Part shown: positions 1 through 64,000 of the stretch, piece by piece
Position numbering within the stretch: position 1 is the stretch's first letter
Layout: each line of letters starts with the position of its first letter
Assembly (NCBI RefSeq): GCF_021228795.1
Contig: NZ_CP089309.1
Location: forward strand, 2,108,001 to 2,172,000
Source: Thiocapsa bogorovii
GTDB lineage: Bacteria; Pseudomonadota; Gammaproteobacteria; Chromatiales; Chromatiaceae
Direction of reading: 5' to 3'
Length of the DNA stretch: 64,000 bases
The notes under the pieces: generated by a model
Database searches by the model: none
What the model was told of the DNA's origin: nothing
What the model saw: only the letters and a program-made list of their open reading frames with translations
Made by a program: the position numbers and the translations under genes

Positions 1-2053
<2,053 letters not shown>

Positions 2054-2056
<3 letters not shown>

Positions 2057-2138
2057 ACCGCGCCCGGAGCGGTATGCAATGGTCTTCGATGGGACTCGCC
2101 CTGGCAGACTTGACGACCCCTGAAGCCGGCGCGGTTTA
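2054..2138. repeat. Dispersed palindromic repeat, copy 1
   Basis: 85 bp with inverted ends TAAACCGCGCC (2054-2064) and GGCGCGGTTTA (2128-2138). Its first three bases are the metH stop codon. The interior resembles the copy at 21587-21671, which has the same length and ends. It lies between two convergent genes, so it may act as a bidirectional 3' end. Confidence 0.85.
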
Positions 2139-2167
2139 GGATATTAACGCGAATTTCCGAAATCGCC

Positions 2168-2575
2168 TTACCACAACTTACCGGCGGCAATGACCAGGCC
2201 GCCGACGGTGGTGATGAACGCGATCAGCCACAGGAAGTGGCGGTCGTGGCGACGGATCATCTCGTCGAAACGCTTGTCGACCTGCTCGAAACGCTTGTCG
2301 ATCTGCTCGAAGCGTCGCTCGATCTGCTCGAAGCGTCGCTCGACCTGCTCGAAGCGCTTGTCCATGTTGACCTGCATCGCCTCGAAGCGCTTGTCCATCT
2401 GCTCGAAGCCCTGACGCATCAACTCGCGCTGGTGCTTGAGCTCCTCCTCGACGCGCACCATGCGCTCGCGCAGCTCGATCTCATAGACCGCAGGCGGCTT
2501 GCCGAGACTCTGCTCAGCAAGCCAAACGGCCATGTTGGATTTGATGAAATCGATGTCTTGCTGGGTCAAGGTCAT
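2168..2575 (-). CDS. Coiled-coil protein with C-terminal membrane anchor
   Basis: I do not recognise a named family. The 135-residue product has an N-terminal helical part (MTLTQQDIDFIKSNMAVW), a central run of seven-residue units of the type DKRFEQV/ERRFEQI (about residues 60-110), and one hydrophobic segment near the C-terminus (LWLIAFITTVGGLVIAAG). This suggests a tail-anchored coiled coil facing the cytoplasm. The start at 2575 is chosen because GGAG lies six bases upstream; an in-frame extension of eight residues is possible. The heptad units appear in DNA as imperfect 21-bp tandem repeats (about 2270-2410). It is convergent with metH. Confidence 0.75.
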   Translation of the reverse strand: MTLTQQDIDFIKSNMAVWLAEQSLGKPPAVYEIELRERMVRVEEELKHQRELMRQGFEQMDKRFEAMQVNMDKRFEQVERRFEQIERRFEQIDKRFEQVDKRFDEMIRRHDRHFLWLIAFITTVGGLVIAAGKLW

Positions 2576-2629
2576 AGCGGACTCCGCTGGATCGCGCACG
2601 GGTGCGATTATAGACCGAGCTGACGCGGA

Positions 2630-4834
2630 TCAATCCCCGGCCGAGCCCCCCATCCCGGCTCGCACGCATCGCAGCAGGCCGTAATCGTAGCGGCCTTCGA
2701 AGGCGTCGTAGATCGGTTTGAGGCTCATGAGCGCGCTCTCGGGCAGTCGCTCGATGGCGAATTCGATCGCCCGGACGGTCTCATGATCGAGGCGCACAAC
2801 GTCCTTCACGGCGACTTGCCCTTCCTCGATGCACCGCTCCAAGTGCGTGTAGACCGTGCTGGGCTTCAAGGCACGCTGCTCGGCGATCGCCTCGACTCCT
2901 TGGCCTGCGCGAAAGAGCTCGAGGGTTTCTCGAATGGTGTCGGTCAATCCGGACTCGCGGGCGCGCGCACCGACCGAGGCGGGCCTCGCGACCGGCAGCT
3001 TCGGTACTATCGAGGGTCGGCCGTGCTTGGCCGCGTGCGTGGCGAGCAGCTTCAGAAAGCCATCACCGAAGCGCTCGAGCTTGGCCTGACCGACACCGCT
3101 GATTCGGCTCAGCTCGTCGCGATCGCGCGGGCGGTAGGTCAGGATCTCGCGCAGGGTGGCATCGCCGAAGATGACGTAGGCAGGGACATCCTGCTCCAGG
3201 GCGAGTTGACGCCGGTAGTCGCGTAGCGCTTCCCACAAGCCGAGCGCCTCCGGATCGCTCGGCAACTCCGCGGCGGGTTTGCGGCCTGCCCCGGTCGATT
3301 TTTTGCGGTCGGGGTCTTGGCGCAATCGGATCCGACGCTCACCACGGAGCAAAGGCCGGGCCTGCTCGGTCAGCCGAAGGGCGCCATGACCCTCGATATC
3401 GACGGCGATGAATCCCGCCGCGACGAGCTGGCGATAGACCGACTTCCATTGATCCGCGGACAGCTCTTGGCCGATGCCGAAGGTCGTGACCTGGTCATGC
3501 CCGAAGCGGCGAATGCGCTCGTTGTTCTTGCCGAGCAGAACATCCACCAGATAGCTGCTGCCGAAGCGTTGGCCGGTGCGATAGATGCAGGAGAGCGCCT
3601 TCTGCGCCGCCTGCGTTCCGTCCCAGGTGGCGACGGGCTCCAGGCAGGTGTCGCAGTTGCCGCAGGGCTTGGGTAGGGGCTCGCCGAAATAGTTGAGCAG
3701 AACCTGGCGCCGGCACTCGGTCGTTTCGCAGAAACCGAGCATGCTGTCGAGCTTCTGCATCTCCACCCGCTTGAAGCGCTCCTCGGCCTCGGACTCTTCG
3801 ATCATGCGACGCAGCATCACCACATCGCCCAGACCATAGGTCATCCAGGCATCCGCCGCTTGGCCGTCGCGCCCGGCGCGCCCGGTCTCCTGATAGTAGG
3901 CCTCCAGACTCTTGGGTAGGTCGAGATGAGCGACAAAACGCACGTCCGGTTTGTCGATCCCCATCCCGAAGGCGATGGTCGCGACGATGACCACACCTTC
4001 CTCGCGCAGGAACCGGGCTTGGTGCGTGCGACGAGTCTCGGCCGGAAGCCCGGCGTGATAGGGCAGCGCGGTCACGCCCTGCGTCGCAAGATAGGCCGCC
4101 GTCTCTTCGACCTTGCGTCGCGACAGACAGTAGACGATGCCTGCATCGCCGGGATGCTCGTTGCGCAGGAAGGCGATGAGCTGTTGGCGCGGGTTGGCCT
4201 TCTCGACGATGCGATAGCGGATGTTCGGTCGGTCGAAGCTGGACACGAACTGCCCGGCCTGTTCCAGACCCAACCGGGTGAGGATCTCGGCACGGGTCGG
4301 TGCATCGGCGGTCGCCGTGAGTGCGACGCGCGGGATTTGGGGCCAACGCTCGTGCAGCAGGTGGAGCTGGATGTATTCGGGGCGGAAATCATGGCCCCAC
4401 TGAGAGACGCAGTGGGCCTCGTCGATCGCGAACAGGGCAACTTGGACGCGATCCAGCAAGGCAAGGAAACGCTCGGTCAGAAGGCGCTCCGGGGCGACGT
4501 AGACCAGGTCCAGATCGCCCGAGATCATCGACTCCTCGACCGCTCGAGCCTCCTGCACTGTCAACGACGAGTTCAGGAAGGCGGCTCGCACCCCGAGTTG
4601 CCGCAGCGCATCGACCTGATCCTGCATCAATGCGATCAGCGGCGAGACCACCACGCCGACCCCGGGCCGCAGGAGCGCCGGGATCTGATAACAGAGCGAC
4701 TTGCCTCCACCCGTCGGCATCAGGACCAGGGCGTCTCCGCCGCCAATCACCCGGTCGATGATCTCGGCCTGGGCGCCGCGAAAACGGTCGTAGCCGAAGA
4801 CGCGGTTGAGGACCTGAATCGGCGTCTCGTTCAT
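2630..4834 (-). CDS. recQ: ATP-dependent DNA helicase RecQ
   Basis: A 3'-5' helicase of recombination and fork repair. The 734-residue product shows the Walker A motif ([11 protein letters not shown]), the DEAH box followed by the RecQ loop ([17 protein letters not shown]), motif VI ([12 protein letters not shown]) and the RQC zinc site ([12 protein letters not shown]...CGNCDTC). An HRDC domain follows (about residues 510-590), then an extra C-terminal helix-turn-helix-like region ([19 protein letters not shown]) that makes it longer than the 609-residue E. coli enzyme. The start at 4834 has GTGGAG seven bases upstream; the longer frame to 4879 lacks a ribosome site. It is divergent from ppx, with about 180 bp between them. 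Confidence 0.96.
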
Positions 4835-5011
4835 CCTGTCACTCCACAGAATCGCAACCGCATCGGTTGCGATGCGCATTTTAGCCTATTCGTGTACGCC
4901 AGACCCTCTGCCATCATGCGTGTGACCCGCTCAAGCGGCATCGACGCACGACACCCGCGATGGACCCGGCTTCTGGTACCATTTACGTGCCGTTCAGCGT
5001 TGGACCCTGCC

Positions 5012-6535
5012 ATGATTGAAGAGCCCGTTCAGGCCGCCGTCGAAACCATGCTGCCAGAGGTCGTCGCAGCCGTCGATCTCGGATCCAACAGCTTTCACAT
5101 GATCGTGGCCCGCATCGGCAACGGTCATATGCAGGTGACCGATCGCCTCAAGGAGATGGTTCGACTCGGCGAAGGCTTGCGAGACGACAAGCAGCTCGAC
5201 CCGCAGGTCGCCGAGCGCGCATTGGCGTGTCTGGAACGATTCGGCCAGAGGCTCCGCGGATTCCCTCCCGGCAGCGTGCGGGCGGTCGGAACCAATACCC
5301 TGCGTCAGCTCGCACCCGAGAGCGATTTCCTCCCCCTTGCCGAAGCCAAGCTCGGCCACCCGATCGAGGTCATCGCGGGCCGCGAAGAGGCCCGACTGAT
5401 CTACCTCGGCGTCGCCCATGATCTAGCCGCAGGGACCGAGCGGCGCCTGGTCATCGACATCGGCGGCGGAAGCACGGAGATCATCGTCGGGCTCGGTTTT
5501 TCACCACGGCTGCGCGAGAGCCTGCACATGGGCTGCGTGAGCATGTCGCGCCGTCATTTCGCCGACGGTCGCATCACGGCCCGGATCATGGAGAAAGCCG
5601 AGCTCACGGGCGCGCTCGAGGTGCGGCCCGTGCGCGAGCTGTTTCGCCGCACCGGCTGGCAGACGGCGGTCGGCAGCTCCGGGACCATCAAATCCATCGC
5701 GGCGGTCGTGGCGGCCGAGGGCTGGTGCGAGGACGGGATTTCGGCGACGGCGTTGCTGCGGCTTCGCGATGCACTGGTGGAGACGGGCCGAACCTCCGCT
5801 CTCGCGCTCAAGGGCTTAGCCGAGGAGCGTAAGCCGGTCTTCGCCGGCGGTGTCGCCGTGCTGCGTTCGGTCTTCGAGACGCTCGGGATCCAGCATATGC
5901 AGGTCTCGGAATATGCACTGCGTGAAGGCTTGATCTACGAAACGATGGGGCGCAGCCAACACGTGGATGTCCGGGAACGCACCGTCGAGACCCTCGGCCG
6001 ACATTTCCAGATCGACCAGGACCACGCTCAACGCGTCCGGGCGACGGCTTTGTCCCTCTTGCGCCGGCTCACCGCGCCTTGGGCGCTGCAGGATCCCACG
6101 CACGGACTCATGCTGGCGTGGGCGGCACGACTCCACGAAATCGGCGTGATGGTGGCCCACAGCCAACACCAAAAACACGGGGCCTATCTGCTGCGCAATG
6201 CCGACCTCGCCGGCTTTACGCGACCGGAGCAAATGCTGCTCGCCGCGTTGGTCCTCGGGCACAGGCGGAAGTTTCCCGTCCAAGAGCTCGCAGCCCTACC
6301 CCACGGGACCGGGGAGCCGGCACGCAAGCTCTGTGTCATCCTACGCCTGGCCGTTCTGCTGCATCGCGGACGCTCTTCGGAAACCAAGCCCGATCCGACG
6401 CTCACGACCGACGGCGATAACCTCGCGTTGAGCTTCCCGGACGGGTGGCTCTCCGATCATCCACTGACGCAGCTGGAGCTCGAAGAGGAGGCCGAGCGCC
6501 TGGCGTCCTCCGGGATTCGTCTGAACTTCGGCTAA
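5012..6535 (+). CDS. ppx: Exopolyphosphatase / Ppx-GppA phosphatase
   Basis: The enzyme removes terminal phosphate from polyphosphate, or pppGpp in GppA-like members. The 507-residue product has the ASKHA phosphate-binding motifs (AAVDLGSNSFHMIVARIG near residue 18 and VIDIGGGSTEIIVG near residue 148), the central TAVGSSGTIKSIAAV motif and an HD-like C-terminal half (ARLHEIGVMVAHSQHQKHG). Its length matches Ppx (about 510). The frame is open much further upstream, but that part is the antisense of recQ; the ATG at 5012 or the one at 5051 fits the family. The pst operon lies some 8 kb away but there is no direct linkage. Confidence 0.93.
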   Translation: MIEEPVQAAVETMLPEVVAAVDLGSNSFHMIVARIGNGHMQVTDRLKEMVRLGEGLRDDKQLDPQVAERALACLERFGQRLRGFPPGSVRAVGTNTLRQLAPESDFLPLAEAKLGHPIEVIAGREEARLIYLGVAHDLAAGTERRLVIDIGGGSTEIIVGLGFSPRLRESLHMGCVSMSRRHFADGRITARIMEKAELTGALEVRPVRELFRRTGWQTAVGSSGTIKSIAAVVAAEGWCEDGISATALLRLRDALVETGRTSALALKGLAEERKPVFAGGVAVLRSVFETLGIQHMQVSEYALREGLIYETMGRSQHVDVRERTVETLGRHFQIDQDHAQRVRATALSLLRRLTAPWALQDPTHGLMLAWAARLHEIGVMVAHSQHQKHGAYLLRNADLAGFTRPEQMLLAALVLGHRRKFPVQELAALPHGTGEPARKLCVILRLAVLLHRGRSSETKPDPTLTTDGDNLALSFPDGWLSDHPLTQLELEEEAERLASSGIRLNFG

Positions 6536-6707
6536 ACCTGCCGGCTCCGCCCGGATGGAACCGCGCCGTCCCGTATCCTTTTCCCCTCATCCTGGTAAAA
6601 TTAACCGTGCAACGGGGCTTCGCGCTGCACAGACCCCGGAACGGAATTTCCCCGCCGCCGCGGTACCGCGCGCGGTTCCCACGCCGCTAAACTGGAGGAC
6701 TACAACA

Positions 6708-7127
6708 ATGGCCGCACTCTTTTCCGCCGAGTGGATGAACCATCTCAAGGACGCTTGGAACGCCGAGCCGGAGGTCAAAGACAAGCTGGCCGAGATCGAC
6801 TTCGACTCGGTCATCTATTGCGGGTTCAAGAACGAGGAAAACCCACGCGGGGTCTTCGTCGTCGAGAAGGGCGAGTGCGTCCGTGCCGGCTCCTGGTCGG
6901 ATACGGATCCGCCGGCCAACTGGGACATGCGGGCCGACCTCAAGGATTGGCTGAAGTGGGTCGAGAAAGGCATCGGCATGGCCGGCATGGGCACCGCCTT
7001 CATGACCGGCAAGCTGAAGTTCAAGGAAGGTGACTACAAGGCAATGCTGAAGGATCCGCGCATGGCGAACCCCTTCGTCAAGAGTTTCGGGCTCATGCAG
7101 CAGATCCCGACCGACGAGCTCGGCTGA
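6708..7127 (+). CDS. SCP2 sterol-binding-like protein
   Basis: The 139-residue soluble protein resembles the SCP2 lipid-carrier fold. It has an alternating beta region with FVVEKGECVRAGSW, then a tryptophan-rich stretch (ADLKDWLKWVEKG), and the MGTAFMTGKLKFKEGDYKAMLK segment in which SCP2 proteins carry GxxxxGKxxxxGD. No signal peptide is seen. The start at 6708 is preceded by CTGGAGG with good spacing. The ligand is unknown. TGA (7125-7127) is followed three bases later by a dispersed repeat that also begins TGAACC, so the stop region looks like a TGAACC tandem. Standalone gene, convergent with the SDR operon. Confidence 0.75.
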   Translation: MAALFSAEWMNHLKDAWNAEPEVKDKLAEIDFDSVIYCGFKNEENPRGVFVVEKGECVRAGSWSDTDPPANWDMRADLKDWLKWVEKGIGMAGMGTAFMTGKLKFKEGDYKAMLKDPRMANPFVKSFGLMQQIPTDELG

Positions 7128-7130
7128 ACC

Positions 7131-7213
7131 TGAACCGCGCCAGCAGTGACATGGTTCGTTTCGAGGTGGCTGCGAGGTCACCTCGAACAATCAACTCGGC
7201 GGGACGCGGTTCA
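7131..7213. repeat. Dispersed palindromic repeat, copy 2
   Basis: 83 bp with ends TGAACCGCG (7131-7139) and CGCGGTTCA (7205-7213). An internal hairpin has the arms TCGAGGTG (7161-7168) and CACCTCGA (7179-7186). It lies between the convergent SCP2-like and SDR genes. Confidence 0.85.
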
Positions 7214-7271
7214 GGTTGATTGAGGATTTTCCCGCGCTTCGCCTCTCGGCTTGATAACGGCTCTTTTCGGA

Positions 7272-8033
7272 TTAGCCAAGCGCATAACCCGCATCGACAT
7301 TGAGGCATGCACCGGTAATCCGGCGAGCCTCCTCGGACGCGAGAAAGAGCACGGCGCGCGCCACGTCGCTCGGCTCGACGGCCTCTTGTCTCAAGCGGTG
7401 GCGGCGTTTCACGGTCGAGGCGATTAGATCGCTCGCTCCGCCCCACATCGGGGATTCCACCACGCCCGGAGCCACCGCGTTCACACGAATTCCGCGCGCC
7501 CCCAATGCCATTGCCAGCCGCTGAGTCAACATCTCCAGGCCCGCTTTGCTGGCGGAATAGCTTGTCGATGTGCACGTCTCGAAAGGGTGCTGCGCACAGG
7601 CCGACGACATGTTGATGACGACCGGGGCCGCGCTTTGCTCCAGCAAACCGAGACAGCCTTGAGTCAGGGCAAAGGGCGCAATCAGGTTGACTTCCAGGGT
7701 CGTCCGCCAGGCCTCGACCGTCTCCTCGATATCCCCTTGACTCAAGATCACGCCGGCGTTGTTTACCAAGACATCCAGTCGCCCGTCCCTGTCCCGGATC
7801 TCGGCGACGAGTTGCTCGCGGAAATCCGCATGCGTCACGTCGCCCACCAGGAGACGTAGGCGTCCGCGATCGACGGCCTGACCCCACAGCCGGGCAAGCG
7901 CGGCGACCTTCTCCGGATCCCGCCCGAAGGTCACGACGCGATCGCCGGCCTCGATAAAGGCACCGACGAGCCCCGCGCCGATCCCGGATGTTCCCCCGCT
8001 GATACAGACGATGCGCGGCACCGTCGCAGTCAT
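7272..8033 (-). CDS. Short-chain dehydrogenase/reductase (last gene of pterin-type operon)
   Basis: A classical NAD(P)-dependent SDR of 253 residues. Visible are the nucleotide motif SGGTSGIGAGLV, VNNAGV, the catalytic Ser in NMSSACAQ, YSASK (Tyr and Lys), and VAPGVVESPM after the active site. The substrate is not evident. ATG (8031-8033) overlaps the TGA of the upstream SDR (ATGA), so the two are translationally coupled. Together with the PTPS homologue the operon suggests reduction of a pterin side chain, but this is inference from context. Confidence 0.88.
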   Translation of the reverse strand: MTATVPRIVCISGGTSGIGAGLVGAFIEAGDRVVTFGRDPEKVAALARLWGQAVDRGRLRLLVGDVTHADFREQLVAEIRDRDGRLDVLVNNAGVILSQGDIEETVEAWRTTLEVNLIAPFALTQGCLGLLEQSAAPVVINMSSACAQHPFETCTSTSYSASKAGLEMLTQRLAMALGARGIRVNAVAPGVVESPMWGGASDLIASTVKRRHRLRQEAVEPSDVARAVLFLASEEARRITGACLNVDAGYALG

Positions 8034-8731
8034 CGCTCGCGCTGCCCGAGGTTGGCGTGAATCAGCGCCCCGTTCAACACCGGGGCATGTGCCGCAAAGG
8101 CCACAGTCTCGGCGATCTCCTCCGGCTCGATCAGCCGATTGAAGGCCGACATCCCCGCCAGAGCAGCAAGCGTGTCCGGGTCGTCCCCGATCATGGCACG
8201 GATCTGCTCGGTGTCCGTGAAGCCGGGACAAATCATGCAGGTGTGGATCCCGCGCCCGGCAAGATCCTGGCAGGTGGAGCGCATCATCCCGGCCAAGGCA
8301 TGTTTGGCGATCACGTAGCTCGCCACGCCGGGAACCGCCTTCTCCGCAAGGGTCGAGCCGATGTAAATGATGCTTGAGCCGGCGCCCATATGCGGCAGAA
8401 CCAATTGGTTCAGCGCATTGGCGGCAACCAGATTCAGTTCGAGTACGGCACGCAGATCCTCGCTCGGCAAGGCGTCGATGCTGTCGCGACGCATGATCGA
8501 GGCGTTGTGGACCAGACAGATCCGATCGGCATCGCCCAACCAGGCAATCAGCGGGGCGGCGATCCGATCGATTGCGTCGGGCTGCGCGAGATCGCACATC
8601 AGATTCTCCACCCCCCGCTCCGTGCAGGGACGGCGGGAGAGATTGACGACGACGCTGCCATCCAAAAGAAAGCGTGTCGCAATGGCGCGACCGATCCCCG
8701 CGCTTGCGCCGGTGACGACGAGCAGATTCAT
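8030..8731 (-). CDS. Short-chain dehydrogenase, sepiapterin-reductase-like
   Basis: An SDR of 233 residues with VTGASAGIGRAIA at the N-terminus, the variant VHNAS in place of NNAG, IYIGSTLAEK (Ser), YVIAK (Tyr/Lys) and MICPGFTDTEQIR. Sepiapterin reductases often have such short, divergent SDR sequences, and the gene directly follows a PTPS homologue with ATGA overlap at 8728-8731, so a role as side-chain reductase in tetrahydropterin synthesis is plausible. A ribosome site GGAGG lies five bases before the ATG. The assignment to pterins rests on context, not on a diagnostic residue. Confidence 0.75.
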   Translation of the reverse strand: MNLLVVTGASAGIGRAIATRFLLDGSVVVNLSRRPCTERGVENLMCDLAQPDAIDRIAAPLIAWLGDADRICLVHNASIMRRDSIDALPSEDLRAVLELNLVAANALNQLVLPHMGAGSSIIYIGSTLAEKAVPGVASYVIAKHALAGMMRSTCQDLAGRGIHTCMICPGFTDTEQIRAMIGDDPDTLAALAGMSAFNRLIEPEEIAETVAFAAHAPVLNGALIHANLGQRER

Positions 8732-9222
8732 GATGTCCTCCAAGACGAAAAGGCCCATTGTCCGTCGCCCGACGAGACACCCAGCTCGATGGCGCGCAGA
8801 TCTCGACCGTCCAGCTCGGGCCGCACGCGCAGACGCGCAAGCAGGAGCTCGGCCAGCTCTTCGATCGTCACGTTTCGAATGGGCAGGAGCAGCACGTCGC
8901 GCTCGAGAAAGGTCAGGCGCTCCTCGCCGAACCAAGCGATCACCATTCCGTCGCCATGCTCGATCCTTAAATGGGGCGACCGCTCGGGCAGCAGCAGGCG
9001 CTCGTCGAACTCGTCGCAAAGCGTCTTGAGCACCCTTTTGAGCATGACGTAATCGAACGCCATGCCGTCCGCCCCGACCGGTGCCGTTACATTGCAGCGG
9101 ATCCGAAAATTGTGGCCATGGAGGTTCTCACGCTCGGTCGCGGAGAAGATGGTGAAATGGCCTGCGCTGAAATTGAGATATTCCTTACTGATCTCGATAC
9201 GGGTGAGGATGTCGGTATCCAA
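8728..9222 (-). CDS. 6-pyruvoyl-tetrahydropterin synthase / QueD-family protein (atypical active site)
   Basis: A T-fold enzyme acting on 7,8-dihydroneopterin triphosphate. The zinc ligands are visible: His22 (FSAGHF) and His35/His37 (LHGHNF). The C-terminal Glu that anchors the pterin may lie in AIELGVSSGDGQ. The cysteine normally four residues before HGH in QueD is Arg31 here, flanked by Glu30 and Glu32, so it is unlikely to be a standard QueD. No ATG fits; a TTG at 9220-9222 has CGGAG six bases upstream and gives 164 residues, close to the family. First gene of a three-gene overlapping operon with two SDRs. An IS1634-like element sits about 160 bp upstream. Confidence 0.82.
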   Translation of the reverse strand: MDTDILTRIEISKEYLNFSAGHFTIFSATERENLHGHNFRIRCNVTAPVGADGMAFDYVMLKRVLKTLCDEFDERLLLPERSPHLRIEHGDGMVIAWFGEERLTFLERDVLLLPIRNVTIEELAELLLARLRVRPELDGRDLRAIELGVSSGDGQWAFSSWRTS

Positions 9223-9385
9223 GGTCGTCTCCGATGCTGCTCGCGTGCCCCAGGCTCGGAGCACCTGTCGGTGCAGTCGCGATCGTTCGCCACTCGCCTC
9301 CGACTCTTGGCCGATTTTCCCCCTGCAGACCGGCCGAAAACCCTCGCCACTACTGGGCTGGCGGGCGATTTCGGATTTCACGTGG

Positions 9386-11142
9386 GTGGCTACATCGTGA
9401 CTTGCAGGAACTCCACTATCTGCGCTTGCTCGGGTGTTGGGGTACTATTCCGATCGAACTCAGCACCGTTGACGGCCACGCGATTGCGCGTGATCTGAGA
9501 CAAGCAATCAATCACCCCGCGGAATGTCCAGCGTCTGTCTTCGCCCTTGCCATCGTTGGCAAAGAGCGGCGCTAAGCGCTGCTCCATGTGCCATTGCAGG
9601 TAATAGGCCAGCATACAGAGAAAGACGTGACTGCGAATGCGCTCATCGCTCTTGTGATAAACCGGGCGAATTTCCAGCTGCACGGTCTTGAGATTGCGAA
9701 AGGCGCGCTCGACAAAGGTCAGGCTCTTATAGGCGCGCACCACGTCCAAGGTTTTCATCTGCGCTTGATCGACATCGCTGGTGATTACATAGCACCCATC
9801 GAAACGCTTTTCGTGCTCCACCTTCTCGGCGTTAATCGACCAGGTGAGGCGATGCGCGCACGATGTTTCCTGTTGCGGATCGGCCTCAATCGCCCATTGG
9901 ATGAACTTGCCCATCTTGTATTTGGCCAACACCTTGCCAACGCGCGCACCGAGCTTTTCGACGGTCGCGGCGCGCTTGTAGGCGGCGATCTCACCCAGGG
10001 CCTTGGTGGTGAGATCCAGCAACCGTTGGCGCGTCTGCGACTCGCGCTGAGCGGTCTGTGGATTGCGGCACAGGCAATACCGGCGGGACGGGTCGTCAGG
10101 ATCGCTGACCTCATGGATATTGCGCTCATCGAACAGATCGAGGGTGATCACCTTGTTCTTCAGCAGGGTCATCATCTCGCCATGGGTCAGGGCGCCAATG
10201 GTCTGCAAGTCCGCCTCGTCTTGCAGCGCGTTAATGTTGCTGCGGGTGACCATCCCGCGATCACCGACGAAGATGATCGTCTCGATGCCGTAGCCTTGCT
10301 TGATCTCATGCACCTTATCAACCACGGTGGTTTCGTCCTTGGTGTTGCCCGCATAGACTTCCACCCCGACCGGGCAACCTTGGTCATTGCAGATCAGCCC
10401 GACAACCACTTGCTCACGACTTTTTTTGCCATCGCGGTTATAGCCGAAGGCCACCAGTTCGCTGTCTTTGTACTCGCCTTCAAAATAGACACTGGTGATA
10501 TCGTAGAGAATCACATGCCCATTGCGCAGATGACGCCCGGCCAGGGCTTTTGGATCGCCTTCTGGCGCTGTAACAGCCGATCCATTGGCTCGTAGCAATG
10601 CGCCTCGACCTCGGGGGTCTCAGCGATTCCGCAAAGCTCCCACAGACAGGTATTGGGATGATGGTTGCATAACGCGAGCTTACTTCCGGCATAGACCAAG
10701 CGACCGACAATCATCGCCAGTGCGCCGCTGACCCAGGGTTCGGCGCGCGAGTAGAGGATGCGATGCAGACCCAGTTGCTTGGCAATGGCCAGGATGGCCT
10801 GACTGGCGCCGTATTCGCGGCTGTTGAGAATCCGGAAGGCCTGTGGGTCATCGACGGGAACCACGCGCTCACGAAAGGCCAACTGCAGGAGTTGGAGTTG
10901 CTCCAGTGAGCAGCCGGTGATGCGCCCATGCTGGGTGTGGCACATCTTGCCGTTGTCGCGAAAGGAGGTGCGCAAGATGCCCACCGGGCTTTTGCGGGTG
11001 GTTTGGATTTCCAGGTGCAAATTGCCATGCGCGGTCTGCATGGCTAATTTCTAGCCTATGAACGCTGATATCGCAAGCGCCAATATTTCACATGCATGGC
11101 GACATTTTGAAAAAACTTATCGGCGAGGAAGTCAGTAGCCAC
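9386..11142 (-). mobile_element. IS1634-like insertion sequence
   Basis: About 1.76 kb bounded by GTGGCTAC (9386-9393) and its inverse GTAGCCAC (11135-11142); the similarity continues inward (TGACTT/AAGTCA) if a four-base gap is allowed. The transposase stop codon lies within the left end. No clear target duplication is visible in the flanks, so the ends are approximate. The element sits between the pterin operon and the DUF3299 gene. Confidence 0.7.
9390..11041 (-). pseudogene. IS1634/IS4-type transposase, frame broken
   Basis: The DDE transposase is encoded in two overlapping frames. The 5' frame (11041-10511) ends its family-like part at YEPMDRLLQRQKAIQ. The 3' frame (10598-9390) resumes with KALAGRHL and has the catalytic surroundings LYDITSVYFEGEY, GYNRDGKKSREQV, FVGDRGMV and ERAFRNLK. 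A -1 shift (or one missing A) at the CCAAAAG run near 10562 restores AIQKALAGRHL. The family normally has a single frame of about 550-600 residues, so this is either an inactivating deletion or a frameshift on the A_AAG type of slippery site. The combined length (about 550 residues) is complete. Confidence 0.8.
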
Positions 11143-11225
11143 GCGGCCTAGCGGCGAAAAATGGCCAGATCTGCAGGGGTAAAGTCGGTCTTGGGGGATG
11201 TGGGGTCACGGAGCCGAATCCAAGC

Positions 11226-11304
11226 TGAACCGCGCCCGCGGTGCACGATGATGCTTGAGTGCACTCGCCTCTTGAACCAACAGCGCTGGAGTCGACGCGG
11301 TTCA
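11226..11304. repeat. Dispersed palindromic repeat, copy 3
   Basis: 79 bp with ends TGAACCGCG (11226-11234) and CGCGGTTCA (11296-11304) and an internal GTGCAC...GTGCAC hairpin. It is paired with copy 4, 17 bp away. Confidence 0.82.
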
Positions 11305-11321
11305 GAGAAAAGGTGCAAGAC

Positions 11322-11417
11322 TTAAACCGCGCTCGTGGAAAGGGTGATTGGTTCGTGCGAGACGGAGCCAGAATCACCCTGTCGCATGTCCCAACGGGCG
11401 CGGTTGAAGCGGTTTAA
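11322..11417. repeat. Dispersed palindromic repeat, copy 4
   Basis: 96 bp, ends TTAAACCGC (11322-11330) and GCGGTTTAA (11409-11417); a second CGCGGTT precedes the right end at 11399. Internal hairpin arms AGGGTGATT (11341-11349) and AATCACCCT (11372-11380). Read on the minus strand its end supplies the TAA stop of the DUF3299 gene (11414-11416). Confidence 0.82.
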
Positions 11418-11995
11418 AGGGGCTCCAATTCGCCTTCGTAGGGCTCGATCTCGGTCACGTCGATCCGATAGCCGGCTTCGGCCAGGTCGCTGCTGGTGCG
11501 GATCACTCGAAGCGTCCCGGTGACCCAGACGGTATCGAACAGCTCGCCGACATACTCGCGGCCCTCGGGCGCAACCACATGAACCGTCTGGTTTGCGGGC
11601 GGCGGCGGCACATGAATACAGGCTCCGTAATAGGGAACCAACAGGAACTCGGTCATCCTGCTCGCATCCAGCTCCAAGGGCACGACGAAGCCGGGCAATC
11701 GGACGAGGCGTCCGTCCAGCTCTTCCACGACCGGGGCATCGGCCCAGAGCGCCATGAGCTTGTCCATCAACGCCATGGCACGCGGATCATCGTCGTCCAT
11801 CTCATCGAGCGCGTCGAGGTCGAAGTCCTCGAGCAGTGTCTCGGGCTGCCACTCGACCGGGATCAAGCGATCCCAATCGATCTCCTCTGCCTGCACCGCG
11901 CTTGAAGTCGCTGACTCTGGCCCAGCCGATTCCTCGCCGCAACCCACGAGCCACAGGGCGAGAATGACCGGGAACAACCGCGCAAACAGTCTCAT
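11414..11995 (-). CDS. DUF3299 lipoprotein
   Basis: The 193-residue product has a lipoprotein signal peptide with lipobox LVGC (Cys at about residue 19), an acidic linker (FDLDALDEMDDDD) and the DUF3299 core (LPGFVVPLELDASRMTEFLLVPYYGACIHVPPPP...VTGTLRVIRTSSDLAEAGYRI). The start at 11995 is the ATG immediately before the signal peptide. DUF3299 proteins often accompany an FtsX-type ABC permease, as here (permease 76 bp upstream), and some such loci are linked to metal homeostasis; the molecular role is unknown. The stop codon is inside a dispersed repeat. Confidence 0.85.
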   Translation of the reverse strand: MRLFARLFPVILALWLVGCGEESAGPESATSSAVQAEEIDWDRLIPVEWQPETLLEDFDLDALDEMDDDDPRAMALMDKLMALWADAPVVEELDGRLVRLPGFVVPLELDASRMTEFLLVPYYGACIHVPPPPANQTVHVVAPEGREYVGELFDTVWVTGTLRVIRTSSDLAEAGYRIDVTEIEPYEGELEPL

Positions 11996-12071
11996 CGTTG
12001 GTTTCTCAAGGATTAGACCCTCGTCGAGGGCAAGTGAGCCGATCAGGCGCAATGGTTCTCGCGGGGAAGAC

Positions 12072-13331
12072 TCATACCCGAATCAACAGCCCGTCGGCCA
12101 AAGACAATCGATATGCGCGATAGCCGGGGATCAGACCGACTAGGAACCCGGCGGCGAGGACCAGCGCCAACAGCATCATCTCATAGGCCGAGAGGATTCC
12201 GACAGCCACGAAGATCCCCGTCGCCGACTGGATCAGCGGCTGGGCCCCCAGGAGGACCGCATAGAGAAGACCCAAGCCAACGAGGATGCCGAGCAGTGTC
12301 AGCGCGAACGCCTCGCCGAGAATAAGCGAGAAGACATGGCTCGGACGGGCGCCGACCGAACGCAGGATCGCCATCTCGCGCCTGCGCTCGCCGAGACTCG
12401 TCAGCAGCGCCGTCAAAAGACCGAAGAGACCGACGACGACCACGAACCCCGAGACCAGCAGCAAGGCCCGCTCGCCGACCGCAATCAGGCCCCACAGCTC
12501 CGCAAGCGCCACGCCGGGCAGGATGGCCATCAGCGGCTCCGTTCGGTAGTCGTTGACGAAACGTTGCACCTGGAAGGTCGAGATCCGCGAGCTCAGGCCC
12601 ACCAAAGCCGCAGTGATGGCTTTGGGGGCAAGGTCCATGGCACGCGCCTCGTCCGCATCGACGACCCGGCCCGGCAAGGGCGCACCGCCTTCCCAACCGA
12701 CATGGATCGCCTCGATGCCCTCCAGGCTCACGTGGACCGTGCGATCGACCGGCGTGCCGGTCGGCGCGAGTATCCCGGCGACGTGGAATGGATGCTCGTC
12801 ATGACGCGCGAAGGCGACATCGGAGGCGCCGTGAGCGATCACGACGGAATCGCCCAAACCGTAGCCCAGCGCCTTCGCCACATCGGCGCCGAGTACGGCG
12901 TCATAGAGGTCGGAGAAGGGCGCGCCCTCCTCAATGACAAGCGAGCGGCCGCGGCCGTATCGATAATGCTCGAAGTAGGCAGAAGTGGTGCCGAGGACGG
13001 GGTATCCGCGGTGCGAGTCACCCAGCGAGATCGGGATGGACCAGGCGACACGTGGGTGAGCGGCGATATCCGAATAGGAGGCCCAGGAGATGTTGTTGGT
13101 GGCGTGACCGATTCGGAAGACAGCGTAGAGCAGCAACTGAACCGGTCCGGTCCTCGCGCCGACGATCAAGTCGGTGCCCGAGATGGTATTCGCGAAGCTC
13201 GCGCGCGTCTCGGTGCGCAGGCGCTCGACACCGACAAGCAGCGCAACGCTAAGACCGATCGAAAGGACCGTCAGCAACGCCGTACCGCGGCGATTGAGGA
13301 GGCTCTTCCAAGCCAAGCTCAGGATAGGCAC
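12072..13331 (-). CDS. ABC transporter permease, FtsX/MacB type
   Basis: The 419-residue membrane protein has one N-terminal helix (GTALLTVLSIGLSVALLVGV), a large periplasmic MacB-like domain (residues about 40-270) and three C-terminal helices with the FtsX signature (SLGERRREMAILRSVGARPSHVF). The start is GTG at 13331 preceded by GAGGA. Proteins of this type need a cytoplasmic ATPase, usually the adjacent upstream gene; here the adjacent upstream gene is instead a pterin dehydratase ending 15 bp away, so the ATPase must be encoded elsewhere or is lost. It probably works with the DUF3299 lipoprotein. Confidence 0.88.
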   Translation of the reverse strand: MPILSLAWKSLLNRRGTALLTVLSIGLSVALLVGVERLRTETRASFANTISGTDLIVGARTGPVQLLLYAVFRIGHATNNISWASYSDIAAHPRVAWSIPISLGDSHRGYPVLGTTSAYFEHYRYGRGRSLVIEEGAPFSDLYDAVLGADVAKALGYGLGDSVVIAHGASDVAFARHDEHPFHVAGILAPTGTPVDRTVHVSLEGIEAIHVGWEGGAPLPGRVVDADEARAMDLAPKAITAALVGLSSRISTFQVQRFVNDYRTEPLMAILPGVALAELWGLIAVGERALLLVSGFVVVVGLFGLLTALLTSLGERRREMAILRSVGARPSHVFSLILGEAFALTLLGILVGLGLLYAVLLGAQPLIQSATGIFVAVGILSAYEMMLLALVLAAGFLVGLIPGYRAYRLSLADGLLIRV

Positions 13332-13346
13332 GGGTCCTCGGGACGC

Positions 13347-13649
13347 CTAAAGCCTCAGGCCTTCGATCCGGCTCGCCAGCGTGAAATCAAGCGCAGTGAT
13401 GCCGCCCGGGTCGTGTGTGGATAGATCAACGACGACTCGACTGTAGACATTGCTCCACTCGGGGTGATGATCCATCGACTCGGCCACCAATGCGACCTGA
13501 CTCATGAAGCCGAACGCCTCGACGAAGTCCTTGAACTGGAATGCCTTGTGCAACTTACCGTCGACTAGACTCCAGGGCGACGCGGCAGTGGCATTGAGCT
13601 CCGAGAGCGCCTTCGCGATCGATTCGGTATCGAGCTTGGCGCGGCTCAT
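13347..13649 (-). CDS. phhB: Pterin-4a-carbinolamine dehydratase
   Basis: A small (100-residue) dehydratase that recycles 4a-hydroxy-tetrahydropterin. The family pattern is clear: [24 protein letters not shown], then [30 protein letters not shown] with the catalytic histidines. The ATG at 13649 gives the family length; an upstream ATG at 13694 would add 15 residues encoded by a dispersed repeat and is probably not used. The repeat begins two bases upstream of the ATG, so the normal ribosome-site region is repeat sequence. The PTPS/SDR operon 4 kb away may make its substrate. Confidence 0.88.
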
Positions 13650-13650
13650 G

Positions 13651-13737
13651 TTGAACCGCGCCGGGTTCGATATGCTCGGGGCGAGGAAATGCATCGCTTC
13701 ACATGAATCCCCAAAGGCTTGAGCGGACGCGGTTCAA
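13651..13737. repeat. Dispersed palindromic repeat, copy 5
   Basis: 87 bp, ends TTGAACCGCG (13651-13660) and CGCGGTTCAA (13728-13737). It directly abuts the start of phhB and is paired with copy 6, 43 bp away. Confidence 0.82.
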
Positions 13738-13780
13738 GACACCTAACAGTTCCATCGTGAAACTGTCCGTCGTTTTCACC

Positions 13781-13863
13781 TGAACCGCGTCGGCGCGAAG
13801 GTTCGTGGTGGCCACGAACGTGCGAATGACGCTGCCCCAACATGAACGGACGGACGCGGTTCA
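13781..13863. repeat. Dispersed palindromic repeat, copy 6
   Basis: 83 bp, ends TGAACCGCG (13781-13789) and CGCGGTTCA (13855-13863), internal hairpin GTTCGTGG (13801-13808)/CCACGAAC (13812-13819). Its minus-strand end is the TGA stop codon of the ferritin-like gene. Confidence 0.85.
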
Positions 13864-14148
13864 GTGATGAGCAATCTCTTTTTCGGTAAAGAGATAGTCC
13901 TTCAACTCCTTGTCGAAGGTCGGATCCTGACGGCGGATCCATTCCAGCACCATGGCTGCATGCTCCTTTTCCTCGTCGCGATTGTGCGCCAGGATCGCCT
14001 TTAGATCGCCGTCCTTACAGGCGTCGACCCGCTGGTTGTACCAGTCGACCGCTTCGAGCTCCTCCATCAGCGAGATGATGGCCCGGTGCATGTCCCGGGT
14101 CTCGTCGGACAGTTCTTCGGTCGGCTCGTGGTAGCCCTCGTTCGCCAT
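13861..14148 (-). CDS. Encapsulated-ferritin-like (EncFtn) protein without targeting tail
   Basis: The 95-residue two-helix protein closely resembles the encapsulin-associated ferritin of Rhodospirillum rubrum: MEELEAVDWYNQRVDA and ILAHNRDEEKEHAAMVLEW. Ferroxidase residues corresponding to Glu32, Glu62 and His65 of that protein are Glu30, Glu60 and His63 here, so iron oxidation in a dimer-made site is expected. The chain stops at KDYLFTEKEIAHH; the C-terminal extension carrying the encapsulin-binding peptide is absent, and the TGA stop is contributed by a dispersed repeat. No encapsulin shell gene lies nearby. The ATG at 14148 has GGAG at good spacing; the GTG at 14154 is too close to it. Confidence 0.85.
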   Translation of the reverse strand: MANEGYHEPTEELSDETRDMHRAIISLMEELEAVDWYNQRVDACKDGDLKAILAHNRDEEKEHAAMVLEWIRRQDPTFDKELKDYLFTEKEIAHH

Positions 14149-14234
14149 TGGCACTTCTCCGAATCGTGTGGTTCACAGGTCGGGCGCGTCGTGCGCGCTT
14201 CGTCGATTGTCGGACGTGCCGCGACGAAACACAA

Positions 14235-14256
14235 CCGCGCGACCTAGGACGCGCGG
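14235..14256 (-). terminator. Hairpin terminator at the end of phoU
   Basis: CCGCGCG and CGCGCGG arms flank the phoU stop codon. On the minus strand the stem is followed by TTGTGTTTCG, a weak T-rich tract. It would end the pst-phoU transcript. Confidence 0.5.
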
Positions 14257-15008
14257 TCGCGACGCAGGGTCTCGATCAGGATCTCGCGATTGCGGTAGCG
14301 GATGTCCTTGCCCTCGGACACGTAGATGACCTGCTCGGCGATGTTGGAGGCGTGATTGCCGATGCGCTCCAAGGCATGGGCGCCGGTCAGGAGACAGACG
14401 ATTTGGCGCGGCGTAAATCCGGCGAGATCTTCTTGGCCGAGGAAGTCGCGGGCCTCGTCGGAGGCCCCGAAGAGCCGCGGCTCGTCCTCGAAGACCCCGA
14501 GTGCGAGCTCCACGTCGAAACCGGCGACGGCCTGGATGCTGCGCTCGAACATACAGCAGGCATGGTCGTCGAGTTTACGGAGCAGATCCTTGAGTGCATC
14601 CGACGGGAGCCCGCCCGGCATGAGGCCGCCTTCGCGCAGCGCCAAGGATTGACGGGCGATGCGCACGGCCTTGTCGCCGGCCCGCTCGACATCGCCGGCG
14701 ATGCGCGAGAGCGCAAGCACGATGCGCAGATCGACCGCGGTGGGCTGGCGACGGGCGATAACGCGGAAGATCTCTTCGTCCGCGTCGAGGGAGAGGAAAT
14801 CGATCTGGGGTTCGCGATCGAGCACGCGGTAGGCTTGGGTGTCCTTGCCGTCGACCAATGCAGCGACGGCGGCTTGGGTCTGCTCGATCACCCGCTGCCC
14901 CATGTCGAGGATGATCCCGCGCAGCTTCGCGAGCTCTTGGTCGTAACGGCGAACCGTATGACCGCCCGCAATGTCGCCGGCAGCGAAGCCAGTGTTGTCG
15001 CCGACCAT
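14244..15008 (-). CDS. phoU: Phosphate transport system regulator PhoU
   Basis: The 254-residue all-helical protein links the PstSCAB transporter to the PhoR/PhoB system and lowers Pho signalling when phosphate is ample. Two PhoU repeats are seen with metal-cluster motifs of the E/DxxxD type (SRIAGDVERAGDKAVRIA and AHALERIGNHASNIAEQVIY). The ATG (15006-15008) overlaps the pstB stop by one base (ATGA), so it is coupled to pstB. It is the last gene of the pst operon and is followed by a hairpin. Confidence 0.96.
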   Translation of the reverse strand: MVGDNTGFAAGDIAGGHTVRRYDQELAKLRGIILDMGQRVIEQTQAAVAALVDGKDTQAYRVLDREPQIDFLSLDADEEIFRVIARRQPTAVDLRIVLALSRIAGDVERAGDKAVRIARQSLALREGGLMPGGLPSDALKDLLRKLDDHACCMFERSIQAVAGFDVELALGVFEDEPRLFGASDEARDFLGQEDLAGFTPRQIVCLLTGAHALERIGNHASNIAEQVIYVSEGKDIRYRNREILIETLRRDRAS

Positions 15009-15871
15009 CAGCCGAACCGCCCGGTAATATAGTCCTCGGTCAACCTGTGCTTTGGGTTGGTGAAGATCTGATTGGTCTCGCCGACCTCGATCAGATCACC
15101 GAGATGAAAATAGGCGGTGCGCTGCGAGACGCGCGCGGCCTGCTGCATCGAGTGGGTGACGATGGCGATGCTGTAGTTGGCCCGCAGCTCGTCGATCAAC
15201 TCCTCGATGATGGCGGTGGCGATCGGATCGAGCGCAGAGCAAGGCTCGTCCATCAGGATCACCTCGGGGGAGACGGCGATGGTGCGCGCGATGCACAGCC
15301 GCTGCTGTTGGCCGCCGGAGAGCCCGGTCCCGGGTTGGTCCAGGCGATCCTTGACCTCGCTCCAGAGGCCGGCCTTCTGAAGACTGGCCGAGACCAGCTC
15401 GTCGAGCTCGGCCTTGTTGTTGGTGAGCCCGTGGATGCGCGCACCGTAGGCAACGTTCTCGTAGATCGACTTGGGGAAGGGATTCGGCTTCTGGAACACC
15501 ATCCCGACCTGGGCGCGCAACGGCACCGGATCGAGTCCCTTGTCGTAGATATCCTGACCGTCGAGCTGGATGGACCCGGTGACGCGACACCCGTCGATGG
15601 TGTCGTTCATCCGGTTCAGACAGCGCAGAAAGGTCGATTTCCCGCAGCCGGAGGGGCCGATCATGGAAACGACCTCGTTCTTGCCGATATCCAGACTGAC
15701 GCCCTTGATGGCTTGCTTGGCGCCGTACCAGACATCGACGTCGCGACACACCATGCGCGGGTTCGCAACCGTGACATCTCCGACCGTCGCGCGCGACTCG
15801 CGCTCGCCGGACAACTCCGCAGAGCTCATCGCGCCGGTGCGTCGACTCATCTCATCAACCGTGGTGCTCAT
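15008..15871 (-). CDS. pstB: Phosphate ABC transporter ATP-binding protein
   Basis: The cytoplasmic ATPase of the high-affinity phosphate importer. Walker A (GPSGCGKST), the signature [14 protein letters not shown], Walker B ([13 protein letters not shown]) and the H-loop (VTHSMQQA) are present in a 287-residue product. The start at 15871 follows GAGGT with six-base spacing. The N-terminus carries about 35 extra residues before the ABC domain. pstA ends 64 bp upstream. Confidence 0.97.
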
Positions 15872-15935
15872 GACTGACCTCGAGTGTAGACCCAACGTCC
15901 GTGGACGGTGGGATCGAAAATGTTCGCAAACGCGC

Positions 15936-17243
15936 TCACCAGCGCCGCTCGAAGCGACGGCGCAGCAGGACGGCGGTCAGGTTCATCAGGATCAGGAAGG
16001 CGAGCAGAACCATGATGGCCGCGGAGGTGCGCTCGACGAAGGCGCGCTCGGGGCTGTCGGCCCAGAGGAAGATCTGGACCGGCAGCACCGTGGAGGGCGA
16101 GGTGAAGCCGCTCGGAATATCGACGATAAAGGCGATCATACCGATCATCAGCAAGGGCGCGGTCTCGCCGAGTGCCTGCGCCATCCCGATGATGGTGCCT
16201 GTCAACATGCCGGGCATCGCCAGCGGCAGCACATGATGCAGCTGCGTCTGCAGGGGCGAGGCGCCCACGCCAAGCGCCGCCTCGCGGATGGAGGGCGGGA
16301 CCGACTTCAGCGCCGCGCGGCTGGCGATGATGATGGTCGGCAAGGTCATCAAACTCAGGACCAAGGCCGCGATCAAGGGTGTCGATCGCGGCACGCCGAA
16401 GATCCCGATAAAGACCGCGAGCCCCAAGAGCCCGAACACGATCGAGGGAACGGCCGCCAGGTTGTTGATGTTGACCTCGATCAGATCGGTCCAGCGATTC
16501 TTGGGCGCGAACTCCTCGAGATAGAGTGCCGCGCCCACCCCGATCGGAAAGGAGAAGAGCAGGGTCAACGCCAAGGTGTAGAAGGACCCCATGAGCGCAC
16601 CCGCAATCCCGGCCAGCTCGGGCTCGCGCGAGGTTCCGTGCGTGAAGAAGATGGTGTTGAAGCGCTTCTCGATGCGCCCCTCGGACTCGAGCCGTTCCAC
16701 CCACCCGAGCGTTTGGTCCTTCACACGGCGTTCGCTCTCCGGAAGCGTCCGATCGATGTGCCCTTTGACCAACATGTCGATGTCGTCGTCGGCAAGCAGC
16801 CAAACCTCTTTCGTGGTCCCGATCAGATCGGGGTCGGCCAGAACCATATCGCGAAGATGCGAGGAAGCGCCGACGCTGATCATGGACCCGAGTGCCCGCG
16901 TATCCCGGCGCGCCGTGACCTCGGGGAAGACCTCGCGCTGGGCCTTTCGGATCAGCGCGGCATAGTTGGCACGCCTGAGGGTCTCGGGGTCGAGCGCACC
17001 TTCGGGATCGATGACGGAGGCATCGAAGGTCACCGGCAACTGGATATAGGTCTGCTGAAAGGCCGTGTAGCCCTTGCCGACGATATCCGCGAACAGCAGC
17101 GCGACGAACAACAAGCCCAAGACCACGGCGCCGAGGCCGAGCAGGCGGAAACGCCGCTCCTTGGCATAGCGCCGCTTCAGACTGGCGTTGACGATGTCGA
17201 TGGTGCGTTGAGGCGGGGCACCGGCCGCACGCGCGTTATTCAT
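15936..17243 (-). CDS. pstA: Phosphate ABC transporter permease PstA
   Basis: Inner-membrane subunit of the phosphate importer. At 435 residues it is longer than the E. coli protein (296) because a periplasmic stretch of about 140 residues (about 60-200, [15 protein letters not shown]...RVKDQTLGW) follows the first helix. The C-terminal half has the six-helix MetI-like domain with the EAA loop ([23 protein letters not shown]). It overlaps pstC by eight bases (ATG 17241-17243, pstC stop 17236-17238). Confidence 0.95.
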
Positions 17244-18627
17244 ACTGCTCCCGATACTTGCGCACGATCTGAAGGGCGATCACGTTGAGCGTCAGGGTGA
17301 CGACAAACAGGGTCAGACCCAGGGCGAAGGCCGCCATGGTCTTGGGGCTGTCGAATTCCTGGTCCCCCGTGAGCAGGGTGACGATCTGAACGGTGACGGT
17401 CGTGACGCTGTCGAGCGGGTTGGCCGTCAGATTGGCCGCGAGACCCGCAGCCATCACGACGATCATGGTCTCGCCGATCGCCCTCGAGACGGCGAGCAGA
17501 ATCCCGCCGACGATCCCGGGCAGAGCCGCCGGGATGATCACGCGCCGGATCGTCTCCGACTGGGTGGCCCCGAGGGCGTAGGAGCCGTCGCGCATCGCCT
17601 GCGGCACGGCATTGATCACGTCCTCCGACAAGGACGACACGAATGGGATGATCATGATGCCCATCACCAAACCCGCGGCCAAGGCGCTCTCGGAGGCAAC
17701 GTCCAGGCCCAGAGAGATTCCGAGCTCCCGAATGACGGGCGCAACGGTCAGGGCGGCAAAGAATCCGTAGACCACCGTCGGCACGCCCGCAAGCACCTCG
17801 AGCGTCGGCTTGGCATAGGAGCGAACCCGGCGCGGCGCATACTCCGACAGATAGATGGCCGACATGAGCCCGATCGGCACCGCCACCAGCATGGCAATCG
17901 CCGAGACCATCAGTGTCCCGGTGAAGAGCGGCACGGCACCGAAGGCGCCCGAGGCACCGACCTGATCGGCCCGCAGCGCGGTCTGCGGACTCCAAAGTGT
18001 GCCGAAGAAGAATTCGAGCGGCGAAACGGATTTGAAGAACAGCAGCGACTCGAACAGGACCGAGAGGATGATCCCGAGCGTCGTCAGGATGGCGATCGAG
18101 GAGAAGATGACCAGGATAACCATAAAAATGGTCTCGACCCGGTTGCGCGCCCGCATGGTCGGCTTGGTCTTGGCCCAAGCGTAGCCCATACCTGCGACCG
18201 CAACCGCCAAGACAGCCAGCCACATGGCCCAGCGTGCGATCTGATCGAGTTGAGTGTAGCGATCCGCGGCGGCCTGCATCTCGGGCGTCACGACACCGGA
18301 GACGATGGTGCCGGAGGCGAGGTTCTTGATGTCGTTCACGATCAGGCCGATCTGACCGGAAGACATGCCGTCGAGGATCTCCGGCGGCAGCTCCGATTTG
18401 ACGATCGTGATGAGGATCTCGTTCTGGAAGCCGACCCAGAGCCCCATCAGCAACAATGCCGGGATTCCGGCCCAGAGTGCCGCGTAGAGCCCGTAATAGG
18501 CGGGGAGCGAATGCAGTGTATTGAGGCGTGCGACACCGCCGGCGGCGGAGATGGCGCGTTTGCGCCCGAAGTGATAGGCAAACGCCATCAACCCAAGCAA
18601 AACAATCAATAGAGTCGATGGATTCAT
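17236..18627 (-). CDS. pstC: Phosphate ABC transporter permease PstC
   Basis: Inner-membrane partner of PstA. 463 residues, with an enlarged N-terminal part (three or more hydrophobic segments before residue 200, including LLIVLLGLMAFAYHFGRK) and a MetI-like permease domain with the EAA-type loop (AMRDGSYALGATQSETIRRVIIPAA). The ATG at 18627 opens the first hydrophobic segment; the frame upstream to 18771 is antisense-like. An 85-bp gap with a strong hairpin separates it from pstS. Confidence 0.95.
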   Translation of the reverse strand: MNPSTLLIVLLGLMAFAYHFGRKRAISAAGGVARLNTLHSLPAYYGLYAALWAGIPALLLMGLWVGFQNEILITIVKSELPPEILDGMSSGQIGLIVNDIKNLASGTIVSGVVTPEMQAAADRYTQLDQIARWAMWLAVLAVAVAGMGYAWAKTKPTMRARNRVETIFMVILVIFSSIAILTTLGIILSVLFESLLFFKSVSPLEFFFGTLWSPQTALRADQVGASGAFGAVPLFTGTLMVSAIAMLVAVPIGLMSAIYLSEYAPRRVRSYAKPTLEVLAGVPTVVYGFFAALTVAPVIRELGISLGLDVASESALAAGLVMGIMIIPFVSSLSEDVINAVPQAMRDGSYALGATQSETIRRVIIPAALPGIVGGILLAVSRAIGETMIVVMAAGLAANLTANPLDSVTTVTVQIVTLLTGDQEFDSPKTMAAFALGLTLFVVTLTLNVIALQIVRKYREQYE

Positions 18628-18659
18628 GGATGTGCTGTGCCGTGGCGGATGAAACACGC

Positions 18660-18679
18660 CAGCGGCCCGAAGGCCGCTG
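18660..18679 (-). promoter_or_regulatory. Stem-loop between pstS and pstC
   Basis: A perfect hairpin: CAGCGGCC, loop CGAA, GGCCGCTG. There is no T tract after it, so it is more likely an RNA-stability or partial attenuation element that allows more PstS than membrane subunits to be made. Confidence 0.6.
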
Positions 18680-18712
18680 ACCGGTCGGGCACGCTCTGCC
18701 GAGCGAGTCCGC

Positions 18713-19756
18713 TTACTTGGCGGGAGCCTCCATCGGGGTGAGCGCCTGCGCCTGCTCGGCCACGCTGGCACGCATGTCGTCCGGCAGCGGGATCAGACCC
18801 TTGTCGGCCAGATAACCCTCGGGGCCCCATGCCTTGTCGTTGGTGAACTCGGCGACGTATTCCTGGATGCCCGGAATGGTGCCGACGTGGGCGTTCTTGA
18901 CATAGAAATAGATCGAGCGCGAGACCGGATAGGAGCCGTCGGCGATCGTCTCGAAGGTCGGCTCGACGCCGTCGATCTTCGCACCCTGCACCTTGTCTGC
19001 GTTCTGATCGAGGAAACTATAGCCGAAGATGCCCAAGGCGTTCGGGTTGGCCACCAGCTTCTGAACGATCAGGTTGTCGTTCTCGCCGGCCTCGACGAAG
19101 GCGCCGTCTTCGCGGATACCGTGACAGACCGCCTTGTGCTTGTCCTTGTCGGTCTTCTTGAGCGCCTTGATGGAATCGAAGCTGTCGCAGCCGCCTTCCA
19201 TCGCCAGCTCCACGAACGCATCGCGGGTGCCGGAGGTGGGCGGCGGGCCGAGCACCTCGATGGCCACATCAGGCAGATCCTTGTTGATCTCGCTCCACTT
19301 CTTGTAGGGGTTCGGAACCAGCTCACCGGCGTCGTTCGGGACGTCCTTCGCCAGTGCCATCCACAGCTCACCGAGGGTCAGGTCGACCACGGGACCGGAT
19401 TTGGAGTTCGCGATCGCGATGCCGTCATAGCCGAACTTCACTTCGGTGATCTCGGTCACGCCGTTGGCCTGACACTGCTCGAACTCGGAGAGCTTGATGG
19501 CCCGCGAGGCGTTGCTGATATCGGACTTGTCGACGCCGACGCCGGAGCAGAAAAGCTTGAAGCCGCCTCCGGTGCCTAGGGACTCGACCTTGGGCGTGGG
19601 GAAAGACGACTCGCGACCGAAGGTCTCGGCGACCGCGGTGGAGAAGGGGAAGACGGTGGACGAGCCGGCGATCCAGATGGAATCACGGGCCATCGCCTGG
19701 GTCGAGAGAGAGGCCGCCGCGAGTGTGACCGCTGCAGCGATAATCGTTTTGTTCAT
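18713..19756 (-). CDS. pstS: Phosphate-binding periplasmic protein PstS
   Basis: A high-affinity periplasmic phosphate receptor. The 347-residue product has a Sec signal peptide with probable cleavage after STQAMA, then the PstS motif IAGSSTVFPF that binds phosphate with the helix N-terminus, SRAIKLSEFEQC, and PPPTSGTRDAFVELAM. No lipobox is present. GGAGG lies seven bases before the ATG. A Pho-box-like array is 60-92 bp upstream. First gene of pstSCAB-phoU. Confidence 0.97.
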   Translation of the reverse strand: MNKTIIAAAVTLAAASLSTQAMARDSIWIAGSSTVFPFSTAVAETFGRESSFPTPKVESLGTGGGFKLFCSGVGVDKSDISNASRAIKLSEFEQCQANGVTEITEVKFGYDGIAIANSKSGPVVDLTLGELWMALAKDVPNDAGELVPNPYKKWSEINKDLPDVAIEVLGPPPTSGTRDAFVELAMEGGCDSFDSIKALKKTDKDKHKAVCHGIREDGAFVEAGENDNLIVQKLVANPNALGIFGYSFLDQNADKVQGAKIDGVEPTFETIADGSYPVSRSIYFYVKNAHVGTIPGIQEYVAEFTNDKAWGPEGYLADKGLIPLPDDMRASVAEQAQALTPMEAPAK

Positions 19757-19815
19757 GACATGACCTCCGGGAGGCGTTGATAAGCGAGCCCGAATTGTGC
19801 CCCTGCATCATGCCG

Positions 19816-19848
19816 ATTGTATGAAGTTCATGTGACGATACGATGACG
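19816..19848 (-). promoter_or_regulatory. Pho box (PhoB-binding direct repeats) upstream of pstS
   Basis: On the minus strand three consecutive 11-bp units are visible: CGTCATCGTAT, CGTCACATGAA and CTTCATACAAT. They match the known PhoB pattern of repeated CTGTCAT-type halves spaced by 11 bp. Position before pstS fits phosphate-starvation control. Confidence 0.72.
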
Positions 19849-19879
19849 AAGCCCGAGCTGACCGACCCGTCGCGTGCGC

Positions 19880-20278
19880 TCAATTCTTGTCCGGATCGCC
19901 CAGAGACCGGACCAAACGCATGGTGGCGTTGAAGAAGTCGTCGTTCGGATGACGCTCGCAGTTGGCCCGAATCCGGATCATGGCGGCATCGAGCTCGGCG
20001 CCTTTCAACACGTCGCGCCCCGTCGCGAGATTCAGCCCGGTCACGAGTCCGGACAGCCACTCCTGATAGCGACGATAGCCCTCCCCTGCGATGGCTTGCG
20101 CACTCGGATCCGACGGTGCGATGGCCAGAAAGTCCGAGCACGGTTTGACGCCCGCACCCCACAGCACGGGCGCCCCCGCAGCGAAGGCGTTCCCGAGAGG
20201 ACCGACGGTTAGCGCAGCGCCGAGGAGCATCGAAAACAACGGTTCGCCAAGCGACCGCCGGCTCGAGAGATCGGTCAT
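19880..20278 (-). CDS. Small secreted protein with one Cys pair
   Basis: I do not recognise a firm family. The 132-residue product has a signal peptide (LLGAALTVGPLGNAFA) and a mature part of about 98 residues with two cysteines (VKPCSDFLAI and IRANCERHPNDDFFNA) around YRRYQEWLSGLVTGLNLATGRDVL. This layout resembles small periplasmic helical proteins of the HdeA or Rap1a type, but the match is weak. It lies upstream of pstS in the same direction, with the pst Pho box in the 123-bp gap; it is divergent from the glycosyltransferase. Confidence 0.7.
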   Translation of the reverse strand: MTDLSSRRSLGEPLFSMLLGAALTVGPLGNAFAAGAPVLWGAGVKPCSDFLAIAPSDPSAQAIAGEGYRRYQEWLSGLVTGLNLATGRDVLKGAELDAAMIRIRANCERHPNDDFFNATMRLVRSLGDPDKN

Positions 20279-20362
20279 GTCATGAGTCCTTCATTGGATG
20301 GGCTTAGTGATCGACAGCAGGTATGATTCGCCGATTTGCCGACAGCCCGCAAGTCCATCGTC

Positions 20363-21589
20363 ATGCGCATCCTGATGATCTCCGACGTCTACTTCCCTCG
20401 CATCACGGGCGTGTCGACGTCGATCCAGACGTTTGCGCGGGAGTTCGTGGACAAAGGACATGAGATTACCTTGATCGCGCCGGATTATTCGGCGGCCGGC
20501 GGCGAATCTGCCCCCGAGCCCTTCGAGGTTCTGCGCATCCCGTCGCGCTATCTGGTGATCGACCCCGAAGATCGCATGTTGCGTCCCCGCGAGATCCGTC
20601 GCCACGACCGCATGCTGGCGAGCCGCGGATACGATCTCTTGCATATCCAGACCCCTTTCTTCGCGCACTATCTCGGCCTCGGGATCGCCAAGCGATTGGG
20701 TGTCCCGGTGGTCGAAAGCTACCACACCTTCTTCGAGCAGTATCTCCATCACTACGTGCCTTTTGTCCCGACCGCCTGGATGCAGCGGCTGGCACGCGAC
20801 TTCTCGACGGCCCAGTGCAACGCTGTCGATGCGCTGGCGGTGCCCTCGCATGCCATGCTGGAGGTCTTGAAGAGCTACGGTGTGAAGACGCCCGCGACGG
20901 TCATCCCGACCGGGATCGAGCTCGTCCAGTTCAGCCAGGGCGACGGTGCTCGTTTCCGCAACAGTCGGGGCATCCCGCCCGGGCGTCCCGTTCTGGTGCA
21001 CGTCAGCCGTCTCGCCTTCGAGAAGAACATCGACTTCATCCTGCGGATGCTCGTGCGCGTGAAGACGCAGGTCCCGGAGGTCCTCCTGGTCATCGCCGGG
21101 GAGGGCCCGGCACACCGTCGGCTTCAGACCCTGGCGAACCATCTCCGGCTGGCCGACAACACCTTGTTCACGGGCTATCTGGAGCGCGACGGCTCCCTCG
21201 AGGACTGCTACTGCGCGGGCACCGCCTTCGTCTTCGCCTCGAAGACCGAGACGCAAGGACTCGTGCTCCTGGAGGCAATGGCGCTCGGGGTGCCAGTCGT
21301 CTCGACGGCCGTGATGGGAACCAAGGAGGTGCTGGCGGGCGGCGGCGGATCGCTCATCGCGGAGGACGACGAGACCGACTTCGCGGACAAGGCGGTCCGA
21401 CTCCTCACGGATCCGGCACTGCGCGCGCGACTCGCCGTCGAGGCGGTCGAGCACGCAAGATCCTGGTCGGCACCCGTCCTCGCGGAGCGGATGTTGCGGT
21501 TCTACACACTGGTCATCGAGCGGCGGGTGCGCAATCAGGCGACGGATCCGGCGGTCGACCCGACCCCGAAAACCGACGACGTCGTCTAA
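20363..21589 (+). CDS. Glycosyltransferase family 4
   Basis: A GT-B retaining glycosyltransferase (408 residues). The N-terminal acceptor domain begins MRILMISDVYFPRITGVSTSIQ and the C-terminal donor domain contains VHVSRLAFEKNIDFILR, VIAGEGPAHRRLQ and the EX7E motif (ETQGLVLLE). The pattern is like diacylglycerol or mannosyl glycosyltransferases that make glycolipids; the substrate cannot be told from sequence. No strong ribosome site is seen; a TTG at 20336 would add nine residues. The TAA stop (21587-21589) lies inside a dispersed repeat. Confidence 0.9.
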   Translation: MRILMISDVYFPRITGVSTSIQTFAREFVDKGHEITLIAPDYSAAGGESAPEPFEVLRIPSRYLVIDPEDRMLRPREIRRHDRMLASRGYDLLHIQTPFFAHYLGLGIAKRLGVPVVESYHTFFEQYLHHYVPFVPTAWMQRLARDFSTAQCNAVDALAVPSHAMLEVLKSYGVKTPATVIPTGIELVQFSQGDGARFRNSRGIPPGRPVLVHVSRLAFEKNIDFILRMLVRVKTQVPEVLLVIAGEGPAHRRLQTLANHLRLADNTLFTGYLERDGSLEDCYCAGTAFVFASKTETQGLVLLEAMALGVPVVSTAVMGTKEVLAGGGGSLIAEDDETDFADKAVRLLTDPALRARLAVEAVEHARSWSAPVLAERMLRFYTLVIERRVRNQATDPAVDPTPKTDDVV

Positions 21590-21671
21590 ACCGCGCCCGG
21601 CGCAGTATGGAATGTGCTCAGACGGGATCTGCCCAGGCAGACTCGACGAACGCCGGAACCGGCGCGGTTTA
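21587..21671. repeat. Dispersed palindromic repeat, copy 7
   Basis: 85 bp, ends TAAACCGCGCC (21587-21597) and GGCGCGGTTTA (21661-21671), internal hairpin TCTGCC-CA-GGCAGA. Its first three bases are the glycosyltransferase stop codon. Closest relative of copy 1. Confidence 0.87.
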
Positions 21672-21694
21672 GGGTATTGAAGAATAAATGGTTT

Positions 21695-21778
21695 TGAACC
21701 GCGTCCCTGCCAAGGGCCGTGGATGCACCAAAGGTCGCGCGCGCTCGAAAGTCAGTATGTCGGTCCGGACGCGGTTCA
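21695..21778. repeat. Dispersed palindromic repeat, copy 8
   Basis: 84 bp, ends TGAACCGCGTCC (21695-21706) and GGACGCGGTTCA (21767-21778). It is 23 bp from copy 7, and the pair fills the gap between convergent genes. The dcd stop lies seven bases further. Confidence 0.85.
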
Positions 21779-21785
21779 GCGGACA

Positions 21786-22352
21786 TCACGACTTCGGCAG
21801 AGTCACACCACGCTGGCCCTGATACTTCCCGCCACGGTCCTTGTACGAGGTCTCGCAGACCTCGTCCGACTCGAAGAAGAGGATCTGCGCCACGCCCTCG
21901 TTCGCGTAGATCTTCGCCGGCAGAGGCGTGGTGTTGGAGAACTCAAGGGTCACGTGGCCTTCCCATTCAGGCTCCAACGGCGTGACATTCACAATGATGC
22001 CGCAACGCGCATACGTGCTTTTTCCGAGGCAAATCGTGAGGACATTCCGCGGAATGCGGAGATATTCGACGGTGCGCGCCAGTGCAAACGAGTTCGGCGG
22101 GATGATGCAGACGTCGGACTTGAGATCGACGAAGCCGTTGGAGTCGAAGTTCTTCGGATCGACGATGGCCGAGTTGATGTTGGTGAAGATCTTGAACTCG
22201 TCGGCACACCGCACGTCGTAGCCGTAGCTCGAGGTTCCGTAGGAGATGACCCGGCCATGCTCGCCCTCGCGGACCTGAACCGGCTCGAACGGATCGATCA
22301 TGCCGGCTTCTTCGGCCATACGGCGGATCCAACGGTCGGACTTGATGGGCAT
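21786..22352 (-). CDS. dcd: dCTP deaminase
   Basis: Converts dCTP to dUTP for thymidylate synthesis. The 188-residue product has the expected length and the motifs [40 protein letters not shown] (nucleotide site with the catalytic Glu in WEGHVTLE) and GVAQILFF. The ATG at 22352 fits the conserved N-terminus ([13 protein letters not shown]). No operon partner is adjacent. Confidence 0.97.
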
Positions 22353-22652
22353 CGGGGAATCTCGATAGGAAGACGGCCGGTGAGCCTACACCAGGGCCGA
22401 TCGCTCCAACAAGTCCACAGACATCTCGACCGCGTATGGCGCTCAAACGCGAAGCAAAGTAGCCACGCCAACCCCTTGCCTATCGGCAGACGTGGACACG
22501 CCAAACCATCCCCGCGCGAGCGCACGGACTTTCCCGCTGGTCTCCATCGGTGTCGCGATCCCTACCGAATCGGCGCCCGGTTCCATCGGGCACGCGCGAT
22601 ACGCGACTGTGTTCCGAACCGACGGCCCGCAAGACAGGAGCCGGTCAACCCG
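22353..22652. other. Intergenic gap between dcd and the giant surface-protein gene
   Basis: About 300 bp in which I see no convincing gene, RNA or repeat. It contains the promoter region of dcd and the end of the 15-kb transcript. Confidence 0.5.
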
Positions 22653-25600
22653 TCAGCGACGATTTCGCGCAGTTCCTCCCCGATGATGCCTGTAGCCGAT
22701 TCCGGCCATCAGGATCATGCACAACAGCAACCCCCAAACCGACACGGCCGGGATCGCAGTTGGTGAAGTCGGATTCCAGCGCGTCGGGCCGCCACTGGTG
22801 ACCGGTGTCTGATCGTCGTCGACACTCCCGTTGCCATCCTCGTCCCAGTTGGCAAATGCCTGATTGACGACCGGACGCCGGGAATCCTGGATGCGCGTGC
22901 GAAAGACAATGACGATCTCGTTTGCGGCGTCATCGGCACCGGTCGCGCCCGGGTCCGGTCCGATCCGTCCTTCGAAGACGACCTGGAGAGCGGCTGCATC
23001 GTATTCGCACACGGATGTCTCGGAGACGCCTTCGACAAGGCATTCCAGGCTACCGTCCACAAACGTGCTATTCGCCGGAATCGGGTCGACGACCCTGATC
23101 GGCATCACGTAGGCCGCGTTGGGGTTCAGCCAAACCATGGTCCATTCCAGCTCGGGCCGGTCGGCGTCGCTGACGACCTTTCGCCCGGTCGGCGGATCGA
23201 AGGGATCGAAGACCTCCACGGGGATCTCGACGGTGTCGGTGTCGGAGTCTCCGGAGTCATCCCGGATCGTGGCCTCGTTGCGCAGCAGGCCCGGTTCATC
23301 GGCCGTCACCAAATAGGTCACCGTCGCGCTCGCACCGGGGGCCAGGTCGCCGAGGTTCACCTCGAGGGGCGAGAGACTGGAGACCGCACCTTGGCTGGTC
23401 GTGACGCTCTCGACCAGCAAGGTCCCCACACGAGCATCCTCCAGTCGGTCGCTCAGCCGCACATCGCGCGCCATTGCACTACCCTGATTGAAGGCCACCA
23501 GCGTGAAACGAAGGGTCTCGCCGGGATTGACCAGGCCATCGGAGTTGGCGTCATCGATGAGCACGGCCCGTTTAGCAAGCGAGAGCCCGGGTGCGCCCAC
23601 CTCGCCGGCGGGTACGACCGGGAATACGGTCGGCTGCGCTCCGTTGTCCGGGTTCCCGTCTCCGTCGCTCGGGGTCGAGCCGAGCTGGTCGCTGCTCGCT
23701 CTGGCCTGGTTGACGACCTCACCCGCTGCGTTGGCAATGCCGGTGATCGTGATCAAGACGCTTGCTCCAGGCGCAAGCGTGCCGATATCGCCGATTTCGA
23801 TCGTGTTTCCGACCGGAGCGGGTGCCGTGCCCTGCGTCGTCGTCACCCCGGTGACGCTTACCCCGGGCGGGTCGAGCCCGAGCGGAACCTCATCGGCAAA
23901 TACGAGATTGGTCAGATCGACCTGGCCCGTATTCAGCAGCACGACCCGGTAGGTGATCTGGTCGCCCACATTGATGGTCCCGGCCGGAGCAACCAGATCG
24001 CCGCTCAAGGCGTAGGTCTTGGTGAAGCGCAATGCGGATGTCGGTCTCTCACCGACGACGATATCGGTGGGCTGGAAGCCATTCTCGGGAATACCGTCGG
24101 CATCCGTCGGTGTCGGCACTGTTTGGTCGGAGCTGACCACCCCTTGATTGGAGATGATGACTCCAGGCGGCAAGGGTGCATCGACCCGCACCTGGAAGCG
24201 GATGGTCAGACTCGCGCCGCTCTCCAGTTGGCCGATCTCCACGCGCACCCGCGTGGGGTCGGTCTGATCGATCACGCCCGCGTCGCTGACCAAGGAGTCG
24301 GCGATGTAGGTCGTATTGAGCGGCACCGGATCGGTAAATACCACCCCGCTGGCGGTTGTCGTTCCCTGGTTGGTGACGACGACGCTGTACTCCAGCGTAT
24401 CGCCCGGATCGAGTTGTCCGTTGTTCGGGACGTCGTTGACGATCGCGACACCCTTAACAGCATACAGGGAGGTATCCGCGGTCGGAGTGACACTCGCCTC
24501 GGAGACCGCCGCATAGTTGTTCAGCGCGCCGTCGGGGCCATCCTCCCCGTTTCGGCCGCCGTCTGCCGCACCCGTCGAATCCGGTTGGCTGGCATATCCC
24601 AGGACCACCCTGTTGGTCAGCGGAATCGCCACCGCCGTCGACGTTTCCACCCGGGCGCGATAGCCGAGACTGGTGGTCGCGTCACCCAATGTCAGGCTGG
24701 CTCGATCCCAGCGCAGCGTTTGGCCGTCAACGTCGGACGGCGCCGGATTGGCCGAGCCCGGCACATAGCTCAGCCCCATCGGCAAGCGATCCTCGACCAC
24801 CAGGTCGAAGGCGTCGGCCGTGCTTGTCACGCTGTGGTCGATGGTGAGTGTAAAGGTCACTTCATCCCCGAGCGAAACCGCCGGGCGATCCGCCGTCTTG
24901 CTCAGCTCGAGATCCGGCTCGACCACATCGAGGTCCAACGGCTGCAGACCGGGCTCATCGAGATCGGCGTCGAAATCCACGCGCTGCTCGTCACCATCGA
25001 AGTCCAGATACGAGACGTGGGCGTTGTTGCCGAGCTGGATGCCGTTCTGGTTCTCGAGGATATTGTCCACCCGCACGCGGATATCGACGGTGACGACATC
25101 ATCGTCGACGTTGCCGTTGGCCGGATTGGAGAGGTTCCCGAGATCGAAGGTCAAGATCCCGCCGGCGATGGCGGTCGGTTGATCGTCGGGACCGGTTGGC
25201 CGCTCGGTCGTGATGCCGGCATTGCCCAAGCCGATGTCGGCACTGATGAAGCTGACACCCGCCGGCAGGCTGTCGACGATCACGACATCCCGGGTCACGC
25301 CCTCGATCACGCCGAGCGTCAGCCGATAGCCGACCTCCTCGCCGATGGTGTAGCGCGCGTTGCCGGGATCCGGATAGAAGGCTTTGTCCAGCGTCACCGC
25401 GGCATCCACCGTGATGATCGGGGACTTGGCCGAGGTGTTGTAGTTGTTCAGCACCTCGGGGTCGGTCTGATCACCCCCGTCGCGGCCGTCGCGCGCATTC
25501 GGGTCATCGCCGTCGCGGCTGCTGAAGCTCGCCAGAACCTGGTTTTGAATGGCCTGGCCCTCCACGACCAGGTCGGTGAGTCGAGCCCTGAATGCGAGCG

Positions 25601-28600
25601 TCACGGAGGCCCCGACCGGCAGGTTGAAGGGCGCGCTGTCAAAGCCCTGGTCACCCGGATTGAAGTCGGGGAACGTCGGCACCGGCGCGCCGCCGCTCGT
25701 CGCGGTCACCTCGAGGTCCGTGACGTCCTGCAAGCCGACCGGCAGCGTATCGCTCAGGACCGTGGCGAAGGCCGCGGTGCTGCCGTTGTTGGTCACGACG
25801 ACCCGGAAGTCCAGACGCGCACCGGCTTCGAGCCCGGTGGTCGGGCTGGTGATCGTCTTGGCCAAGGCCAAGAGAGGCTCTCCGACGGTCACGCTGTCCG
25901 CGTCGAGAAGCGGTGTCGCAGCCTCACCGGTACCGGGGTCGATGAAGGCGAGCTCGGCCCGGTTGATCAGGCTTTGGTTGTCCTGGTTGCCGAGCTGGTT
26001 TGCGATCCGAGCGCGGTAGGTCGCCACCAGGGTCCGGGTGTCGCCGGTCGTGTTGGCGAGCGAACCGAAGTCGGCCGTCAGGGTCGTGTCGTCGCCACTC
26101 GAACCGATCGCGAAATCGCTCGGTGTCGTATCGGCACTTAGGCCGTCGAGTTCGAGCAGCAGCGAACCGGCGACGTAGTCCAGACCATCGGCAAGGACAT
26201 CTTCCAACACGGCGCCATCGAGCACCGTAGCGGGCGGCACACTCAGGCGCAATTCGTAGTCGACCTCGTCTCCAATGGCATAGCGGCTCTGTCGATCAAG
26301 CACTTGCTTGCTCAGCACGGGCTGACCCACGCGGACCAGGGCGCTGTCGCTGGTGGTGAAGTCATTGGCTCCGGTACCGGAACCCGTCCGCTCGCCATCG
26401 GGGTCGCCGGGATTACCCGGCGTGGCATCGTCGGTGCCCTTCTCGCCCGGCAAACTGGTCCAAGTGCCGGTCGCGGTGTTGGGGATGGTGTCTCCAGGCG
26501 ACAAACCGGCCGGCGCAACCAAGGTGTAGATGATGGTCACGACGGCACCGGCCGGCAGCTGCCCGACGTCGAGGGCAAGGCTGTTTCCAGCGAGATCGCT
26601 GCGGTCGGTAATGCCCGTGGCCCCGCCGCTCGAGTCGATATCGACCCCGGTCAGATCCCAATCCGCGGGGATCGGATCCGAGATGACGGCATCGTAGGCC
26701 GTAGCCGCCCCCGCTTCGTTGGTCATGATCAGGGTATAGGTCACCGTGCCGCCGCCCGGCAGGAGCGTCATCGGATCGACCGATTTACTCAGGTTGATCG
26801 TCGGCTCGATCGCCTTCACGGCCAGAGAGACCGGCGTCAGACTCGAGGGCTGATTCAGCCCATTCAGATAGCGCAACCTGGCCTGGTTGGACAGGGTCGT
26901 GCCGGCCTGATTGGCTGCGACATTCCTGACGACGGCCTGATATTCCAAGGTATAGGCGGCGGCCGCGGCATCGGAGTTGATGACATCGCCGAGCAAGAGG
27001 CTGATGGTCTGACCCGACTGTTGCAGCTCGCTGCCATCGATCAGGTCGACGAACACGCCGCTCGCGGCCACGTTGATGTCGCCGGGATTTCGGGAGGCAT
27101 TCAGACCGGTGGTGAAGGTCCTGCTCAGTCGCGCGGTGCCGGGGATATAACCCAGACCCGCGGGTAGGACGTCCTCGATCAGCGCATCGCGCAGGGTGCC
27201 GGGCGGCATCTGCACACCGACCCGGAAGGTCGCGACCTCGCCGATCAGCAGATCGCTGCCGCTGCTGGCCGCCTCGGACGTCGCCGCCAAGGTCTTGGTC
27301 AGCCCGCCGGGCGTGGCGAAAGCCGGATCGTCGGTGACCACCGGCGTCAGGGTCGGATTGAGTCCATCCGCCGGGTTGCCGTTGTCGTCGCTCGGGACGG
27401 CGCCGAAGTTGTTGCCGGTCACAGTGGCCTGATTGGCGATGACGGTACCGTCGGCGACGTCGGCGTCGATAGTCACGCGGAAACGCACCGTGGCGACATC
27501 TCCGGGCAGCAGACTCCCGAGATTGACCGCGATCGGGTCGCCGGCGTCGACCACGACCCCGAGGTCGGTCGTCACCGAACCCGGCACCAGCGATGTATTG
27601 GGCGGGATCGCATCGGCCAATCGGGCGTCGACCGTCGCCGCCGAGCCGGTATTGGCGACACTGATGCTGTAGCCGATCACATCACCCGGGTTGGCAAGGC
27701 CGTTGCCGTCGCGATCCGACGCCAACGTCCAACGCTTTTGCGCATCGACTCGCGGCTGACCGGCGCCGGTGGTCGCCTCGATCTCGGTGGGCTGGAAGCC
27801 GTCGGTTGGATCGCTATTGCCGTCGGTCAGGCCAGGCAAGGTCTGGTCGGAGTCGGTGGCGCCCTGGTTTGTGAAGGTGTAGTCGTTGGCATTGCCCGGC
27901 AGCGGATTGTCCACCGTGACGTTGAAGACCAGGACCTCGAAGTCGCCGGCCGCGAGCGTGGGCACGGACCAGCTCAGCGATTGGCCGACCACCGTCGGCG
28001 TGCCGCCCGTAGCATTGGCGCTGCCGCTCACATAGATCAGGCCGGTCGGGATCGTGTCGGTGAGTGAGACGTTGGTTAGATCCTCATCGCCGTTGTTGCT
28101 CAGCACCAGGCTGTAGCGCAGGGTGTCACCGGGGTTGACGACGCCGTTGCCGGCAACGTCGGTGAGCAGGATGACGCCCTTCTCGGCATACAGCGGGCTC
28201 TGCACGCTCGGCTGGCCCCCGACCGGAATGTCGGTCGGCTGGAAGCCGTTCTCGGATACGCCATCCGCGTCGGTGGGCGTCGGTACGGTCTGGTTGGAGT
28301 CGACCAAGCCCTGATTGCTGATGATGGTACCGAGCGCAGTACCCGAATCGACCGTGACCCGGAAAGTGATCGTCGCCTCGGCCCCGCCGGCCAGATCGCC
28401 GACTTCCACAACCAGCGGATCGGCACTCTCGTCCGTCGTGCCGACGGTGCTGCTCAGCGACCCGGCAACGTAGGTCGTATTCGCGGGAATCGAATCGGTG
28501 AAGACCACGCCGGTGGCATCCGTGCCTTCGTTGCTCAAAACGATGCTGTATTCCAGCGTATCGCTCGGATCGAGCTGACCCGAAACGCCTCCATCGACGG

Positions 28601-31600
28601 CGATGTCCACCGTCTTGACCGGATAGAGGAACGCCGTGGTCGTCGGGGTGACCGCAGCCGAGGTGTCGAAGACATAATCGTTCAAACCGCCCTCGCCGTC
28701 GCTGCCGTCGCGTCCGCTGTCTTCGGATCCATCGGCATCGGCTGTACTGGCAAAGGTCCCGCTGATGCTGTTCTCGAGCGCCGCGCCCACGACCGCATCC
28801 AAATCCACCGCGGCGAGATAGGAGAAGGTCTTGCTGCCGCCTGCTTCGAGGAAGCCGAGACTGAAGACGGGCGCTGCGGGGTCGGTCTCATCCACAGCAG
28901 CCTCGCCCATCGTGGAGCCGAGCTGATAGGTCAACCCCGCGGGGATCACATCGGCGAGCTCGACCTGATAGGCATCCGCAGCGCTGCCGCTCGCATGGCT
29001 GACCGTGACGCTGTACGTGACCAGATTACCCAGTGCCGGGGCCGTGGTATCCGGTGTCTTGTTGACCTGCAGGATGGGCTCGACGACGGTCACATCGAGG
29101 CTGTCGGAATCACTGCCGATGTCGCTGGTCACGGCAACGTTATTGGTCAGGACGTCACCGTTCTGATTGTCGGCAATATTCTCCACCCGCGCCTTGATCC
29201 GCAGGATGAAGAAATTATCGGTCGCACCGGGCGTATTGCCGACATCACCCATGTCGATGGTCAGGACGCCCTCGGGGTCTTCGACAACACCGACCGGGTC
29301 TTGGGTGTAGCTGACGTTGTCGCCGGCTTCGATGGTAACCAATTCAACGAACGCAAGGCCGACGGGCAGCGTGTCGGTGACGATCAGATTCCGGGTCACG
29401 CCGGGCAACAGCGAGACCTTCAGGTCGAACTGAACCTCCTCTCCGATGGCAAGGTTCGCGTCCTGGCCCGTGGTCAGGGTCTTCTGGATAGCGATGTCGG
29501 CATCCAGGGTCAGGTCACGGCTGGTGGTCTGGCCGTAGTTGTCGAGCTGGGTGTCATCGGTATCGTCCAGGATGTCGCTGCCGTCGCGACCCGCATCGCC
29601 TGCGGCAAGGCTGTTGTATTCGGCTTCGACGGTATTCGTAAGCGTTGCGCCGGTGACGGCATCGGCGACCACGGTCGCCTTGTACGTAATCGTCAGGGTC
29701 GTCTCCGGCGGGAGATCGAACGGGGGCCAAGCCAAGGTGTCCGGATTCGTCTGGTCGGCATCGGCAGCGGTCAAGGCACCGCCCGCCGTCTTGACCACCG
29801 TACCCTCGGGATTGGTGACCTGAATCTCGGTGAAGAACGGACCCGTCCCGCCGTTGGCTCCCAGCAAATCCGCCGGCAGCACATCGATCAGAGTCATCCG
29901 GTACGCGGTCGCAAAGGCGTCGCTGTTGGTCACGGTCAAGCGATAGCTGACCTCGCTTCCGGCGCTCGCCGGCGTGCCCGCGGTGATGGTCTTGCCGAGC
30001 GCCAGGCTCGGCTCGCGCACCGTGATGGTGTCCGCGGCCGAAGGAAGGGGTTCGCTCGCGCCGTCATAGGCGAGCGTCGCGGTGTTGGTCAGCGTGGTAT
30101 TGCGCTGATTGCCGATGACATTGGCGACCTGGACGTCGTAGGCGATAACAATGTCTTGCGACGTGGCGGCACTGTTCTGCACGGTACCGAAGTCGAATTC
30201 CAGCGGACCGGGCCCGGCACCGGGATTGGTGTCCGGGATCCCGGTGGCAGAGAATCCCGTCTCCGGCAACGTGATCGTGATCGGCGTACCGGTGTAGAGG
30301 AGGCCTGCCGGCAGCACATCTGTGACAACGAAGCCATCGGTTTGACCAACCGGCACCGAGACGGTGATCGTCGCCGTCGTCACATCGCCGATCTGCAGAG
30401 AGTCGTCCGCGACCGCTTTGCCGATGCTCGGCCGATTGGCCGTGACCGTGGCGCTGTTGGTTGCGGCGAGGTCATTGACCGCCTGACCACCGGTATTGAC
30501 GTCACCGGAGCCGGTGCGCTCGCCGGTATCGCTGTCCGGGGCTCCGGGGGTTGCGCCCTCTGTCCCGTTGCTGCCCGGCAGGCTGGTGCCCTGCACCTGG
30601 ACGGTGTTGGTGACGACCTCATCGAAGGCGATGTTCGGGTCCAGCGTCGCGGTATAGGTGAGCGTGATGCTCTCCCCCGGCGCGAGATAGCGCTCGGCGG
30701 GATCGAGACAATCCATCGTCAAGGTCAGTGTCTGCAACGACACGCCGCCACATGTCAGGACGTTCACCGAATCGCGGCTCAGCACGGCGCCGGTCAGGAT
30801 CAGGTTCTGATAGCGCACCGGCAGGGTATCGACGACGGCGATATCCCAGGCCCAGGTGCGATTGCCACCGGTCGGGGTGTTGGACGCCACCACGGTGAAG
30901 GTCACCGTGTCGCCACCCCCGGCCGTCGTCGGGTTGGCGGCCTTGGTCACCGCCGGCGTCGGCTCCTGGATCCTGACCACTTGGGTCGCGCTCAATGACT
31001 GCTCGGTCCCTTCGCGATTCAGATAGTTAAGCGTTGCTGTGTTGGTCTTTTGATCGCCGCGATTGTTGACCGCGGTGTTCAGGACCAGCGCATCGAAGCG
31101 GATGACGACCTGGGCATTCTCCGCAGCGCTCTGCACGTCGCCGACATCGAATCCCAGTTGCTGTCCGTCGACACTCGGCGCAATGGCGATCGGAGTTGTC
31201 GCCAATGAGCCGCCGTTGGCGACACTGACACCCGCGACGGATGCCTGGATCGTCGCCGTGCCGGTGAGGAATTGCTGTCCGTTCGGCAAAGTGTCGGTAA
31301 AGATCGGGATCGTGAGCGGACTGCGGGTCTCCCCGCGGGGAATGCTGTAGGCCATCTCATAGGTAATGACCTCGCCTATGGCGACATTCGCGCCGGTGGT
31401 CCAACCCTCGGAGGTTTCGGCAATCGTCTTGGCCACGGCGCCGACCTGGGTGCCTGCGGTGACGATATTGGAGTCAGCGACCGGGGTGTCGCGCCCGACC
31501 TCGGGATCGTTCTGGCTGTTGCCCTGGACACTGGCCTGGTTGGTGTAGGTCCAGCCGCTTCTGATGTCCGGCCCGACGGTGGCGGTGAAGCTGAAGATCA

Positions 31601-34600
31601 CCTGGCCGCCGTTCGCGGCTAGGTCGACACCGTCCTTGGCGGTATAGCTGATGGTGCCGTTGCCCTCGTCGTAGGCGAAGTCGAATTCGCCCGCTACGGC
31701 TGCAAGGCTCGTATCTTTGACCCCGGCTGCGTCCAGCGCGAACAGCTCGTTGTCGACGCCGTCATTCAGCACATCCGTGACATCGATCCCATAGACCGGG
31801 ACATCGCCGCTGTTGGTGGCGGTCAACGTGATCGTGACGATATCGCCGGTTTTGAGGCCGGTGGTCGGCGTCATCGTCTTGGCGATGCCGAGATCGGGCT
31901 CGCCGACGGTTGCGTCGGCAGTGTCGCTCCAGGTCTGCGTGGTGTCGTCGGTGGACAACGTGACCGCATTGGTCAAGGTCGCGCCGTCGGTATTCGACGG
32001 GATGTCCAGTACGCGGACCCGATAGCTGACCTCGAAGGTCTGGCTGGCGCCCGTGGTATTGCGGACCGTGCCCAGCCCAGCGCTTAAGGTATTGTTTGTA
32101 TCGGTGAAGTCAGTCGGCAGCGAACCGCCGAAGATCAATCCGGACGTGGATACAAGGCTGTAGGAGCCGGTGACGTATTCGACGCCGGCCGGCAAGACAT
32201 CGGTCAAGGTCATGCCCTCGACCACAACCGGGCTGATCGCGCTCAAGCCGCCCGGCACCGTCACCGTCAGCCGATACGGGACCTCGTCGCCGATCGCATA
32301 GGGGCCACCCGGCTCGACGAGGACCTTATCCACACCAAGACCGGTGACCCGCAGTCGCGCGCCGGTACCGACGGCGTTGTTGCCGAATCCGGTCTGTAAC
32401 GCACCAGCGGGGATGCTGTTCAGATGACCGGCGTTGTTGGTGACCGAAGAGGTCACATCCACCGAAACCGAGCAGCCCCCGGCCGGAATGGGTGCACCGG
32501 ATTGATAGGTCACGGTAACCGCGCCGGCATTCGCAACCACACTGCCGGCAGCACAGCCGTTGGCGACCTGGATGTTCGGAGCGGCGGCGATGAAGACACC
32601 GGCGGGAAGCGTATCCACCAGATCCGCGGTCAACGTGGTGTCGGCACTGTTGCCGTTGCCGAAGGACAGGGTCAGTGTCGTCGTGCCCCCTGTCAGGATG
32701 GTGGACGGCGTGAAGAACTTGCTCAGACTCGGCGGCTGCGGCGGGTTGACGAGCAGATTGGCCGTCGCCGGCGCGCCGTTGTTCCCCGCACTGGTTTGCA
32801 GCGCCCCGGCAGGGATGGTGTTGACGAACGGCGAGGCGGTGTCGTCGTCGGCGGTCACATCAACGGCGATGGTGCAGCCGCCGTCCGGGATCGCCGCCCC
32901 GCTCGCGTAGGTGATGGTGCCACTGCCGACGGTCGCGGTGACGTCGCCGGTGCAGGTGCCGCCGATGTTGGGCGTGGCGGCGACGGTGACGCCGATGGGC
33001 AGCGTGTCCACCAAGTCCGCGCTCAGCGTGATCGCGTCGGCATTGGCATTGCCGAGGCTGATGGTCAGCCGCGCGACGCCGCCGGGGTTGATGGTGTTGG
33101 GCGAGAACGCCTTGGCGACCGTAGGCGGCGTCGGTGTCTGCACCACGAGCCCTGCGTTGGCGGGGTCGAGGTTGGCACCACTGTTGGTGACCAACGCGCC
33201 GGACGGGACGGTGTTCGTATAGCTGCCGCCGGTGTCGGACGTGACCGCGACCGTGATGGTGCAGCCGCCGGCCGGGATCTCGGCGCCGCTGCCGTAGGTG
33301 ATGCTGCCGCTCTCCGGCTCGGCGGTGACGGATGGCAGGGTACAGGTCCCGCCAAGGTCGGCCGGGTCGGCAACCTTAACGCCGGTCGGGAGGTTATCGA
33401 CGAAGTTCGCCGAGAGCGTCAGCAGGCTGCTGTTCGGATTGCCCAGGCTCAGGGTCAGCGTGGACGTGCCGCCCGCCATGATGGTGCCGGGACTGAAGGT
33501 CTTGCCGAGCGTCGGCGGCACCAGCGGATCGAGCGCGGATATCGCGAGACTGGCCGTTGCCGGGGACGGATTGGTGCCGGTGGAGGTCTGCAACTGGCCG
33601 GCGGCGATCACGTTGGTGAACACCCCATCGACGCTGCCGGTGACATCGACGCTGATCGTACAATCGGCATCGGCCGGGAGCTGCGCGCCGGCGTCGAGCC
33701 TGATGCCGGTATCACCGGCATTGGCGGTGAGAACACCGGTACAGGTGGTGGCCGCATTCGGCAACGCGGCCACAAACAGGTTGCCCGGTAGCGCATCGAT
33801 CAGCGGCGCGGTCAGGGTGATCGGCTCCGCATTGGGGTTGGTAAGCGTGATGGTCAGGGTCGAGGTACCGCCCGAGGCGATGCCCACCGGGTCGAATGCC
33901 TTGCTGATCATCGGCGCCATGCCGACACGCATGGCGGCATCCACTGGCCCCGGATTGGTCAGGCCCTGATCGGTACTCAAGCTCTCGGCGGCAATGAAGT
34001 TGCTGTAGTTGCCGGGCGCGTTGCCGACCACGTCCGCATAGAAGGTGCAATTGGCATCAGGACCGATCGACGCGCCGATCAGGCGCATGAAGCCTTCGCC
34101 GGGATCGGCGATGACCTGACCGCCGGCACAGTCGGTGCCTGAATCGGGCGTCGGCGCAATGGCCAGGCCCGCCGGCAGCATATCGGTCAGCGTCACACCG
34201 GTCAGTGTAATGACGGTATCGTTGTTGGTGATGGTCACCGTCAGCCGGTTGGGCTGACCGGGATTGCGTGTTGCGTGTTCAAACGCCTTCGCGAGGGTCG
34301 GGGCTTCGACGACGTTCAGTGTGGCGCTGGCCTCGTCTTCATTCACCACACCCTGATCGCTCTGAACCTCGCGCTCGGGGATGATATTGGTATAGGCGCC
34401 CAATTCGTCGACGGTAACGTCGACCTCGAGGGTACAGTTCGTGTTGGGCGGAATCGTGCCTTGGGATATCGTGACGAGACCGCTGTCCGCATCGTTTCCG
34501 GTCGCGACGACGGCTTCCCCGCCAGGGCCGGTGCCCGCACAGGTGGTGCTCGCGTTCGGGGAATCGGCAATGAACATGCCGACAGGCAACCGATCCGTAT

Positions 34601-37600
34601 AGCTGACGCCGGTCAATGTGACGGGGCTGGCGGCATTCGGATCAAGCGTGCTGACCAGGCGAATCTTCAAGCGCGAGATCTGGCCCGGGCCGATGAAGGC
34701 CGGCGCGAAGCCCTTCATGACCCCGAGCCCCTGCAGGGTCGAGAGCGTCGCGATGGTGCCCTCGGGATTGGTATAGCCTTGGTCGCTGACGATGGCCCCG
34801 ACAGGGATACTGTTGGTCAGGTTGAGAAACCGCACGGAGGTGGTTGTCACGAACACCTGGCAGGTCTGGTTCGGCGGGATAGCGGCGCCGGACAGGACGA
34901 GTTTGTTGTCGCCCGGGATGGCGGCCACCTGACCGCCGGGGCAGGTGGTGCTCGCATCCGGGACCGAATAGACCTCGATGCCCAACGGGAAGGTATCGGT
35001 GAGCCCGACGCCCTGCATCGTGATCGCCGACGGGTTGACCACATCGATGCGCAGCACCGAAGGCACGCCACCGGTGACGATGACCGGATCGAATGACTTG
35101 TTGAGATTGATCTGGGCGCTGGCCTCGGCCAGCGTCGCCGTCACCGCGTCGGTGCTGGCGGGTCCCTCGGCACTGGTGATGTTGCCGGCCGGGATGGTGT
35201 TGATCCAGTCGCCTTCGCCGCTGGTCAGGACGTCGAAGAATAGATCGCAACTGCCGCCGGCGGACAGGGTCGCGCCGAGCAGTTGGGCACTGTCTGTGCC
35301 GGGGTTGGCGACGATGGTCGGCGCACCGCCGCAGTTGGTGCTGGCGTTGGCCGGGTTGGCGATGGTCAGGCCGGTGCCGAGCGGATCGGTGAGCGAGACA
35401 TTGGTTAGGGTGCCGTTGAAGCCATTGAGGACACTGATCTTGACGCGGGCGATGCCGCCGGGCGCGACCGAGGTCGGGGAAAAGCTCTTGGAGCCGGACA
35501 GGCCGGTGCCGATACCGAGCGTCGCCGTGGTATTCGCCGGAATGCTGCCGACCGAGGAGCTGAAGTCGCCGGGCGTGATGATGTTCTCGTAATTCCCGAC
35601 CGTGCTGCCGGTGACCCGAACGGTGATGACACACTCCGCAGACTCGCTGTCGTCCGGCCGGGCCGGGACGGCGCCGCCGGTCAGGATCACCCGGGCGCTG
35701 TTCGGGAACACCTGCAACGCACCGCCGCAGGTGTTGGTGGCGGCCGGATTGGCCGACAGCGTCACGCCCTCGGGCAGATTGTCGGTCAGATCCACCGCGG
35801 TCAGCGCATTGACCACCCGATTGCGGATGCGGATGGTCAGCGTGGACTGGCCACCCTGGGGGATGCTGGCCGGGCTGAACGCCTTATTGACCGCAACGGA
35901 ACTGACGCTGACGATATTGACGGCGGGGCTTGGGCCGGGGTTCGAGATGGTACCGCCGTCGCCGCCCTCGCCAGAGATGGCGTCTGCCGGAATCTGATTC
36001 GAAAAGCTCAGACCGGTCGCCGCGTCCGCCGGCAGACGCGCATCGAACACCACCGTGCAGATGCCGGGGTCGAGCCCGCTGCCGGCGACGATCGTGCCGC
36101 CGCTCCATTCGAGCGTTGGGCTGTTGTCGTCGCCGGACCAGGTGCCGCCGACGCAGCCGACGCTGGAGACGGGGTTCGCGCCCTGCAGCACCATCCGAGC
36201 GTCACCGTTCGCCGGCAACTGATCGAGGAAGTTGACATTCGTCACCTCCCCGCCGGACCAGTTGCGAATGGTGACGGTGAAACGGGTCCATTGGCCGGGC
36301 GCCACACTCGTCAGCGTCGCGGTCTTATCGACCGTCAACTGCGCATTGACGCCAAGGTCCGCCGAGGCTGCCGGGCTCGGGAAATTATTCGGATTCTCTA
36401 CCGCATCCACCGCGATGCTGTTGGCATGGACGCCGTCATTGAAGGACGTGACATAGGCGGTGATGGTGCATGCGCCGCCCGGACCCGCGGTCGCGCCGCT
36501 CAGTCTCAGGACGGAATCTTCACTGTCGGCCGCGAAGCCCAACGTGCCGTCGACCGCATCGGTGCCGGTGCAGACGACCACGGGATCGGCCGGTGCAGGC
36601 ACCGGCAAGCTTTGCGTGTCGCGCACCAGCAGGGTTGTGCCCGCCAGATCATCGGCGAAGCCGGTAATGGCGAGCGGACTGCTCAGGCTGTTGTTGGCGA
36701 TCCTAATGGTCATCAAAGCCGGTTGCCCGGCGGGAATGACATCCGGGCTGATGGACTTGGTGACGGCGATCGGGGTGTTGACGCTCAGGTCTCGGGAGAA
36801 CGCCGGGCTGATGAGCCCGCGACTGTTGCCGATAGCGCCCTCGCCGAGGCTGTTGGTGATGCCGCCTGGCTCGGCGACAACGACGCCGACGCCGATCACG
36901 CAGGCACCGCCGGCACCGATCGTGCCGCCGGTCAAGGTCACGCTATCCGCACCGGGATCGGCGGTCAGGCTGCCGTTGACGGCGCCGTTGCCACTACAAC
37001 CGATACTCGCATCGGCGGGATCCGCGACCTCCGTGCCTTCGGGCAGCGTGTCGGTAAAGAGGGTCAGCGGAATGGTCGCGCCGGCATTCGGGTTGGTCAG
37101 CGTGATGGTGAGCCTGGTCGGGTCACCGGCGACGGCGGGCGACGGCGAGAAAGATTTGGTACCCGTGGGAGGCGCCAGAGCACTGACCGACAGCGTGGCG
37201 TTGGCCTGCGTCGTGTTGAAGACCTCCGTCGTGCCTTCAAGCGCCGAGTAGCCCGCGGTGCTCTCAGTGGGCGCGCTATTGGCTGGAATGTTGGCGACGT
37301 GGTTGCCGGGGATCTGTGATCGGACCACGACCTCGAAAGAGCAAAGCCCGTCGGTGGTGCCGGTGCCCGCGGGGATGACTCCTCCGGTGAGGTAGACCCT
37401 GGAGGTTCCGGGATCCGCGGCGTTGACTGTGAAGCCGCAGCTGTTGCTGTTAATGGACTGCGGGTCGGCGATCTGGATCTGCCCCGGCAGCAGCACCGTC
37501 ACCGCAGCGGAGGTCAAGGGTACCAATGAATCGTTGGCGATCGTGATGCGGTAAGACGATGCATCGCCTTGGTTGATGGTCGCCGGGATGAAGCTGTTGT

Positions 37601-37739
37601 TGATCGTCGTCGTTGCTGCGGCCAGACCGGAGAAGAGTAGAAGGCCCAGAGCGATCGGGATCCGCGCCTGGAATCCCCGACGCCGAATCACGGAACCCAG
37701 GGCGGCAACCTGCCTTGTCTTGCCTTCCTTTGACATCAT
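22653..37739 (-). CDS. Giant secreted multi-domain DUF11 repeat protein with IPTL-CTERM-like anchor
   Basis: A 5028-residue surface protein in one uninterrupted frame. A signal peptide (residues 1-42) precedes about 34 immunoglobulin-like modules. Thirteen modules (to about residue 1795, some 135 residues each) start with K-x-F-x-P and GG-x-S-T-L-T-I-x-L and usually carry two Cys (TC-x-G ... C-T-I), likely a disulfide. Twenty-one longer modules (about 1800-4950) resemble DUF11/isopeptide-D2 units (IGEEVxYR..., [17 protein letters not shown]), mostly without Cys. The C-terminus has a sorting-like tail: [20 protein letters not shown], then an Arg-rich end. A role as adhesin or surface fibre is inferred. 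GAGGAG precedes the paired ATG codons (37739 and 37736). It is a single-gene unit. Confidence 0.92.
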
Positions 37740-38120
37740 CGACTCCTCACCTTTCCGTCCTGTTGGCGCGGCTGCTTAGAGCCACGATGGCAATCCCGTC
37801 TTGATCGACGTCACGCCGCAGGCGCGCTTGCCTGAGACTGACGAAGCCTTGGAATCTTCGAATCCGGTCTAGTCCCCACGGGCCGAGTGAAGCGGGGGCG
37901 GTCGTCGGCCGAGGTCGTGGCTGTGTAGCGCGCGCGAAACGCTAGCCCACCAACCAAAGCTACTGCCGAACGGGGAGAATTGATCTAGGCGCGCGCAGAG
38001 GTTAGCACAGCGCTTGTGAGGCTTTCGAGCGATGATTCGAAGGATCGAGCCTCGTCCACGAGGCGTCGCGCGTCCAAGTGGCTGAACGCTGCGCCTCCGT
38101 TCCTCGAGACCCTGAGGGGC
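37740..38120. other. Upstream region of the giant gene and apbC 3' end
   Basis: About 380 bp without a gene. It holds the ribosome site of the giant gene (GAGGAG) and presumably its promoter. I saw no clear riboswitch, operator or terminator. Confidence 0.5.
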
Positions 38121-39212
38121 CTAGTTGTTCTGGATCACGATCCGCGGGAATTTCGAAGCATAGTCCTTGGCTTGCAGCGAAAGCTTCGCGGCCGTCTTAC
38201 GGGCGATCTCGCGGTAGATTTCAGCAACGCGCGAATCGGGTTGGGCAACCACGGTCGGCTTGCCGTTGTCGGTCTCCTCGCGAATGTGGCCGTTCAGGGG
38301 GAGCGAGCCGAGCAGATCGATCCCGTATTGCTCGGACATCTTCTGCCCGCCACCTTCGCCGAAGATGTGCTCCTCGTGGCCGCAGGCCGAGCAGATGTGC
38401 GTGCTCATGTTTTCGACCACGCCCAGCACCGGCACCTCGACTTTCTGGAACATCTTAAGACCTTTGCGTGCATCGAGCAGCGCAATGTCCTGGGGGGTGG
38501 TGACGATGACCGCACCCGACACCGGCACCTTCTGCGCGAGGGTCAATTGCGTATCGCCCGTACCCGGCGGAAGGTCGATGACCAGATAGTCGAGATCCGA
38601 CCAGTTGGTGTCGTTCAGCAACTGCTCCAGGGCCTGTGTGACCATCGGGCCGCGCCAGATCATGGGCGTTTCTTCGTCGATCAAGAAGCCGATCGACATG
38701 GCCTGAAGGTTGTAGCTGGTCATCGGCTCAAGGCTTTTGCCGTCCTTCGACTCGGGTTTGCCCGAGATCCCGAGCATACGCGGCTGGGACGGGCCGTAGA
38801 TGTCGGCGTCCAGGATACCGACACTCGCGCCCTCGGCCGCTAAAGCGAGCGCCAGATTGACGGCGGTCGTCGATTTGCCGACGCCGCCCTTGCCCGAGGC
38901 CACGGCGATGATGTTCTTGATGTTGTCGATCGGCTTGAGCGATTTCTGAACCGAGTGCGACTTGATCTGCCAGGTCACGTCGACCTGCACCATCTCGACG
39001 CCATCGACCTTGAGGACGGCCTCTTCGACCGCCTTGGCGATGTCCGCGCAGATGGTCTTGGCCGGGAAGCCCAAGACAACCTTCACTCTGACCTGACCGC
39101 CCTCGATCTCGATGCCCTTGATCGAATGCGCCGCCACCAGATCGCGCCCGAGATGAGGTTCCTTGTAGCCCTTGATGGCGGCTTCAACGGCTTCTTTCGT
39201 GGGTTCGGACAT
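38121..39212 (-). CDS. apbC: Iron-sulfur cluster carrier ApbC/Mrp
   Basis: A P-loop scaffold/carrier that delivers Fe-S clusters. The 363-residue product has an N-terminal MIP18-like domain (residues about 1-85) and the Mrp ATPase: deviant Walker A SGKGGVGKSTTAVNLA, DADIYGPSQP, LVIDLPPGTGDTQLT and the cluster-binding CxxC (HICSACGHEEHIFG). The ATG at 39212 follows GGAGT; the upstream frame is not needed. It is divergent from metG, an order seen in many gammaproteobacteria. The Rnf complex nearby is rich in Fe-S clusters. Confidence 0.96.
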   Translation of the reverse strand: MSEPTKEAVEAAIKGYKEPHLGRDLVAAHSIKGIEIEGGQVRVKVVLGFPAKTICADIAKAVEEAVLKVDGVEMVQVDVTWQIKSHSVQKSLKPIDNIKNIIAVASGKGGVGKSTTAVNLALALAAEGASVGILDADIYGPSQPRMLGISGKPESKDGKSLEPMTSYNLQAMSIGFLIDEETPMIWRGPMVTQALEQLLNDTNWSDLDYLVIDLPPGTGDTQLTLAQKVPVSGAVIVTTPQDIALLDARKGLKMFQKVEVPVLGVVENMSTHICSACGHEEHIFGEGGGQKMSEQYGIDLLGSLPLNGHIREETDNGKPTVVAQPDSRVAEIYREIARKTAAKLSLQAKDYASKFPRIVIQNN

Positions 39213-39456
39213 GAGGTACTCCAGGATAAATGGATGCGCCCGGCACTCCCGGGTCACATGAGACAAATGCTTTTCAGTAGGCCGGGATGGTCGACCCGGG
39301 GCCGGAAAAGTTCCCGCAGACTTTTGGTGTGTGCCTGCCTTAAATCAAGTCCGGGCCCGAAAGACGCGACCGGGACCGCGCTGTCCGGACCGGGACGGGC
39401 CGTGAGATACTGGGGCATCGTTCGAGATCCTAAAGCCGATTCACTTGAGCCCACCC

Positions 39457-41538
39457 ATGAGTCAAACCCGCGACATCCCGGGCGGCAGCCCCCGAGAAAT
39501 TCTGGTCACCAGCGCACTGCCCTACGCCAACGGGCCGATCCACATCGGCCATCTGGTCGAATACATCCAGACCGACATCTGGGTGCGTTTCCAGAAGATG
39601 CGCGGGCACGCCTGCTGGTACGTGTGTGCGGACGACGCCCACGGCACGCCCATCATGTTGCGCGCTCGTCAGGACGGCATTAAGCCCGAGGCGCTGATCG
39701 CGCGGGTCGCGCAGGAGCATCAGTCCGATTTCGCGGCCTTCCGGGTGGGCTTCGACAACTATCACTCGACGCATTCCGAGGAAAACCGCCACTTCGCGAA
39801 TCTGATCTACAGTCGCAACCGCGACAAGGGTCACATCGGCAAGCGCACCATCACCCAGGCCTACGACCCGGTCGAGCAGATGTTTCTGCCCGATCGCTTC
39901 ATCAAGGGCGAGTGTCCCAAGTGCGGGGCGCCGGACCAGTACGGCGACAACTGCGAGGCCTGCGGGGCGAGTTATTCACCGAACGAGCTCAAAAACCCGC
40001 GCTCGGCGGTCTCGGGCGCCGCGCCCGAGCAGCGCGAGTCCGACCATTATTTCTTCCGCCTCGGCGACTTCGAACCGATGCTGCGCGACTGGACCCGCGG
40101 CGGCGGTCTGCAGCCCCAGGTCGCGAACAAACTCGACGAGTGGTTCGACGCCGGTTTGCAGGAATGGGACATCTCGCGCGACGCGCCCTACTTCGGCTTC
40201 GAGATCCCGGACCATCCGGGCAAGTTCTTCTACGTTTGGCTCGATGCCCCGATCGGCTACATGGCGAGCTTCCTGAATCTCTGCGAAAGCACCCGCGGGC
40301 GCGACGCCGGATTGGATTTCGATCGGTTCTGGGCCAAGGAGTCGACCGCGGAGCTGTATCACTTCATCGGCAAGGACATCATCTATTTCCATGCGCTCTT
40401 TTGGCCGGCGATGCTGCACGGCGCGGACTTCCGCACGCCCTCGGCGGTCTTCGCGCATGGCTTCCTGACGGTCGACGGACAGAAGATGTCCAAGTCACGC
40501 GGGACCTTCATCAAGGCCCGAACCTACCTGGACCATCTCAACCCCGAATATCTGCGCTACTACTTCGCGGCCAAACTGGGACCGGGCGTCGACGACATCG
40601 ATTTGAGTCTTCAGGACTTCACCGCACGCGTGAACTCGGATCTGGTCGGCAAGGTCGTGAACATCGCCAGCCGCAGCGCCGGGTTCATCGCCAAGCGTTT
40701 CGCGGGCCGACTCTCACCGACCTTGGCCGATCCGCAGCTCCAGGCCGACTTCGTGCAGGCCGGCGAATCCATCGCCGGCGCCTACGAGCGACGCGAGCTC
40801 AGCCGCGCCGTGCGCGAGATCATGGCGTTGGCCGACCGCGCCAACCAATACATCGACGAGCAGGCACCTTGGGTGATCGCCAAAGACCCGGCTCGAGAGG
40901 CCGACCTGCACGCGGTCTGCTCCATGGGCATCAACCTCTTCCGAATCCTGATCGGCTATCTGCGCCCCATCCTGCCGGGCACCGCCGCCGACTCCGAAGC
41001 CTTCCTGCGGATCGAGCCGCTGACCTGGGCCGCCCTCCCGGAGCCCCTCCTGGATCACGAGATGGCACCCTTCAAACCTTTGATGACCCGCGTCGAGCCG
41101 GCCCATATCGAGGCCATGCTGGAGGCGTCCAAGGAGGACCTGAGCACGACGGCACCGCGGCCGGCCGACATGGACGAAGCAAGTCAGCACCTGACCGAAC
41201 ACCCCATCGCCGAGACAATCGACATTGAGACCTTCGGCAAGCTCGATCTGCGCATCGCCCGCATTCGCTCGGCCGGTCTCGTCGATGGCGCCGACAAGCT
41301 CTTGAGACTCGAACTGGACCTCGGGGGCGAGACCCGCACCGTCTTCGCCGGTATCCGCTCGGCCTACGACCCGAGCGACCTGGAAGGGCGGTTGACGGTC
41401 ATGGTCGCCAACCTCGCCCCGCGCAAGATGCGTTTCGGCATCTCCGAGGGCATGGTGCTGGCCGCCGGTCCTGGCGGGAAGGACATCTTCATTTTGAGCC
41501 CGGATGGCGGAGCGCAGCCCGGGATGCGAGTGAAATAG
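39457..41538 (+). CDS. metG: Methionyl-tRNA synthetase
   Basis: Charges tRNA-Met. The 693-residue product has the class I HIGH-type motif ([17 protein letters not shown]), the zinc knuckle ([18 protein letters not shown] near residue 146), the KMSKS motif ([10 protein letters not shown]) and a C-terminal tRNA-binding OB-fold ([20 protein letters not shown]...). The ATG at 39457 fits the family N-terminus; a TTG four codons upstream is possible. The stop is eight bases before a dispersed repeat. Confidence 0.97.
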
Positions 41539-41545
41539 AGTAGTT

Positions 41546-41627
41546 AAACCGCGTCGAGAGCAAGATGGTCATTTTCGAGTGAGCTCGACGTTGGTTGCAT
41601 CCACAGCCCTTCGTCGAGACGCGGTTT
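41546..41627. repeat. Dispersed palindromic repeat, copy 9
   Basis: 82 bp, ends AAACCGCGTC (41546-41555) and GACGCGGTTT (41618-41627), with an inner GTCGAG...CTCGAC pairing. It follows metG and is the rightmost copy seen in the window. Confidence 0.82.
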
Positions 41628-41932
41628 GAACTGATATCGTTCTGAAGATCTTAAGCCGCACCGGCTCCAACCGTCGTCAAGTCTGCCGAGGCCGACCCGA
41701 TCCAAAAACACCGCTTACCGCGCCGGGCGCGGCTGACTCGAGGTGATAAAGGGTAAGGGGCTGGAAGCTGCGGCCGGAGGCGATCCCCCGATAACCCTTC
41801 AGTCCCGGTGTTGTAGCAAACCGCCCCCGGGGCGTATCCTTCGGCGATTTCGCGCTTGCAGCATTTCGCGACCCGTTTCGCGACTCGACAGCTCAGCAAG
41901 CGCCCATCGCACGACCCGAAGCCAAAGAGAGC
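41628..41932. other. Leader region of the rnf operon
   Basis: About 300 bp without a gene. Three ATTTCGCG/GTTTCGCG-type words occur at 41847-41885, close to the rnfA start. I could not fit a sigma-54 or FNR consensus. Confidence 0.4.
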
Positions 41933-42514
41933 ATGACCGAATACGCGCTCATCCTGATCGGCACCGTGTTGGTCAACAACTTCGTGCTGGTTAAGTTTCT
42001 AGGGCTCTGCCCCTTCATGGGCGTCTCGAAGAAGCTCGAGACGGCCGCGGGCATGGGTCTGGCGACGACCTTCGTGATGACGCTCTCCTCCGTCACCTCC
42101 TGGCTGGTGAACGAGTACATGCTGGTGCCGCTCGGCATCGAGTATCTGCGCATCATCGCCTTCATCGTGGTCATTGCGGCCGTGGTGCAGTTCACCGAAA
42201 CCATCATGCGCAAGACGAGTCCCCTGCTCTATCAGGTGCTCGGGATCTTCTTGCCGCTCATCACCACCAACTGTGCCGTGCTCGGTGTGGCCTTGCTGAA
42301 CCTGCAAGCCGAGCGCAGCCTCGTCGAGGCGACGCTCTACGGTTTCGGTGCCGCGGTCGGCTTCTCGCTCGTGCTGACGCTGTTCGCGGCCGTGCGCGAG
42401 CGTGTCGCGGTCGGCGATGTCCCGGAGCCTTTCCAAGGCAGCGCTATCGCCCTGATCACCGCGGGCCTCATGTCCCTGGCCTTCATGGGTTTCGCCGGGC
42501 TCGTGTCGAGTTGA
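41933..42514 (+). CDS. rnfA: Electron transport complex protein RnfA
   Basis: Integral membrane subunit of the Rnf ferredoxin:NAD oxidoreductase. The 193-residue protein has six hydrophobic segments and the conserved [22 protein letters not shown] and [16 protein letters not shown] stretches, whose cysteines hold an iron-sulfur centre in the membrane core shared with RnfE. Length and start match the family. rnfB follows 13 bp later in the same operon. Confidence 0.97.
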
Positions 42515-42527
42515 GCGGAGGATCGCC

Positions 42528-43100
42528 ATGTTGACCGCCATCCTCGCCATGACCGGACTCTCCGCTGTCCTCGGACTCCTGCTCGGCTATTCGGCCATTC
42601 GGTTTCGGGTCGAAGGCAACCCGATCGCCGATCAGATCGACGCGCTCCTGCCGCAAACCCAATGCGGCCAATGCGGCCACCCCGGATGCCGACCCTATGC
42701 GGAGGCATTGGCCCGCGGCGAGGACGAAATCAACAAGTGCATCCCGGGCGGGGAAGCGACCCTGCTCGCCTTGGCTGATCTGCTCGGGCGCGAGCCTGCC
42801 GCACTCGAAGTCGAGGAGAAGCCGCCCTCGGTCGCCGTGATCGACGCCGAGACCTGCATCGGCTGCACCCTGTGTCTGCAAGCCTGCCCGGTGGACGCCA
42901 TCGTCGGTGCCGCCAAGCAGCTCCACGGCGTCATCGCCGCGGAATGCACGGGCTGCGAGCTCTGCCTGCCGCCTTGCCCGGTGGAGTGCATCCACATGGT
43001 GCCGATCGCCACCGACATCCCCCATTGGCGCTGGCCTTATCCGTCCAGCGAGCCCGCCTCCCGCTCGGCATCGCCCGAGCGGGAGACCGAGGCAGCCTGA
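42528..43100 (+). CDS. rnfB: Electron transport complex protein RnfB
   Basis: Ferredoxin-like entry subunit. The 190-residue product has an N-terminal membrane helix ([20 protein letters not shown]), the four-Cys motif of the DUF/Fe-S domain ([15 protein letters not shown]...CIPGG) and two [4Fe-4S] ferredoxin motifs ([12 protein letters not shown] and [12 protein letters not shown]). GGAGGATCGCC lies before the ATG. It accepts electrons from reduced ferredoxin and passes them to RnfC. Confidence 0.97.
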
Positions 43101-43113
43101 CCGGAGCCCTGCC

Positions 43114-44712
43114 ATGGCAGCCATCCAATCACTTCTGCACCGCGACCGCCTGTGGACATTCCACGGCGGGATCCACGTGCCCGACGAGAAGGCGCTCTCG
43201 AACAGCCGGCCGGTGGAGGTCATGCCGCTGCCCACACGGCTCGTGATCCCGCTGCAGCAGCACATCGGGGCGACGGCACGGCCGGTGGTGACGGTGGGCG
43301 AACGCGTCCTCAAAGGCCAGCTGTTGGCGCAAGCCGAAGGCTATGTCAGTGCCTGCATCCACGCCTCGAGCTCGGGAACCCTGGTCGCGATCGAGCCCCA
43401 CCCGGTACCGCATCCGTCGGGACTCTCCGCACTCTGCGCGGTCATCGAAACCGACGGCGAGGACGCTTGGACCGAGCTGCCGGAACCGATGACGCATTAC
43501 GGGCAGCTGGACGTGGCCGAGATTCGCGAGCGGATCCGTTGGGCCGGGGTAGTCGGACTCGGCGGCGCATCGTTTCCGACCAGCGTCAAGCTCAACCCCG
43601 GCCCGGATCAGCGCATCCGCACGCTGATCATCAACGGGGCCGAGTGCGAGCCCTATATCACCTGTGACGATCTGCTGATGCGCGAGCGCGCCGGCGACAT
43701 CCTTGCAGGTGCGCGGATCATGCATCACCTGCTCGGCGATCCGCGAATCCTGATCGGGATCGAGGACAACAAGCCCGAGGCGTTCGAAGCCATGCGCTTC
43801 GCGCTCGCCGAGACAGACATGAAAGGCTATACAGAGATCCGCTCGATCCCGACGCTCTATCCGAGCGGCGGGGAGAAGCAGCTTATTCGCATTCTCACCG
43901 GCGAAGAGGTCCCGACGCATGCGATCCCGGCTCGGATCGGCATCGTCTGCCAGAACGTCGGATCTGCGGCCGCGGTTGCAGACGCCGTTCTCGAGGGTCG
44001 GCCGCTGATTTCGCGTGTCGTCACCGTCACCGGACGGGCGATCGCCGAGCCGCGCAACCTCGAGGTGCGCATCGGCACGCCCGTGTCGGACCTGATCGCG
44101 CACTGCGGCGGCTATCGCGAGCGCCCGCGCAAGCTCGTCTGCGGCGGGCCCATGATGGGGTTCGAGATCGCGCATCCCGAGATCCCGGTCACCAAGCCGG
44201 CCAACTGCGTGCTGGCCTTGACCGAGGCGGAAACCCCCGATGCCGGCCCCGCGCTCGCCTGTATCCGCTGCGGGCGCTGCGCCGAGGTTTGCCCGGCCAA
44301 GCTCCTGCCGCAACAGCTCTACTGGCATGCGCGCGCGAAGGATCTCGACCGGGTCCAGGACTACAACCTTTTCGACTGCATCGAATGCGGATGCTGCGCG
44401 CAGGTCTGCCCGAGCCACATCCCGCTGGTTCAGTACTATAGGTACGCCAAGAACGAGGTCTGGGCACGCGAAGAGGAGAAGCGCAAGGCCGAGCTCGCGC
44501 GCATGCGTCACGAGGCCAAGCAGGTACGCCTCGAACGCCAAGAGCGCGAACGCAAGGCCCGGCTTCGCCGGAAGAAGGAGTCGCTGGAAGCGGGCCCGGA
44601 AAAGGGTCAAACGGATCAAGAGGCGAAGAAGGCGGCGATCGAGGCGGCCAAGCAACGCGCCGCGGCCAAGAAGGCCGCTGCCGCTAAGGCGGAGGAGACC
44701 AATGACGCCTAA
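43114..44712 (+). CDS. rnfC: Electron transport complex protein RnfC
   Basis: Peripheral NADH-binding flavoprotein-like subunit. The 532-residue product has the N-terminal barrel-sandwich part, the NADH/FMN Rossmann-like region (GLGGASFPTSVKL...INGAECEPYITCDD), the SLBB domain and two [4Fe-4S] motifs (CIRCGRCAEVCP and CIECGCCAQVCP). The C-terminus is a short Lys/Ala/Glu-rich coil of about 90 residues, much less than in E. coli RsxC. The ATG at 43114 has GGAG seven bases before it; the open frame upstream to 42907 overlaps rnfB and is not used. Confidence 0.96.
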   Translation: MAAIQSLLHRDRLWTFHGGIHVPDEKALSNSRPVEVMPLPTRLVIPLQQHIGATARPVVTVGERVLKGQLLAQAEGYVSACIHASSSGTLVAIEPHPVPHPSGLSALCAVIETDGEDAWTELPEPMTHYGQLDVAEIRERIRWAGVVGLGGASFPTSVKLNPGPDQRIRTLIINGAECEPYITCDDLLMRERAGDILAGARIMHHLLGDPRILIGIEDNKPEAFEAMRFALAETDMKGYTEIRSIPTLYPSGGEKQLIRILTGEEVPTHAIPARIGIVCQNVGSAAAVADAVLEGRPLISRVVTVTGRAIAEPRNLEVRIGTPVSDLIAHCGGYRERPRKLVCGGPMMGFEIAHPEIPVTKPANCVLALTEAETPDAGPALACIRCGRCAEVCPAKLLPQQLYWHARAKDLDRVQDYNLFDCIECGCCAQVCPSHIPLVQYYRYAKNEVWAREEEKRKAELARMRHEAKQVRLERQERERKARLRRKKESLEAGPEKGQTDQEAKKAAIEAAKQRAAAKKAAAAKAEETNDA

Positions 44713-44823
44713 GAAAAACCGGTGCAACGGCCGCAAGACCGCATCCTCATACGAGCGGCCGGACCGACCTTCCGCCTCGTCGACGGGAGCGGTCTTCGCG
44801 GGTACGTCGCCGCAGGGGCAGGC

Positions 44824-45870
44824 ATGACCAACACGCTCGTCTCCTCGCCCCACGGGGCCCGACCGAACCGGGTCGACCGGGTGATGCAGGAGGTCCTGCT
44901 CGCGCTGGTCCCCGGCGTCCTCGCGATGATCTGGTTCTTCGGCTGGGGCGTGCTCATCAACATCGCGCTCGCAGTGGCCGTGGCCGTGGCCGCCGAGGCG
45001 GCGGTCATGAGCATGCGCCGACGCCCGATCGCTCCGGCCATCGGCGACTACAGCGCCGTCGTCACGGCGGTGCTCTTCGCGATCTCGGTCCCGCCGACCT
45101 TGCCTTGGTGGATGACCCTCCTCGGCACACTCTTCGCCATCGTTTTAGTCAAGCAGCTGTATGGGGGCATCGGGTACAACCCCTTCAATCCGGCGATGGC
45201 CGCCTACGTCTTTCTGCTCGTGTCCTACCCGGTCGCCATGACCACCTGGCTGGCACCCGACATGCTCACCGCGCACGCACTCTCGTTCACGGAGTCCATG
45301 CGACTGATCTTCACCGGCGGTTTGCCGAACGGTATCGCGTGGGACGCCATCTCGGCGGCGACCCCGCTCGACGCGATGCGAGGGAAGCTCGATCAAGGCA
45401 TGCTCATCGAGGAGATCCGACTCAGTCCGCTGTGGGGCGACTTCGGCGGACGCGGCTGGGAGTGGGTTGCGAACGGATTCCTGCTCGGTGGGGTCTACCT
45501 TCTGTGGAGACGCATCATCACCTGGCACATCCCCGTCTCGATGCTGGCCGCGCTCGCCGTCGCGGCAGGCGTCTTCTGGCTGGTCGACCCGACGACCCAC
45601 CCCTTCCCGGCGTTCCATCTGTTCAGCGGAGCGGCCATCTTGGGGGCCTTCTTCATCGCGACCGACCCGGTCAGCGCCTGCACGACCAAGACCGGGCAGC
45701 TCATCTTCGGGGCCTCGATCGGGTTGGTGGTCTTCGCGATCCGTACCTGGGGCGGTTATCCGGACGCCGTCGCCTTCGCGGTCTTGTTGATGAACATCGC
45801 CGCCCCGACGATTGACCACTACACCCAGCCCAGGGTCTTCGGGCACAGTGGAAACCGAGCAAACCCATGA
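44824..45870 (+). CDS. rnfD: Electron transport complex protein RnfD
   Basis: Membrane subunit with covalent FMN. The 348-residue product has nine or so hydrophobic segments, the conserved KQLYGGIGYNPFNPAM and DPVSACTTKTGQ, and the flavinylation-type sequence AISAATPLDAM, where the Thr would carry FMN. The ATG at 44824 aligns with the family start (SSPHGARPNRVDRVM); a GTG at 44722 would add 34 residues and would close the 111-bp gap after rnfC. I prefer the ATG, which has AGGGGCAGG upstream. Confidence 0.94.
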   Translation: MTNTLVSSPHGARPNRVDRVMQEVLLALVPGVLAMIWFFGWGVLINIALAVAVAVAAEAAVMSMRRRPIAPAIGDYSAVVTAVLFAISVPPTLPWWMTLLGTLFAIVLVKQLYGGIGYNPFNPAMAAYVFLLVSYPVAMTTWLAPDMLTAHALSFTESMRLIFTGGLPNGIAWDAISAATPLDAMRGKLDQGMLIEEIRLSPLWGDFGGRGWEWVANGFLLGGVYLLWRRIITWHIPVSMLAALAVAAGVFWLVDPTTHPFPAFHLFSGAAILGAFFIATDPVSACTTKTGQLIFGASIGLVVFAIRTWGGYPDAVAFAVLLMNIAAPTIDHYTQPRVFGHSGNRANP

Positions 45871-46514
45871 AGAAAGCACCGATCCTACTAGCCGCCGTCG
45901 TCCTGAGCGCCTTCTCCGTCACCGGCGTCGCACTCGTCGCGGTGACCCATCATTTGATGGACGGGCGCATTGCCGAGAATCAACGGATTGCGATGCAGAG
46001 CAAGTTCGAGTCGATTATCCCGGACGGACAGTTCGACAACGATCCGCTCGAAGATCTGATCCACGTGAGCGCGCGTGATCTCCTTGGCGCCGAGAACACG
46101 AGCGTCTATCGCGTGCGTAAAGCCGGTGAACCCATCGCGGTGATCCTCGACCCGGTGGTACCCGACGGCTACGCCGGCCCGATCCAACTGCTGGTATCGG
46201 TACTGCGCGACGGCAGCGTCGGCGGGGTGCGGGTGCTCTACCACCACGAGACCCCGGGGCTGGGCGACAGAATCGAGGAGCGCAAGTCGGACTGGGTGTT
46301 GAGCTTCGACGGTAAGTCGCTGTCGAATCCGACGCTCGAGGGCTGGGCGGTGAAGCGCGACGGCGGCGAATTCGATCAATTCACCGGCGCAACCATCACA
46401 CCCCGCGCGATCGTCCAGGCGGTCAAGAACACCCTGATCTACGTCCAACAACAGGGCGAGACCCTGTTCGCACCAGCCGAAGGCGCGAAGACCGTGGCCG
46501 TCGGAGCGGGCTGA
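45867..46514 (+). CDS. rnfG: Electron transport complex protein RnfG
   Basis: Periplasmic-facing flavoprotein with one N-terminal membrane helix ([21 protein letters not shown]). The FMN attachment motif S/TGAT is seen in [19 protein letters not shown] (Thr of GAT). It has 215 residues, as expected. The ATG overlaps the rnfD stop by four bases (ATGA), so it is coupled to rnfD. Confidence 0.96.
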
Positions 46515-47236
46515 TGGCGGGACCTCAACCCTACGGCAGCATCATCGGCGACGGCTTCTGGAACAACAACCAAGCCCTCGTTGCCCTGCTGGGACTCTGT
46601 CCCTTGCTCGCGACCACCACGAGCGCCACAAACGGCTTGGGCATGGGTCTCGCCACAACGGCGGTGCTCATCCTTTCCAACGTCACCGTTTCCCTGATCC
46701 GCGACCTAGTGCGCCCGGAGGTCCGCTTACCCGTCTTCGTGCTGGTGATCGCCTCCTTCGTCACCGCGGTCGAGCTCACCGTCCAAGCCTATTTCTACGA
46801 GCTCTATCTTGTGCTGGGGCTCTTCATTCCGCTGATCGTGACCAACTGCGCCATCATCGGCCGAGCCGAGGCATTCGCCTCCAAGAATCGTGTCGACCGT
46901 GCCCTGCTCGACGGGATCGCAATGGGGCTCGGCTTCACGCTGGTGCTGGTCACGTTGGGAGGGATGCGCGAATTCGTCGGTCAAGGCACCCTCTTCTACC
47001 AGGCCAACCTTCTGCTCGGGGATGCCGCGACCGGCCTCAGTTTGAGCCTAGGTGAAGGCTTCCAGGGCGCGCTGATCGCCATTCTCCCGCCCGGCGCCTT
47101 CATCGGCCTCGGCCTCTTGATCGCGCTGAAGAACCTGATCGACAGGCGTGTCAAGCGCCGCTCGGCTGTGCGAGCGGCCAAGTCCGCCCCGGCTCAGACA
47201 CCCGCCGGCGGCGCGGCGGCACCAGCCGCGGGTTAA
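46514..47236 (+). CDS. rnfE: Electron transport complex protein RnfE
   Basis: Membrane partner of RnfA (240 residues) with the matching motifs [28 protein letters not shown] and [22 protein letters not shown], including the core cysteines. The ATG shares one base with the rnfG stop. It ends the operon in the order A-B-C-D-G-E; no rnfH follows. The C-terminus is Ala/Pro-rich. Confidence 0.97.
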
Positions 47237-47310
47237 GGGGCGGTTCGCCGATCGGAGCGGCACGGAGATCGGATCCGAAGCGACAACTGCCGTAGGGTAA
47301 TGGGCAAGCG

Positions 47311-47391
47311 CCGTAGGGCGAGCAAGCGTAGCGCAGTCCACCAGCGTGGGCGCAGGACTCGGTGGACTTCGCTCTCGCTCGTCCATCCTAC
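47311..47391. repeat. Imperfect inverted repeat downstream of rnfE
   Basis: Arms at 47311-47342 and 47361-47391 pair as GTAGG...GTCCACC, with a loop of about 18 bases. The wording (TAGGGCGAGC...GCGCAGTCCACC) is like the extragenic palindromic repeats common in environmental proteobacteria. It may stabilise or end the rnf transcript. Confidence 0.7.
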
Positions 47392-47463
47392 AGGTCTATC
47401 GCATGATTGACGCCCCGCAGCTCGCTCGGCTCGCGCCGGGCGATCTCTTTCAGCCTTCCGACT

Positions 47464-49611
47464 TCAGGCTCGGCATTCATCGAGGCCGCCTGCATCATCA
47501 ACGCGTTCGGATACCGGAAGCGCGCGGAGCGCCGCTTCCAGCGCCCTCCGTAGGTCGTCCGGTTTGACCGGTTTCGACAAAAAGGCATCCATACCTGCCG
47601 ACAAGCAGTCGCGCTTCACGTCCTCGGAGGCGTTGGCGGTCAACGCGACGATCGGGATCGGTCGATGGGGCACCTCCTCGCGGTATCGCCGGGCGAAGCC
47701 GATCCCATCGAGCTTCGGCATCCGCAGGTCGACGATCGCGATGCCGTAGTCGCCGCCGAGCGCTTCGGTCAGGGCCGCCTCCCCGTCGGCGACACGGGTG
47801 AGCTCGAAGCCCATCTTGCCCAAAAAGCGGGTGATCACCTTGGCGGCAATCTCGTTGTCCTCGGCCACCAGGACACGCATCCGCGCGGCATCCGCAATCG
47901 GCTCCAAACCGCGTGACGGCGAGGCCTGCCCGGCCCGCGGCGCTCTAGCCGTCGACATGCCGGCGCGCCCCAAGAGCGACTCGGCTGCGGCGACAAGGTC
48001 CTCCCGCAGATAAGGCTTCGCCAGACAGGCGTCCTTCGTCTCCTCGAGCAGGGGGCGTCGTCCAGGGTAAACGAGAAAGAGGCAGGGCACCGCCTCGCCG
48101 AGGGCCGCTTTGACCTCGTCCCGCGCCGCATTGAGATCCCGACCCTGCGGGTGATCGGCGATCACAAGGAGATCGTAACCTTGCCCGCGGATCTGCTCGG
48201 AGCCGATATCGACAGGCTCGACAGCCGTCTCGCAGACCGCGCCCTCGCGACCCAATGCGGCACAAGCCAACCCGCGACGAGTGGGATTCGGCTCCAGGAT
48301 CAGGATCCTCGAATGGAGCAACCGACCGCCCGGCGTGCTCGGCACCGCCTCGACATCCTCGATCAAGGGCAGACGAATCCAGAACCGACTCCCGCGTCCC
48401 TCCTCGCTCTCCACGCCGATCGTCCCGCCCATCAACAGGGTCAGCTCGCGCGAGATGGTCATCCCGAGACCGGTTCCGCCGAAGCGTCGCGTGGTCGACT
48501 CGTCGGCCTGGCGAAAGCGCTCGAAGAGTCGTGGGAGCTTGTCGGTCGGAATGCCGATCCCGGTATCGACGACCTCGAAGAGCAGCTGCGGGCGGCTATG
48601 CCCAGCCTCGGGTGGCCGGACGCTCAGAACGACTCGGACCTCACCCGCCGGCGTGAACTTCACGGCATTCCCCATCAGGTTGAAAAGGATTTGGCGCAAC
48701 CGGAGCGGGTCGCCGATCAACCGGATCGGAACCTCGGGATCCACGTCGGCAATGAGCTCGAGCCCGGCCGAATGCGCCCGCATCGCGAGTGCGTCGGAGA
48801 CGTCGCGCACCAGACTGCGCGGATCGAAAGGAATCCGCTCTAAGACGATCCGACGGGCATCGATCTTCGACAGATCCAGAATGTCGCCGATCAACGCGCC
48901 GAGGATATCCGCCGAGTTCGCGATGGCCTGGACGCAATCGCGCTGCTCCTCATCCAATCGGGTCCCTCGCAAAAGCTCGGTCATCCCGACGACGCCGGTC
49001 AAGGGGGTGCGCAGCTCGTGCGTCATGAAGGCCAGAAAGGCTCCTCGCGCTTGATTCGCCCTTTCGGCCTCGGCACGTGCATCCTGGACCTTGCGCAGCA
49101 AGGAGTACTGGTAAAGAGGCAAGAGCACCAAAAGCGCCAGGAAGAATGTCGCCTCGAAGGTGTGAAGACGCCATTCATCGAGCGCGACCAGAACGACGTT
49201 GTAGCCGACGACGGCGGCTAGCGAGGCCACCACGAGATGGTTCTTGCCGAAACGGGTCCCGGCGGAGATGAAGACGAGGATATAGAGCAGGTAAAATGGG
49301 CTGATCGCCTCGCGGGTGATAAAGATCGCCAGGCTGATGGCGACGACGTCGAGACAGATCCCGAGGTACACCCGCGCGGGCCATTCGGGCCGCAGAGCAA
49401 TACTGATCAGAAACCCGACGTTGGAGACCAGATAGATCGCGAAGAGCGTGAGATAGTAGGGAACGTCCACCCGGTAGTACTGCGTCAGGGCGCCGACGGC
49501 GATGTAGACCGCGCCCAGGAGACAGGCGGTAATACGTACTAAGGCCGATTGAAACTCGGGGTTTCCCGTCAGTCCCTGCGACACACCGAACCGTCTGATC
49601 AGTCCTTTCAT
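47464..49611 (-). CDS. Membrane-bound hybrid histidine kinase
   Basis: A 715-residue sensor kinase. About six hydrophobic segments fill residues 20-190 with no large periplasmic domain. The HisKA motif FLAFMTHELRTPLTGVVGM follows, then the ATPase domain (N box NLMGNAVKFT, G1 DTGIGIP, F box LFERFRQ, G2 GGTGLGMTIS). A first receiver domain (about 445-560) is degenerate: the phosphorylated Asp position is not evident (YDLLVIADHPQ). A second receiver is intact (VAEDNE, VDLRMPKLDG, LTAN, FLSKPVKP). No Hpt domain is visible, so a separate Hpt or regulator is expected. The layout resembles RpfC/BarA-type kinases. Start 49611 has GGAGGGAAGGG. Confidence 0.9.
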   Translation of the reverse strand: MKGLIRRFGVSQGLTGNPEFQSALVRITACLLGAVYIAVGALTQYYRVDVPYYLTLFAIYLVSNVGFLISIALRPEWPARVYLGICLDVVAISLAIFITREAISPFYLLYILVFISAGTRFGKNHLVVASLAAVVGYNVVLVALDEWRLHTFEATFFLALLVLLPLYQYSLLRKVQDARAEAERANQARGAFLAFMTHELRTPLTGVVGMTELLRGTRLDEEQRDCVQAIANSADILGALIGDILDLSKIDARRIVLERIPFDPRSLVRDVSDALAMRAHSAGLELIADVDPEVPIRLIGDPLRLRQILFNLMGNAVKFTPAGEVRVVLSVRPPEAGHSRPQLLFEVVDTGIGIPTDKLPRLFERFRQADESTTRRFGGTGLGMTISRELTLLMGGTIGVESEEGRGSRFWIRLPLIEDVEAVPSTPGGRLLHSRILILEPNPTRRGLACAALGREGAVCETAVEPVDIGSEQIRGQGYDLLVIADHPQGRDLNAARDEVKAALGEAVPCLFLVYPGRRPLLEETKDACLAKPYLREDLVAAAESLLGRAGMSTARAPRAGQASPSRGLEPIADAARMRVLVAEDNEIAAKVITRFLGKMGFELTRVADGEAALTEALGGDYGIAIVDLRMPKLDGIGFARRYREEVPHRPIPIVALTANASEDVKRDCLSAGMDAFLSKPVKPDDLRRALEAALRALPVSERVDDAGGLDECRA

Positions 49612-49882
49612 TCCCTTCCCTCCGAGCCTGCGTTTGTGCATCCGACCCCGTTTCCGTGATCGCTGCCGTGCGGATCGATCATGGTATATTAGCGAATCGT
49701 TTCGCGCTTTTCGGCCCGTCGCCGATTCCGAGCCGCGAAACGCGATTGACCGGCCCGCGCGCATCCATTCCGATTCCGGGTTCGAGCCCCGATTCGCCCC
49801 CGGACCGATCGCAAGCCCGATCGCAGCCAGATCAGCGCTGGCCGCGACGAGGCCCTGAGCTCAAGAGAACGAGGAGAAGACT

Positions 49883-50773
49883 ATGTCCAAGAAGCATCCG
49901 ATCGTTGCGGTAACCGGTTCCTCGGGTGCCGGTACAACCACCGTCAAGCGCGCCTTCGAGCACATCTTTTACCGCGACGGCATTAAGGCCGCCGTGATCG
50001 AGGGCGACAGTTTCCACCGCTACGACCGCGTCGAGATGAAGGCCGAGATGGCCCGTGCCGCCGAGACCCACCGCAACCTCAGCCATTTCGGTCCCGAGGC
50101 GAACCGGTTCGACCTCCTCGAGGAGCTCTTTCGCAGTTACGGCGAGAACGGTACCGGCAAGCAGCGCTACTACATCCACAGCGACGCGGAGGCCGATCAT
50201 CACAATGCACGCCTCGGGACTCAGCTCAAAGCCGGCCAATTCACGCCGTGGGAGGATCTTCCCGAAGGCACCGACGTACTCTTCTACGAGGGACTCCACG
50301 GGTTGGTCGTGACGGAGGAGGATAACGTCGCCCAACACGTCGATCTCGGTGTCGGCGTGGTCCCGATCATCAACCTGGAGTGGATCCAGAAGATCTTCCG
50401 CGACAATGCAGAGCGCGGCTATTCGGCCGAGGCGATCGTCGATACCATCATGCGCCGCATGCCGGACTACATCCGCCACGTCACGCCGCAGTTCTCGTTG
50501 ACCGACATCAACTTCCAGCGCGTGGCGACGGTCGACACCTCCAATCCCTTCATCGCCCGCGACATCCCGACACCGGACGAGAGTTTCGTCATCATTCGTT
50601 TCAAGGATCCCGAGCGGCTCCAGATCAATTTCCCCTATCTCCTGTCGATGATCAACGACTCCTTCATGTCGCGGCGCAACACCATGGTCGTGCCGGGCGG
50701 CAAGATGGGGATGGCGATGGAGGTCATCCTCCAGCCCATCATCGAGCGCATGATGGACGCATGCAGGGTCTGA
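49883..50773 (+). CDS. prkB: Phosphoribulokinase (proteobacterial class)
   Basis: Makes ribulose 1,5-bisphosphate for Rubisco in the Calvin cycle. The 296-residue product starts with the P-loop VTGSSGAGTTTVKRAF, has the substrate region VIEGDSFHRYDR, FGPEANRFDLL, YYIHSDAEA, LFYEGLHGLV and a C-terminal PGGKMGMAMEVIL. Length and motifs fit the short class found in proteobacteria, not the plant/cyanobacterial class. AGGAGAAG precedes the ATG. It stands alone, divergent from the kinase; this gene is the main metabolic clue to an autotroph. Confidence 0.96.
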   Translation: MSKKHPIVAVTGSSGAGTTTVKRAFEHIFYRDGIKAAVIEGDSFHRYDRVEMKAEMARAAETHRNLSHFGPEANRFDLLEELFRSYGENGTGKQRYYIHSDAEADHHNARLGTQLKAGQFTPWEDLPEGTDVLFYEGLHGLVVTEEDNVAQHVDLGVGVVPIINLEWIQKIFRDNAERGYSAEAIVDTIMRRMPDYIRHVTPQFSLTDINFQRVATVDTSNPFIARDIPTPDESFVIIRFKDPERLQINFPYLLSMINDSFMSRRNTMVVPGGKMGMAMEVILQPIIERMMDACRV

Positions 50774-50921
50774 GCGCGCCGCAACACTGAGCCTCGCGGG
50801 TGACCTCGCCCGCGAGCCGACTCGTCGGCGCACGGCGTCGGCGACTCGATCGGCGCATACCGAACGCTTTTTCGTTTGCGATCGACGCATCAAAGGCGAT
50901 GGATCCGAGAGGAGCACCGGC

Positions 50922-51770
50922 CTGTTAAGCTACCTTCACGGCTTCCACGCCGGCAATCACGCAGATGTCTTCAAGCATGCGGTTCTGACCCTCGTGCTCG
51001 AAGGACTCCTAGCCAAACCCAAACCACTGGTCTACGTCGAATCACACGCCGGAGCGGGCCGTTACGACCTCGGGGGCGAACAGGCACGCAAGACCGCGGA
51101 GTATCGGCTAGGAGTCGAGCGACTCTGGGAGCGGCGTGAGGCCTTTCCGCAGCTGTCCGCCTACCTCGGGGCCATCTCCGCGCTGAATCCGGACTATGGA
51201 TACTCGACCTATCCGGGCTCTCCCGCCCTTGCGGCCCATCTACTGCGCCCCGACGATCGACTGATCCTGATGGAGCTTCACCCGACCGAGTCGCAGACGC
51301 TGCGTCGCCATCTCGGCAGCGACCCCCGGATCGGCATCCACCGTCGCGACGGTCTCGAAGGCTTGACCGCACTCTTGCCGCCGAAGCCGGCACGCGGACT
51401 GGTTTTGATCGACCCGCCATACGAGCAGGTCTCCGAGTACAGGCGCGTTGCAGAGGCACTCGTCGCCGCGCATGCTCGCTGGCCGACCGGGGTCTACGCA
51501 CTCTGGTATCCGCGTTTGGGGTTGCAGCGCGATCGCTCCGCGGATCTGATCGGACGGATCCGGGGATCCGTCCCAGGCGGGCTTCTTTGCGAACTGAGGG
51601 TGCGGCGACAGGCCGACGACTTCGGGATGCACGGATCCGGAATGCTGCTACTCAACCCCCCTTGGCGACTGGAAGAGCAGCTCTCGGACCTGCTGCCGCG
51701 ACTCGCCGATGCGCTCGGGATCGAAGAAGCGGGCCGATCGGCACCGGCGTGGATGATCGATCGACTCTAG
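50922..51770 (+). CDS. rlmJ: 23S rRNA (adenine2030-N6)-methyltransferase RlmJ, probable CTG start
   Basis: A SAM-dependent rRNA methyltransferase. The conserved N-terminus (LSYLHGFHAGNHADVFKHAVLTLVLE) is encoded from 50922, where the initiator position is CTG; GGAG lies seven bases upstream and no ATG, GTG or TTG fits. Starting from the later GTG (50994) would remove the HAGNHADVFKH motif. From CTG the product has 282 residues, like the E. coli protein (280). Also seen: YVESHAGAGRYDL (SAM site) and the catalytic DPPYEQ. The TAG stop (51768-51770) is the first codon of a palindromic element. Confidence 0.92.
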   Translation: MLSYLHGFHAGNHADVFKHAVLTLVLEGLLAKPKPLVYVESHAGAGRYDLGGEQARKTAEYRLGVERLWERREAFPQLSAYLGAISALNPDYGYSTYPGSPALAAHLLRPDDRLILMELHPTESQTLRRHLGSDPRIGIHRRDGLEGLTALLPPKPARGLVLIDPPYEQVSEYRRVAEALVAAHARWPTGVYALWYPRLGLQRDRSADLIGRIRGSVPGGLLCELRVRRQADDFGMHGSGMLLLNPPWRLEEQLSDLLPRLADALGIEEAGRSAPAWMIDRL

Positions 51771-52037
51771 TACCCCGTTCCACCCTATTTTGCGTGCTCA
51801 GCGAGGCGAGAAGCGTTCGGCGGCTAGGCGCGCGAGTGAAGGAAGAGTGGTCCTCTTTCAAGCTCGCGCAACAACGGCGCCGAACGCTTCTCGCCTCGCC
51901 CTTCGGGAGCCCCCCAAAGGCGCCGGGGCGGCGTTACAGCCCTTGGAAATAGGATCCACTATTCCCCGCGGCCTGTGCCTTGCCCCGGCGCTTTTGGGGG
52001 GCTCTGAGCATGCAAAATAGGGTGGAACGGGGTACTA
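51768..52037. repeat. Composite palindromic (MITE-like) element
   Basis: 270 bp whose outer ends (51768-51793 and 52012-52037) are perfect inverted copies of 26 bp; the match extends to about 35 bp with one mismatch. Inside are two further long hairpins: a perfect 22-bp one at 51801-51822/51878-51899 and a GC-rich one at about 51907-51929/51982-52004. No coding capacity. It begins with TAG, the stop codon of rlmJ. Confidence 0.85.
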
Positions 52038-52083
52038 GTACCTCGTTCCACCTTATTCTGCGTGCTCAGCGAGGCGAGAAGCG
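52036..52083. repeat. Truncated second copy of the palindromic element end
   Basis: 48 bp that repeat 51768-51815 with three differences (45/48), joined to the first element through TACTAGTA. It stops two bases before the RNase T2 stop codon, so only one end remains. Confidence 0.82.
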
Positions 52084-52084
52084 A

Positions 52085-53092
52085 TCAACGCGGGCGCGCT
52101 CCCTGGATGCCCACCTGATCGACCCATCCACCGCGGCAGTCAGGGCTTCGCTTGGGCGCGGCAAGGATCAACTCGCCCAGCTCGGCGGTGTCGTCGACGA
52201 CGCCCGCCAGACCGATTCTCAGCTCCTCGATCAGACCATCGGAACAGCTCAGGCGGACCCGCTCGCCAGCCCCCTTGCCGAAGGCGTCGTCGAACGCGGC
52301 GCGCACCCGTGTCGCACTCAGGCGCTTGCCGATGTTCTCCTCGAAGAGGACGCGGACGCCGGATGCGTTGAGCTGCTCGAGCAGCATAAGGGAATGATTG
52401 AAATAAGTGTCCGCATCCGTGCCGTAGCAGGTTCCGTGCTTGACCCACTGATGTCGCTGCAGATCGGAGCGGGTTCCCGGCATCAATGAGTCAAGCCGCG
52501 CGAGGGTCGCCTGGTCGAGATCGAGCGCCGGCAGGAGACGCCAGCGGCCCGATTTCGAGAATGTCCGCTCCCGTTCGCCGACACCGCAATAGGTCTTGCC
52601 GATGGGCTGAGGCCAGAGACCGTGGAGCGAGAAGCGCCGCGCGTCCGCACGTTCCGGCGTCTGGTCCCGGCATTCCGTGCGTGTCGCGCGCGACTCGCAG
52701 AAGGCGGGCTGCCAACTGGCCGCCAGCACGAGCTGGCTCTCCATCGAGCCCGGACGCGATGGCGGCGGGGGCGACTGCGCACCCGCCGCAGGCACGGAGA
52801 GGTCCACAAGACGACCGCATCGGATCTCGACCCAGCGCTCTTTCGGGTTCGCGTCCTCGAATCTGAGTCGATAGTGGCTCGGATCCGCCCGATTGGTTCC
52901 GACGACCACATAATCTTGGCCGGGGACGAGCCGGATCGAACCGGGGTTGTCCGGTCGCTTGGTGGAGACCGTCGCAGAGCAAGGTTGCTCGGCGATCAGA
53001 ACGGCGTCCAGGCGCTCGGCGAAGGGCGCCGGCGACCACAGAAGCACGAAACAACCGAGGATTCCGCACAAGCGCGAGGGCTGCGGTGCCAT
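52085..53092 (-). CDS. Secreted ribonuclease T2 family protein
   Basis: A periplasmic or secreted endoribonuclease. The 335-residue product has a signal peptide (LCGILGCFVLLWSPAPFA), an N-terminal extension of about 90 residues with one Cys pair (PCSATV...IRCGRL), and the RNase T2 core with both active-site boxes: FSLHGLWPQ and HQWVKHGTCYG (catalytic histidines). Several cysteines fit the family disulfides. The ATG at 53092 has AGGCAGGAA upstream; a GTG six codons earlier is possible. Its 3' end abuts the truncated palindromic element. Substrate could be environmental RNA as a phosphate or nucleotide source (inference). Confidence 0.92.
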   Translation of the reverse strand: MAPQPSRLCGILGCFVLLWSPAPFAERLDAVLIAEQPCSATVSTKRPDNPGSIRLVPGQDYVVVGTNRADPSHYRLRFEDANPKERWVEIRCGRLVDLSVPAAGAQSPPPPSRPGSMESQLVLAASWQPAFCESRATRTECRDQTPERADARRFSLHGLWPQPIGKTYCGVGERERTFSKSGRWRLLPALDLDQATLARLDSLMPGTRSDLQRHQWVKHGTCYGTDADTYFNHSLMLLEQLNASGVRVLFEENIGKRLSATRVRAAFDDAFGKGAGERVRLSCSDGLIEELRIGLAGVVDDTAELGELILAAPKRSPDCRGGWVDQVGIQGARPR

Positions 53093-53131
53093 TGGTTCCT
53101 GCCTCTTCACTCCTGCCGCCTGCCGTCAGCT

Positions 53132-54022
53132 TCAGGATGGATGCGCAACATCCTCCGAGACACCGGGTGGGTTCTCGGTGAAATCCAACGCCTCGACACT
53201 CACAAGGTGCACACGCCGGCTGTCTGCACGCATCACCGTGAAGCGGAACCGGCCGAGCTCGACCGACTCGCCTTTCTTGGGCAGGTGCCCCATGGCGTTC
53301 ACGACAAGGCCGCCGATGGTGTCGAATTCCTCGTCCGAGAAGTCGCTGCCGAAATACGTGTTGAAGTCCTCGATGGTCGTGCGTGCCTTGGCGCTGAACT
53401 CGTTCTTGCCGCGTCGGAAGATCCCGGGCCCTTCGTCGTAGTCGTGCTCGTCGTCGATCTCGCCGACGATCTGCTCGAGCACGTCCTCGATGGTCACGAG
53501 CCCGCCGGCGCTGCCGTACTCGTCGATCACGATCGCCATATGGTTGCGGCTCGAACGAAACTCCTTGAGCAGGACATTCAGACGCTTGCTCTCGGGAACG
53601 AAGACCGCGGACCGCAACAGGTCGCGGATGTTGAAGGCGCGCCCGGAGTGGTCTCGGCAGAAAGAGAGCAGGTCCTTGGCGAGCAGAATGCCGACAACCT
53701 CTCCTTTGTCGTCGCCCGTGACGGGGAAACGGGAGTGCGCCGATTTGACGGCGATCTCGAGGATCTTTTCCAGCGGGTCGTCGCGCCTGAGATAGACCAT
53801 CTCGGCACGTGGAATCATGATGTCGCGTACACGCAGATCGGAGACCTGCAACACGCCTTCGATCATACTCAAGGCGTCGGTATCGAGCAGCTCACGCTCC
53901 TTCGCATCTTTGAGCACCTCCAGGAGCTGCTCCTTGTCTTGCGGCTCGCCCCCGAGCATCTGGCCGATCCGTTCGAACCAGTTACGTGAACGCGAGCCCT
54001 CGCTAGATCGATCGCTGGCCAT
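53132..54022 (-). CDS. corC: CBS-domain transporter-associated protein CorC/YbeX
   Basis: The 296-residue cytoplasmic protein has two CBS domains (about residues 65-190; VRDIMIPRAEMVYL and FVPESKRLNVLL) and a C-terminal CorC/HlyC domain (DFNTYFGSDFSDEEFDTIGGLV). The family is linked to magnesium/cobalt efflux and to ribosome quality through its neighbours. The ATG at 54022 lies inside ybeY (20-bp overlap), so translation is coupled. In relatives lnt follows; here an RNase T2 gene follows. Confidence 0.95.
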   Translation of the reverse strand: MASDRSSEGSRSRNWFERIGQMLGGEPQDKEQLLEVLKDAKERELLDTDALSMIEGVLQVSDLRVRDIMIPRAEMVYLRRDDPLEKILEIAVKSAHSRFPVTGDDKGEVVGILLAKDLLSFCRDHSGRAFNIRDLLRSAVFVPESKRLNVLLKEFRSSRNHMAIVIDEYGSAGGLVTIEDVLEQIVGEIDDEHDYDEGPGIFRRGKNEFSAKARTTIEDFNTYFGSDFSDEEFDTIGGLVVNAMGHLPKKGESVELGRFRFTVMRADSRRVHLVSVEALDFTENPPGVSEDVAHPS

Positions 54023-54530
54023 CGTGTGCTGTTTGATCCTCGTAAGGTGAAGGGAATCCCAAGGCGCCGAGGATACCGGATTCCACGGCTTCCATCTCCT
54101 CGGCATCACTCTGGGTAAGATGATCGTAATCAAGCAGATGCAGGACGCCGTGCACCACCATGTGGGCCCAGTGGGCCTGCTCGCTCTTGCACTGTTCGCG
54201 TGCTTCGCGCTGCACCACATCGGCGCAAATCACCAGATCGCCGAGTAGATCGGCGATCGGGTCCTCCGGATCGAGCCCGAGATCCAGATCGGACGGCAAG
54301 TCGAACGGAAAAGAAAGGACGTTGGTCGGTCCTTCGCGCCCGCGATAGCCGCGATTCAGGGCAGCCCCCTCCTCGGCATCCACGAGACGAATGGTCAGGG
54401 CCGCACGCTCGCGTCGGCCAGCCAAGGCGGCGGCCGCCCAGCGCTCGAAGTCCGCCGAAGGCGGGAGGTCCGATGCCTCGCTGGCAATCTGGAGATCCAG
54501 ATCCAGGGTCGCGGGCCGATCGCCGCTCAT
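54003..54530 (-). CDS. ybeY: Endoribonuclease YbeY
   Basis: Metal-dependent RNase of 16S rRNA 3' maturation and ribosome quality control. The 175-residue product shows [18 protein letters not shown] and the zinc motif [15 protein letters not shown] (three His). The ATG overlaps the phoH TGA (54527-54530, ATGA). Since phoH is broken by an insertion element upstream, expression must come from a promoter in the element or readthrough. Confidence 0.96.
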
Positions 54531-54817
54531 GCCTTCGGCGCCCGCCCTCGCAGTGGCACCGGCTGCTCGAAGGCATCGTAGGCATTGACGATGCGCTGAA
54601 CCAGGGCATGGCGCACCACGTCGCGAGAGTTGAAGAAGGTAAAGCTGATGCCATCGACGTCCTTGAGGATCTCGACCGCTTGGCGCAGGCCCGAGGGTTG
54701 GCCGCGCGGCAGATCGACCTGGGTCACGTCACCCGTGATCACAGCGGTCGAGCCAAAGCCGATACGCGTCAAAAACATCTTCATCTGCTCGGGCGTCGTG
54801 TTTTGGGCCTCGTCTAG
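54527..54817 (-). pseudogene. phoH: PhoH-like ATPase, 3' fragment
   Basis: The C-terminal 95 residues of PhoH/YbeZ, starting at [33 protein letters not shown] (Walker B onward). It lost its 5' part to the inserted element at 54818. Joined to the fragment at 56553-57297 after removing the element and one CTAG copy, the reading frame is continuous (about 343 residues). CTAG (54814-54817) is the target duplication. The ATG-like start at the left edge of the element is unlikely to make a functional protein. Confidence 0.92.
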
Positions 54818-56552
54818 CCCGGATGTTTCATAAACCGACACAGCCGACACTGGCCTCGCGGATTTGCGCGGCGCTGGGCGTCACCGAGGGCGATGACCGG
54901 GACGCCGCGGGGGTTGAATGGTGGAAATACCGAGCGGCAACGGGCTTGATCAACGGGGCACGAGTAGTTTTGTCGCCGCGCAGGCGTACGATGCCCTGCC
55001 CGAGGTGGGCATAGTCGTCGTGCGCGTGCTGAAATCCCCGTGCGGGGATGTATGTGCGTCTAGGCGGGCGCCGCCCGGGGCTGCGCGTTGAAGAGCCTCT
55101 CGGTGACCTGCTGCAACAGCGTCTTGACCGGACAGCTCGAGGGCAGGTGCAGGCGCACGCGGTCTTTGTACTGCACCACGCGCACGGCGAGCTTGAACAG
55201 TTTGATGATCACGGTGGCAGGCTGGGCGTTGGCCAGTTCCGTGCCGACGAGGACCTCGGTGCGCAGCGTTTGGTGCAAGACGTAAGCGGCGCAGGAGAAG
55301 AACAAGCGCATCTGATTGGCCAAGAAGGTGCTGTCGGAAGTGCGATCGCTGGCCAGATCGTTCTTGATCATTTTGATGAAGTTCTCGTCCTGGCCGCGCG
55401 CGCAGTACAGATCGCGGTAGACGCACTCGGGACTGGGCAAGTCCAAGGAGGTGACGACGAAGCGGAGGTTGTCGCCGCGCGCCGTCACCTCGGCTTTGAG
55501 GATGGTCCGACACGCGCCGGGCCAGGAACCGGCACGGTAGTCAACCTCGTGGTAGGTGCGGGTCCGCTCGGGTACGTCGGCGTCGGCGCGCCGGGCGTTC
55601 TCGATGCGCAGCGCATGGAGCTTGCGGGCGTCGGCCAAGAACGGCTCGGCCCGTGGCGTGAGAGCCCGGTTACCCGCCAGGCCGAAGATGAAATCCGTCA
55701 ACGGATCGGCCATCGCCAAGGCCATCAACTCGGGGTTGGAGAAGTGTCCGTCGCCGCGCAGGATGATGCGTGTGCGTGGCCACGCGGCCCGCAGCCGCTT
55801 GAGCACGCGCTTGAGGATCATCGCGTTCTCGGCGCCGGTGGGGCGCTTGCCGGGACGCAGCACCGCGGTGATGAACTTCCCCGAGAGGCCCTCGAAGAGA
55901 AACAGCGGCAAGTAGCAATGGTTGCCGTAGTGATGATTGTAGAACGCGAACTCCTGCTGGCCATGGGTGGCGTCTTCGGAGTGGTCCATATCGAGCACGA
56001 TCACCTGCGGCGCCTTCGGGTAGCTGGCGATGAAGGCCTCGACGAAGGCCTGCGCCATGCGGTAGAGGTCGCGCGCGCCGACCCCATTCTCCAAACGCGA
56101 GAAGGTCGGCCCGCTGGCCAGGTCCGTCGTCGCATCCAGCGGCTTGCGCTCCAGCCCCAGCTTGAACAGCGCATCACGGCGCAGCGCATTGGCGTCGTTG
56201 CCGTCTTCGTAAGCACAGGCGATCTGGTAGACCCGTTGCGCGATCAGCTCACGCATCGGATGGGTGGTGTAGGACGGATGGCGCCAATCATCGATCGCTG
56301 CGCTCAACCGCTCGGTCAGGCCGATCTGCCGATCAACCCCGCGCAGAATCATGGGGCCAAAGTCAGACGACATGGCGCCGCCGTCGAAGTCGCCGCGGAC
56401 CGTGAAACCGGCGACCGGGGGAAAACGCAGCTGTTCCGGGGTAGACTCGGGCATGGGCGACCTCGTTTAGCTTCTTCCGAAGCGTTCTTGGCGGAACAGC
56501 CATTTTATCAATGGGTTGAACGAGAGTCGCCCTTTTTTATGAAATATTCGGG
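54818..56552 (-). mobile_element. IS1380-family insertion sequence in phoH
   Basis: 1735 bp. The ends are CCCGGATGTTTCATAAA (54818-54834) and the inverse of CCCGAATATTTCATAAA (56536-56552), 15 of 17 matching. A direct CTAG flanks both sides (54814-54817 and 56553-56556). One intact transposase gene. Because ends, target duplication and transposase are all intact, the insertion looks recent. Confidence 0.95.
55060..56454 (-). CDS. IS1380-family transposase
   Basis: An intact 464-residue DDE transposase. Family features include the N-terminal GGAMSSDFGPMILRGVDRQIGL, the RVYQIACAYEDGNDANALRRD region, and catalytic acids in IVLDMDHSED, ILRGDGHFSNPEL and the C-terminal YCARGQDENFIKMIKNDLASDRT (Glu). 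The ATG at 56452-56454 is about 100 bp inside the right end. It has the same orientation as the interrupted gene. Confidence 0.93.
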   Translation of the reverse strand: MPESTPEQLRFPPVAGFTVRGDFDGGAMSSDFGPMILRGVDRQIGLTERLSAAIDDWRHPSYTTHPMRELIAQRVYQIACAYEDGNDANALRRDALFKLGLERKPLDATTDLASGPTFSRLENGVGARDLYRMAQAFVEAFIASYPKAPQVIVLDMDHSEDATHGQQEFAFYNHHYGNHCYLPLFLFEGLSGKFITAVLRPGKRPTGAENAMILKRVLKRLRAAWPRTRIILRGDGHFSNPELMALAMADPLTDFIFGLAGNRALTPRAEPFLADARKLHALRIENARRADADVPERTRTYHEVDYRAGSWPGACRTILKAEVTARGDNLRFVVTSLDLPSPECVYRDLYCARGQDENFIKMIKNDLASDRTSDSTFLANQMRLFFSCAAYVLHQTLRTEVLVGTELANAQPATVIIKLFKLAVRVVQYKDRVRLHLPSSCPVKTLLQQVTERLFNAQPRAAPA

Positions 56553-57297
56553 CTAGGATGATAAAGGAGTCGTTGAGCGTTCGACCGCGCATGTAGGCCA
56601 GCGGGGCGACCTCGATGACGTTGCGCTCGAGGAGCTTGGTGACCTTCTCGAAGCCAAGCATCTCGAAGAGCGCATCGTAGAGCGGACGCAGATAGGGATC
56701 GATCTTCTGGGCCAGATCGCCGGGCAGGAATCCCAAGCGCTCGCCGGCCTCGACCGCCGGACGCACCAGCAAGAGTCGGCGCACGCGGTCGGAATCGAGT
56801 GCCTCGACCGCACAGGCCACCGCGAGATAGGTCTTGCCGGTGCCGGCCGGGCCGACGCCGAAGTTGATGTCGTGCTTCAGCATGGCGTGGAGATAGCTCT
56901 GCTGATTCGGTCCGCGTGCTCGGATCAGACCGCGCTTGGTCTTGATGACGACATCCGGCAGACGATCCTCGGCCGATTCCAGAAGCGCGTCGGCCCCGGA
57001 CTCTTGAAGCCAGAGATGAATCGTCTCGGGCGTGAGCACCTCGGCGGCGGTCTCGGCATAGAGATCCTGCAGAAGCTGCTCCCCGAGGCGCACACCTTCG
57101 GGATCGCCGATCAGACGGAAATTGACACCGCGATTGCTGATCTCGATACCGAGTCGGCGCTCCAACTGGCGCAGATGCTGATCGAGCTGGCCGCAAAGGT
57201 TGGCGAGCCGAACGTTGTCGGCGGGCTCGAGCTCCAGATCCAGGGTTTGCGGTTGGATCGACACGCCGGCCGCCGCGCTCAAACGCCGACCCCGCAC
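56553..57297 (-). pseudogene. phoH: PhoH-like ATPase, 5' fragment
   Basis: The N-terminal 248 residues of PhoH/YbeZ with the KH-like region (IEISNRGVNFRLIGDP), Walker A (GVGPAGTGKTYLAVACAVEAL) and APLAYMRGRTLNDSFIIL, where the inserted element interrupts just before the Walker B LDEAQN. The frame then runs into the element and stops at 56467 after about 28 foreign residues. Start is uncertain: GTG at 57297 overlaps the miaB end, and TTG at 57282 overlaps its stop codon. Confidence 0.92.
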
Positions 57298-58655
57298 ATC
57301 GCCGTGCGCGCCGGTGCGTCGGTCATCAAGCGACCGCGCAGCGAATTGGGCAGCGCTTCGGTGATCTCGATGTCGACAAAATTGCCGATCAGCTCGGGCG
57401 CGCCGGCAAAGTTGACGACGCGATTGTTCTCTGTCCGACCGGCGAGCCGGAACGGATCCTTGCGCGACGGACGCTCGACCAAGACGCGCTGGATGGTTCC
57501 GACCATTGCCTGGCTGTAGTGTCGGGCATTGTCGTTGATGCGCGCCTGAAGCCGTTCCAGACGTGCCTTCTTGTCGGCAAGCGGTACCGCGTCCGGATAG
57601 TCGGCCGCGGGCGTGCCGGGGCGGCGGCTGTAGATGAAGCTGAAGCTCTGATCGAAGCCGATCTCCTCGATCAGATCCATGGTCGCGGCAAAGTCGCTCT
57701 CGGTCTCGCCCGGAAAGCCCACGATGAAATCACTCGAGATTCCGATCCCGGGGCGTGCTTGGCGCAGGCGACGGATCTTGGATCGGTACTCCAGTGCCGT
57801 ATGCCCCCGCTTCATGGCGGCGAGGATGCGATCCGAGCCGGATTGCACCGGCAGGTGCACGAAGCCGACGAGCTCCGGCACCTCGGCATAGACCTCGATC
57901 AAGCTCTCGGAAAACTCTACCGGATGGCTTGTGGTAAAGCGGATGCGGTCGATTCCGTCGATCGCGGCGACATAGCGGATCAGAAGGGCAAGATCCGCGA
58001 CGTCACCCTCGCCGGCTTCGTCGGCCAATGCGCCACGATAAGCATTGACGTTTTGCCCGAGCAGAGTGACCTCGCGTACGCCCTGCTCGGCCAGAGCGGC
58101 GACCTCCGCGATCACGTCGTCGAAGGGCCGACTGATCTCCTCCCCGCGCGTGTAGGGCACGACGCAGTAGGTACAGTATTTCGAGCAGCCTTCCATCACG
58201 GACACGAAGGCGGCCGGCCCCTCGGCACGGGGTGTCGGCAGGCAATCGAATTTCTCGATCTCCGGAAAGGAGACATCCACCTGGGGCGAGTGTCGCTCCC
58301 CGAGGTTCTTGAGCATCTCGGGCAACCGATGCAGCGTCTGGGGGCCGAACACGAGGTCGACATAGGGTGCACGGGCGCGAATGGCATCGCCTTCCTGGCT
58401 CGCCACACAACCGCCCACGCCGATCACAAGGTCCGGATTCTCGAGTTTCAACGCCCGCCAACGCCCGAGCTGCGAGAAGACCTTCTCCTGCGCCTTCTCG
58501 CGGATCGAACAGGTGTTGAGCAGCAGGACGTCGGCGTCCTCCGCCCGTTCCGTCAGCTCCAGACCCGCCGACGCATGCAGGACGTCCGCCATGCGGGCGG
58601 AGTCGTAATCGTTCATTTGGCAGCCGTGAGTCTGGATAAAAAGCTTGCGGGGCAT
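57279..58655 (-). CDS. miaB: tRNA-2-methylthio-N6-isopentenyladenosine synthase
   Basis: Radical SAM methylthiotransferase acting on A37 of tRNAs. The 458-residue product has the UPF0004 domain ([32 protein letters not shown]: three cluster Cys), the radical SAM CxxxCxxC ([15 protein letters not shown]) and a C-terminal TRAM domain ([26 protein letters not shown]). The ATG at 58655 gives the family start ([15 protein letters not shown]); another ATG three codons earlier is equally possible, and neither has a clear ribosome site. It heads the miaB-phoH-ybeY-corC operon. Confidence 0.96.
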
Positions 58656-58863
58656 TGAAGGCATGAGAGCGAGGGGAGGCGCGATCGCGCAACTAAATAA
58701 GAGGGATGGGGTGAGGAGAGGCAATCCGCAACCCCCGGCCGCCGAGCGACCCGGCCGCGCAGAGCTGCATCGTCCGGATTCGGTACCCGGGTGTCAAGCG
58801 CGCCGATCGGTCCGCAGGCGCATGGTCGGCGCTGTCGAACTACAACCGGAGAATGCATCCCGG

Positions 58864-58877
58864 TTGACCTCGGTCAA
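58864..58877 (+). promoter_or_regulatory. FNR-type operator upstream of nrdD
   Basis: TTGACCTCGGTCAA, a perfect palindrome with the FNR half-site spacing (TTGAN-N4-NTCAA, consensus TTGAT-N4-ATCAA). Its centre is about 94 bp before the nrdD ATG. Activation at low oxygen would suit an oxygen-sensitive reductase. Confidence 0.6.
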
Positions 58878-58896
58878 CTCCACCTCAAACTCTTCA

Positions 58897-58943
58897 ACAC
58901 AGCATCTAGTTGGCGCTATAGTCCGCACCACAAGATATAGTGG
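58897..58943 (+). promoter_or_regulatory. Tandem NrdR boxes upstream of nrdD
   Basis: ACACAGCATCTAGTTG (58897-58912) and CCACAAGATATAGTGG (58928-58943) resemble the NrdR consensus acaCwAtATaTwGtgt; the second is strongly palindromic. Their starts are 31 bp apart, three helical turns, which is the usual spacing for paired NrdR boxes. Confidence 0.7.
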
Positions 58944-58964
58944 AAATGGACGAGAGACGCCTCC

Positions 58965-61004
58965 ATGGGACAGCTCCGAAACAACCTGTCGACCCTGCCC
59001 GTACGGGTCCGCAAGCGCGACGGTGTCGAGGTGCGCTTCGATGCCGCCAAGATCGAGTCCGCGATTCGTCGCGCCGGACAGGCGAGCGGCGAGTTCGGTG
59101 CGCCGGAGGCGAGTCTATTGACCGCTCAGGTGGTCAAGGTGCTGGCCCATCGCTACGGAGCAGAGCGTTTGCCCGACATCGAGGGTATCCAGGATGTCGT
59201 CGAGCAGACCCTCATCAGCGCCAACCACTTCGAGACGGCCCGCAGCTACATCGTCTATCGCGAGCAGCACAAGAAGCTGCGCGACGAGCAGCGCACCTTG
59301 GTCGACGTCGGCGGCTCCATCAACGAGTATCTCGACCGCTCGGACTGGCGCGTCGCGGCCAATGCCAATCAGGGCTACTCGCTCGGCGGCTTGATCCTCA
59401 ACACCTCGGGCAAGATGATCGCCAATTACTGGCTGAGCCATGTCTATCCGCCCGAGATCGGCCAGGCCCATCGAGACGGCGACATCCATATCCACGATCT
59501 CGACATGCTCTCCGGCTACTGCGCGGGCTGGTCGCTGCGTACCCTGCTCAACGAGGGGCTGAACGGGGTGCCTGGCAAGGTCGAGGCCGGTCCGCCCAAG
59601 CACATGTCCTCCGCAATCGGGCAGATCGTGAATTTCCTGGGCACACTTCAGAACGAGTGGGCCGGCGCACAGGCGTTCTCGAGCTTCGATACCTATATGG
59701 CAGCCTTCGTGCGCAGCGACGGGCTGGATTATCCGCACGTCAAGCAGGCCATCCAAGAACTCATCTACAACCTGAACGTGCCCTCGCGCTGGGGCTGCCA
59801 GACTCCCTTCACGAATCTGACCTTCGACTGGGTCTGCCCCGAGGATCTGCGCGAGCAGGTGCCGGTGATCGCTGGCGTGGAGCAGCCCTACACCTACGGT
59901 GATCTTCAGGCCGAGATGGACCTGATCAATCGGGCCTATATCGAGGTGATGACCGAGGGCGACGCCAAGGGCCGGATCTTCACCTTCCCGATCCCCACCT
60001 ATAACATCACCCCGGATTTCCCGTGGGACAGCGAGAACGCAGAGCACCTGTTCGAGATGACGGCGAAGTACGGTCTTCCCTACTTCCAGAATTTTCTCAA
60101 CTCGGAGCTTTCGCCGAACATGGTGCGCTCCATGTGCTGCCGGTTGCAGCTGGATCTGCGCGAGCTGCTCAAGCGCGGCAACGGGCTGTTCGGCTCGGCC
60201 GAGCAGACCGGCTCGCTCGGTGTCGTGACCATCAACTGTGCGCGGCTCGGATACACCCATCGAGGCGACGAGGCCGGGCTTCTGGCACGGCTCGACACAC
60301 TCCTGAACCTCGCGCGCAACAGTCTCGAGATCAAACGCAAGGTCATCCAGCGGCACATGGATGCCGGACTCTTCCCCTATACCAAGCGGTATCTGGGCAC
60401 GCTGCGCAACCATTTCTCGACCATCGGCGTGAACGGGATCAACGAGTTGATCCGCAACTTCACCAACGATGCCGAGGACATCACGACGGATCGGGGCCAC
60501 GCCATGGCCTGCCGGATCCTGGATCACGTCCGCGCTCGGATGGTCGAGTTTCAGGAATCAACCGGCAGTATGTACAACCTGGAAGCCACACCCGCGGAGG
60601 GCACGACCTACCGCTTCGCCCGCGAAGACAAGAAGCGCTTTCCGGACATCCTACAGGCCGGCACGGCCGAGACGCCCTACTATACCAACAGCTCTCAGCT
60701 GCCGGTGGGCTACACGGACGACCCCTTCGAGGCGCTGTCCATGCAGGAGGCGCTGCAAACCAAATATACGGGCGGCACCGTGCTGCACCTGTATATGAAC
60801 GAGCAGATCTCGACGACCGACGCCTGCAAGCGACTGGTCCGTCGGGCACTGGAAAACTTTCGTCAGCCCTACATCACGGTCACGCCTGTGTTCTCGATCT
60901 GCCCCAAACACGGTTACATCGCGGGCGAGCACGAATTCTGCCCGGTCTGCGACCGCGAACTCATCGCGCGCAAGACTGCGGCGCTTGAAGAGGCGGAGGC
61001 ATAG
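58965..61004 (+). CDS. nrdD: Anaerobic (class III) ribonucleoside-triphosphate reductase, catalytic subunit lacking glycyl-radical domain
   Basis: Reduces ribonucleotides to deoxyribonucleotides without oxygen. The 679-residue product has an N-terminal ATP cone (PVRVRKRDGVEVRFDAAKIESAI), the ten-stranded barrel with NVPSRWGCQTPFTNLTFD and MCCRLQLDLREL (candidate active-site Cys), and a C-terminal zinc-type knuckle (CPKHGYIAGEHEFCPVCD). It ends 16 residues after the knuckle; the glycyl-radical segment (RVxGYxRP), normally following at once, is absent and is encoded by the next small gene. Upstream are FNR-like and NrdR-like sites. An activase gene follows. Confidence 0.95.
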   Translation: MGQLRNNLSTLPVRVRKRDGVEVRFDAAKIESAIRRAGQASGEFGAPEASLLTAQVVKVLAHRYGAERLPDIEGIQDVVEQTLISANHFETARSYIVYREQHKKLRDEQRTLVDVGGSINEYLDRSDWRVAANANQGYSLGGLILNTSGKMIANYWLSHVYPPEIGQAHRDGDIHIHDLDMLSGYCAGWSLRTLLNEGLNGVPGKVEAGPPKHMSSAIGQIVNFLGTLQNEWAGAQAFSSFDTYMAAFVRSDGLDYPHVKQAIQELIYNLNVPSRWGCQTPFTNLTFDWVCPEDLREQVPVIAGVEQPYTYGDLQAEMDLINRAYIEVMTEGDAKGRIFTFPIPTYNITPDFPWDSENAEHLFEMTAKYGLPYFQNFLNSELSPNMVRSMCCRLQLDLRELLKRGNGLFGSAEQTGSLGVVTINCARLGYTHRGDEAGLLARLDTLLNLARNSLEIKRKVIQRHMDAGLFPYTKRYLGTLRNHFSTIGVNGINELIRNFTNDAEDITTDRGHAMACRILDHVRARMVEFQESTGSMYNLEATPAEGTTYRFAREDKKRFPDILQAGTAETPYYTNSSQLPVGYTDDPFEALSMQEALQTKYTGGTVLHLYMNEQISTTDACKRLVRRALENFRQPYITVTPVFSICPKHGYIAGEHEFCPVCDRELIARKTAALEEAEA

Positions 61005-61106
61005 GTCGATCACGGGCTCGCCGAACGCACGGCCGCTCGACAGGACAACGACCGCCGCACACGCCATCGACGCACAATCATCCGAAACGACATCAGGAGC
61101 GAAACC

Positions 61107-61295
61107 ATGACCCACCAAACCATCGAGCTGAAGACCGAAGAACGCACCCGTTGCGAGGTCTGGACCCGCGTGATGGGCTATCACCGCCCGGTTTCGGCCT
61201 TCAATGCCGGCAAACGCGCCGAGCACGCCGAACGCTGCTACTTCACCGAGACACCCACCGGATCCGCAAATCGCGAAGAGCGCCGCGCCGCCTAG
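61107..61295 (+). CDS. Stand-alone glycyl-radical domain of class III RNR
   Basis: A 62-residue protein whose centre, RCEVWTRVMGYHRPVSAFN then AGKRAEHAERCYF, matches the C-terminal glycyl-radical segment of NrdD (E-V-x-x-R-V-x-G-Y-x-R-P-V). Gly24 would carry the radical. It has its own ATG with a strong ribosome site (AGGAGCGAAACC), 102 bp after the nrdD stop and in a separate reading unit, so it is not a simple frameshift. It would dock onto NrdD as a replaceable radical subunit, like YfiD does for pyruvate formate-lyase. Its activase is the next gene, 39 bp on. Confidence 0.85.
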   Translation: MTHQTIELKTEERTRCEVWTRVMGYHRPVSAFNAGKRAEHAERCYFTETPTGSANREERRAA

Positions 61296-61334
61296 ATCTT
61301 TGAGCCGAATCGAGCCGATCGAAGCGCAACGCCC

Positions 61335-62087
61335 ATGTCACGACAAACGCCCTGCCCGAGCGACGTCGATGGGCCGACCGCTGCGGACTCGGCGGACGCA
61401 GAGCGCTTGCGGATCGGCGGCTTCGTCCCACTGACAACGATCGACTACCCGGGCGAGCTCGCCGCAGTCGTCTTCCTTCAAGGCTGTGCCTGGCGCTGTC
61501 GCTACTGCCAGAACGGCGCCTTGATCGACCCGGGCGCGACCCCGGTCATCGCCTGGCCGACGATCCGCGAGATCCTCAAGCGTCGCCGCGGTCTTCTCGA
61601 TGCAGCGGTCTTCAGCGGCGGCGAGCCGACCCTCCAGTCCGCACTAGCCGCGGCCATGACCGAGGTCCGGGAGCTCGGATTCAAGGTCGGCCTGCACACC
61701 GCGGGGCCCGCGCCGAAACGTTTGGAACGGCTCTTACCGCTCCTGGATTGGGTGGCCCTCGACATCAAGGCGCTGCCTGAGGACTATCCCGCAATCACGG
61801 GTATCCCCCGATCCGGCGAGGCGGCGTGGGAGAGTCTATCGCTGATCCAGGCGTCCGGTGTTCCGCTGGAGGTCCGCACCACGACAATGCCGCAATGGAC
61901 GGCACGCGATCTCGCGACGCTCGCAGCCCTCCTCGCGCAAAAGGGCGTGCGGCGATACGCGGTTCAGGCCTGCGAGACCCGAAACGCCTTGGATCCTCTT
62001 CTCACTCAGCCCGCAATTCCGCTCGCACAGCTCGCCGCCGCCATCGATCCGGCATCCTTCGAGGGATTCCTCCTGCGTGGCCACTGA
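61335..62087 (+). CDS. nrdG: Anaerobic RNR-activating protein (radical SAM), NrdG2 type
   Basis: Generates the glycyl radical. The 250-residue product has the radical SAM motif CAWRCRYCQNG (CxxxCxxC), GGEPTLQSAL (SAM-binding GGE) and LDWVALDIKAL, with an N-terminal IGGFVPLTTIDYPGELAAVVFLQG typical of this activase group. It is longer than E. coli NrdG (154), in line with the NrdG2 group that pairs with divergent NrdD proteins. Third gene of the RNR locus; convergent with the GGDEF/EAL gene. Confidence 0.92.
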   Translation: MSRQTPCPSDVDGPTAADSADAERLRIGGFVPLTTIDYPGELAAVVFLQGCAWRCRYCQNGALIDPGATPVIAWPTIREILKRRRGLLDAAVFSGGEPTLQSALAAAMTEVRELGFKVGLHTAGPAPKRLERLLPLLDWVALDIKALPEDYPAITGIPRSGEAAWESLSLIQASGVPLEVRTTTMPQWTARDLATLAALLAQKGVRRYAVQACETRNALDPLLTQPAIPLAQLAAAIDPASFEGFLLRGH

Positions 62088-62119
62088 CGCATCGGGCGAG
62101 ACCCGCGCGCCCGTAGACC

Positions 62120-64000
62120 TCAGGATCGGGGCGTTTCGCGTTGACGGGCCAGCATGGCCCCCAAGCCATTGGCGTCGATAGGGCGGCTGAACAGGTATCC
62201 CTGAGCAAGATCGCAGCCCTGCTCAAGCAAAAAGTCGCGCTGCTCGGGCCGTTCAACCCCCTCCGCGAGTACGCTGAGGTCAAGCGCCTGGGCCATCGCG
62301 ATGATGGCGCGTGTCAGCTCTGTATCCTCCTGGTTGTCGGGTATGCCCGCGATGAAGCTCCGATCGATCTTCAGCACGTGGAACGGAAACCGCCGCAGAT
62401 AACTCAAGGCCGAATAGCCGGTTCCGAAATCGTCGAGCGAGAGCCGAATTCCGCGGCGATCCAAGCCTGCCAGCAAGGCACCGATGGTGGGGCGGTCGCG
62501 CAGCAAGACCCCTTCGGTGATCTCCAGCTCCAAGAGTCCTGCATTCAAACCGGAACGTTGCAGTGCCAGCTCCACTTGCTCCGAAAAGGACTCCGGCGCT
62601 TGGAGCTGCAAAGACGAGACGTTTACGGCAACCCTGCAAGGCGCGATCGACTGCCATCGCGCTGCGGCCGCGCAGGCACGCTGGAGGACCCATCCGCCGA
62701 TCTGCTGGATCAACCCCGCATCTTCGGCCACCGGAACGAGAAGATCCGGGGCAACGGTACCGAGCTCCTCGCTGGTCCAGCGCAGCAGCGCCTCGGCGGC
62801 AACGACGCGCCCGCTGCGCAGATCGATCAAGGGCTGGTACAGGAGTGCGAGCTCCCCGCGCTCTGCGGCGTGTCGAAGGAGATTCGCCATCGATAACCGC
62901 TCACGGATCTGAACATCGAGCCCCGTGACATAAAAGCTGTAGCGGGCCCGCCCACTGTCCTTGCCCTCCTTCATCGCCAAGTCCGCATTCTTGAGCAGAT
63001 CCTCCGCGCTCTTCCCGTCGTGCGGACTCATGGCGACACCCAGGGTCACCGTCAAAAAAAGTTCTCGACCCTCGATCGAGAAGGGCGCTGCGAAGAGGTC
63101 GAGTAGCGCCTGCGCACGCTCGGCCGCATCGACGGGATCACGAAGATCGGGGTAGATGACGAGGAACTCGTCGGCTGCTAGACGCGCCAGGGTATCGCCC
63201 GCCGACACGAGCGAACTCACCCGTTCGGCCGTCTGTATCAGAACCTCGTCGCCGGCAGCATGGCCCAAACTGTCGTTGACCCGTTTGAAGTGATCCAGAT
63301 CCAGATAGAAGACCAACACCCGATGCCCGTCGCGCGCGGCGATCATCAGGCTCTGCTCGAGTCGATCCATGGCCAAGGTGCGATTCGGAAGGCTCGTCAG
63401 GGAATCGTAGTTAGCCTGGTAGATCAAACGGCGCTCGTACTCCTTCCGCTTCTTGATCTCTCCGCGCAAGCGCTCGTTGTGCTCACTGAGCTTGCGCCGC
63501 TGGTCTCGCGCAACATCCATCCGAGTCTGCAACACCAGGTTCTGACGCTGCGCCCCCAGGAGCATCCAACCACCGACCAACAGGGCGACGGCCAAGACGA
63601 CGAGCGCGAACAGGAACCAGCGCGATGTCAGCAGGCGCTCGTCGAGTGATGCCCCCGCGCGGTCGACCAGTAAGAAAGGTGTCCCGGATACCTCGACCGG
63701 CGCTCCGGCCGCACCCTCCATCGCGGTAAGCTCCTCCGCCGAGCGCAGCAGTCGGTAGCGGGCGAATCCGCTGCCTCCGGGATCGAACCCGACCAGTGCA
63801 GCCAAAGTGGTCCGCTCGTTGACCCAGGCGACCAAGGTCCCGCGCGCACGTCCCGCGATCAAGATCGGCGCTTCCACCAGGATGGCATCCGGGTGATCGG
63901 ATACATCGACAACCAATCGGACCTGTGTCGGAGCGCCACGCTCCCGTAGCGCCCACCGCTCCGACGGCGGCGGATCGGCACCGGTGTCGACCAGGATTGA
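62120..64000 (-). CDS. GGDEF/EAL domain protein (partial, 5' end outside window)
   Basis: A c-di-GMP signalling protein. The frame stays open to the window edge, so the N-terminus is missing. Visible are an extracytoplasmic CHASE4-like region, one membrane helix (LTSRWFLFALVVLAVALLVGGWMLL), a short coiled coil, a GGDEF domain whose signature is degenerate (LAADEF instead of GGDEF), and an EAL domain with intact catalytic motifs (AEALLRW, ELEITEG, LDDFGTGYSAL, LKIDRSF, LAEGVE). This predicts phosphodiesterase activity with an inactive or GTP-sensing cyclase domain. The TCA stop complement lies at 62120. Confidence 0.93.
   Translation of the reverse strand, partial: SILVDTGADPPPSERWALRERGAPTQVRLVVDVSDHPDAILVEAPILIAGRARGTLVAWVNERTTLAALVGFDPGGSGFARYRLLRSAEELTAMEGAAGAPVEVSGTPFLLVDRAGASLDERLLTSRWFLFALVVLAVALLVGGWMLLGAQRQNLVLQTRMDVARDQRRKLSEHNERLRGEIKKRKEYERRLIYQANYDSLTSLPNRTLAMDRLEQSLMIAARDGHRVLVFYLDLDHFKRVNDSLGHAAGDEVLIQTAERVSSLVSAGDTLARLAADEFLVIYPDLRDPVDAAERAQALLDLFAAPFSIEGRELFLTVTLGVAMSPHDGKSAEDLLKNADLAMKEGKDSGRARYSFYVTGLDVQIRERLSMANLLRHAAERGELALLYQPLIDLRSGRVVAAEALLRWTSEELGTVAPDLLVPVAEDAGLIQQIGGWVLQRACAAAARWQSIAPCRVAVNVSSLQLQAPESFSEQVELALQRSGLNAGLLELEITEGVLLRDRPTIGALLAGLDRRGIRLSLDDFGTGYSALSYLRRFPFHVLKIDRSFIAGIPDNQEDTELTRAIIAMAQALDLSVLAEGVERPEQRDFLLEQGCDLAQGYLFSRPIDANGLGAMLARQRETPRS

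What the first reader, a model, noticed from the sequence alone, without database searches (positions are those of the whole stretch)
58965..62087. Class III ribonucleotide reductase with its glycyl-radical domain on a separate 62-residue gene
nrdD stops just after the zinc-type knuckle and lacks the RVxGY segment. That segment, with the whole E-V-x-x-R-V-x-G-Y-x-R-P-V pattern, is encoded by the next gene, which has its own strong ribosome site and is followed by the activase. A detachable radical subunit would let the cell replace an oxygen-cleaved glycyl radical cheaply, as YfiD does for pyruvate formate-lyase. The gene fragment is complete and well spaced, which argues for an evolved split rather than decay.
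Basis: partly seen in the sequence, partly recalled or inferred. Interest (0 to 1): 0.82.

Follow-up and report, generated by a model that had tools for sequence, protein, structure and literature searches.

The report
Two-gene anaerobic ribonucleotide reductase, detachable radical
In this bacterium and many relatives the oxygen-free enzyme that makes DNA building blocks is encoded in two genes, with the tiny radical-carrying piece made separately; plasmids and phages carry that piece alone, which suggests a replaceable spare part.

Summary
nrdD (58965-61004) stops after its zinc knuckle. The missing glycyl-radical segment is a 62-residue gene (61107-61295), followed by the activase (61335-62087). 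One Pfam model, NRDD, is shared out: positions 2-529 on the large protein, 532-562 on the small one. The single-contig genome has no other NRDD match and no PFL-type glycyl-radical domain.

It is not decay. Of 194 genomes of the family, 133 match NRDD and 130 of these the small protein, two as one piece. The pair recurs in Cupriavidus, Stutzerimonas, Halomonas, Paracoccus and Omnitrophota. Frames and nrdD stop codons vary, against read-through. In an NrdD tree split forms dominate one supported clade, a few one-piece forms nested inside.

New: the small gene also occurs alone, on plasmids, as extra genomic copies and in viral contigs (80 of 80 stretches examined; 36 of 36 records searched whole hold only the radical end). 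Phage family phrog_4132, 'unknown function', matches it.

Best reading: a two-subunit class III reductase with an exchangeable radical subunit, also supplied by phages. Assembly and repair are untested. I found no printed description.

The parts
58928..58943 (+). NrdR-like box CCACAAGATATAGTGG upstream of nrdD
   Evidence: only match in the 64 kb window to ACACWATATATWGTGT with up to 3 mismatches (it has 3); 0.03 expected by chance, 3 of 100 shuffles have one; consensus recalled
58965..61004 (+). nrdD, large catalytic subunit of class III ribonucleotide reductase (679 aa) without glycyl-radical segment
   Evidence: Pfam NRDD positions 2-529 of 562, 5.9e-174; NCBIfam PRK08270 1132.8 bits
59004..59276 (+). 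ATP-cone (residues 14-104 of NrdD)
   Evidence: Pfam PF03477, 2e-21
60132..60143 (+). finger-loop motif MCCR (M390-R393), double-cysteine type
   Evidence: C391 and C392 invariant in the 44 rows of A5; motif classes from PMC9669993 section 2.5
60900..60950 (+). zinc knuckle C646-x2-H649 ... C659-x2-C662
   Evidence: the four residues invariant in A5; metal binding inferred
61095..61099 (+). ribosome-binding site AGGAG of the small gene, 7 bases before its ATG
   Evidence: sequence
61107..61295 (+). small gene: 62-residue glycyl-radical subunit
   Evidence: Pfam NRDD positions 532-562 of 562, 2.8e-8; phrog_4132 2.8e-8; conserved in relatives
61176..61178 (+). codon of Gly24, the expected radical glycine (RVMGY)
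   Evidence: glycine in 155 of 155 sequences of the split set, 80 of 80 viral and 18 of 18 other stand-alone sequences with a readable core; five loci without that core dropped; falls in the column of the T. maritima RIVGY segment
61335..62087 (+). nrdG, radical-SAM activase (250 aa)
   Evidence: TIGR02495 NrdG2 1.9e-59

Best explanation
This is a class III (anaerobic) ribonucleotide reductase made of two subunits. The large NrdD carries the ATP-cone, the catalytic barrel with its cysteines and the zinc knuckle. The 62-residue protein carries the loop with the radical glycine (Gly24) and the C-terminal tail. The small protein should dock non-covalently where the C-terminal domain sits in one-piece NrdD, be activated there by NrdG to a glycyl radical, and pass the radical to the finger-loop cysteine. 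Oxygen would cut only the small protein; it could then leave and be replaced by a fresh one, so the large subunit is saved. Stand-alone copies on plasmids and phages would serve the host's NrdD as spare or extra radical subunits. Shown: the split, its complementarity, its conservation, its place beside nrdG, and the stand-alone copies. Inferred: docking, activation, exchange, and the phage role. My estimates: obligate glycyl-radical subunit in trans 0.92; exchange or repair as a real function 0.55.
For: Complementary NRDD match. No other NRDD match in a single-contig genome and no PFL-type glycyl-radical domain. Pair conserved: of 133 family genomes with an NRDD match 130 also match the small-protein profile, two of them as one piece; of 30 family loci read in detail 27 are split pairs, 2 one-piece, 1 cut by the contig end; 76 of 80 named loci hold the pair and 73 of those 76 have nrdG within 1 kb downstream. 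Split in 13 of 57 genomes with an NRDD match in the phylum sample. Glycine kept, pooled dN/dS 0.20. One-piece forms nested in the split clade. No NrdD or NrdG beside the small gene in 80 of 80 viral stretches and 19 of 19 extra genomic loci fetched; 36 of 36 viral records searched whole match only the radical end of NRDD. Model of the read-through chain: block pLDDT 84-94 over residues 721-760 (the small protein's motif), poorly ordered link; the 36 best PDB matches are class III reductases.
Against: No biochemical data. The model is one artificial chain that reads the stop codon as Gln, so it cannot prove non-covalent docking; the Gly-Cys distance could not be measured. Phage records are fragments of unknown completeness, so a distant nrdD cannot be excluded. 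GenBank phages (INPHARED) gave no stand-alone copy, so the phage case rests on metagenomic contigs and prophages. One-piece forms exist inside the clade and in the family (G024, G144), so the split is not always kept; 43 of 57 NRDD-matching genomes of the phylum sample are one-piece.
Confidence: 0.8

Rival explanations
1. Recent decay or a sequencing or assembly error: nrdD was broken by a stop codon and the tail is a leftover.
For: In this window both genes share one frame with a single stop between them.
Against: Same arrangement in 76 of 80 named loci and in 27 of 30 family loci read in detail; in 55 of 76 the frames differ; own start codon and ribosome site; pooled dN/dS 0.20.
Confidence: 0.01
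2. The two frames are joined after all, by stop-codon read-through, ribosome hopping or protein ligation, giving a normal one-piece NrdD.
For: Same frame in this window and in 21 of 76 split loci.
Against: 21 of 76 is no more than the one third expected by chance; nrdD stops are TGA 46, TAA 21, TAG 9; G505 has the small gene and nrdG about 8.4 kb away from nrdD; stand-alone copies on plasmids and in viral contigs have no nrdD beside them.
Confidence: 0.03
3. The split serves control rather than repair: the cell sets reductase activity through the amount or turnover of the small radical subunit, and exchange after oxygen damage is incidental.
For: Small gene and nrdG stand together where nrdD is elsewhere (G505; L158 and L159), and nrdG follows within 1 kb in 73 of 76 split loci. 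NrdR-like box upstream.
Against: Extra stand-alone copies and phage copies fit supply or repair at least as well.
Confidence: 0.3
4. The phage and plasmid copies are decoys or inhibitors of the host's class III reductase, not helpers.
For: In 36 of 36 viral records searched whole neither the NrdD catalytic part nor NrdG2 was found, so the protein would act on host partners.
Against: All 80 viral copies keep the glycine, which a decoy need not keep; phages usually need more, not fewer, deoxynucleotides (general knowledge).
Confidence: 0.1

Closest known systems
One-piece class III ribonucleotide reductase NrdD (T4, Thermotoga maritima, Prevotella copri, Streptococcus thermophilus)
   Same: Same family, fold, ATP-cone (in some), zinc knuckle, glycine motif and NrdG partner
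   Different: There zinc knuckle and glycine loop are one C-terminal domain of one chain; here the chain ends between them and the loop is a separate protein
GrcA/YfiD and T4 Y06I, spare-part proteins of pyruvate formate-lyase (PMC8683613, passages read)
   Same: Small stand-alone glycyl-radical protein, also carried by a phage, that replaces an oxygen-cleaved segment
   Different: Different radical-domain family (PF01228, recalled, against the NRDD tail) and different enzyme; YfiD's partner is full length and YfiD is optional, here the partner lacks the domain altogether
Split class II reductase NrdJa/NrdJb of Pseudomonas aeruginosa (PMC4520616, passages read, part of the abstract among them)
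   Same: A ribonucleotide reductase divided over two genes
   Different: Class II, AdoCbl-dependent; [quoted passage not shown]
nrdDG of Cupriavidus necator H16 megaplasmid pHG1 (Siedow 1999; not held, known here only through passages of the CH34 paper PMC2864759)
   Same: Carries the same split; NrdDG is reported as essential for complete denitrification in this strain (passage in PMC2864759)
   Different: Described there as nrdDG; the small gene between them (L033, 3444-3644) is annotated as nrdD in the PLSDB gene table and is not mentioned in the passages read
phrog_4132 (PHROGs, unknown function)
   Same: Profile positions about 108-166 match the small protein of the window and 7 of 7 viral copies tested
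   Different: Profile is 179 positions long; its N-terminal part was not analysed

Membership tests
class III ribonucleotide reductase (NrdD) | NRDD catalytic domain | tested here: met
   PF13597 5.9e-174, positions 2-529
class III ribonucleotide reductase (NrdD) | finger-loop cysteine motif (MGCR or MCCR) | tested here: met
   MCCR at residues 390-393, cysteines invariant in 44 rows; motif from PMC9669993
class III ribonucleotide reductase (NrdD) | zinc site before the radical loop | tested here: met
   C646, H649, C659, C662 invariant in A5; metal binding itself not testable here
class III ribonucleotide reductase (NrdD) | radical glycine in the same polypeptide | tested here: not met
   large protein ends before it; it is on the 62-residue protein
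class III ribonucleotide reductase (NrdD) | NrdG-type radical-SAM activase | tested here: met
   TIGR02495 1.9e-59 in the next gene
class III ribonucleotide reductase (NrdD) | glycyl radical and ribonucleotide reduction | not testable with these tools
   needs EPR and enzyme assay
GrcA/YfiD spare-part proteins | PFL-type glycyl-radical domain PF01228 | tested here: not met
   the small protein matches only PF13597 in Pfam at E up to 0.1; the genome has no PF01228 match
GrcA/YfiD spare-part proteins | partner enzyme has its own radical domain that it replaces | tested here: not met
   the only NrdD of the genome lacks it
GrcA/YfiD spare-part proteins | restores an oxygen-cleaved enzyme | not testable with these tools
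   needs biochemistry
split class II reductase NrdJa/NrdJb | class II catalytic subunit | tested here: not met
   best NCBIfam match is PRK08270 (1132.8 bits), then the class III model TIGR02487; the B12-dependent models match only the N-terminal ATP-cone stretch

The most novel reading that the evidence does not exclude
Class III ribonucleotide reductase of a broad bacterial clade uses a diffusible, replaceable protein radical cofactor. Phages, prophages and plasmids trade in this cofactor: they carry only the small radical protein (mostly about 45-100 residues), which plugs into the host's large subunit, is charged by the host's NrdG, and keeps deoxynucleotide supply going after oxygen damage or during phage replication.
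Probability: 0.5. Interest if true: 0.88.

Novelty: new variant of a known kind. Interest (0 to 1): 0.76.

Why it matters
It questions the statement that NrdJab is a unique split RNR of a free-living organism (PMC4520616), and gives direct candidates for the point raised in PMC8683613 that spare-part proteins may exist for glycyl-radical enzymes other than PFL. It also gives a likely role to a phage family of unknown function. Practical point (inference): expressing 'nrdD' from these species without the small gene should give inactive enzyme.

Tried and rejected
Read-through or recoding was considered because the two genes share a frame here; rejected on frames and stop codons of relatives. 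A role as spare part for a PFL-type enzyme of the same cell was rejected: no PF01228 match in the genome. A search of solved structures with the 62 residues alone found nothing; the profile of the whole alignment did.

Alignment A2 was dropped because MAFFT laid the small proteins on the wrong part of NrdD; A3 and A5 replaced it. The first structure model (pLDDT 75.1) was superseded by the second (pLDDT 85.5). GenBank phages (INPHARED) gave no stand-alone copy: one weak match, annotated as a reductase, and with a phage-derived query three weak matches, two annotated as reductases and one without annotation. In one search five loci were dropped because the core pattern did not fit: L038, L059, L153 and L201 keep MGY or MGF, L220 reads MDY and is degenerate. 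The 155 'split' sequences include repeated fetches of the same genome and some stand-alone loci (121 distinct cores). Before the tree, near-identical rows were removed (118 to 94), six further one-piece rows of other families were left out, and 19 rows added; three rows counted as split (L027, L307, L311) lack a visible small gene because the sequence ends there. The tree used the quick method, with no bootstrap and no clade test. PHROGs on neighbours of phage copies: 3 of 18 proteins tested had no match.

Literature: nine searches of the open PMC library. Passages read: PMC9531940, PMC9669993 (section 2.5 in full), PMC11226230, PMC4390871, PMC2864759, PMC8683613, PMC11528403, PMC6805499, PMC4860495, PMC3653736, PMC4520616, PMC12288474. 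None of the listings or passages describes a cellular NrdD whose radical domain is a separate gene, or a phage-borne NrdD radical domain on its own. PMC3653736 reports split nrdD in phages (introns, inteins, or unknown causes). Most subscription papers, among them Siedow 1999, could not be read, so prior description is possible.
Full report
WHAT IS THERE. Three genes lie head to tail: nrdD 58965-61004 (679 aa, stop TAG), a 62-residue gene 61107-61295, and nrdG 61335-62087. Pfam NRDD (562 positions) matches the first at 2-529 and the second at 532-562. NCBIfam names the third NrdG2. The large protein has an ATP-cone, the double-cysteine finger loop MCCR and the zinc residues C646, H649, C659, C662, and stops soon after. 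The small protein carries EERTRCEVWTRVMGYHRPVSAFNAGK with glycine 24. Its ATG follows AGGAG by seven bases. One NrdR-like box lies just before nrdD, the only match in the window (consensus recalled). The genome (one contig, 5.65 Mb, 99.99% complete) has no other NRDD match, no PFL-type glycyl-radical domain and two further places that match the class I/II reductase large-subunit family.

IS IT REAL. In the same family 194 genomes were searched. 133 have an NRDD match and 130 match the small-protein profile. Of the 30 loci returned (L003-L032), 27 are split pairs, 2 one-piece and 1 (L027) lacks the small gene. Three genomes have an NRDD match but no small-protein match: in G018 and G040 the sequence ends close behind nrdD (L307; L027), and G037 has only a weak fragment that I did not examine. 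In 398 genomes of the phylum, 57 have an NRDD match; I read 13 as split (window's genome included), 43 as one-piece and one (G529, weak, below cut-off) as undecided. They include Thiocapsa, Allochromatium, Marichromatium, Stutzerimonas, Pseudomonas indica, Halomonas, Thiobacillus, Cupriavidus, Ectothiorhodospira and Omnitrophota. On plasmids the pair is annotated as 'ribonucleoside triphosphate reductase' plus a short 'nrdD' (Cupriavidus necator H16 pHG1; Sulfuricurvum; Bradyrhizobium; Shinella; Azospira). Since the query was the small protein, the named and plasmid sets favour split forms; the NRDD searches do not.

NOT READ-THROUGH. Among the 76 split loci the small gene is in frame with nrdD in 21 and out of frame in 55; stops are TGA 46, TAA 21, TAG 9; nrdG lies within 1 kb downstream in 73. 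In G505 the small gene and nrdG stand together about 8.4 kb from nrdD.

SELECTION. Over a 33-residue core the glycine is kept in 155 of 155 sequences of the split set (121 distinct), 80 of 80 viral and 18 of 18 other stand-alone sequences. Five loci did not fit the core pattern and were dropped; four of them keep the glycine and one (L220, degenerate) does not. Pooled dN/dS for pairs with pS under 0.6 is 0.20 (split set), 0.24 (viral) and 0.30 (stand-alone).

HISTORY. In a tree of 108 NrdD cores without the radical segment (quick method), 87 rows counted as split and 6 one-piece rows form one clade (support 98), and the 15 rows outside it are one-piece. Three of the 87 (L027, L307, L311) end before a small gene could be seen. 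The label needs 6 changes, at least 5 forced by well supported branches. The simplest reading is one old split and about five re-fusions (Acidiphilium/Acidithiobacillus, Actinomyces, G571, G024, G144); several splits cannot be excluded with this sampling. L004 (G144) looks like a re-fusion: a long linker followed by the small protein's own head, ALKDEERTRCEVWTRV.

STAND-ALONE COPIES. The small gene occurs without nrdD beside it on pALVIN01 of Allochromatium vinosum and pAt1 of A. tepidum. Thirteen genomes of the family have more than one match to the small-protein profile, up to five in G147; G136's may be pieces of one gene. L220 (G124) is degenerate. In IMG/VR, 182 stretches encode the protein and 80 were kept; none of the 80 has NrdD or NrdG in the stretch, and the other 102 were not examined. 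For 36 of the 80 I searched the whole record: 36 of 36 have one NRDD match, lying within model positions 513-562, and none matches NrdG2. The records are fragments of unknown completeness. I tested 18 neighbouring proteins from 13 loci against PHROGs: virion, tail, terminase or replication proteins in 8 of 13 (L226 terminase, L246 tape measure, L251 and L295 tail fibre, L268 internal virion protein, L285 virion protein, L247 tail assembly, L298 DNA polymerase and clamp loader); an HNH endonuclease in L291 and a metallo-phosphoesterase in L237; no match in L229, L235 and L275. Two viral loci carry the same small protein as extra copies in sequenced genomes of the family (L232 as L215, L268 as L211), and these genomes, G027 and G140, have the split NrdD. 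The window's small protein and 7 of 7 viral ones match phrog_4132, 'unknown function'. Viral NrdD genes themselves are mostly one-piece: 20 of 29 loci, often running on into a glutaredoxin-like tail; 6 have a separate small gene, 3 show none.

STRUCTURE. The window's two frames were read as one chain (TAG as Gln; 776 residues) with 43 relatives. AlphaFold2 gave mean pLDDT 85.5 and pTM 0.78. Residues 721-760 of the chain, the small protein's motif, score 84-94 in blocks of ten; the link (699-709, 712-714) is under 50; the glycine (residue 738) sits between strands 731-736 and 739-742. The best 36 PDB matches are all class III reductases. A profile alignment puts RVMGY on the RIVGY segment of Thermotoga maritima NrdD. 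Because the chain is artificial this shows fit, not association. Distances could not be measured.

HOW IT LIKELY WORKS. Large subunit plus small subunit form the enzyme; NrdG charges Gly24; the radical moves to the finger-loop cysteine; oxygen cuts the small protein; a new one takes its place. The first step is strongly supported by anatomy and conservation; the last is inference, by analogy with YfiD/PFL (PMC8683613) and from the stand-alone copies. Rivals are listed in their field.

WHAT IS KNOWN. Nine full-text searches and passages of twelve papers gave no description of this arrangement. PMC4520616 calls NrdJab a unique split RNR of a free-living organism; PMC8683613 says only two PFL spare parts are validated and others are possible. 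P. aeruginosa itself was not tested; P. indica, P. cedrina and Stutzerimonas stutzeri are split. The CH34 paper numbers nrdD and nrdG Rmet_5137 and Rmet_5139, which leaves one gene number between them.

VERDICT. Observation confirmed; evolved split supported; repair role plausible and directly testable. New variant of a known enzyme, with a phage and plasmid carriage of its radical subunit that I did not find reported in what I could read.

Noticed in passing
L225-L304 (80 viral contig stretches), phrog_4132: Stand-alone NrdD glycyl-radical proteins in viral contigs, without NrdD or NrdG in the stretch; some (e.g. L227, L232, L238, L241, L278) carry an extra cysteine-rich N-terminal part that could be a zinc knuckle of their own.
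   Followed up: partly
L205-L223, L034, L041: Extra copies of the small gene in single genomes (five matches in G147) and on the plasmids pALVIN01 and pAt1.
   Followed up: partly
L220:6078-6239 (+), genome G124: A decayed small gene with the radical glycine changed to aspartate (VMDY) and a stop inside the match, in a genome that also has other copies.
   Followed up: no
relatives of nrdD, NRDD model positions about 156-158 (e.g. G073, G123, G132): Many NrdD genes of the family carry a large in-frame insertion at one site, with open frames of about 1000 codons or more; probably an intein (not tested).
   Followed up: no
G000:C1:4494725-4497469: A class I/II-type reductase large subunit of the same genome matches in two pieces about 1.1 kb apart within one open frame of 1383 codons, so it too seems to hold an insertion, probably an intein (not tested).
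   Followed up: no
L316-L325, L327-L330, L332, L333, L336 (viral contigs): One-piece viral NrdD genes that run on into a glutaredoxin-like tail with CPNCK-type motifs; name recalled, not tested.
   Followed up: no
55060-57297 (-): A PhoH-like gene (56467-57297) appears to be cut short by a transposase gene (55060-56454); names recalled from the translations, not tested.
   Followed up: no
L224 / G505:C4:21000-36000; L158; L159: Small gene and nrdG lie together while nrdD is about 8.4 kb away (G505) or not in the fetched stretch (L158, L159), so the small gene can stay with the activase rather than with nrdD.
   Followed up: partly
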